Below are positions 1-29,326 of a stretch of 29,326 nt of DNA, piece by piece; position 1 is the stretch's first letter; each line of letters begins with the position of its first letter. The stretch is from a virus. The position numbers and the translations under genes are program-made. The stretch is from positions 1-29,326 of IMG/VR virus record IMGVR_UViG_3300022908_000007; one strand, given 5' to 3'. The notes under the pieces were generated by a model, which had not been told where the DNA came from, did no database searches, and saw only the letters and a program-made list of their open reading frames with translations.

Positions 1-3000
1 CAGTATTAATGAATCTTTTGGAACTGCAGGAGCTAATGGAAGAGTAGTTGCATCAAAGCTGTCAGAGTACCCTGATATCGTAAGAACAGCACTTGTTGTC
101 GTTGAATTAGAAGCAGATGTTGTTTGTCTTACGACTACAGAATCCCCATTATAAACAGTACCCGGCAAAGAAGTCCATATACCCCCATTTATTTGATATT
201 GACCTCCTGTTATGGTTATAGCACTCCCAATATTATTACCTCCTATCAATATCATGTTAGACATAACAGTCGTAGATAAAGGCTGCCCTGTAAGATCAAC
301 AAAAGTGAAAGGATATACATTTGAATTACCCGCAGTAATTACACCGCATTGTCTTTTAATAATAGTAACTCCATTCACTACAAATGAAAAGGTAAAAGAA
401 TCAGCTCCTGTTGCATCAGTATTGGGAGTATACACCCATTGTCCACCTGTAAAATTAATTGCCCCTTTAGTCGGAGCTGTTACAATAGTGATATCCGATT
501 GAACAATATTATAATCATCTTCATATACAAATGAACTAGGTGTAATAGGAACCTGTATAACACCATCTGAAAGTGCTTGAGTAGAAAATACAGCCTGATC
601 AGTATAATTGTCCCAATAAGCGATAGTATCTCTTCCTTGCTGCTTATTTAAATGAATGGTACGTTTAAAAAACTTACTTAATTTCCTTGGGATGTCTCTT
701 AACCCATCAAATCCTTCACGCATCGGAACAGAGTTATTTGGATCTTGAAAATATATAGTTCCATTAGGAGATTCACAGTAACACTCTGAAGCATTACCCA
801 TACCATATGTACCTGTTTGACTATATCTAACTTTATTAAATAACTTGTCAGATAAGAATGCTTGATTTTGTCCAGCCTGATCCTCAACAATAGTAGAAAA
901 TACCGGTATATGACAAACATTTATTTCTTGGATACATACTACATAATTACCACGCTGTCTTAATTTTCTAATCCATCCGTAATTACTAGATGTTTCCCCG
1001 TCACCTTCACCAAATAATCGTTCTGCATAAAATCTGTTCAATAAACTTACTTTTGAATCAATAACATATTTATCAGAATATCTGATTGAAGCTTTTCTTA
1101 CTTTAATTCCATCTCGCTCATTATATAAAAACCCTCTACCATAAGAGGTATACTTAGATTCATATAAATCACTGAAATTAAAGTCTTCGACTAAGTATGT
1201 CGTATAATCAACTTCATTCACTGCACTTACCAAATCTCTTGTTTTAAAGAAAACATCACCATCTGTAATTACTCCTGTAGTTGTTTCATACGCTTCACTA
1301 ACTATATTAAACTGCTCTCCAACTTCATAAAATAAATTACTCAAATACGTAGTTGTGTCACCACTTACTACAACCCTTTTTTTAGGGGTATATATTTCAA
1401 TAAGAATATTCTTTCCTGCTATAGCAGCTAAGTCAATAGCTGAATTAAGCCTTACTTTAAGTTCATATGTAATAATATCAGGTTCAGGAGCGGTATCAGT
1501 TACAATTTCAAATCCTGCCACTTGTACGTCAATAAAAGGATTGTCAAACCATACTTTAGTCCCGGCATTATCATAATAATAAAATGTTACTCTATCACCC
1601 GGACTATAATCATAGTTTAATATTGAAGAACTATTTCTTTTATTAAAGATTTTTAATGGGTTAAGCGATAGCACCATATAGTTACCATCTACTCGTAAAT
1701 ATTTCGCATCAATATCTAATACAAATTGATGGGTAGTATTTTCAGATAATAACCACTGATAACTTGCCGCACCAATTGGGGGTGTCCCTGTAAGCTCCCA
1801 TGTCAGCCTAGGACTTAATCCTTTGCTTTGAGCATAAGAATCAGTTTTAAAAATATAATTATCTCCTGTAATTAATGGGAATGCTCTACCGTATCTATCA
1901 TAAAACTGTAATGCAGCTTGATATGCCGAATTTGTCTTCAAAGCATGGATAGAACTAAATTGCCCCGAACCTACACTTGCTAACTCTATATATGCTGTTT
2001 GGGCTTCGTAATATTGAAAATCTACCCACCTTAAATCATAATAATAAGATTCAGCAAATGCTGATACAGCTACCCCTGGCATTTTATTAGCGGCCATATA
2101 TTGCAATGCCCCAAGTGTATTGTTATTGTATGCAGGATCAACAATATATTCATATTGTCTTTTAGCATTGCTATCCCTTATATCTACAGTTGTAATATGT
2201 ATAATATCCCCAGTCTTTACTGTTCCATCAAAGACAACCGTGATTTCTCTTGCATGTGACGCTTTCTTACTCTTAGAGGTATACCCTAAAATAACAAGAG
2301 GATCTGCATCTGAATTAGGAGCCACTTCTAATTTAGGGTCATAATTAGAAATTGTTAAGTTTACATTCACTACTGGGCGTTCATACCCTTCAGTAATGCC
2401 TCCTAAAGCGATTATATTACCATTTACAGATTCTTCTGTCTCTGCTTTCTGAGGAACTCTATCGTACTCTAAATCAGTTTCTACAGGGTCTATATTGACA
2501 TATGATCCATCATTATAAAAAATAAAAGAATAAGTGTTATTAGTAGGGTCATAAGCTTCATAAATTTCTTGTGAAATATCTATAGTTGTATTTGGTAATG
2601 CCAATACGTAATCTCTATTAACAGATTTAATAATGAAGTTATCATACAATGAGAACCGAGCTGCAATATCAATTTCCTTAACTCTATTTGTACCAATATC
2701 AACGGTAACTATGAAATTATTATTCTTTGTAACGTCTTCTCCAATTGCAGTTGTTGATTCCGTAATTGGTACAGGACGTTTAGAATAAGCTGACCATGTA
2801 CTAGCCTCATTATCCAAATAAATAAATTGATTTCTGAACTGGAATAGTTTTTCTTTTAACAAATTCACTACCCTACCAGTGTCGTCATTATAAACAGCAG
2901 TAGGTATTTTAATAGGCTGCGCTTTGATCAACCTGAAATCATCTGCTGTTAATACTCCGTATCCGCCACTTCTAAGTCTTGGAATACTAATATCCCCTAT

Positions 3001-3432
3001 TTCTATATTCCCGTCCGTAAAACCAAGCTTAACTCCATCTACAAGCGTTATGCTTCGAACATAGTTATTTACAGTTAGAGGTAATATATTAATCCCCGCG
3101 CTATCGGTTAGATTAGTGAATAATAAAGTCTTTATATTTAAATCAGGGTCATATTCACCTAACTGATGATAACCAAATGAATTGTATATAAAAAAATAAG
3201 CTTTCCGTATATCTTCGAACTTCTGTGCCCCGATACATTTATTAAGACCTGCAGGTAAGATATATCCTAAAACCTCAAATGTAGATGCAATATTACTTCC
3301 ATCTCCATTTTCCAATTCAACATTCCCTGTATTTTGAAAGTTGAATGCCTCATTGTAATCTGGTGATTGAATAAATTCAGGTGCATCATCCAAATTCATA
3401 CCACCGCCTATAAATAACCTTTTTTCTTGCAT
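1..3432 (-). CDS. Very large tail protein (muzzle/tail-hub-like), partial at window edge
   Basis: An uninterrupted minus-strand frame of 1,144 codons runs from the ATG at 3432 to the left edge with no stop; I checked every codon. It starts 4 nt after the stop of the preceding gene. The N-terminus (MQEKRLFIGGG, then NLDDAPEF) and the beta-rich, repeat-poor body suit a large tail protein. By position after connector genes it corresponds to the muzzle or tail-tube end protein of crAss-like phages; that is inference. Around residues 955-1030 there is an Ig/cadherin-like stretch (GAINFTGGQWVYTPN, ATGADSFTF). A second extracellular beta-module type (GGIWTSLPGTVYNGDSV) follows at about residues 1070-1130. 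Both resemble domains of surface and adhesion proteins, so the distal part may contact the host. The C-terminus lies outside the window. Confidence 0.8.
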   Translation of the reverse strand, partial: MQEKRLFIGGGMNLDDAPEFIQSPDYNEAFNFQNTGNVELENGDGSNIASTFEVLGYILPAGLNKCIGAQKFEDIRKAYFFIYNSFGYHQLGEYDPDLNIKTLLFTNLTDSAGINILPLTVNNYVRSITLVDGVKLGFTDGNIEIGDISIPRLRSGGYGVLTADDFRLIKAQPIKIPTAVYNDDTGRVVNLLKEKLFQFRNQFIYLDNEASTWSAYSKRPVPITESTTAIGEDVTKNNNFIVTVDIGTNRVKEIDIAARFSLYDNFIIKSVNRDYVLALPNTTIDISQEIYEAYDPTNNTYSFIFYNDGSYVNIDPVETDLEYDRVPQKAETEESVNGNIIALGGITEGYERPVVNVNLTISNYDPKLEVAPNSDADPLVILGYTSKSKKASHAREITVVFDGTVKTGDIIHITTVDIRDSNAKRQYEYIVDPAYNNNTLGALQYMAANKMPGVAVSAFAESYYYDLRWVDFQYYEAQTAYIELASVGSGQFSSIHALKTNSAYQAALQFYDRYGRAFPLITGDNYIFKTDSYAQSKGLSPRLTWELTGTPPIGAASYQWLLSENTTHQFVLDIDAKYLRVDGNYMVLSLNPLKIFNKRNSSSILNYDYSPGDRVTFYYYDNAGTKVWFDNPFIDVQVAGFEIVTDTAPEPDIITYELKVRLNSAIDLAAIAGKNILIEIYTPKKRVVVSGDTTTYLSNLFYEVGEQFNIVSEAYETTTGVITDGDVFFKTRDLVSAVNEVDYTTYLVEDFNFSDLYESKYTSYGRGFLYNERDGIKVRKASIRYSDKYVIDSKVSLLNRFYAERLFGEGDGETSSNYGWIRKLRQRGNYVVCIQEINVCHIPVFSTIVEDQAGQNQAFLSDKLFNKVRYSQTGTYGMGNASECYCESPNGTIYFQDPNNSVPMREGFDGLRDIPRKLSKFFKRTIHLNKQQGRDTIAYWDNYTDQAVFSTQALSDGVIQVPITPSSFVYEDDYNIVQSDITIVTAPTKGAINFTGGQWVYTPNTDATGADSFTFSFVVNGVTIIKRQCGVITAGNSNVYPFTFVDLTGQPLSTTVMSNMILIGGNNIGSAITITGGQYQINGGIWTSLPGTVYNGDSVVVRQTTSASNSTTTSAVLTISGYSDSFDATTLPLAPAVPKDSLIL

Positions 3433-3436
3433 GTTG

Positions 3437-4204
3437 TTACGATTTTGGAACTAACTTTGTTGAAACTCGTCCCGCGTGTTCCATCTCATTCAATACAAAA
3501 GGATTCATCCTCATTTTACAAAGCCTTTTTTCTCTAAAATATTCTTTCTTATATTCATTCACCTGAGCATACCCGTACTTCTTGGGCATATCTAAAGCAT
3601 TTTTCCACCTCAAGTAAGCCAATAAACATTGAGTAGCCCTAACATCCACAGAAAAATCATCACACTCCTCATCATAACCATCAGATAGATATTCCAATAC
3701 AATATTTGGAGTATAACTATCCATATTCAAAAATATCACCCGGTTACCTTCATCCACTTTATATTCGCCTCGATCAGGAGTACCACTATTAGCTCCATAC
3801 AAATTATAAGTAAGGCCGTTATAATAGTAGTTATTGAAATAAAGCATATCATATGGGTACAATCCGTAATCAGTTCTACTGCCAACTGTTGTTACACCCC
3901 TTAATCTATTCTCAGTACCACTATTAATCAATGTGGTAAGCTGTTCATTTCTTTTATAGGTAACCACTTCTCCTTTACCATTTATTTCTCCAATCTTAGA
4001 ATAATGAATATAATCACATGGAAGATCTACAGTCTTATTAGCATTTACATTCAGAATAACCGTTTTAAACGTGCCAGTTATATCTAAATTAAATTCTGTT
4101 TCAAGTCCTAACTTCCCAATATTCCATAAACGTAAAAACCGATGCTGTGATTCATCGGTACTGCTCAGGAACTCTCCTATAATTCTTTTAAGTGTAATAT
4201 TCAT
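3437..4204 (-). CDS. Head-tail connector / ring-type protein (putative)
   Basis: A 255-residue protein lying between two other short structural genes and the giant tail gene. The N-terminal part begins NITLKRIIGEFL, and residues 30-70 look like a beta-rich segment (TVDLPCDYIHYSKIGEI) of the kind seen in podoviral tail-tubular/connector proteins that contact a ring neighbour. The C-terminal third is rich in charged and aromatic residues and includes ATQCLLAYLRWKNAL. No catalytic motif is visible. Three connector-size proteins in a row after the capsid gene fit the stacked rings of a crAss-like tail. The exact ring cannot be assigned. The start follows the previous stop by only 2 nt, so the genes are almost certainly cotranscribed. 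Confidence 0.65.
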   Translation of the reverse strand: MNITLKRIIGEFLSSTDESQHRFLRLWNIGKLGLETEFNLDITGTFKTVILNVNANKTVDLPCDYIHYSKIGEINGKGEVVTYKRNEQLTTLINSGTENRLRGVTTVGSRTDYGLYPYDMLYFNNYYYNGLTYNLYGANSGTPDRGEYKVDEGNRVIFLNMDSYTPNIVLEYLSDGYDEECDDFSVDVRATQCLLAYLRWKNALDMPKKYGYAQVNEYKKEYFREKRLCKMRMNPFVLNEMEHAGRVSTKLVPKS

Positions 4205-4206
4205 TT

Positions 4207-4842
4207 TTAACTAGGATTAGATATAGCATCGTTAACATAATCTATTGGTACATTTTTCATAGGTAGCAGTTTAGCCATTATTTTAGTCATTATCCGACTC
4301 TCATAGTTCTTCGGTATATTAAGAGCTGAAGTAAGCAAATCATCACCACTTACAGCCCCTACTAGTTTAATGGTAGCCGTTCCTTCCAATAGTGGATTAC
4401 TTGTCTCATATACAATATTACCATCTTCAATCTTATACAAAACCATCGATTTAGGTAATCCGATCAAACTTTGAGAAAATGATGATCTACTTGTCATCGG
4501 GATACAAGCCATGCATTTACTCCCAACTATTTTAACTTCAGACACCTCATTGTTATTAGGTAGAGATGTTGGAGTACTTGGTAAAACTGTATATTTAACA
4601 CCATCACTCCCTACTAATATTGGTTGATTCTTAAACACTGAAATAAACTGATCATTGCTGTAAGTGCTCTCTCCATTATTAGAGTTCTCTATTGCGTTTA
4701 AATAAGCCATCTCAGCCACTTCCATTGCACCAAGCTCTGCAAAGTACCTCAACCCATAATTAGCATCGTCTGAGGCTTTTAATTTATAGTATGAATCTGA
4801 TATTAATTCAGCTAGTTTTCGATATGTAGTTTGCTCAGCCAT
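4207..4842 (-). CDS. Structural protein of the connector cluster, function unassigned
   Basis: A 211-residue protein whose ATG overlaps the stop of the upstream gene at 4842, a sign of translational coupling. The N-terminus (TYRKLAELISDSYYKL) is predicted helical, and the middle (residues 65-150) is beta-prone with Ser/Thr-rich loops. The segment GSKCMACIPMTSRSSF contains two nearby cysteines but no zinc-ribbon pattern. No enzyme motif is seen. By position it is probably a virion protein of the head-tail interface, one of the ring or stopper proteins. It could equally be a tail assembly chaperone. Confidence 0.6.
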   Translation of the reverse strand: MAEQTTYRKLAELISDSYYKLKASDDANYGLRYFAELGAMEVAEMAYLNAIENSNNGESTYSNDQFISVFKNQPILVGSDGVKYTVLPSTPTSLPNNNEVSEVKIVGSKCMACIPMTSRSSFSQSLIGLPKSMVLYKIEDGNIVYETSNPLLEGTATIKLVGAVSGDDLLTSALNIPKNYESRIMTKIMAKLLPMKNVPIDYVNDAISNPS

Positions 4843-5483
4843 TATTTTTCAGTTTGTATTTTTCGTTCAGCGTATTGTTCAACTTCAACATCACGCATAT
4901 TAATTCCTATGTCTGACATTGCAATAAATAATATCTCATCTAAATCTGTATCGTCATATCTAGGCTGCACAGAGGTACCGACATTATATACAGGTCTGCC
5001 ATTTACTAAAATATAGCCCCACTTAGAAGGGATTATATTTTGCAGATATATAAAATTAGCTGAAGCCAAATTTATAGGGTAAAATTGAAGATAAGCTTTA
5101 TACTCAACATAGATAGGAAAATCAAGTGTAGGCATATCATAAGTCGAGTTAAGTTTATTTCCCAATCTATCATCCTCTACTCTTACGACTTCCACATCTT
5201 TCCCATTTAAAGTATGCCTTAAAGAATCAATATGAAGCACATCAGTAGGCTTGGTATATTTTCCTGCATTATCTATAGTTATAGGGAGTGGATCAGTTTT
5301 AAAGGCTAATAGTGACTCAATATTCTCCTGGTTAATCTGATAAGTTTTATACTTAGAATTGAAGAACCTCATCTCAGCTCTAGGGAATATCAAGTTGAAG
5401 TCATCCGGAGAAATAGACCCATTAAAACCACTTTTAGTAGCCCTATACTTCAACAATCTATAAGCTTCATCTATTGTAGCCAT
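4842..5483 (-). CDS. Head-tail connector-like structural protein (putative)
   Basis: A 213-residue protein that opens the tail-connector transcription unit. It begins ATIDEAYRLLKYRATKSGF, a helical start common in small connector proteins of podoviruses. Later come a beta-rich part and a C-terminal helix (DLDEILFIAMSDIGINM) followed by a charged end. It lies directly downstream of a strong terminator at 5525-5563 and a -7 box, TACATTTG at 5507-5514, 23 nt before the ATG. Expression is therefore probably reset at this gene. The adaptor/ring role is inferred from position between capsid and tail genes. Confidence 0.65.
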   Translation of the reverse strand: MATIDEAYRLLKYRATKSGFNGSISPDDFNLIFPRAEMRFFNSKYKTYQINQENIESLLAFKTDPLPITIDNAGKYTKPTDVLHIDSLRHTLNGKDVEVVRVEDDRLGNKLNSTYDMPTLDFPIYVEYKAYLQFYPINLASANFIYLQNIIPSKWGYILVNGRPVYNVGTSVQPRYDDTDLDEILFIAMSDIGINMRDVEVEQYAERKIQTEK

Positions 5484-5506
5484 ATTTTTATATAATTAAC
5501 ACATAA

Positions 5507-5514
5507 CAAATGTA
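5507..5514 (-). promoter_or_regulatory. -7 promoter box TACATTTG
   Basis: Minus-strand TACATTTG matches the Bacteroidota consensus TAnnTTTG and sits between the terminator of the upstream gene and the ATG at 5483. No TTTG is present 19 nt upstream, so the -33 element is weak or absent. Confidence 0.45.
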
Positions 5515-5524
5515 ACATTTATAA

Positions 5525-5563
5525 AAATAAAAAAGGGAGAAGTCATTTTACAGACTACTCCCT
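5525..5563 (-). terminator. Rho-independent terminator after the post-capsid gene
   Basis: On the minus strand the stem AGGGAG-T-AGTC pairs with GACT-T-CTCCCT (one T/T mismatch) around an 8-nt loop. It is followed at once by TTTTTTATTTTT. It ends the transcript of the gene at 5588-6484. Confidence 0.85.
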
Positions 5564-5587
5564 CACTGAAACATTATAGAAAAGCTC

Positions 5588-6484
5588 TTACAAATTCATA
5601 TTTTTCAAAGCGTCGTAGAGCTTTTTAGCCTTACTATCACCACTCATGGCTAAAGCTGATATTTGTTCAGGAATATCAGATTGCGGATCTACTGGCGAAA
5701 TCGCAACATCCGTATCTTTAAATTTCAAGATGCCTTCATCAAGAATAATCACACCTTTGCTTAAAGCTTTTGTGACAAGGTATTTAATCTTGTTTCTAGG
5801 GTCATTGAACACACTCAAAAAAGTGGATGAATTAGTTTTAGATTTTAGAATAAACTGAGTTCTGATATTGTCCTCCTGCTCATCAACATTTGATACATCA
5901 ATACCAAATACCATTGCGATTGGTAACATTTCTTCTAATGAAGCCTCTCTTGCGGTCTTCTCAGCTAAATAATCATCATCTGCCTTTTGACGTACGGCCA
6001 GCATTGCTTTTGACTCATCAATAAGACGGTATTTGACCGGAACATCGTTAAGCTTGTTCTCATTGTCCTCGCAAATGTCCTGAACCATCAAAGCATCAAA
6101 TTTAGCTTCTTCATTAGCCTTTATTTTAATGTATCCTTGAGTAAAAATAATGTCATTCTTTCCATCGACATTCATCAGCCTTTGTTTAGTAGGCTTAGGC
6201 GACTCCTGATCTTTTTCCCAAATACTATTGTAGCCATGTAAAAATCTCCATGCTTCCTGTTCACCTCTTTCTTTATTGAAAGCTACTCCGGCATTTGGAG
6301 CAATGTATATACTTGGATAAGGGTTATCCAATACTTCGCCTGAAAGTTTGTCTTTCGGCTTCTGTGCCAGGAAATCCTGCGTAAGTTTAAATTCATAAAA
6401 ACCTTTTTTTGGTAAGGCTCTCTTCTCCGTTTGTCTTTTACCAAATGAAGGGTTACCGCGTTTTGTTGGAGCTAAAGTTTCCAT
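5588..6484 (-). CDS. Post-capsid virion or assembly protein, unassigned
   Basis: A 298-residue charged protein located directly downstream of the capsid gene. The first 30 residues are basic and low in complexity (RGNPSFGKRQTEKR). The middle has a compact alpha/beta look, and the last 40 residues form probable helices (IPEQISALAM). It has its own start after the capsid gene's terminator and is closed by a second strong terminator, so its dosage is probably set independently of both capsid and tail genes. No recognisable enzyme motif is present. An internal head protein, capsid accessory protein or assembly factor are all possible. Confidence 0.6.
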   Translation of the reverse strand: METLAPTKRGNPSFGKRQTEKRALPKKGFYEFKLTQDFLAQKPKDKLSGEVLDNPYPSIYIAPNAGVAFNKERGEQEAWRFLHGYNSIWEKDQESPKPTKQRLMNVDGKNDIIFTQGYIKIKANEEAKFDALMVQDICEDNENKLNDVPVKYRLIDESKAMLAVRQKADDDYLAEKTAREASLEEMLPIAMVFGIDVSNVDEQEDNIRTQFILKSKTNSSTFLSVFNDPRNKIKYLVTKALSKGVIILDEGILKFKDTDVAISPVDPQSDIPEQISALAMSGDSKAKKLYDALKNMNL

Positions 6485-6506
6485 TTTTTTCTTTTCTATA
6501 AGTTTA

Positions 6507-6538
6507 TAAAAATCCCTCCCATATTTCTATGAGAGGGA
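6507..6538 (-). terminator. Strong terminator after the major capsid gene
   Basis: On the minus strand an 11-bp stem, TCCCTCTCATA with TATGGGAGGGA (one T-G wobble), encloses a GAAA tetraloop and is followed by TTTTTATA. It separates the capsid message from the next gene. Confidence 0.88.
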
Positions 6539-6547
6539 ATAGATTTA

Positions 6548-7900
6548 TTAGTTACCTTTTAGGATTGCATATTGTTGCGCTCCAATTACCCTAGCACCAA
6601 AATATCCGATAGTAGTGTAGATTTTTTCTGCTCTTGTACCTCCCCCGTCAGAGTATAAACCATTCTCTTTCATATGCCATTTATTAGAATTAAATGGAGT
6701 TTGATACATTACTGAGAAACGAGGCAGTGTTACTGTTGATCCATCTTCACGGTATGAAGACGTTTTACCAGTAGGCATAATTAGAGAGAACCTATTACGA
6801 ACTCCTAATCCTTGTGAACCATACATAGTCTGTTCATCAAATAGCCCATAGTTAGAGAAGTTGTACTTTCTGTTGTAAATTTTCAAAGATTGAAAATCAC
6901 GGTTTAGATTGATACCATTTCTAGTACCAGCCTCAGAAGCATACACGATACCACCATTATTGATCTCTGTGAAAATAGAGTTCTGCATCTCAATGTTAGC
7001 CGAACTATCAGAAAGAATATCATACTCTTTAGGCGCACCTACTGAGTTTAACGCTCTATCTAACGTGGCAAACTGCGCGATACTCCAAGTCGAATAGTCC
7101 ATATTGATACCATTCGCTTGAATTTGTTTGATCACACCGTTTGAACCCTCTTCAGCATACGGAAGATTTGAAGTTTGAGTACCCTCGAAAATCAACAGAT
7201 CTCTTTCCATCATCAGACGCAGGTTAGTATCCTGTAACTGTTTATATGTGTAAGAGAATTTACCGTTAATTTGGAACTCAACTTTCTCAGCATCAGAAAG
7301 GTCACCAATTGTATCATCAGAACGGATTTCAGTACAGTAGTTGCTATACTTATCAATGTTCCTGATGATAGTTTCAGTTTTATCTGATTGCTCTCCTAAA
7401 TAAAGAAAACCACGAGCTAACAGCTCATCTCCGGCTAATACTGAAGAATTTTGTCCAGTAACAAGTGGTGTCAGAATAAATGTGTGTGCATTTGGTGTAG
7501 TCTTAACCGGAACCGCTGAGACACGTGAATCTACCCCTGTACGAGAATTTCTGAAAATCATACCTAAGCTAGGTAGTGATTTAGTACCTGACTGTGAATA
7601 AGACCCTACACCAACAGTAATTGTTGCCGGGGCACTGTTAGCTACTGTAACATCTGCAGAAGCAGTAACGAACCCTAAAGCCCTACCGCGTGACTGATAC
7701 CACAAAAATTGTTTGTTACTTGATTTTTCCTCGTTACCCATTAGCTCAGCTAACGACGTATATGGTGCCCATCCGTAAGTTTCGTAGAACTTATCAAGAG
7801 CGTGAACATTTACTATATTAAGGCCGGAGATAAGGCCTGCTCTGGTGATCGATGGATCTGCGTAATTTGCAGGTGTGCTATTTGGAACGGTGATTGCCAT
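6548..7900 (-). CDS. Major capsid protein (HK97-fold, crAss-like)
   Basis: A 450-residue protein, a typical size for a phage capsid subunit, positioned after terminase, portal and a scaffold-like gene. It starts with a helical N-arm region (LISGLNIVNVHALDKFYETYG). A long beta-rich core includes TLPRFSVMYQTPFN and the Gly-rich SDGGGTRAEKIYTTIGYFG near the end. A stretch at residues 215-275 (FSYTYKQLQDTNLRLMMERD) resembles the spine helix of HK97-type subunits. No protease domain is fused. A strong terminator follows, consistent with a highly expressed, separately bounded message. The assignment is by order and character. Confidence 0.8.
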   Translation of the reverse strand: MAITVPNSTPANYADPSITRAGLISGLNIVNVHALDKFYETYGWAPYTSLAELMGNEEKSSNKQFLWYQSRGRALGFVTASADVTVANSAPATITVGVGSYSQSGTKSLPSLGMIFRNSRTGVDSRVSAVPVKTTPNAHTFILTPLVTGQNSSVLAGDELLARGFLYLGEQSDKTETIIRNIDKYSNYCTEIRSDDTIGDLSDAEKVEFQINGKFSYTYKQLQDTNLRLMMERDLLIFEGTQTSNLPYAEEGSNGVIKQIQANGINMDYSTWSIAQFATLDRALNSVGAPKEYDILSDSSANIEMQNSIFTEINNGGIVYASEAGTRNGINLNRDFQSLKIYNRKYNFSNYGLFDEQTMYGSQGLGVRNRFSLIMPTGKTSSYREDGSTVTLPRFSVMYQTPFNSNKWHMKENGLYSDGGGTRAEKIYTTIGYFGARVIGAQQYAILKGN

Positions 7901-7933
7901 TTTTTTTCTAGTTTAAAATGTTTGACTAAGGAA

Positions 7934-8992
7934 TTATTTCCATATCATATCCGCAACACTTTGATTTAAGTCAGGCGAGGTACTAGTCGGTGTAAGATCA
8001 ATGTTTTTAATATCAGCAACAACATCCTTGGTTGCAGACGTTTTCATTTGTGTGGCTGAAGAAGAAAGAATTTTATCGAAGTGTTTTAATTTTAGCATAT
8101 CCTCTGCTATTTTTAAAATATTCTCTTTTCCATTCTCGTCAACCCATCCTAGATCTTTGGCAACTTGTGACTCTCCGGTAATCAGCTTCTTCATGTAATC
8201 AGCTTGTGAAGCCCGTTCTTCATCAGTTATCTTGTAAGCAACTTCCTCGTCACCAACTTTAAACTTAAACTCAGAAATTTTAGGCATCTCCACATCTACG
8301 TCAGCAATCCACTTTTGAATAGATTCGTCAATCTGCTCTTGAGTTAATTGTACTGGCTCCGGTGCTTTTTCTTGTGTTATTTTTGGGAATTCTATGTTCT
8401 TTTTTGATTCTTCTAAAGCTAATCTCGCATCTCTTGCGTCACGGCTTAGAAGAAGTTCTTTTTCATCAATCCTGTCGTTAAAATCTACTGCTTTTTGATA
8501 TTCATCAGGATAAACTTCAGGATCAATTTCGCTTAAATCCTTTTTAGCTGGTAAAGTTCCAAACTTAGCTTTTATTTCAATATCTACATCTTTGTCTGTC
8601 CATTTAGGATTTTGAAGCTTTAAGTTTTCTTTTACAACATCTACATCAGACATTGTATTGTAATCTTTATTCTTCTTAGATAAATACTGATAAAGCTCAT
8701 CTTCTTTACCATCTTGAATTGCATCAAAAATTTGTTTAGAGTACTCATCCTTAAATTCAGGAAGCCTTTCTACTATTTTTTCTACAATCTTTTCTGTTAC
8801 GACAGGCTCAGCTTTAGTAGGTTCAACAGCATCTAATTTAGTTGGCTCTGTAACTACAGGCTCAACAATAGGTGCTTTGGTTTCATCTACCTGAACTTCT
8901 CCATTGTTGGTAGTGGGTGTATCCCAAATATTAAAATCTTTTGTAGTTGGCGTTTCAGCAACTGGTGTTTCAGTGTTTTGATTCTCTTCCAT
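7934..8992 (-). CDS. Scaffolding-like protein between portal and capsid genes
   Basis: A 352-residue, very acidic protein. The first 75 residues are Pro/Thr/Glu-rich and probably disordered, with imperfect repeats (EPVVTEPTK, AEPVVTEKIVE). The rest is dominated by charged helices (KEDELYQYLSKKNK, DARDARLALEESKK). A compact segment rich in Lys and Asp, with GDEEVAYKITDEERA, lies around residues 245-300, and the end contains DLNQSVADMIWK. Size, charge, helix content and the slot between portal and capsid genes match phage scaffolding proteins. A -7 box at 9012-9019 lies 19 nt upstream of the ATG. A capsid-bound accessory protein is the alternative. Confidence 0.65.
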   Translation of the reverse strand: MEENQNTETPVAETPTTKDFNIWDTPTTNNGEVQVDETKAPIVEPVVTEPTKLDAVEPTKAEPVVTEKIVEKIVERLPEFKDEYSKQIFDAIQDGKEDELYQYLSKKNKDYNTMSDVDVVKENLKLQNPKWTDKDVDIEIKAKFGTLPAKKDLSEIDPEVYPDEYQKAVDFNDRIDEKELLLSRDARDARLALEESKKNIEFPKITQEKAPEPVQLTQEQIDESIQKWIADVDVEMPKISEFKFKVGDEEVAYKITDEERASQADYMKKLITGESQVAKDLGWVDENGKENILKIAEDMLKLKHFDKILSSSATQMKTSATKDVVADIKNIDLTPTSTSPDLNQSVADMIWK

Positions 8993-9011
8993 TTTCTATA
9001 ATGTTATAATT

Positions 9012-9019
9012 CAAAGGTA
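9012..9019 (-). promoter_or_regulatory. -7 promoter box TACCTTTG before the scaffold-like gene
   Basis: TACCTTTG on the minus strand matches TAnnTTTG and is 19 nt before the ATG at 8992. No -33 TTTG is seen at the expected distance. Confidence 0.4.
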
Positions 9020-9041
9020 TAATTTTTAAATTATATTTTCA

Positions 9042-11543
9042 TTATTGCAAAACAGGCTGCTGTTGCATTGCATTTTCGTCAACGTTTAGCTGCATCTGTT
9101 GAGGATCTTGCATTTGTTGCTCGGGTTGTCCCATTTGTTGTTGCTCTTGCTGTAAAGTTATTTGCTGATCTTCTTGTTGTAATTGCAACTGCTGTTCTCT
9201 CAACTCTTCCATAATGATCTGTTTATTAGACTTAGCTATATCCCCAATGCCTTCGAATACGAAAGCTGGTACATCAGCAATACTAGATCCTTCTTTACTG
9301 AGAATAGCACTTGCAATGTTAGATTTAAGAATAGATGAATACTTACTGATTTCTCTTTCTTTTTGAGCTTCTGTCTCTTCCTTCATCAAAGCAAGTGAAT
9401 TTTCAAATTTCATCTGTTCTACCTGAATTTCTCCATCAGATTTAGCTTTAGCCCCTGCCACAGCAGCTTCTGTATTTGCTTGGCTATTTGCTTGCGCTTC
9501 TTCCATTCGCTCCTTACGACGTTTCTTATCACGACTAGCTAGGAGATAGGTAGCATACTTAAGATTAGACTTAGCTAATAACCTAACCTCTATGGCATCC
9601 TGCAGAGTGATAGTTTCATTGCCTAAACATATCTGAATGTTATTTTCTAAATATTGTTCTTCCTGATCATCAACTACTGCTTGAATTTTAACATCGAAGT
9701 TTGTTTTTTCAAAATCATCAGAAGCTTCAATTTTAACATATTCAATTCTATCCTGTCCTAAAGCTTGTCTATAACCATCATAAAACTGAACACCTTGTTT
9801 CTTACCAAAGACTAATATATCCCATCCCATCAACTGACATAATCTAGCTGTGCGCTCCATTACGTTAATATATCCGTTGTAAATGTAGTTAGAAGAACTT
9901 TCTCCAATTTGGCGTGCCTCTTTAAGAACCTGTTTGCCTGTTGCTTGATTAGTAATGTTTCCAGCGTCCAAATTGTTAGACCCAACAATCCTCATTAGTT
10001 TGTCGTATTCCTGGTTCCACTTGTTCATCAATTGCTCTAACTTACCTGAGAAAGGAACATTCATTGGCTCTATAGGTTCCCTCCGAGATTGACCTTCGCT
10101 ATTTTCATCGGCAATACCTTTGTAGTACTGGACACCAGTTTGCTTGTAAATTTTATATAAATCAAAAGGCGTTAAGCTTTCCATTCCTTCTCCAAGTGTA
10201 ATATCACTCATTGTGGAAATGTCAACCTTGAATCCGTCCGGTGCAGCATTGGCAATTATTTTTTGTTCCTGCAACTCTATCAGCTGCATTTTTTTGATAG
10301 AAGGGATCATGGTCTCAATGAAAGGCTTATTGCTCATCTTCTCATTGTTATACATGTAGGTAATCCAAGGAAGCTTAACTTCAGATAAATTGTTTTCCGG
10401 CTTAATCATGTTCTTAGCCAATCCCCATTCTAAAACATATTCAGAATCAGTGATCCAAACTCCTTTATAGTCTACTTCATAAGGTTCTACTTCTAAGTAG
10501 TTTTTCCCATCAGTTTTAACCCCATTCTTACGGTCTAAGATCTCCTTACCATATCTGTCAATACTAGACTCATATTTTAAATTATAAAGTGTTTTGAGGT
10601 CTAATTCAACTACCTGAACCCTGAATGAATCATATGGCCTAGCAATAGCGTTTGTGAAAGTATCTTGCCATCCCCAACCAAATTGAGCTGAATTACCGTT
10701 TAGTCCTTTGTTTGACTGAGCCAATTCGAATAATTTAACTTCAGAAATTTTCTTAGGATATTTCATCCGAATATCAGCAATACTCATATCATATACTTCA
10801 CCTTGTATCTGAGCATCTCTGAAGTCATCCCATTCAGTATAAGTAGATATAATATTTTCAGGTTTAGTAAACCGTATTTTTATTCTCCCATTCGAATTGA
10901 TATAGGGTTTTATCTGGCAAATACCACATTCCAATAAATCTTTAAATATTCGCTTTTTAAGCACCCCCGTCCAATCATTATCATAAAATACAAGATCCAC
11001 AAGCTGTTCCATTATAACTTCTTCACGCTGTCTGTATGTAAATCCAAACTGCATTTCTAAGTCTTTTTCATTATCAGGATCATCATCATTAAATTCTTCT
11101 AATTGAACTCCTGATTCATTTTGTAAAGCCTGTATTTTTTCTTTGTTTTTTAATTTGAATAAAGCATCTGCCTTAGCTTTCTCACGTTTAGTCTGGCTAA
11201 TTGGATCTATTGCATTACATTGAATTTTCTCAATTCTTTGCATGTACCTATCGGTTAACCTGCTCAAAAAAGGAATAGCTATAGGAAGAGGGGAATAGTC
11301 TAAATTAATGACAGACATGTCACCATCCAAATCTAAAATGTCTTTATATTCCTCCATCGGTTGAGTACCAGAAGCAAAAGCCCTATTGTAGTCAAATCTA
11401 TTTTTTCTTTGGCTTGCCGATTCACCATTGACTCCGTTTCTCCACTTATCAAATGCTGATCGCATTAATCTTAGTCCGAACTCACGTGAATTTTTATCTA
11501 AATCTGCGCTTAGAATATTTGGATAAGTGTTGTCATTAGCCAT
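9042..11543 (-). CDS. Portal protein
   Basis: An 833-residue protein directly after terminase and before the scaffold-like and capsid genes, the usual portal slot; its length fits the large portals of crAss-like and P22-like phages. The N-terminal 110 residues contain GDMSVINLDYSPLPIAIPF, followed by wing and stem regions. Residues about 500-560 (FSGKLEQLMNKWNQEYDKL, ITNQATGKQVLKEARQIG) suit the stem/clip helices of portals. The last 60-70 residues are extremely Gln-rich (QQLQLQQEDQQ and more), a long helical tail likely to form a barrel reaching into the capsid. A -7 box at 11563-11570 lies 19 nt before the ATG. The portal forms the dodecameric DNA channel. Confidence 0.82.
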   Translation of the reverse strand: MANDNTYPNILSADLDKNSREFGLRLMRSAFDKWRNGVNGESASQRKNRFDYNRAFASGTQPMEEYKDILDLDGDMSVINLDYSPLPIAIPFLSRLTDRYMQRIEKIQCNAIDPISQTKREKAKADALFKLKNKEKIQALQNESGVQLEEFNDDDPDNEKDLEMQFGFTYRQREEVIMEQLVDLVFYDNDWTGVLKKRIFKDLLECGICQIKPYINSNGRIKIRFTKPENIISTYTEWDDFRDAQIQGEVYDMSIADIRMKYPKKISEVKLFELAQSNKGLNGNSAQFGWGWQDTFTNAIARPYDSFRVQVVELDLKTLYNLKYESSIDRYGKEILDRKNGVKTDGKNYLEVEPYEVDYKGVWITDSEYVLEWGLAKNMIKPENNLSEVKLPWITYMYNNEKMSNKPFIETMIPSIKKMQLIELQEQKIIANAAPDGFKVDISTMSDITLGEGMESLTPFDLYKIYKQTGVQYYKGIADENSEGQSRREPIEPMNVPFSGKLEQLMNKWNQEYDKLMRIVGSNNLDAGNITNQATGKQVLKEARQIGESSSNYIYNGYINVMERTARLCQLMGWDILVFGKKQGVQFYDGYRQALGQDRIEYVKIEASDDFEKTNFDVKIQAVVDDQEEQYLENNIQICLGNETITLQDAIEVRLLAKSNLKYATYLLASRDKKRRKERMEEAQANSQANTEAAVAGAKAKSDGEIQVEQMKFENSLALMKEETEAQKEREISKYSSILKSNIASAILSKEGSSIADVPAFVFEGIGDIAKSNKQIIMEELREQQLQLQQEDQQITLQQEQQQMGQPEQQMQDPQQMQLNVDENAMQQQPVLQ

Positions 11544-11562
11544 TTGTATACAATTATTTTAA

Positions 11563-11570
11563 CAAATATA
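11563..11570 (-). promoter_or_regulatory. -7 promoter box TATATTTG before the portal gene
   Basis: TATATTTG on the minus strand matches TAnnTTTG in the 35-nt gap between terminase and portal genes, 19 nt from the ATG. A -33 element is not evident. Confidence 0.4.
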
Positions 11571-11578
11571 GAGTAAAA

Positions 11579-13591
11579 CTAATAATATTTTCTTGAGCGC
11601 TTGATCTCCATTAGTTTTAAAGGCTTTTTCTCTTCTGTCTTAGCTGTGCCTTCAGCACCACCAATTAAAGCCATCATAAAAGCAATAGCATCATCAAACT
11701 TTGTTCTATCATCGGGATCGAAATTAATCAACTGCTCAACTAATTCTATAAAATATATCTTGTAATATCTGGATTTTATATATTCATCTGCAATAATAGT
11801 TTGCTTTTGTAATGCAAACCCATCATTTGAAGGAGTGCCGTATTTAACTTTTACATTTTTTCTTTGTGGATCTATGGTGCATTTAGGTCTCCACATGATA
11901 TAATGCTTAAATCCTTCTTCAATAAACTTTTCATAATAATCATCTACGTTACTCTCATAATTTGCCTTACATCCGAAATATTGACACAGTAACATTATAT
12001 TTTTATGGAATTCACTTTTATATCTAGTTCTTTGAGCATACCTTATCACACAGAAGCCGCTATTGTCAGGGTCACTTAAATCAGCTTTTTTATAAACATA
12101 TGCTACCCCCATAGATTTTTCAGTACCAGTAGTAATTGTTGCGGCAAATGGATCGACACCAATAGCGAAATTATGAGTATTGCCAGGAGTAAATAGACCT
12201 GATTCATGAGGCCGTCTTAAATTGCTCTCCATGGGAGAATTAAAGTCCCATACCATTTGAAAGAATCCTTTAGGATCATCTCTCCATTTAACTAACCCAT
12301 CATAATCTTTAAAGAAAGTAACCTTTCTAATTAAATTTTTAGGAGCATTATCTTCGTCGTTTGGATTTGTCCTTTCTAAATAGTCTTTTTGAACCTCTAG
12401 CAATTCATTATCAAAAGTACTATCAAAGTTTTTTAATTGCCATACATGCTTAATAGTCAAAGGATCTTTACGCTGAGCAGAAGAGAGATCATCCCCCTCA
12501 AGACCTTCCCATGAATCCAAAATATATTGTTTAGCAAGTTCTCTTTTTGAATATCCGTACTCATCAACAAACCATTCATTAGTTACCGGATGCTGGCCAT
12601 AATAACCATAGTCTGCAGGAATAAATAAATTTGTACCCAACCCTGGATTCCTTCCAGTTTTTGGATTTACTTTTTTCATAGAGCAAGCATCCCATATCAT
12701 TTTGAAATTTTTACCACCTTTCTTCTCCATCTCCTCAACAGTTGTAGTTTTAAGGCCTTTTCCTTTAATAGTCGGCCCTTTCATAAGACACTTGGTTACT
12801 ACATCATGTCGCTCTTTAACGTTAGAATCAAGAGTTTTTCCTTCTTCATCACCAAAGTAAGTATCTAATTCCTCACCATCATAACCTAAAACTGATGCTG
12901 GCTTAAAGTCAATTTTAGAATCTAATGAATCTCCATATACTTTTTTCTCTTTACTAGACCGCTTACGAGCTTCAAAGAATTCTAATACGCTCGCTGGTCT
13001 TGTTTCACCTGTATCTAAAGGTTTTAACCATTCTGGCAATTTAGACCATGATCCAATAAGTTTATTGAATACACCTTTACCATCAGTATTAGTTTTAGAT
13101 TGTATTCCGGCATATTGATATTTTCTCGTTGCAGTACGAATGTAAGCTATACATGTTCCCCATACAGTTTTGCCGAAGCGTCTATTTGACACCAAAACAC
13201 CAAAGGCTAAATTCTTATTTTTCTCTATAGCATCCCACCATAAAAAGGCATCTCTTTGAGCATCAATAAAAACCAATGTCTTTCCTCTATCTTTCCAGTA
13301 ATTCAAAAAGAAATAGTGGTAGCCTGTGATATATTCTAAATTTCCATTATTAAAAAACCAATATCCATTTGTGATCCTATTGAACTCCTGTTCTAAAAAT
13401 TCATCAGTTGGTTCTTCATTTCTTTTTGGCTGCTCAGTATAATAAAACCTCTGTTTAGGTATTTCCTTATCAAAATTAGCTATCTGAGCATATCTAGGCG
13501 GTTTAGGCATGATAACTGTAATCTCGCCTATTTCTCTTTGAGTAGGAAAATTCTTAATAGACTCTGATAAAACCTCTTTGAATCTAGCCAT
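11579..13591 (-). CDS. Terminase large subunit
   Basis: A 670-residue packaging motor. The N-terminal region has GYWFFNNGNLEYITGYHYFF (residues 76-95), characteristic of crAss-like and related large terminases. Walker A is SNRRFGKT (135-142) and Walker B is DTYFGDEEG (243-251) with its acidic pair at 248-249. The C-terminal RNase H-like nuclease shows GVDPFAA (Asp480), NYES (Glu546) and FDDAIAFMM (Asp633/634), the expected acidic triad. The protein cuts concatemers and pumps DNA into the prohead through the portal encoded next to it. Its ATG overlaps the upstream stop by one base (TAATG), so it is translationally coupled to the small gene before it. Confidence 0.93.
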   Translation of the reverse strand: MARFKEVLSESIKNFPTQREIGEITVIMPKPPRYAQIANFDKEIPKQRFYYTEQPKRNEEPTDEFLEQEFNRITNGYWFFNNGNLEYITGYHYFFLNYWKDRGKTLVFIDAQRDAFLWWDAIEKNKNLAFGVLVSNRRFGKTVWGTCIAYIRTATRKYQYAGIQSKTNTDGKGVFNKLIGSWSKLPEWLKPLDTGETRPASVLEFFEARKRSSKEKKVYGDSLDSKIDFKPASVLGYDGEELDTYFGDEEGKTLDSNVKERHDVVTKCLMKGPTIKGKGLKTTTVEEMEKKGGKNFKMIWDACSMKKVNPKTGRNPGLGTNLFIPADYGYYGQHPVTNEWFVDEYGYSKRELAKQYILDSWEGLEGDDLSSAQRKDPLTIKHVWQLKNFDSTFDNELLEVQKDYLERTNPNDEDNAPKNLIRKVTFFKDYDGLVKWRDDPKGFFQMVWDFNSPMESNLRRPHESGLFTPGNTHNFAIGVDPFAATITTGTEKSMGVAYVYKKADLSDPDNSGFCVIRYAQRTRYKSEFHKNIMLLCQYFGCKANYESNVDDYYEKFIEEGFKHYIMWRPKCTIDPQRKNVKVKYGTPSNDGFALQKQTIIADEYIKSRYYKIYFIELVEQLINFDPDDRTKFDDAIAFMMALIGGAEGTAKTEEKKPLKLMEIKRSRKYY

Positions 13592-13986
13592 TATGTAGGT
13601 TGTATAAAGTCTTGGATATTAGTTTTTCTTTTAACTGGTTTAGACTCAGACACAACAGCTGGTTTATTTTTATCTTCTTTATCATTCATGTCATCAGCTA
13701 GATCAGATAATGTTTTAAAATTCTTCATCTGTCCAATGAGGCTTAAAAAGCGTTCGTAGATTTTATTTTTTTTAGACCCTAGCATCTGAAGTTTATTATC
13801 TATCTCTTCATCATTCCCATTATCCTTTAAAATCATAACGTCATCAGCTATAGTCCCAGCCACTTCATTACAGGCATTGATTAAACGTTTAATATGTGAA
13901 GCCTTATCTTTTTCTACATATGCCTCTAGTGATTCTATGTAAGCATCTATGGATTTATCTCCACTTCTAATTGATTTGTCTACCAT
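13591..13986 (-). CDS. Small protein before terminase, candidate small terminase subunit
   Basis: A 131-residue protein, charged and mostly helical (YIESLEAYVEKDKASHIKRL, NKIYERFLSLIGQMKNF), with a basic, Pro-containing C-terminal tail. It is coupled by a TAATG overlap to the large terminase. Size, helix content and position fit a small terminase subunit, which would form a ring recognising the packaging site. No HTH is clear in its N-terminus. The 269-residue winged-helix protein just upstream is a competing candidate. The gene overlaps that one by 20 nt. Confidence 0.5.
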   Translation of the reverse strand: MVDKSIRSGDKSIDAYIESLEAYVEKDKASHIKRLINACNEVAGTIADDVMILKDNGNDEEIDNKLQMLGSKKNKIYERFLSLIGQMKNFKTLSDLADDMNDKEDKNKPAVVSESKPVKRKTNIQDFIQPT

Positions 13987-14776
13987 TACTTTCTAGTTTA
14001 ATCTGATGAGCATACATATTCTTCATAGTTCCTTTTTTAGGCATCCTAGCACCACTATAGCCTTCTCTTTTAGAATAATGCTTATCAAATTCGATGAACA
14101 TTGTATTAATTCGTTGCCTGTAGTATTTTGTGAAATTTTCAATAAGTTCTTTCCCTTTTACATTGACAATAAAGCTCATTTTTTTACCTCTTATCTTTTC
14201 AACCAAACCTGCAGCTAACAATTTTCTAATCTGAATACGTGTCTCAGGAGTATCATAACCATAAAACCTAGCATCTTCATAAGTAAACCACTCATAATGA
14301 TTCATTAAAATAAAAATGCAAAATATTCTATAATCAAATTCATTTTCTTTGCACCACTGCATAATTATTGGAAAAGCTGAGATCCCATCCATATACTCCG
14401 AAACGTGCATCCTAATGATCTTAACCTTATCATAATACAGCTCCTCCGCCTTCTTTCTTATTTTCTTTTGAGATACACCATAAGCTTTCCTCCTTAGCTT
14501 ACCCATAATATACCTCGTATGCCATACTGCCTTTTTTATACGTTCTTTATTGCTTTCCTTGGTATTCCTTACCTTAGCTTTTAGAACTTTTACCTCTGCT
14601 TCCAGATTTAAGATCTTTCGCTGCATACCCGGAACTATCACCTCTTTAATAAACTTTATACTTTTACCTTTCATAGTCACCTTTGTCTTCTTAACAAAAG
14701 GAGCAGGTCTAGGTGGCTTTATAACTGGCCTCCTAACTATTTCTAAAGATTCATCTTTTTCCTCTTCCATTGTCAC
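13967..14776 (-). CDS. Winged-helix DNA-binding protein in the packaging operon
   Basis: A 269-residue protein. The first 120 residues are very basic with a coiled-coil segment (RKILNLEAEVKVLKAKVRN). Residues about 145-225 form a MarR-like winged-helix unit: FCIFILMNHYEWFTYED, then TPETRIQIRKLLAAGLVEKI as the recognition part, and GKKMSFIVNVKGKELI as the wing. The C-terminus is basic again. Placement two genes before the large terminase suggests either a packaging-site recognition protein or a regulator of late transcription; the sequence cannot separate these. Its ATG overlaps the stop of the tandem GroES-like gene, forming a coupled unit. Confidence 0.6.
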   Translation of the reverse strand: MTMEEEKDESLEIVRRPVIKPPRPAPFVKKTKVTMKGKSIKFIKEVIVPGMQRKILNLEAEVKVLKAKVRNTKESNKERIKKAVWHTRYIMGKLRRKAYGVSQKKIRKKAEELYYDKVKIIRMHVSEYMDGISAFPIIMQWCKENEFDYRIFCIFILMNHYEWFTYEDARFYGYDTPETRIQIRKLLAAGLVEKIRGKKMSFIVNVKGKELIENFTKYYRQRINTMFIEFDKHYSKREGYSGARMPKKGTMKNMYAHQIKLESNGRQIN

Positions 14777-15402
14777 GATATTAATCCAACAATTTCATTT
14801 TCCCTTAAAAATATATATCCTTTACCATCAACTACAATCGGATAGTTATTGCTGTCTATTGTAATTACCGTGTCGCCTATTTTAGCTACGTCTAAGACAC
14901 TTCCTGTCATTTCATGAACATCCATTGGGGTATGTGTAATTTTAACCTGTAGTGGATTCTTTTGATCTTCTACAGAAGATAAGAATATTCCGCTTGCAGT
15001 TTGGGGTGCTTTATCTATAATTGATTCTCCTAAATAGCATTTAGGACGCATGATATATTCTTTGTCTTCAATTTTAAACAATACATTATCAATAGATATT
15101 AAATCACATAACTCACCACTCAATTCCACACTCTCATCACTCCATTCATATGCTAAGTAGTGAAGGAATAGTTTATCCCCTACTTTAAGATCAAAATCTG
15201 CATTTTCAATTACCACAGTAGCAATTTGTGGGTTTATTTCCAAGTGATTTACGTTAGTCATTTTTTTTGTTCCAACTTCACCATCATCCTCTCTATCTAA
15301 CCAACTGGTAGCTCTGACCAACTCAATTCCATTCCCCAAGTTATAAGTCTTCTTATCACTTTCATCAAACTTAACCCCTATTTTTTTATTTAAACTCAAC
15401 AT
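14773..15402 (-). CDS. Tandem GroES-like (co-chaperonin fold) protein
   Basis: A 209-residue protein that reads as two GroES-like units. In the first (1-120) KKIGVKFDESDK, GNGIELVR, LKVGDKLFLHYL and NVLFKIEDKEYIM follow the order of GroES strands. The second (125-209) has TASGIFLSS at the mobile-loop position, then AKIGDTVITID, GKGYIFLRENEIVGLI. These line up with TEGGIYIP, VKVGDEVVYG and EGTFLIMRESDLYAVI of the canonical GroES at 21611-21904. Normal GroES is about 95 residues, so this is a double-length, diverged version. As the first gene of the terminase-portal-capsid operon it may adapt host GroEL for folding capsid or other large proteins, like T4 gp31. The fold is a reading by eye. The gene follows a long structured leader. 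Confidence 0.6.
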   Translation of the reverse strand: MLSLNKKIGVKFDESDKKTYNLGNGIELVRATSWLDREDDGEVGTKKMTNVNHLEINPQIATVVIENADFDLKVGDKLFLHYLAYEWSDESVELSGELCDLISIDNVLFKIEDKEYIMRPKCYLGESIIDKAPQTASGIFLSSVEDQKNPLQVKITHTPMDVHEMTGSVLDVAKIGDTVITIDSNNYPIVVDGKGYIFLRENEIVGLIS

Positions 15403-15418
15403 ACGAATAAATTAAAAG

Positions 15419-15525
15419 TGCCCGGACATTATAAGCTGCTTAATCACCATTTCTGAAGAAAACCTACATGCCGGGCAAAGTGTCAAATGATTGTTCTATA
15501 ACGGTCATGGTATGAAGATTAAGCA
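15419..15525 (-). ncRNA. Structured leader RNA of the late operon with interleaved pairs (pseudoknot order)
   Basis: On the minus strand four segments occur in the order A-B-A'-B'. A is TGCTTAATC (15525-15517) and A' is GATTAAGCA (15445-15437), a perfect 9-bp pair. B is TGCCCGGCAT (15477-15468) and B' is ATGTCCGGGCA (15429-15419), a 10-bp pair with one bulged base. Connecting stretches are 39, 22 and 7 nt. The -7 box TAGATTTG (15529-15536) ends 4 nt before the first segment, so the RNA would start almost exactly at A. The leader precedes the tandem GroES-like/terminase operon. Reading it as RNA is inference; the complementarity is direct. Confidence 0.55.
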
Positions 15526-15528
15526 TCA

Positions 15529-15536
15529 CAAATCTA
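15529..15536 (-). promoter_or_regulatory. -7 box TAGATTTG for the late (packaging/capsid) operon
   Basis: TAGATTTG on the minus strand matches TAnnTTTG and lies just upstream of the structured leader of the operon starting at 15402. No TTTG -33 element is present at 19 nt, so activation by another factor is possible. Confidence 0.45.
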
Positions 15537-15550
15537 AATAATTATTTCCA

Positions 15551-15558
15551 TACCTTTG
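15551..15558 (+). promoter_or_regulatory. -7 box TACCTTTG for the isolated plus-strand gene
   Basis: TACCTTTG on the plus strand matches TAnnTTTG and is 35 nt before the ATG at 15594. It lies back to back with the minus-strand box at 15529-15536, making a compact divergent promoter pair. Confidence 0.45.
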
Positions 15559-15593
15559 AAATAGTCAATTTTAATCATTTAAATCAATACGAC

Positions 15594-15854
15594 ATGAGTC
15601 AATTAATCACAGTAACTACTTTCAGTAAACTTGCTGTAGTAGACCAACCAGTAACAACAGCTATCCCTATGGTGATCAATGTTGCCAGGATTGTATCTAT
15701 TACCACAAGAGCTGTTGCATTCCAAACTACAGGTGTAACAAATGTTGTGTATGCACTTCCGGTAAACAATACTACCTATCAGATCACTTTGGTATGTACA
15801 GAAACTAGAGCTGCATTATTAGCCTTAGCTAATTCAAATGCGATCGCTACCTAG
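15594..15854 (+). CDS. Isolated plus-strand small beta-rich protein, unassigned
   Basis: An 86-residue protein on the opposite strand to all surrounding genes. It has its own -7 box and a terminator immediately downstream, which together argue for a real single-gene unit. The sequence is rich in Thr, Val and Ala and beta-prone (SQLITVTTFSKLAVV, VYALPVNNTTYQITLV), with few charged residues. No signal peptide or membrane span is seen. Low charge and beta content suit a small virion decoration or capsid-binding protein, or a multimeric regulator; neither is proven. It separates the replication block from the late block. Confidence 0.7.
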   Translation: MSQLITVTTFSKLAVVDQPVTTAIPMVINVARIVSITTRAVAFQTTGVTNVVYALPVNNTTYQITLVCTETRAALLALANSNAIAT

Positions 15855-15872
15855 TAAAAAGTTTTTAAAATT

Positions 15873-15913
15873 AAAAAGCCCTTACTCATTTACGAGAAGG
15901 GCTTTTATTTTGG
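15873..15913. terminator. Bidirectional terminator between convergent genes
   Basis: AAAAGCCCTT (15874-15883) pairs with AAGGGCTTTT (15897-15906). T-rich tracts follow on both strands (TTTTATTTT on plus, TTTTTAATTTT on minus). It ends both the plus gene at 15594-15854 and the minus gene at 15923-16309. Confidence 0.88.
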
Positions 15914-15922
15914 AATAAACTT

Positions 15923-16309
15923 TTACAGTTCTCCTTTTAAAGATTGAGCAAGACTAGCTTGGAATGCAGTAGCATAAACTGGTTTACCCGATAAAGGATG
16001 TGGAACCATGCCACGCTGCAGCTCTGCTAAATCAGTTGCCGAACTAACAAAACTTACTTTTGTATCTCCACTAGATACAGACTCTTTAAGCTCTTTATCT
16101 TCTTTAAGAATAGCTTTGTTTTCTTTGTTGTCTTCAAACTCAAGTTTTGAAGCATCATGTGTATCGTGAGTTTCAGGCTCTACAAATGTTACATCTTCAA
16201 TTTGAGATTTCGGTTGCACATCAGAAGCCTTTTGCTCGTTGGTTTCTACAGTTGATTTTTCAGCAGTGTCTGCTTTAACTTGTTCGGTTTCTTTCGCTTT
16301 TGTTGTCAT
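15923..16309 (-). CDS. Acidic, disordered protein with a conserved-looking C-terminus
   Basis: A 128-residue protein. The first 90 residues are Glu/Lys/Thr-rich and probably unstructured (TTKAKETEQVKADTAEKS). The last 35 residues are different and compact, with MVPHPLSGKPVYATAFQASL. Such a layout occurs in small phage proteins that bind a partner with a C-terminal motif, including internal scaffold or clamp-interacting proteins, but no function is recognised. It is the last gene of the replication-side block, preceded by a -7 box embedded in an inverted repeat and followed by a bidirectional terminator. Confidence 0.6.
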   Translation of the reverse strand: MTTKAKETEQVKADTAEKSTVETNEQKASDVQPKSQIEDVTFVEPETHDTHDASKLEFEDNKENKAILKEDKELKESVSSGDTKVSFVSSATDLAELQRGMVPHPLSGKPVYATAFQASLAQSLKGEL

Positions 16310-16332
16310 GACTTTTTTTGATTAAATAAAAC

Positions 16333-16357
16333 AATTGTTATTCCAAAAGTAACAATT
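16333..16357. promoter_or_regulatory. Inverted repeat enclosing a -7 box (candidate operator)
   Basis: AATTGTTA (16333-16340) and TAACAATT (16350-16357) are perfect inverted copies separated by 9 nt. The minus-strand box TACTTTTG (16344-16351) lies in this spacer and edge. The arrangement, upstream of the gene starting at 16309, is typical of an operator that blocks its own promoter. Confidence 0.5.
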
Positions 16358-16361
16358 AAAA

Positions 16362-16691
16362 TTATCTTCTCTTTCCAGTTGGGGCTTTAATCAAAATTGG
16401 TAGGTTATACTTGCTAATATCATATGTAGGGACTTCATCTTCTTTAAAATAATTCAGTTGATACATTAATCCACTTGTGTTGTTAGCATACTCCTGTTTG
16501 TATGGTATTATTCTTTTGAACTGCGTGTAATCGTTGCTAAATTCAAAATCACCAAATAGATCAATACGTTTCTTAAGCATTTCATAAAAGTCATACACAT
16601 CCGGCCTATCCAATCTTATTGTGTAATAAGTGTTAAAGTTCAATGAAGCTATTTTATTAAACATTTCATTGTCGTAATCAGTTAGAACCAT
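16362..16691 (-). CDS. Small protein of the replication block, unassigned
   Basis: A 109-residue protein without a recognisable family. The N-terminus reads as alpha/beta (NKIASLNFNTYYTIRLDRPD), the middle as helical (YEMLKKRIDLFGDFEF), and the end is basic (KAPTGKRR). Its start overlaps the upstream coiled-coil gene by 14 nt, so it belongs to the replication operon. Aromatic content is high. It might be a small replication accessory or DNA-binding protein, but nothing in the sequence shows this directly. Confidence 0.6.
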   Translation of the reverse strand: MVLTDYDNEMFNKIASLNFNTYYTIRLDRPDVYDFYEMLKKRIDLFGDFEFSNDYTQFKRIIPYKQEYANNTSGLMYQLNYFKEDEVPTYDISKYNLPILIKAPTGKRR

Positions 16692-17079
16692 CTTCTTTAA
16701 TTAAATTCATCATCAATTCATTATCTGCCTTTAGTGCTATTATCTCCTCTTCAAGTAATCTTTGTTTGGCTGCAGACTTACGTAACAAAAGTCTATACTG
16801 GTCATTAGAAGAGGATACTTTAGCAAAATGATCAAATATGCTTTTCAATAAATCTATTCTATCCTGCTGTTTTATTGACTTTTCAGTTGGTTTGTTTTTC
16901 TTTAAGAAAAATATAAGGTCACTTTCTAATTCAAGAACAATTCCTTTAGCCTGCATTATTTTAATAAATGACTCAGCATGATTATCTAGCTCAGCTAAAT
17001 AAACTTCTGAAAGAGCTAAGTAGTACTGCTCTACTTTAGTCATTTTATCTTCTCTCCATCTATCTTGTTCGTTTGCCAT
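16678..17079 (-). CDS. Coiled-coil protein next to the helicase gene
   Basis: A 133-residue, mostly helical protein. The C-terminal half (RKSAAKQRLLEEEIIALKAD) has heptad spacing of hydrophobic residues and is a likely coiled coil. The N-terminal half is helical with a Lys-rich patch (FFLKKNKPTEKSIKQQD). It starts 3 nt after the stop of the DnaB-type ATPase gene, so it is cotranscribed with it. A helicase partner or assembly factor is plausible from position. No catalytic motif is visible. Confidence 0.6.
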   Translation of the reverse strand: MANEQDRWREDKMTKVEQYYLALSEVYLAELDNHAESFIKIMQAKGIVLELESDLIFFLKKNKPTEKSIKQQDRIDLLKSIFDHFAKVSSSNDQYRLLLRKSAAKQRLLEEEIIALKADNELMMNLIKEDGSN

Positions 17080-17082
17080 ATG

Positions 17083-18111
17083 TTAAAAAGGTAATTCTTC
17101 TGCTGTCATATCTGTATTTAACTCTATTTCCGTCTGTACAGGCAATCTCATCCATTCATAACTGAAATGTGTACCAGTACCAATGATCTCATAATATCTG
17201 CCTTTACGTGGATCTAGCTTTATCTTACCTTGTATAGCTCCAACAGTACCAACATCTTCAGGTTTCACTTTATTGACGTAAATATCTACTCCTGTTTTCC
17301 CTTTATTAGGCCAATCAACAGTAATTATTGATTTCCCATTTGCATTCCATGCTCCACCACCTTTAATTTCATCTGCAGTAGGAACTTTACGCTTTGGAGT
17401 TTCACCTTTTGATGATGGCATTATACTAGGCTTTACAGCATGAGCTATAGTATGAAAATGAACTTGATTATCTTCAGACATTGAGTTCCTTGTACTTAAA
17501 ATATCATCTAAATATGAGTCTTCCCGTCCAGAATAAATATGTTTGAAGTTTTTCCAACTGTCTGCTAACCCTGTATCTAATTTTTTACCATCAGGAGTTC
17601 TAAATTCAATAACCTTTTCCCAAAACGCTATGGGAGTAATACCACTTTTAAAATCCTTCTTGTCAAAGATATAGAAGTACTCCAATATCCAATTCAAATT
17701 CTGACTATATTCAACATCAGTAATTTTATTGTTATACTTATTACTGAAATCTTTTCCAGTCCTCATTTTAATCAGCTTTTGCATGACCTCCTTTGGAGAT
17801 CCTAAATCTGGCACGAATAGAGCGTGTCTCTTGCCATATTCTTCTGATAGACCTAGTAGCACCTCCAAAGCAAAGTAAGTCTTTCCAGAGGCAGGAAAAC
17901 CTGTCCAATCCGTAACTCCTCCCTGCTTATGCGTATAATGTTTATTCAAAGCACTAAAACATGTAGGTAATCCAGGAAATCCATCGTGCTTTAAGTAATC
18001 TATCATTGGGTTATAAAAGTCATCGTAACCTAAAACTTTTATAGAATCTGATTCTCGTTGTTCTGCCATTATGGATTCCAAACCGCTCCTGTCGGGTTTT
18101 GTAAAGGCCAA
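17083..18111 (-). CDS. DnaB/RecA-type replicative helicase-like ATPase
   Basis: A 342-residue protein with a RecA-fold core. Walker A is GFPASGKT (71-78), followed by a helix (YFALEVLLGLSEEYG) and the strand HALFVPDLGSP, a layout seen in DnaB, Twinkle and T7 gp4-type (SF4) ATPases. A later strand pair (NGKSIITVDWPNKGKTGVD) and a C-terminal region with RKGRYYE resemble the last strands of such helicases. It lacks an N-terminal primase or DnaG-binding domain and is shorter than full DnaB (about 450). It is most likely the fork helicase, loaded by the preceding gene product, and overlaps that gene by 43 nt. Confidence 0.72.
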   Translation of the reverse strand: MAFTKPDRSGLESIMAEQRESDSIKVLGYDDFYNPMIDYLKHDGFPGLPTCFSALNKHYTHKQGGVTDWTGFPASGKTYFALEVLLGLSEEYGKRHALFVPDLGSPKEVMQKLIKMRTGKDFSNKYNNKITDVEYSQNLNWILEYFYIFDKKDFKSGITPIAFWEKVIEFRTPDGKKLDTGLADSWKNFKHIYSGREDSYLDDILSTRNSMSEDNQVHFHTIAHAVKPSIMPSSKGETPKRKVPTADEIKGGGAWNANGKSIITVDWPNKGKTGVDIYVNKVKPEDVGTVGAIQGKIKLDPRKGRYYEIIGTGTHFSYEWMRLPVQTEIELNTDMTAEELPF

Positions 18112-18383
18112 ATAATATTAGCTATCCCTTTATCTTTATCGAAGTCCCATTGTCCGGTCAAATACATATCAACCACTTCAGATATTCTTTCTACCGTAGC
18201 TTCAGGACATAACCGAAGTATATGTTTTGACCATGTTTCGATCTGAGTCTCACTTAGTGGGAAAGCCACAACCATGTCTAGTCTCCAAACCATTTTACCT
18301 ACTTCTTCTATTTTTTGCTCGTTAAGAGCCAAACCTTGCCGCTGCTGCTTCTCTAGTGCTTTGCTTTCCTGTTGGTTTTCCAT
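18069..18383 (-). CDS. Putative helicase-loader-like small protein
   Basis: A 104-residue protein between the winged-helix initiator and the helicase. The N-terminal 25 residues are Gln/Lys-rich. The rest contains VWRLDMVVAFPLSETQIETW and a helical block (ILRLCPEATVERISEVVDMY). The order initiator - small protein - helicase, with overlaps on both sides (62 and 43 nt), is the classical phage cassette in which the middle gene recruits helicase to the origin. The loader role rests on that context and not on a motif. Confidence 0.5.
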   Translation of the reverse strand: MENQQESKALEKQQRQGLALNEQKIEEVGKMVWRLDMVVAFPLSETQIETWSKHILRLCPEATVERISEVVDMYLTGQWDFDKDKGIANIIWPLQNPTGAVWNP

Positions 18384-19140
18384 TTGTTGTATTTTTAATT
18401 TGTAAAACTATTTCATTGAACTTGCTATTGATTACCGCTAAATCTTTATCCAAATAGTAAGATGGCAATTTGTCAAAAAGCTGTAATGCGAAATCACCTA
18501 CCTCTTGATCATCAGCCACACGATTATGTTTCTTTAATAAAGCCGTGATATTCTTCCTTAATAACCCGACTGATTTAGCATGAACAGGACTAAAAACGAA
18601 ATCATCATGCATCTCATCAAAAAACTTAGAAATAATCCGGTGATGCGCGGAGGTTTTTTTTGTTTTTAAATTAGCCTCTACTGAAATAGAATTTTTATCA
18701 GTTTCAGAAGAATTGTTAAATTCTTCATTGATATTAAGATATTCATTTGTAGTATTAAAAGTTATAGTATTAGTGTCAACCTCATTTACTACCCCTTGTG
18801 TTTCCAATTTACTAGGGTAGTCAACCTCATTTACTACACTAAAATCTTCTATAAGGAAAAGAGGCTGATACTTATTGCTGTCATAATCACCATTTTTATT
18901 TGCTCTTTTTGTAACTATAATTAAGCTATTTGATTCCAGTTCTTTTATTGCCTTTAATATTGTTGGTTTAGATACTTTTAAATCTTTACACATCGTATTT
19001 ATAGAAGGCCAACAATGAATATTTTTACCAGTATAGCTAACTAATAAGGCGTACACAACTTTTGAATATACTCCAATGTTACTTTTCATTATTTCATTCT
19101 GAACTATACCGTATCCTTCTTTTATTCTACCTGTCTTCAT
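18322..19140 (-). CDS. Replication initiator-like protein with N-terminal winged helix
   Basis: A 272-residue protein. Residues about 25-85 make a winged-helix DNA-binding domain of the HTH_36/phage-initiator kind: VVYALLVSYTGKNIHCWPS, the recognition part KVSKPTILKAIKELESNSL, then a basic wing. A low-complexity Asn/Thr/Glu linker (110-160) follows. The C-terminal domain, about residues 170-250, is helical (IISKFFDEMHDDFVFS, LLRKNITALLKKHNR), as in DnaD or lambda O-type initiators. The linker DNA carries two 18-bp direct repeats, a feature of origins located inside initiator genes. Its ATG overlaps the GIY-YIG stop by 4 nt. Confidence 0.68.
   Translation of the reverse strand: MKTGRIKEGYGIVQNEIMKSNIGVYSKVVYALLVSYTGKNIHCWPSINTMCKDLKVSKPTILKAIKELESNSLIIVTKRANKNGDYDSNKYQPLFLIEDFSVVNEVDYPSKLETQGVVNEVDTNTITFNTTNEYLNINEEFNNSSETDKNSISVEANLKTKKTSAHHRIISKFFDEMHDDFVFSPVHAKSVGLLRKNITALLKKHNRVADDQEVGDFALQLFDKLPSYYLDKDLAVINSKFNEIVLQIKNTTNGKPTGKQSTREAAAARFGS
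18775..18837. repeat. 18-bp direct repeat pair inside the initiator gene
   Basis: GTCAACCTCATTTACTAC occurs at 18775-18792 and again at 18820-18837, 45 nt apart. In the protein it gives a repeated VVNEVD. Lambda-type phages keep their origin iterons in the linker of the initiator gene, so these are candidate iterons. Confidence 0.5.
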
Positions 19141-19514
19141 TTGTTACCTCTTTTCAATTTAATGATTTCTCCACATAAAGTAATACTAGATTTGTTTAAT
19201 AAATTTGGATATAAGTCCTTTAAAAAGGATATTAATACTTTTTCTGTAATATTAGCAGTAACCTCATAATCATATTCAAATGCTATTCTGTAAGAATCAA
19301 AATCCCTTTTAATATTTTTATGTTGTTGTATCCTTGATTTTATATTAGTTGTTTTACCTACATATATTGGAGTCCCATCTTTATATAGGATATAAATGTA
19401 TATTGTCAATTTATTTTTATCTACATAGACTATTTCATTTGTATCCTCATCAATAAACTCATTATATTCTCTTCCTCGACGTTTTAATTTTGGATTTGTA
19501 AATTGTTCTCTCAT
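19137..19514 (-). CDS. GIY-YIG nuclease family protein
   Basis: A 125-residue protein with a GIY-YIG domain at residues 36-110. The first strand and motif are IYIYILYKDGTPIYVGKT (38-55), where the canonical GIY is replaced by YIL and YIG by YVG. The conserved Arg and His follow in NIKSRIQQH (57-65), and the catalytic Glu is probably that in ITEKVLISFL. The first 35 residues are basic. Free-standing phage GIY-YIG proteins can be homing endonucleases or host-directed nucleases. It lies between an XRE regulator and the replication initiator in a continuous operon. No intron was seen near it. Confidence 0.78.
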   Translation of the reverse strand: MREQFTNPKLKRRGREYNEFIDEDTNEIVYVDKNKLTIYIYILYKDGTPIYVGKTTNIKSRIQQHKNIKRDFDSYRIAFEYDYEVTANITEKVLISFLKDLYPNLLNKSSITLCGEIIKLKRGNK

Positions 19515-19554
19515 TTTGTTATTGTTTTTAAAACTGTTTGATGATAAGAAATCC

Positions 19555-19716
19555 CTACTTAAGAATTTCTCTAAGCTTTTTTTGTTTGTCCTCTGCTAGG
19601 TTTCTAGTCCCTTTGAGGCACATATAAAAATAATTGGGTTGTACTCCGATTTTTTCTGCAAGGTAAGATTTCTTAAATCCTGATCCTTTTACTTTTTCTC
19701 TTAAAATTCCTGTCAT
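19555..19716 (-). CDS. Small XRE-family helix-turn-helix regulator
   Basis: A 53-residue protein. SYLAEKIGVQPNYFYMCLKG is a textbook XRE helix-turn-helix: AEKIGV as the first helix end, then the turn and the recognition helix. LREKVKGSGF precedes it and a basic helix (DKQKKLREILK) follows. It is a single-domain repressor, as found at phage switches. The promoter has TTTG, a 19-nt spacer and TACATTTG, ending 4 nt before the ATG, so the mRNA is probably leaderless. Half-sites GTAA and TTAC lie inside the spacer and may be its own operator. It heads the operon with the nuclease and replication genes. Confidence 0.75.
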   Translation of the reverse strand: MTGILREKVKGSGFKKSYLAEKIGVQPNYFYMCLKGTRNLAEDKQKKLREILK

Positions 19717-19720
19717 GAAA

Positions 19721-19751
19721 CAAATGTACTGTAATTATTTACAATCACAAA
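19721..19751 (-). promoter_or_regulatory. Complete Bacteroidota-type promoter with palindromic spacer
   Basis: On the minus strand, TTTG (19751-19748), exactly 19 nt, then TACATTTG (19728-19721), 4 nt before an ATG. This is the full -33/-7 consensus. The spacer contains GTAAATAATTAC, with GTAA/TTAC half-sites, a candidate operator for the XRE protein. Confidence 0.75.
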
Positions 19752-19764
19752 TAAAATGTATAAA

Positions 19765-19796
19765 TAAAAAACCTGCTATCTCCCGACTGCAGGTTT
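19765..19796 (-). terminator. Terminator after the tRNA-Met gene
   Basis: On the minus strand, AAACCTGC (19796-19789) pairs perfectly with GCAGGTTT (19776-19769) around a 12-nt loop and is followed by a T-run. It ends the tRNA transcript before the XRE promoter. Confidence 0.88.
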
Positions 19797-19812
19797 CAGA
19801 CTATTTAACAAG

Positions 19813-19886
19813 TGTACCATACTGGGCTCGAACCAATGACCTAACGGGTATGAGCCGTCCGCTCTGACCAACTGAGCTAATGGTAC
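19813..19886 (-). tRNA. tRNA with CAT anticodon (Met)
   Basis: The acceptor pair GTACCAT/ATGGTAC is perfect. The D arm is AGCTCAGTTGGTCAGAGC, the anticodon loop CTCATAC gives CAT, and the T arm has GGTTCGAGCC. The 3' CCA is not encoded. The sequence supports elongator Met, but a lysidine-modified Ile2 tRNA cannot be excluded because CAT is shared. Confidence 0.88.
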
Positions 19887-19899
19887 GGTTCAAATCTAA

Positions 19900-19928
19900 T
19901 AAAAAAGCCCCACAATTAGTAGGGCTTT
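19900..19928 (-). terminator. Terminator after the 89-residue gene
   Basis: On the minus strand, AAAGCCC (19928-19922) pairs with GGGCTTT (19910-19904), followed by a T-run. It closes the gene at 19933-20202 just before tRNA-Met. Confidence 0.82.
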
Positions 19929-19932
19929 AATG

Positions 19933-20202
19933 TTATGCTTCTGACTTCAAGGTTAGATTTGCAAATGTTGCCCCTCTATCAGTCATGATGTAATAACTTG
20001 AATTTTTATAAAGCGGAAATAGCTTTTCTCCTGCATTATAATTAATGAATGCGTAAATCTCTTTATCATCTTCAACTCCCCAAATTTCTTTTGATCTTTC
20101 AAATTCTTCTGGCTGATGAACAAAGTGTACAAAATTGTACATCTCTCCTAGGAAAGTATTAGACTCTCCATTTTCGCTTGTAATTCTTCTTAAAATGAAC
20201 AT
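19933..20202 (-). CDS. Small conserved-looking phage protein, unassigned
   Basis: An 89-residue protein inserted between tRNA genes. It begins FILRRITSENGESNTFLGEM, a start like that of small phage proteins of unknown function. An aromatic-rich middle (MYNFVHFVHQPEEFERS) follows, then an Ala/Thr-rich end. No membrane span, HTH or catalytic motif is seen. It has its own -7 box (TATCTTTG, 20234-20241) 31 nt upstream of the ATG and a terminator just after the stop, so it forms an independent small transcript. Confidence 0.65.
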   Translation of the reverse strand: MFILRRITSENGESNTFLGEMYNFVHFVHQPEEFERSKEIWGVEDDKEIYAFINYNAGEKLFPLYKNSSYYIMTDRGATFANLTLKSEA

Positions 20203-20233
20203 AGTATATAAATTTATTTATGAATGTATGATT

Positions 20234-20241
20234 CAAAGATA
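20234..20241 (-). promoter_or_regulatory. -7 box TATCTTTG
   Basis: TATCTTTG on the minus strand matches TAnnTTTG and lies between tRNA-Asn and the 89-residue gene. Confidence 0.42.
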
Positions 20242-20262
20242 TATAAATTTATAATAATAAAG

Positions 20263-20334
20263 CGTTCCGAGTAGGATTTGAACCTACGACCTATGGATTA
20301 ACAGTCCATTGCACTACCTCTGTGCTATCGGAAC
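20263..20334 (-). tRNA. tRNA-Asn (GTT)
   Basis: The acceptor stem GTTCCGA/TCGGAAC is perfect, the anticodon loop CTGTTAA gives GTT, and the T arm is GTAGGTTCAAATCCTAC. The discriminator is G. CCA is not encoded. Confidence 0.93.
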
Positions 20335-20337
20335 AAG

Positions 20338-20410
20338 TATACCCTACAGGACTTGAACCTGTGACAAATGCGTTATGATCGCATTGCTCTACCAACTGAG
20401 CTAAGGGAAC
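20338..20410 (-). tRNA. Second tRNA with CAT anticodon (Ile2 or Met)
   Basis: The D arm is AGCTCAGTTGGTAGAGC, the anticodon stem is ATGCG/CGCAT with loop ATCATAA (CAT), and the T arm is ACAGGTTCAAGTCCTGT. The acceptor GTTCCCT/AGGGTAT has one T/T mismatch and one wobble. The body resembles both lysidine-type Ile2 and elongator Met tRNAs, so identity is uncertain. Confidence 0.8.
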
Positions 20411-20414
20411 ATAG

Positions 20415-20500
20415 CGGTAAGAACAGGAATCGAACCCGTATCGGATCTCACCGATAGTAACAGTTTTCAAGACTGCCTGCCCCCATGGACACTACTTACC
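20415..20500 (-). tRNA. tRNA-Ser (TGA)
   Basis: A long variable arm (TATCGGTGAGATCCGATA) marks a class II tRNA, and the anticodon loop TTGAAAA gives TGA. The T arm is ACGGGTTCGATTCCTGT. The acceptor is GGTAAG/CTTACC and the discriminator is G. Confidence 0.9.
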
Positions 20501-20506
20501 TTACTG

Positions 20507-20591
20507 AGGAGAGAAAGGGATTCGAACCCTTGTGCCGGTTACGACAGCTTGTTTAGCAAACAAGTAGTTTCAGCCACTCACTCACCTCTCC
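20507..20591 (-). tRNA. tRNA-Ser (GCT)
   Basis: A class II tRNA with a long variable arm; the anticodon stem is CTTGT/ACAAG with loop TTGCTAA (GCT). The T arm is AAGGGTTCGAATCCCTT. The acceptor GGAGAGG/TCTCTCC is complete with one wobble. The discriminator reads T, unusual for serine. Confidence 0.9.
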
Positions 20592-20597
20592 TATTAG

Positions 20598-20668
20598 ATG
20601 ATCTACTTAGAATCGAACTAAGATAGGCAGACCCAAATTCTGCTGCACTGCCATTGTGCTATAGATCA
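20598..20668 (-). tRNA. tRNA-Gln (TTG)
   Basis: The acceptor TGATCTA/TAGATCA is perfect and gives the U1-A72 pair typical of glutamine tRNAs. The anticodon stem is GCAGA/TCTGC with loop ATTTGGG (TTG). The T arm is CTTAGTTCGATTCTAAG. Confidence 0.88.
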
Positions 20669-20673
20669 TTTTT

Positions 20674-20748
20674 GCAACCGGAAAAGGAATCGAACCTTTC
20701 ACATGGAGTTTTGGAGACTCTATCGCCACCTTGGAACATGTACGGCTG
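20674..20748 (-). tRNA. tRNA-Trp (CCA) with degenerate D arm
   Basis: The anticodon loop CTCCAAA gives CCA, and the T arm AAAGGTTCGATTCCTTT is good. The acceptor CAGCCGT/CCGGTTG pairs over six positions. The D arm does not form the usual four pairs, so the molecule is either degenerate or unusual; the discriminator reads C. Confidence 0.65.
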
Positions 20749-20754
20749 TAAACG

Positions 20755-20781
20755 AAAAAAGCCCCTAATTTCTTAGAGGCT
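20755..20781 (-). terminator. Terminator upstream of the tRNA cluster
   Basis: On the minus strand, AGCCTCTAA and TTAGGGGCT make a 9-bp stem (one wobble) with a GAAA loop and a run of six T. It ends a short transcript that begins near 20873. Confidence 0.9.
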
Positions 20782-20790
20782 TCCTTCTGT

Positions 20791-20805
20791 ATAGTTTTAA
20801 ACTAT
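20791..20805. repeat. Short near-perfect palindrome
   Basis: ATAGTTT-T-AAACTAT is a 7+7 palindrome with a single central base, located just before the terminator at 20755-20781. It might be a protein-binding site. Confidence 0.35.
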
Positions 20806-20873
20806 CACATACCAGTTCCTCCTTGATCTTTAGACCAATTACTCGAACTCTGTGATATTTGTATTGCTTTCAT
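20805..20873 (-). CDS. Possible 22-residue leaderless peptide gene
   Basis: A 23-codon frame reads MKAIQISQSSSNWSKDQGGT plus two residues, then TGA. A -7 box TATGTTTG ends exactly 4 nt before the ATG, the spacing seen for the XRE and RepL-like genes, and a strong terminator follows. The unit is therefore a short transcript of about 110 nt, either a peptide gene, a leader for the tRNAs, or a small non-coding RNA. No homolog is known to me and no -33 TTTG is present at 19 nt. Confidence 0.3.
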   Translation of the reverse strand: MKAIQISQSSSNWSKDQGGTGM

Positions 20874-20877
20874 GCCA

Positions 20878-20885
20878 CAAACATA
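20878..20885 (-). promoter_or_regulatory. -7 box TATGTTTG, 4 nt before an ATG
   Basis: TATGTTTG on the minus strand matches TAnnTTTG between two terminators, so it probably starts an independent short transcript. Confidence 0.45.
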
Positions 20886-20923
20886 AAGTAAAAATTCACA
20901 ATTTTATAATATTATGGAATAAT

Positions 20924-20951
20924 AAAAAAAGCCTAACATTTCTGCTAGGCT
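20924..20951 (-). terminator. Terminator after the 190-residue gene
   Basis: On the minus strand, AGCCTAGC (20951-20944) pairs with GTTAGGCT (20937-20930, one wobble), followed by a T-run. It ends the early leftward operon. Confidence 0.88.
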
Positions 20952-20980
20952 TTAACCTGTCGAATTCGACACCTTTAGAA

Positions 20981-21553
20981 TTATGCTTCTACTGCCTCTT
21001 CTTCTTTCATTGCCTCTACCTCAGCTTTGCTAAGTGTTGCACCTTCCATCCATGCTTTAGCCAAAACTTGAATATCATTGCACATTTCTTCCAAGTTCAC
21101 TACTAAAGGAAACTTGTTCTCTGCGTGACGATCCAAAGCAATAACCGGAGTCTCAATTTTAACTTTGAAAGGCTTGCCAAATTCTTCAATCAGCTTATAG
21201 CCGTATAATTTTACGCTTTCTACGTTGTTATTACCACCAAACACAGCTTTCGTTACGTTTACCCCATCAAAACGCTCATCGTTGTTGTATTCGAACTCAC
21301 GGAAGTACTTGTCGTAGTCCATATTCTCATCCAGGTTGATCGTATGGTCTACAAGAGTAGTTCCGTACATCAACATTGGAATTAAACGATCCCAAGCGTT
21401 AGAAAGATCCCTATTAATCGGCTGATCAGACTTCTTACTCCAATCTGCATTAAACATCTGTCTTTCTTTGTTCTGCTCTACTGCTGAATACTCAGCCTTA
21501 ACGAACTGTTTCTTACTTTTTACTGTGATCTCAATTTTTTTGTAGTTAAGCAT
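20981..21553 (-). CDS. Conserved-looking phage protein after groES, unassigned
   Basis: A 190-residue soluble protein. The middle contains VTKAVFGGNNNVESVKLYGYK and VKIETPVIALDRHAENKFP, a beta-rich pattern met in Bacteroidota phage proteins that lie near DNA metabolism genes. The C-terminus is an acidic helix (KAWMEGATLSKAEVEAMKEE). A single-strand DNA-binding or recombination accessory role is possible from position but not shown. A -7 box (TAAATTTG, 21591-21598) lies 37 nt upstream, so it may be expressed separately from groES. Confidence 0.65.
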   Translation of the reverse strand: MLNYKKIEITVKSKKQFVKAEYSAVEQNKERQMFNADWSKKSDQPINRDLSNAWDRLIPMLMYGTTLVDHTINLDENMDYDKYFREFEYNNDERFDGVNVTKAVFGGNNNVESVKLYGYKLIEEFGKPFKVKIETPVIALDRHAENKFPLVVNLEEMCNDIQVLAKAWMEGATLSKAEVEAMKEEEAVEA

Positions 21554-21590
21554 ACTTTTTCTTTTTAATGTTTCAGTTTATAATTGTATT

Positions 21591-21598
21591 CAAATTTA
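21591..21598 (-). promoter_or_regulatory. -7 box TAAATTTG
   Basis: TAAATTTG on the minus strand matches TAnnTTTG in the gap between groES and the 190-residue gene. Confidence 0.4.
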
Positions 21599-21610
21599 AC
21601 GTTTTACAGC

Positions 21611-21904
21611 TTAAATTACTGCATAAAGATCACTTTCTCTCATAATTAAAAATGTCCCTTCAGGTAAGGTAATCTCTGTTCCTGCATACTTCCCGTATAC
21701 AACCTCGTCTCCTACTTTTACCTTAGTAGGTATAAAATCACCGTTGTTAGTCGCGTACGTGCCTTCTCCGACAGCTAAAACCGTACCTTTTAATGGTTTC
21801 TCTTTTGCAGTCTCAGGAATATAAATCCCTCCTTCTGTTTTTTCTTCTGCAGGTGCAGGAAGAATTACTACTCTATCATGTAGAGGCTTGATGTTTATCT
21901 TCAT
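21611..21904 (-). CDS. groES: GroES-type co-chaperonin (10 kDa)
   Basis: A 97-residue, full-length GroES. KPLHDRVVILPAP is the conserved N-terminal strand; the mobile loop that docks on GroEL is at residues 17-36 with GGIYIP. KGTVLAVGEG, VKVGDEVVYGKYAG and EGTFLIMRESDLYAVI complete the fold. No GroEL gene lies in the window, so it would pair with the host GroEL, as T4 gp31 does. It is embedded in the early operon 1 nt after a 58-residue gene. The sequence is close to typical bacterial GroES and may have been acquired from a host. A second, diverged GroES-like protein lies in the late operon. Confidence 0.95.
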   Translation of the reverse strand: MKINIKPLHDRVVILPAPAEEKTEGGIYIPETAKEKPLKGTVLAVGEGTYATNNGDFIPTKVKVGDEVVYGKYAGTEITLPEGTFLIMRESDLYAVI

Positions 21905-21905
21905 T

Positions 21906-22082
21906 TTATTGTTGTTTTAAAATTTCTATGTACAAATCAACAGGATCTATTAAATCTGTTCTATCACTCTCTTCCATTAGGCTTTTAGGAACCCATTCTA
22001 AGATGGGAACTTTATATTCAGTTTCAGTCTCTTCCAAAACCCTAAATAGGCATACTGGTTCTTTTTTAAATATTACATTCAT
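21906..22082 (-). CDS. Small acidic protein upstream of groES, unassigned
   Basis: A 58-residue protein beginning MNVIFKKEPVCLFRVLEETE and ending DLYIEILKQQ. The ATG abuts the stop of the preceding NinB-like gene, and its own stop is 1 nt before groES, so it fits the tightly packed operon. It is acidic, with one cysteine and no recognised motif. No plus-strand gene is credible here. Confidence 0.6.
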   Translation of the reverse strand: MNVIFKKEPVCLFRVLEETETEYKVPILEWVPKSLMEESDRTDLIDPVDLYIEILKQQ

Positions 22083-22541
22083 CTATTTAAATTTAATACT
22101 CTTTTGTGAATCAGGTTCCGGCAGATCCATTTTAAGAAACTCTCCCGCCCACATTCTTATTTTTTCAGTGTATTCGTTGAATTGTACAGTTGTAAGCTCC
22201 GTGGTACTCATTATCCTTGTCATTACTTCACCAGTCTCAGGATCTGCTACAAGTTCATCATTTTTATCTTTCACCTCTGTTACTAAGAACTTCTTTGCCA
22301 TTTGATCTTTTACATCCAACATCTCCATACCTGTTTCATCTGCTATTTCTGACAGATACCAATGTAACACACTATTCTGTTCTACGCTCCTTTTACGGTA
22401 GTACGTCTCATAAGTAACCCTCAAACGTACTGACTTACCAAACGACTGTAGATTGTCCCTTACAACGTCTCTATTGAGGTGAACTAACTTTGGATTGGAA
22501 GGATCAGTGAGATCCAAGTCTGCTATTGAAGTTTTCTTCAT
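22083..22541 (-). CDS. NinB/Orf-like recombination protein
   Basis: A 152-residue protein with the layout of lambda NinB (Orf) relatives. RSVEQNSVLHWYLSEIADET is the conserved N-terminal helix with its EQN motif. MAKKFLVTEV and STTELTTVQFNEYTEKIRMW follow, the latter the C-terminal helix, and then LDLPEPD-like residues (MDLPEPD). Lambda Orf is a dimeric ssDNA-binding mediator of recombination. The usual length is about 140-150 residues, so this is complete. The gene ends in TAG. It lies between a Cys-rich small protein and a 58-residue gene in the early operon. Confidence 0.72.
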   Translation of the reverse strand: MKKTSIADLDLTDPSNPKLVHLNRDVVRDNLQSFGKSVRLRVTYETYYRKRSVEQNSVLHWYLSEIADETGMEMLDVKDQMAKKFLVTEVKDKNDELVADPETGEVMTRIMSTTELTTVQFNEYTEKIRMWAGEFLKMDLPEPDSQKSIKFK

Positions 22542-22542
22542 A

Positions 22543-22686
22543 CTAATCGTACCCTTCGGATATTAAATTATCAAATGGATCTATATTATTCGGACATCTT
22601 ATTGCATGGACATCATTCACTCCACAACAAAATGGGCATTCAGTCCAGCATATGTGCTGTTCTGTATCATCGTATTCTTCTTCCAT
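22543..22686 (-). CDS. Small cysteine-rich protein (possible zinc knuckle)
   Basis: A 47-residue protein containing HICWTECPFCCGVNDVHAIRC. Cysteines and histidines in CX3C, CX2C and later CX9C-like spacing suggest zinc binding, as in the small zinc-ribbon proteins common in phage early operons. The flanks are very acidic (MEEEYDDTEQ) and the C-terminus is DPFDNLISEGYD. It ends in TAG, 1 nt before the NinB-like gene. It is short, but the operon packing and composition support it. Confidence 0.6.
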   Translation of the reverse strand: MEEEYDDTEQHICWTECPFCCGVNDVHAIRCPNNIDPFDNLISEGYD

Positions 22687-22687
22687 A

Positions 22688-23200
22688 TTATTCTTTTTTA
22701 AAAAGTGATTCTAATGCTTCGTCTATGTTTTCGTATTCCTTCCCTTTAATTTTTGGTTCTGATTTTAAAGACTTATCTGTTCGAACGTATCTAATCTGAT
22801 AATTACCCTTAACCAACATCATGATCTTAGTAGATTTTGATACTCTCTTTTGCTTCACTGGCTTTACGGGTTTCTTTTTCTTAACCTTGACCATCTTAGC
22901 AACCCGAATTTCCTTTATTTTCACAGGTTTCAACTTCTTAGGCTTAACACTGGATATTTTACGTTTATATTGCGCCTTAGACAAATGCTCAATGTCTACA
23001 TACATCCCGCTGCAACTCATCCGATGAACATTTTCCCAGTACATCTTACCCTCCGGTGTAGAACTCCATTTAAAAGCCATAATTAAAGCACCAGATAGAC
23101 TTTTGCATTCCTCCGGACACTTATAACCTTCGTGATTTTTAATAGCACACGAACGATAAGGAGCAGGTAATTCAAGAAGCCAATCTTTTACTATTTTCAT
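22688..23200 (-). CDS. Lys-rich phage protein with conserved N-terminal domain
   Basis: A 170-residue protein. The N-terminal 65 residues (DWLLELPAPYRSCAIKNH, then SLSGALIMAFKWSSTPEG and YWENVH) resemble a small domain seen in phage proteins of unknown function with the pattern W-LPEPYR---AL--AF-W---EG--FW. Residues about 75-125 are a long Lys/Pro/Val run (KPKKLKPVKIKEIR) that could bind nucleic acid, and the C-terminus is mixed. It overlaps the upstream HExxH gene by 4 nt. Confidence 0.6.
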   Translation of the reverse strand: MKIVKDWLLELPAPYRSCAIKNHEGYKCPEECKSLSGALIMAFKWSSTPEGKMYWENVHRMSCSGMYVDIEHLSKAQYKRKISSVKPKKLKPVKIKEIRVAKMVKVKKKKPVKPVKQKRVSKSTKIMMLVKGNYQIRYVRTDKSLKSEPKIKGKEYENIDEALESLFKKE

Positions 23201-23544
23201 TTTTTTAATGCTTTATAAATCTGTTCAGTAATCCATCCGGTTAAGTATGCCTGTGGCTCATCATTATTTTTATCCAATTCCATATTCCGGTGAACATAAA
23301 TTGAATTTACCAAATGAACTACTTCATGAGCTATTAACATATGTGAAACATCAGGTTTAAAGAATACCGTAAAAAATTCTAATCCAATACCACTAGTCCA
23401 AGTCGTAACAAATGCACCGAAAGAATTAGGATCTTTACCTTTATGGTCTATACCTAAAGTTTTAGAAGATTCATCAAAATCATCTGTGACAACTATTCTT
23501 AGGTGTCCATAGTATATTGGAATAGCTATTTTAGTTATCTTCAT
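23197..23544 (-). CDS. Small HExxH putative metallopeptidase-like protein
   Basis: A 115-residue protein with HEVVH at residues 73-77 on a helix (SHMLIAHEVVHLVNSIYV). An acidic residue at 96 in NDEPQAYLTGWITE suits the third metal ligand of gluzincin/SprT-like folds. The N-terminal half is beta-rich (YYGHLRIVVTDDF, LEFFTVFFKP). Small phage proteins of this sort are known in Bacteroidota phages without assigned substrates; activity is inferred from the motif only. It overlaps its neighbours by 1 and 4 nt in the early operon. Confidence 0.62.
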   Translation of the reverse strand: MKITKIAIPIYYGHLRIVVTDDFDESSKTLGIDHKGKDPNSFGAFVTTWTSGIGLEFFTVFFKPDVSHMLIAHEVVHLVNSIYVHRNMELDKNNDEPQAYLTGWITEQIYKALKK

Positions 23545-23762
23545 TATATTATTTTAAGTGTGAAAAATATACCACACAGCTGCATTTGAAATATAGATCT
23601 ATCAAAACCAACAGAAAACAACTCCACATCATCATACTCCTCAGCCACATCCGCTTCCAATTCTTTCAACTCCTCCTTGCTAATCTCAACTGTACAATAT
23701 TTATTGCCAGGAAATTCTAATAGCCTATTTGCTACCGTTTCGATTCTTGTAAGTGTTCCCAT
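23544..23762 (-). CDS. Small protein of the early operon, unassigned
   Basis: A 72-residue protein with a helical acidic middle (SKEELKELEADVAEEYDDVE) and a hydrophobic C-terminus (IFQMQLCGIFFTLKII). It is coupled to the HExxH gene by a one-base overlap (TAATG). The hydrophobic end is too short and mixed to call a membrane span. No family is recognised. Confidence 0.55.
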   Translation of the reverse strand: MGTLTRIETVANRLLEFPGNKYCTVEISKEELKELEADVAEEYDDVELFSVGFDRSIFQMQLCGIFFTLKII

Positions 23763-23764
23763 AA

Positions 23765-24124
23765 TTAATCGTTTTGATTATCATCAATAATAAAACCTTT
23801 AGCAAATCTGGTCTTATTAGGATCAGAAATTACAGATAATACTAAATCATTGAATTGATTAAAAGTATCATTGAAAAAATCTTTATCATTTCTATTTCCA
23901 TTTATTAAGAATTCTTCTTCTGTTTTACCAAATCTTCTCCCACAACAATGGAAAACATTAATAATACCCCATATGCCTTCTACTTTTGTCCTAACCAAAG
24001 TTTCGAACCTTGGTAGGAATAATTTTTCGATACCATTTGATACAATCATCTTATGACTTGATATATAGTCCGGCCATATAGCAGGAATATCTTGTTTAAT
24101 AATTTTACTTGATCTTAATTGCAT
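23765..24124 (-). CDS. Early operon protein, unassigned
   Basis: A 119-residue protein with no clear family. It begins with a basic segment (QLRSSKIIKQDIPAIWPDYI), and a central HCCGRRFGKTEEEF recalls Walker A-like loops without the correct spacing. The C-terminus is rich in Asn and Asp (FIIDDNQND). The gene overlaps the upstream one by 20 nt and precedes the 72-residue gene by 2 nt. Confidence 0.55.
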   Translation of the reverse strand: MQLRSSKIIKQDIPAIWPDYISSHKMIVSNGIEKLFLPRFETLVRTKVEGIWGIINVFHCCGRRFGKTEEEFLINGNRNDKDFFNDTFNQFNDLVLSVISDPNKTRFAKGFIIDDNQND

Positions 24125-24365
24125 AATGTTCGTTTTTAATATCGTTAGCCAATTGTTTTCTTTTAAAATATAACTTCATGTCATAAATTTTAAGTGAGAA
24201 TTCTGTGTCAATCATACTCGTAGCAGCAGTTATTGTGATTGAATCCCTCATAAGTTCATTTATACCTACAGACATCTCATTGTAGTCCTCATCCGAGAAC
24301 TCAAAGTCAGCCCTTTTAATATTCAGCTTTACTAGCATCAAAGCCAGTTCTTTTATGTTTATCAT
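24105..24365 (-). CDS. Small early operon protein, unassigned
   Basis: An 86-residue protein, largely helical (NIKELALMLVKLNIKRADFE, DYNEMSVGINELMRDS), with a basic C-terminus (KRKQLANDIKNEHYAIKIK). It follows the RepL-like gene after 6 nt and overlaps the next by 20 nt. It could be a partner of the DNA-binding protein upstream. No motif is recognised. Confidence 0.55.
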   Translation of the reverse strand: MINIKELALMLVKLNIKRADFEFSDEDYNEMSVGINELMRDSITITAATSMIDTEFSLKIYDMKLYFKRKQLANDIKNEHYAIKIK

Positions 24366-24371
24366 AATTAT

Positions 24372-24872
24372 TTATTTTAGTGGTTTCTTTAATACTTCAA
24401 TATTATTCGGATACTTTCCTAGCCTATCACCCTTGAAAAAATAATATGGGTTGATCCATAGCAAATCTTTAATCTTAATATGAGGACACACATACCTTCT
24501 GATAGATAAGTCCTCTATTGCTTTTTTAAATGTATTCACAGACTTAATTCCATTGTTCTTCATGTACTCCTGCCTATTAATCCATATGTACTCACACCCA
24601 ACATCAATGTAGTACATCACGTACAAAAGCAACTCCTTAGATCTAATAGGCAAATTCATCATGTTATCCTTCCCGCCTGTAACATCAAATACTTTTGTGA
24701 ATGGTGTAGCCTCAATGTATATCTCCTTAACATCCGGCTCCTTAAATTTATTAATCACATTTCTGCTTTTCTTCCTCGCAGGAATCCGTAGTTTATAATC
24801 TTCATCACCTATCAAAGGATTCAAACCCAATTTACTTTCGTCAATCTCAGGTCGTATTTTTAATCTTCCCAT
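24372..24872 (-). CDS. RepL-like winged-helix protein
   Basis: A 166-residue protein. The N-terminus is basic, and residues 75-150 form a winged helix: LPIRSKELLLYVMYYIDVG, the recognition part NGIKSVNTFKKAIEDLSIRR, then YVCPHIKIKDLLWINPYYFF and KGDRLGKYP. WINPYYFFKGDR is a hallmark of RepL-type plasmid replication initiators, also reported in crAss-like phages. It is the first gene of the leftward block and borders the candidate origin. Its promoter overlaps TGTCA/TGACA repeats, compatible with autoregulation. It could act as an initiator or purely as a transcription regulator. Confidence 0.68.
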   Translation of the reverse strand: MGRLKIRPEIDESKLGLNPLIGDEDYKLRIPARKKSRNVINKFKEPDVKEIYIEATPFTKVFDVTGGKDNMMNLPIRSKELLLYVMYYIDVGCEYIWINRQEYMKNNGIKSVNTFKKAIEDLSIRRYVCPHIKIKDLLWINPYYFFKGDRLGKYPNNIEVLKKPLK

Positions 24873-24876
24873 ATCT

Positions 24877-24907
24877 CAAATGTCATCATTTATTTCTATT
24901 TTGTCAA
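24877..24907 (-). promoter_or_regulatory. Promoter of the RepL-like gene
   Basis: On the minus strand, TTGA (24907-24904), a 19-nt spacer, then GACATTTG (24884-24877), 4 nt before the ATG. Both elements deviate by one or two bases from TTTG-N19-TAnnTTTG. The -33 overlaps a TGTCA repeat, so the protein may repress itself. Confidence 0.45.
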
Positions 24908-25006
24908 TACACTGACACTACTTATAAGTCAACATATTGACATTAACCTTTTAATACTGTCAATCATTTGATTTTGGTACTAACACTATTTTCTCCTTTT
25001 AATACT
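24902..25006. repeat. Cluster of TGTCA/TTGAC inverted repeats and a 12-bp direct repeat
   Basis: TGTCA-6 nt-TGACA (24902-24917) and GTCAA-4 nt-TTGAC (24928-24941) are inverted pairs; a further GTCAAT is at 24959-24964. CCTTTTAATACT occurs at 24947-24958 and 24995-25006. These are likely protein-binding sites upstream of the RepL-like gene, or iterons of an origin. Confidence 0.5.
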
Positions 25007-25022
25007 ATTTAAACACATGTTT

Positions 25023-25307
25023 TTAGTGCTTTTTACAATTATATCCAGTACACCCATTATATAAGTGGGTCAGAAAAATAAAAATTGCAAAAATTTTAAA
25101 CCCAATTCTGAAAAATGTATATATCCGTGTGGTGGGGATTATCCCCCTATCCTGACCGGGTGCCCTTGTTGAAAGAGATCGTTTTGCTTTGACCGGGGTG
25201 GCTTGTTTTGCTTTATGGTCTTCTACTTTGGTTAGTGCCCCTGCTGCTGTGATAAAGAGAAAGTGAACCGTACCTATTGATCGCTTATCATAGTTGCTTA
25301 CATCCAA
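25023..25307 (-). CDS. Doubtful 94-residue reading frame in a GC-richer islet
   Basis: An open frame with ATG at 25307 reads MDVSNYDKRSIGTVHFLFIT, then AGALTKVEDHKAK and PVKAKRSLSTRAPGQDRG. The first 65 codons look like protein and are richer in G+C than the surroundings; the last 30 codons are AT-rich and look non-coding. The frame lies alone in the gene-poor region, without a promoter box. It could be a remnant of a host or mobile-element gene, or chance. The segment contains the palindrome GGGGAT-T-ATCCCC. Confidence 0.25.
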   Translation of the reverse strand: MDVSNYDKRSIGTVHFLFITAAGALTKVEDHKAKQATPVKAKRSLSTRAPGQDRGIIPTTRIYTFFRIGFKIFAIFIFLTHLYNGCTGYNCKKH

Positions 25308-25740
25308 TGCCAGCTACCAACATGACCTCTTCCCCCTATACCATGTAAAATAGATCTTCATACCAATAGCCTCCCAATTGCACCTTGTTATGACAATCAA
25401 ACAATAATAACCTATCAACCCCGCTAAATCGCCTAACAACATTATGAAATTCAAACAATTTACACGCGTATGTATGCGGAGATTGGGGAGAATCCACCCT
25501 ATAATAATGCATAATCTACCTATTTTAGCCCTTGAGGATATGTAAAAGGATATGAAAATGTGATTGGAAAAGTTTGGGATAGATAATTAAGTAAATGATA
25601 TTCAGAATGTTGGTTATGAAAATGATAGGTTGTATATATAAGTATATTAAATTGGGTTGATGTAATAAGGATTTAAGGCTGTGTAATGGATTTTTAGGGT
25701 ATGATATGTGATAGTATTCGTATTGGCTCCTTAATCGTTA
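25308..25740. other. Gene-poor region with abrupt G/C strand-bias switch (candidate origin)
   Basis: No credible gene. On the plus strand 25321-25440 is C-rich with very few G (39 C, 9 G by my count). 25561-25680 is G-rich with almost no C (about 29 G, 2 C). The switch falls near 25460-25540. Divergent transcription starts on both sides. Skew reversal at a gene-poor divergent junction is typical of phage replication origins. Confidence 0.5.
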
Positions 25741-25859
25741 TAAGGGCTTAATAATAAGTATGAATTTATTTTAGGTTACAAGGTGTGTTTAAGTATGTTT
25801 AAAAGCATATTTCAAATTAAATCAAAAAAAACTTTCTTTTTTATTTGGATGTTATTAAA

Positions 25860-25919
25860 ATAACTCCGATACTTGTAGTGCGTTAACGAATGAACGTTAC
25901 GCTTTAAGACTTCGCAGTC
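25860..25919 (+). promoter_or_regulatory. Leader of the first plus-strand gene
   Basis: An imperfect inverted repeat GCGTTAACG/CGTTACGC (about 25880-25902) is followed by AAGACTTCGCAG (25906-25917) just before the ATG. TACTTGTA upstream is only a partial -7 match. A clear promoter was not identified. Confidence 0.35.
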
Positions 25920-26057
25920 ATGAAAAACATACTTAACAAAATCGCATCAGAATTAAATAGAGAATCAGCTTACGGTGAAGGTAATGACGGAGGTGTCATT
26001 TTGGTTATCGTTGGGATATTGGTTATCGGATTCTTTATCGCTAACAACTTATTATAA
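25920..26057 (+). CDS. Small single-span membrane protein
   Basis: A 45-residue protein (MKNILNKIASELNRESAYGE, GNDGG) followed by a hydrophobic segment VILVIVGILVIGFFIA at residues 26-41 and a short end (NNLL). It is a bitopic membrane peptide with a charged N-terminal part. Such peptides in phages can be holin-like, superinfection-exclusion or host membrane-modifying factors; none is proven. The gene is bracketed by GACTTCGCAG just before its start and the exact inverted copy CTGCGAAGTC 14 nt after its stop, so the message could close on itself. A terminator follows. Confidence 0.65.
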   Translation: MKNILNKIASELNRESAYGEGNDGGVILVIVGILVIGFFIANNLL

Positions 26058-26070
26058 TATTCCTGTGTTC

Positions 26071-26124
26071 CTGCGAAGTCCGCAGTGAATCCTTTGCCCC
26101 GCCTGGTTCGCCTTGCGGGGTTTT
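26071..26124 (+). terminator. Hairpin CTGCG/CGCAG and terminator CCCCGC/GCGGGG-TTTT
   Basis: CTGCGAAGTCCGCAG (26071-26085) is a 5-bp hairpin containing the inverted copy of the start element. Then CCCCGC (26097-26102) pairs with GCGGGG (26115-26120), followed by TTTT. It ends the first small transcript or attenuates the lipoprotein gene. Confidence 0.7.
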
Positions 26125-26131
26125 GGGGTAC

Positions 26132-26470
26132 ATGAATATTATGAAAATAGCCTTATCAATGGCTTTTGTAGTTGCACTGGGTGCAAGCTGCAAGAAAGAA
26201 GTTAGCGCTCCTGTTAAAACGGAAAGTGTTAAAAGTATTAAAAAAGCGGATATCAGATGGGATCTTCCGGGAGCATCAAAGCCTACAAGCGGTTACGATG
26301 ATAGCGGTAATCCTACTGATGATGGTATAGGAGGCTATCCTGAAGGAGCAAATACGTTCCCTCATAATACTGGGGCATGTTATTGCGGTCAATATCCTAG
26401 TTGTCATCCTCAGCCGACAAATACACCGCAAGAAAATTGCGATCCTTGTCAGACATATCCGCCAAAATGA
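26132..26470 (+). CDS. Small Cys-rich lipoprotein
   Basis: A 112-residue protein from ATG 26132 (ATG 26141 is also possible; an upstream TTG is less likely). It has a short basic start, a hydrophobic core (LSMAFVVALG) and Cys20 in GASCKKE, a Bacteroidota-type lipobox. The mature part is Pro/Gly/Asn-rich and contains five further cysteines (CYCGQYPSC, NCDPC) near the end, suggesting disulfides. It would be exported and anchored to a host membrane. Phage lipoproteins often block superinfecting phages by masking receptors, but that is inference. It is followed by a terminator. Confidence 0.72.
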   Translation: MNIMKIALSMAFVVALGASCKKEVSAPVKTESVKSIKKADIRWDLPGASKPTSGYDDSGNPTDDGIGGYPEGANTFPHNTGACYCGQYPSCHPQPTNTPQENCDPCQTYPPK

Positions 26471-26479
26471 TAAAAAACG

Positions 26480-26534
26480 CCCCGCCTTCGTAAGATGAGC
26501 GGGGTTTGAAGGTGCCAAGCAATGTAGTTTGGCA
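26480..26534 (+). terminator. Terminator with adjacent hairpin
   Basis: CCCCGC (26480-26485) pairs with GCGGGG (26499-26504), followed by TTT. CTTC in the loop can pair with GAAG (26508-26511), giving a small pseudoknot option. TGCCAA/TTGGCA (26513-26534) forms a second 6-bp hairpin just before the next gene. Confidence 0.65.
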
Positions 26535-26549
26535 TTAAAAGACTTCGCA

Positions 26550-26672
26550 ATGATTATTTCAACAACAGAGCATCACGAAAAGTTCATACCAAAAGTCATA
26601 GCTGCGACAATAGCAATGTTCACAGTTTATGTAATAGCCCAAACAACAATCTTTTTATACTTTAACATTTAA
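26550..26672 (+). CDS. Small membrane peptide
   Basis: A 40-residue peptide (MIISTTEHHEKF, then IPKVIAAT) followed by a hydrophobic stretch at residues 18-38 (IAATIAMFTVYVIAQTTIFL). It is one predicted span. It starts directly at AAGACTTCGCA-ATG, the same element found before the gene at 25920. No family is known to me. It is 11 nt upstream of the 165-residue gene and probably cotranscribed. Confidence 0.55.
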   Translation: MIISTTEHHEKFIPKVIAATIAMFTVYVIAQTTIFLYFNI

Positions 26673-26683
26673 TACCAAATACT

Positions 26684-27181
26684 ATGAAAACTACAATATA
26701 TACTAAAACTAAAAAAGGTCAAAAACTAATAATCGAGATTAGATGTGATGATGAGTGCAAAAATGGGCACGATACATTTTCTATCACAGGAACTATTCTT
26801 GGTAAAGCTTGCAGTTCTAATCATTATTATGCGATTAAATACAATGATGGTAAATATTACAGGCATGAAGGTGGCGGCTGTATTCATGATGTTATTTTAA
26901 ATGCACATCCTGAGCTTAAACCACTGGTTGAAATTCATCTATCTGATGGGGATGGTGTGCCAATGTATGCGGTTGAGAATGGATATTACCATATGCGCAA
27001 CACAGAAATATTTAAAAAATATTTAAGGCTTACAGATGAGCAAGTAAAAGATTTCTATTCAATTAAACCAACATCATCCCAAACAGATAAAGGCATATTC
27101 ATAGATAAAATAGAAGCTATGAAGCCTATTTGGTTAGAAGAGGCTAAAAAGGCTAAAGAACTAATCAAATCATTACTATAA
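26684..27181 (+). CDS. Phage protein of a widespread uncharacterised type
   Basis: A 165-residue protein with CKNGHDTFSITGTIL in the N-terminal part. A central GGGCIHDVILNAHPELKPLV is followed by HLSDGDGVPMYAVENGYYH, a pattern found in many phage and prophage proteins of unknown function, with conserved Cys and His that may bind metal. The C-terminus is helical and Lys-rich (WLEEAKKAKELIKS). The length is in line with that group. It starts after an A-rich leader and is followed by the structured region at 27182-27519. Function is not known. Confidence 0.7.
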   Translation: MKTTIYTKTKKGQKLIIEIRCDDECKNGHDTFSITGTILGKACSSNHYYAIKYNDGKYYRHEGGGCIHDVILNAHPELKPLVEIHLSDGDGVPMYAVENGYYHMRNTEIFKKYLRLTDEQVKDFYSIKPTSSQTDKGIFIDKIEAMKPIWLEEAKKAKELIKSLL

Positions 27182-27519
27182 GTAATATTCCCGAATGCGT
27201 TAGCCTAATTCGCAAAGGCCGGGAACAATAAAGCTGATACCTTACTATCCGCATGTATGTGTTGCGTCACATACCGCTTACTGTAGCGAAATACACATAC
27301 CACGTAGGTTATACGGAGTTTGCACGACTTAATGGGTGCCTAGGTTGTAAATAACAATCGTGTCTAAGGAGCGAGTTCTAAAAAAACTGTATGCCTATGG
27401 TAGTGTCAACTATCTTTTAGATGTAATGCAGCCTATGACGGTTCCAAGCCCGTGTAAATGCAGAGGACATAATTAACTAAACAATGCAATAAGGCATAAC
27501 AAATTTAGACTTCCATTTC
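27182..27519 (+). ncRNA. Candidate structured RNA of about 330 nt
   Basis: No gene above 33 codons is present. Pairs seen: TTCCCG/CGGGAA (27188-27225) enclosing TGCG/CGCA and GCC/GGC in crossing order; GTATGTG/CACATAC (7 bp, with two possible 3' partners); CGCT/AGCG; CGTA/TACG; GGTTGT/ACAATC; GCT-CCTTA/TAAGG-AGC closing a multibranch; TCTAAAA/TTTTAGA (27377-27421) crossing TATGCC/GGCATA (27390-27498). The segment looks richer in G+C than the genes on either side. No known RNA class (group I/II intron, tmRNA, RNase P, hammerhead) was recognised. Folding is by eye. Confidence 0.5.
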
Positions 27520-27732
27520 ATGAAACAAACTCAATTTTTAGCAACATTCACAGATTTAGAAAACGGTATGCTTGCATTCATATCTATGCATCTTAAAAAA
27601 GATAAATTAATGTACTCGTCTATTCTTAGAGATACAGATTGTGAAGAAAATGTAAGTGTTAAGTTTTACCCTGTAGACAAATTTAGCTTTGAGTACGTAA
27701 GAGACGAGACTAAAAAATTAATAGGGCTATAA
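27520..27732 (+). CDS. Small protein, unassigned
   Basis: A 70-residue soluble protein (MKQTQFLATFTDLENGMLAF and so on) with a beta/alpha character and a positively charged centre (HLKKDKLMYSS). Its leader contains TTTAGACTTCCATTTC before the ATG, a weaker version of the GACTTCG element found at two other starts. It is followed by the paired hairpins at 27734-27788. No motif is recognised. Confidence 0.6.
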   Translation: MKQTQFLATFTDLENGMLAFISMHLKKDKLMYSSILRDTDCEENVSVKFYPVDKFSFEYVRDETKKLIGL

Positions 27733-27733
27733 C

Positions 27734-27788
27734 ACTCCTGCATCCTGGAAGTCCAGGAGTCCAGCCTGCTGCATTCGTGTAGCGGGCT
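27734..27788 (+). other. Two strong tandem hairpins between small genes
   Basis: ACTCCTG/CAGGAGT (27734-27760, alternative inner pair CCTGG/CCAGG) and AGCCTGCT/AGCGGGCT (27763-27788, 8 bp with one wobble, 10-nt loop). No T-run follows, so these are not classical terminators. RNA processing or stability elements are possible. Confidence 0.55.
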
Positions 27789-27802
27789 TAAAAAGCAAAA
27801 CA

Positions 27803-27934
27803 ATGAAAAAGCTAATCTTAATTCTCTTACTCCTGACAATAGTAGGGGTAGGACTCAAAAAAGTATATGACGTTGGCACTGCTCCTGATGAAGAGTGGTT
27901 TCACCGGAAAAGAATGTCAGTTGGTTATTCTTAA
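27803..27934 (+). CDS. Small membrane peptide
   Basis: A 43-residue peptide: KKLILILLLLTIVGVGL (residues 2-18) is a clear hydrophobic span or uncleaved signal. It is followed by KKVYDVGTAPDEEWFHRK and a short end. Positive residues lie on both sides of the span. It starts after AAAAAGCAAAACA, an A-rich leader. The next gene starts 11 nt later. Confidence 0.6.
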   Translation: MKKLILILLLLTIVGVGLKKVYDVGTAPDEEWFHRKRMSVGYS

Positions 27935-27945
27935 ATTTAAGTAAA

Positions 27946-28188
27946 ATGGGAAAAGATAGAAACGAAAATGAAATATATCTACCGAACAACATCAGACCAA
28001 TGCATACAGGCCAAGGACTAACTAAAAAACAATTGAAATATTTCAAAATACCTAGAGGCATGTACGAGATTGCTCAAGACTTATTTAATGGAGATTTTTG
28101 GGAAGCTAATCATTTTCAAAATAAGTTTATTGGGAATGGCGTTCTCAAAATAGGGAATGGGACAAAAATATCATTAATCGAATATTAA
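27946..28188 (+). CDS. Small protein, unassigned
   Basis: An 80-residue protein. I chose ATG 27946 (MGKDRNENEIYLPNNI) because it follows an A-rich leader and lies after the stop of the preceding membrane peptide; an in-frame ATG at 27895 would overlap that gene. The middle has LTKKQLKYFKIPRGMYEIAQ and the end is beta-prone (NGVLKIGNGTKISLIEY). No family is recognised. Confidence 0.6.
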   Translation: MGKDRNENEIYLPNNIRPMHTGQGLTKKQLKYFKIPRGMYEIAQDLFNGDFWEANHFQNKFIGNGVLKIGNGTKISLIEY

Positions 28189-28199
28189 TTATTACAATC

Positions 28200-28406
28200 A
28201 TGCAAAACATATTGAAAAGAATATTCAAAAAACGTTTTGAATCAGACGAAGTAAAAGAAAAGCTTATTGTCTCAAAAATGGAGCGAAACGGCTACAAAGC
28301 TAAGTTTGATAACGGTAAATGGTTTGTGAAGAAGGGCAACAAGACAAATATATCTAGCAACCTATTCGATATATACGAGTTAATTTTACCAATGCTTAAA
28401 GATTAA
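28200..28406 (+). CDS. Small basic protein, unassigned
   Basis: A 68-residue, Lys-rich protein: N-terminal helix ILKRIFKKRFESDEVKEKL, then a beta part (GYKAKFDNGKWFVKKG), then a short helix (LFDIYELILPMLK). It may be a small nucleic-acid or protein binder. It follows the preceding gene after 11 nt and is probably cotranscribed. Confidence 0.6.
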   Translation: MQNILKRIFKKRFESDEVKEKLIVSKMERNGYKAKFDNGKWFVKKGNKTNISSNLFDIYELILPMLKD

Positions 28407-28410
28407 TCGA

Positions 28411-28494
28411 ATGACACACCGCATAATCAGGTACAGAGATCGCAACTATGCTAGAGAGGCATATCGTTGCATGTTAAACCAAATTAAAAAATAA
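28411..28494 (+). CDS. Possible 27-residue basic peptide (or hairpin RNA)
   Basis: A short frame reads MTHRIIRYRDRNYAREAYRC plus MLNQIKK, strongly basic. The same DNA forms a hairpin, GCAAC-TATGC with GCATA-TC-GTTGC (two-base bulge). It fits the 4-nt spacing after the preceding gene and 16 nt before the next, but size alone makes it uncertain. Confidence 0.3.
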   Translation: MTHRIIRYRDRNYAREAYRCMLNQIKK

Positions 28495-28510
28495 CGTTAT
28501 AAAAATAGGA

Positions 28511-28840
28511 ATGGAACTAACACCAGAAGAAAAAGAAGCTCTAAAAATATTTCATGAAAATAAGGCTTACAGAGAAGAGGAGAATCGCAAGCTTAAAGAA
28601 AGTATAGCTTTACAGGAAACAATGAAACTACCTTACCCAGAACACAGAAGGATAGAAATACAGGAGTCAGACGAGCAAGGTATATCTCTTCTACTAGAAC
28701 AAGAAAGAAAAGACATAGTAGTCTTAACAGCTGGTAGGTACTATCAAGATGGCGGAGACATTGAAATAGAATTAAACAAAGAACAAGCTAGATCTATAAT
28801 CAGCTTCTTAACTAAGTTCATTAGTTCAAATAATACCTAA
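28511..28840 (+). CDS. Small acidic protein, unassigned
   Basis: A 109-residue protein. The N-terminal half is a charged helix (LTPEEKEALKIFHENKAYRE, KLKESIALQETM); the C-terminal half has IVVLTAGRYYQDGGDIEIEL and KEQARSIISFLTKFI. The second half resembles a small alpha/beta domain. Function is unknown. It is followed by a membrane peptide after 10 nt. Confidence 0.62.
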   Translation: MELTPEEKEALKIFHENKAYREEENRKLKESIALQETMKLPYPEHRRIEIQESDEQGISLLLEQERKDIVVLTAGRYYQDGGDIEIELNKEQARSIISFLTKFISSNNT

Positions 28841-28850
28841 TTTAAACCCC

Positions 28851-28964
28851 ATGACAACTTCAATCAACAAAACAGCAGGTCAGTCTATCATAGTTAAGAT
28901 ATTCGTTTGTATAGAGGCTATTGGGCTTCTAATAGGTTTTTTAAAATTGATTTCACTTATTTAG
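28851..28964 (+). CDS. Small membrane peptide
   Basis: A 37-residue peptide, MTTSINKTAGQSIIVK, then a hydrophobic run IFVCIEAIGLLIGFLKLISL (residues 17-36) and TAG. It is the last gene before the structured region at 28965-29284. It is similar in kind to the membrane peptides at 25920, 26550 and 27803 but not in sequence. Confidence 0.5.
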   Translation: MTTSINKTAGQSIIVKIFVCIEAIGLLIGFLKLISLI

Positions 28965-29284
28965 AAAAACATTTGCATCTTTGGCGTATGATAAATCATT
29001 GCTGTGGAAGGCATGACATATCAAATAACTACCTCAAAGATACTTTAAAAGGGTTAGTGATTTAACAAAGGATACCAAAAGGCCTTCCACAGCAATACAG
29101 GTAATCATGTTAATATCGCTAACCCTTTTACTATGCAATCAACTCCCAATACCACATAACCTTACCGAGCCTGTTTAGTGCCTTTATAAACTAAACACTC
29201 GAGTGGTACTACCCGTCTCAGTTGCTAATATATCAGCTATTCAAACCAATTTCGAGATCGTAACCTAAAGAAGATAGTTAGGCT
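28965..29284 (+). ncRNA. Candidate structured RNA with interleaved 15-16 bp pairs (pseudoknot order)
   Basis: A is ATTGCTGTGGAAGGC (28998-29012) and A' is GCCTTCCACAGCAAT (29082-29096), a perfect 15-bp pair. B is TAAAAGGGTTAGTGAT (29046-29061) and B' is ATCGCTAACCCTTTTA (29115-29130), 16 pairs with one G-U wobble. They occur in the order A-B-A'-B', with 33, 20 and 18 nt between. A stepped hairpin follows: TACCAC, CGAG, GTTTAG with CTAAAC, CTCG, GTGGTA (29150-29208). CCTAA/TTAGG lies just before the next ATG. No gene is visible. Confidence 0.6.
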
Positions 29285-29326
29285 ATGAATAAAGAACTGA
29301 AAGCATTAAGGATGCGCTTAAAGGGA
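29285..29326 (+). CDS. Start of a gene cut by the right window edge
   Basis: ATG at 29285 opens a frame of 14 codons (MNKELKALRMRLKG) with no stop before the edge. It is basic and helical. Too little is present to identify it. Confidence 0.4.
   Translation, partial: MNKELKALRMRLKG

Follow-up and report, generated by a model that had tools for sequence, protein, structure and literature searches.

The DNA analysed here (the window, 29,326 bases) is the whole of its IMG/VR record and is probably a fragment of a larger genome. Judged by its portal and terminase, the phage belongs to a clade ~25% identical to the Flavobacterium elemo phages and Cellulophaga phages, and also to Maribacter phage Panino, and its host is flavobacteria-type. 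The element described below lies near the right end of the window, 3' of a series of small plus-strand ORFs, with a small hydrophobic ORF (MTTSINKTAGQSIIVKIFVCIEAIGLLIGFLKLISLI, 28852-28965, + strand) immediately 5' of it. Elsewhere in the window there is a probable tRNA-Trp (anticodon CCA, T-arm GGTTCGATTCC, 20672-20750, - strand) beside a tRNA-Gln; it was missed by both ARAGORN and Rfam, and the tRNA stretch (20669-20799) is 81% identical to the related phage G030. Weak interleaved pairs (TGCTTAATC/GATTAAGCA and AAATGATTG/TAATCATTT, plus TGCCCGG/CCGGGCA) occur at 15418-15580, in an intergenic region 5' of an 86-aa ORF and adjoining a TACCTTTG box.

The element consists of a candidate promoter box, two hairpins (P1 and P2) and, past an eight-codon ORF, a stepped hairpin (P3) and a conserved non-coding continuation (Table 1). 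The first-pass annotation had described a perfect 15-bp pair and a 16-bp pair with one G-U in the order A-B-A'-B', followed by a three-step hairpin, and we recovered every one of these parts. Its view that such pairing would hardly arise by chance also holds, as the interleaved score is 36.5 and the maximum in 60 composition-shuffled windows was 23. The stretch is non-coding in substance: a 25-codon ORF that overlaps it (28988-29065) keeps neither frame nor start in homologues. The order of the pairs had been interpreted as the topology of a pseudoknot or of mutually exclusive folds. The interleaving is confirmed, but the description can be refined: P1 encloses A, so that A and A' are both loop sequences, and the A-B-A'-B' order amounts to two hairpins with complementary (kissing) loops, separated by a 22-nt linker. 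Mutual exclusion may apply to one part of the fold, as the upper part of P2 may compete with A-A'. The A:A' helix is predicted at -26.8 kcal/mol and P2 at -30.6 as a whole, of which the lower part accounts for -18.7, leaving ~12 kcal/mol for the upper part; these energies favour A-A' together with lower P2 over full P2 alone when the cost of the loop-loop geometry is ignored. The ATG that follows begins 2 nt past the last pair of P2. No further copy of A is present elsewhere in the window.

Table 1. Features of the element in the window, and segment A in each copy (c1 and c2, copies 1 and 2 of one phage)
Feature	Position	Strand	Sequence	Remark
Candidate -7 promoter box	28976-28983	+	CATCTTTG	Bacteroidetes consensus TAnnTTTG (PMC6847099)
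P1 helix, 5' arm	28989-28993	+	TGATA	Double changes in P1 columns
Segment A	28998-29012	+	ATTGCTGTGGAAGGC	Within 25-nt P1 loop (hairpin 28989-29023)
P1 helix, 3' arm	29019-29023	+	TATCA	Double changes in P1 columns
Hairpin P2	29046-29130	+		16-bp lower part, then 6+6 bp with bulges
P2 lower part (B helix), 5' arm	29046-29061	+		16 bp, one G-U
P2 upper part, 5' side	29062-29076	+	TTAACA, GATACC	Co-varies
Segment A'	29082-29096	+	GCCTTCCACAGCAAT	Perfect 15-bp complement of A; in 23-nt apical loop of P2
P2 upper part, 3' side	29100-29113	+	GGTAATC, TGTTAA	Co-varies
P2 lower part, 3' arm	29115-29130	+		CTAACCCTTTT kept in most copies
ATG	29133-29135
Eight-codon ORF	29133-29159	+	MQSTPNTT*	G030 homologue also 8 codons, MQLNPIPT*
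P3, outer step	29150-29155/29203-29208
P3, middle step	29166-29169/29198-29201
P3, inner step	29172-29179/29190-29197
P3, inner two steps	29166-29201	+		Kept in G030 c2
Conserved non-coding continuation	29202-29326	+		~70% identical to G030 to record end
A of G030 c1 and G031 c1			CGCTGTGGTAGG	Identical cores
A of G030 c2			CACCGTTGCAAAG
A of G031 c2			GCCAAGCGCCC
A of G004			GACCCTGGCAGG
A of G032			TTTGCAGGCAG
A of G033			ACAGTGCCTGTCAG
A of L174			GATGCTTTGGACGGC
A of L176			TTTGGACGGCAAGG
A of L179			TGTCAAGTTA
A in split form, G002, G003, G017			TGCGAATTACC, GCAAGGTTCT, ATGCTGGTTGGA

Copies in related phages

Relatives were reached via the terminase and then by B-stem pattern scans and a search with the downstream protein. 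We found 11 copies with the same order of parts, the window and ten others in eight related phages (70-95 kb, metagenome contigs only): two each in G030 and G031, and one each in G004, G032 (L123), G033 (L124), L174, L176 and L179. One homologue (70% identity) came from a DNA search of terminase-related records and was found without using the fold; it has the same two interleaved pairs and a different A (GACCCTGGCAGG/CCTGCCAGGGTC). Almost every copy has its own letters in A and A', and the pairing is kept over at least 10 bp (10-15 nt). Most copies retain the base of the B hairpin (AAGGGTTAG/CTAACCCTT). P1 is rebuilt from different letters in homologues (TGATC/GATCA, GGTTG/CAATC, TGATT/AATCA and GATTA/TAATC), as is upper P2 in L176 (TTAATAG/CTATTAA and ACACC/GGTGT). 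A box of the form TATCTTTG, TATATTTG or CATCTTTG occupies the equivalent position in seven other copies; the window has an imperfect version (CATCTTTG) and L174 a poor one. The 95-kb contig L179 has an A and a B unlike all others, with identical order, promoter box and start-codon position, and its winged-helix protein is only 26% identical.

Two phages carry two copies, and cross-pairing between the copies of one phage reaches 6/10 and 5/10 columns in G030 and 4/10 and 2/10 in G031, so paralogous copies are predicted not to cross-pair.

The window copy is a variant, which forms a second class with the second copy of G030, a class of only two sequences. P3 shows compensatory changes between the two (TGTTTAGT/ACTAAACA in the window, TGTAGAGT/ACTC(T)TACA in G030). 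The continuation beyond it has 1-nt indels and stops in every frame, and its ~70% identity is as high as that of the capsid and portal genes of both phages (~69%); its folding energy is unremarkable (z ~ -1). We looked in the window downstream of P2 for the remains of a winged-helix gene and detected none. The second-class RNA of G030 lies in ~590 nt without genes (70150-70800, - strand; L095, L122), with a 51-aa ORF on one side and on the other an RNase H gene that starts ~400 nt further downstream.

Several other matches were rejected. Those in L052, L125 and genome_contigs fit the B pattern, but their A stem is unmatched or they are tandem-repeat artefacts; that in L171, a genome from a Flavobacteriales-type order, is a simple hairpin of 31 bp that resembles a terminator. 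The interleaved matches in L132, L086 and L154 were judged to be chance ones, as they either lack the layout of promoter and start codon or fall within an open frame. An 11-mer of A occurs on both strands of Maribacter phage Panino, 37 kb apart, and is not an element. Neither the nearest ORF nor the A+B string gave a match when used as a query, none of the isolate phages in the collection searched was found to carry the element or its gene, and the P2 model gave no credible match in 296 genomes of one bacterial order.

Evidence for an RNA fold

Compensatory change in related phages, a check proposed in the first-pass annotation, is extensive, as A/A' is swapped entirely and still paired and double changes occur in B, P1 and the stepped hairpin. 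Segments A and A' pair with their own partner in 130/130 cells over 13 loci, a value reached by 0 of 100,000 random re-pairings, and double changes were counted in 10/10 A columns compared, 5/5 P1 columns and 6/15 B columns; both the pairing and these counts are partly given by construction, since the helices were located via pairing. The independent tests are the shuffles, the reversed control, the held-out match and the homologue found by sequence alone. A 151-nt stretch is 5 standard deviations more stable than shuffles on the + strand, a figure that does not count A-A' because a nested fold cannot include it. Strong interleaved pairs behind a TAnnTTTG box number six in 1.42 Mb of phage sequence and zero in the reversed control. 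A covariance model of P2 built from six copies and searched against 1.43 Mb recovers the G033 copy, which had been held out, at E 6.9e-6 with no other credible site; it missed the diverged second copy of G031. In the P2 alignment, 82.6% of cells are paired, a level equalled in 1/500 shuffles, and the value falls to 29-50% when the partner is slid.

The suggestion that the wobble reflects selection at the RNA level is borne out by the strand bias: the non-Watson-Crick cells of the B helix comprise 12 G-U and 1 A-C when read on the + strand, a bias that marks this strand as the RNA; the covariance model reaches 95.8 bits on the + strand vs 32.4 on the -. Against Rfam 15 the window yields only tRNAs at the gathering score, and the element has no match up to E 10. 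Together with the compensatory changes, this supports the earlier proposal of a new structured phage RNA, and on comparative grounds we regard the RNA fold as almost certainly real.

Downstream genes and the proposed control

Nine of the 11 copies are followed, a few nt 3' of P2, by a TTG or GTG start codon, the first codon of a winged-helix-type gene ~257-307 codons long. The downstream proteins match Pfam HTH_36 and HTH_24. Their profile matches to replication initiation proteins are weak (1e-6 to 1e-3), and an AlphaFold model (mean pLDDT 76) finds generic winged-helix regulators only (best E 0.02). The proteins of G032 and G033, a divergent pair without a Pfam match, have marginal profile similarity to the other downstream proteins, and on our reading they are probably winged-helix proteins too. 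The same fold, written in different letters, just 5' of the start of a DNA-binding gene thus probably serves that gene as an RNA switch. In the window no winged-helix frame follows P2, so the link to the gene depends on the other copies; judged by this copy and its G030 counterpart, the kissing leader is modular and here heads a short ORF or a longer RNA. A model with an upstream leader peptide was rejected, as the ORFs differ in frame, start and stop among copies, and L123 and L124 have no ATG there.

A second layout was found in G002, G003 and G017, where a helix-turn-helix gene lacks a P2 of the kissing-leader kind. A TAnnTTTG box is followed by A, by a hairpin with a T run that resembles an intrinsic terminator, and by A', which lies in the gene's leader. 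In G017 (L145, - strand, ~2646-2777) a 12-nt A complements the start region of the helix-turn-helix gene, into the AU of the AUG, and the unit looks like an antisense small RNA immediately 5' of its target. More generally, the split form reads like a small RNA whose target follows immediately. A descriptor of the split form has four real matches vs one in reversed sequence; a single case is weak, and three on one gene type are not easily chance. The fourth real match is in G018 (20667-20766, + strand; TAGGTTGTTTTT/AGAAACAACCTA), where promoter, A, terminator and A' precede a gene unlike the helix-turn-helix type, and it may be chance. G018 has, in addition, two related long hairpins, GCGTATATGAGAAGTGGCACT and CGTGTATAAGAAGTGGTGG (L154, - strand, 18859-18932; G018, - strand, 66245), whose complements lie at a distance; they are possibly another repeated RNA element.

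We infer the mechanism from this comparative evidence and lean, with moderate confidence, towards a structured leader in which segment A is a same-strand antisense that controls translation. The transcript would begin directly upstream of P1, from the TAnnTTTG-type promoter. Its translation start region would be masked by P2 together with the loop-loop helix, which would keep the downstream frame off or low, and A-A' pairing would lock or tune the start hidden by P2. Segment A would act in cis on its own leader, and possibly also in trans if 5' fragments or sister transcripts accumulate; output would drop with an increasing number of transcripts (phage copies). The gene under control would encode the winged-helix-type protein in most copies of the element; in the window the target would be the eight-codon ORF or a longer RNA product with P3. 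Flavobacterium promoters carry TTTG/TANNTTTG, there is no Shine-Dalgarno sequence, and structure around the start lowers initiation (PMC6847099). The direction of control is the weakest step of the proposal, and antisense-like control is preferred mainly because of the split form. In the kissing copies there is no terminator or known processing site between A and A', and a trans role of A there is therefore a guess.

Two other ways of reading the element as RNA were weighed. It could be a structured non-coding RNA in its own right, with the kissing hairpins as its 5' domain and no functional tie to the ORF behind it; the RNA of the window class would then run through P3 for at least a further 190 nt. 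The conservation of the window and G030 past the leader, through indels and stops in all frames and at the level of capsid and portal, fits such an RNA, as does the failure to detect a decayed winged-helix gene. However, nine of the 11 copies lead directly into a long gene with its start codon at a fixed place, the continuation shows no unusual folding energy and the class has only two sequences, and we consider a stand-alone RNA rather unlikely. Alternatively, the leader could turn the gene on, either because A-A' opens upper P2 and so favours initiation or through riboswitch-like or autogenous control, with a ligand or a protein, perhaps that of the winged-helix gene, bound to the fold. The energy of A:A' exceeds the contribution of upper P2, hence the competition between them, the co-variation of upper P2 fits two alternating folds, and the leader pseudoknot of T4 gp32, which acts under its own protein, is a phage precedent (PMC535899). 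Yet A-A' leaves the lower 16 bp of P2, which adjoin the start codon, closed, and scarcely any letter of A is conserved, which is not what a binding pocket would show; we judge an activating leader unlikely.

The inverted repeats adjoin a DNA-binding protein gene, and that protein has weak profile matches to replication initiators, which raises the question of a DNA-level site, whether bound by the winged-helix protein, a replication origin or the recombination site that the first-pass annotation had named as the case against an RNA. Such a site is highly improbable, since wobbles and model score favour one strand, the interleaved arms stay exactly complementary despite the turnover of letters, A is single in the window and the orientation relative to promoter and start codon is constant in all copies. 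No recombinase was recognised among the neighbouring ORFs that were read.

Beyond the antisense leader preferred here, the repeated replacement of A/A' on a constant scaffold raises the tentative and rather doubtful idea that A is a specificity code, comparable to plasmid incompatibility groups, by which the copies of one phage, or competing phages that share a cell, would be either insulated or mutually repressing, with interchange between fused and split forms. If this were true, each phage of the clade would have one or two self-contained RNA circuits.

Comparison with known systems

We class the element as a new RNA family, a variant of leader or antisense control that is a member of neither the I-complex group nor the T4 gp32 group. 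The closest system in its working is that of the I-complex plasmids (IncI, IncB/O and IncK), with RNAI, stem-loop I and the rep mRNA. There the antisense RNA is made from the opposite strand, whereas in the element A is on the same strand and 5' of A' in all copies, in the same transcript region in 11 of them. Translation of a RepY-like leader peptide ORF opens the structure in the I-complex; the upstream ORFs of the element, in contrast, are not kept among copies. The product may also differ; the protein encoded here is a generic winged-helix one with weak matches to replication-initiator profiles. The likeness lies in the loops: in the I-complex an antisense hairpin kisses a leader hairpin, the translation of one gene is controlled and diverged loops prevent cross-reaction (PMC10724649), and here the P1 loop A complements the P2 loop A', as known at the level of sequence.

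The leader of gene 32 in T4 and RB69 has a pseudoknot before a gene for a nucleic-acid-binding protein and is kept in related phages (PMC535899). The element is similar in that a pseudoknot-type fold leads a phage gene for a protein of this kind. In T4, however, the pseudoknot is ~28 nt and is followed by >40 nt of less structured start region (PMC535899), whereas here a fold of ~140 nt with helices of 10-16 bp abuts the start codon. The riboswitch and leader families of Rfam 15 likewise have a conserved 5' leader fold, but A and its loop have no conserved binding core. Type III toxin-antitoxin systems also place an RNA with interleaved pairing before a protein gene, in that case tandem short pseudoknot repeats and a ToxN/AbiQ-like nuclease. 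The element has neither tandem repeats nor a ToxN-like gene, and its neighbour is, by Pfam, a winged-helix protein.

To our knowledge, few structured RNAs have been described from phages of Bacteroidetes. The signature of this one is unusually clear, in that the fold is constant while the letters are replaced, split and fused forms both exist and one type of gene follows. Small reporter constructs could therefore put both same-strand antisense control and specificity codes of phage RNAs to a direct test.
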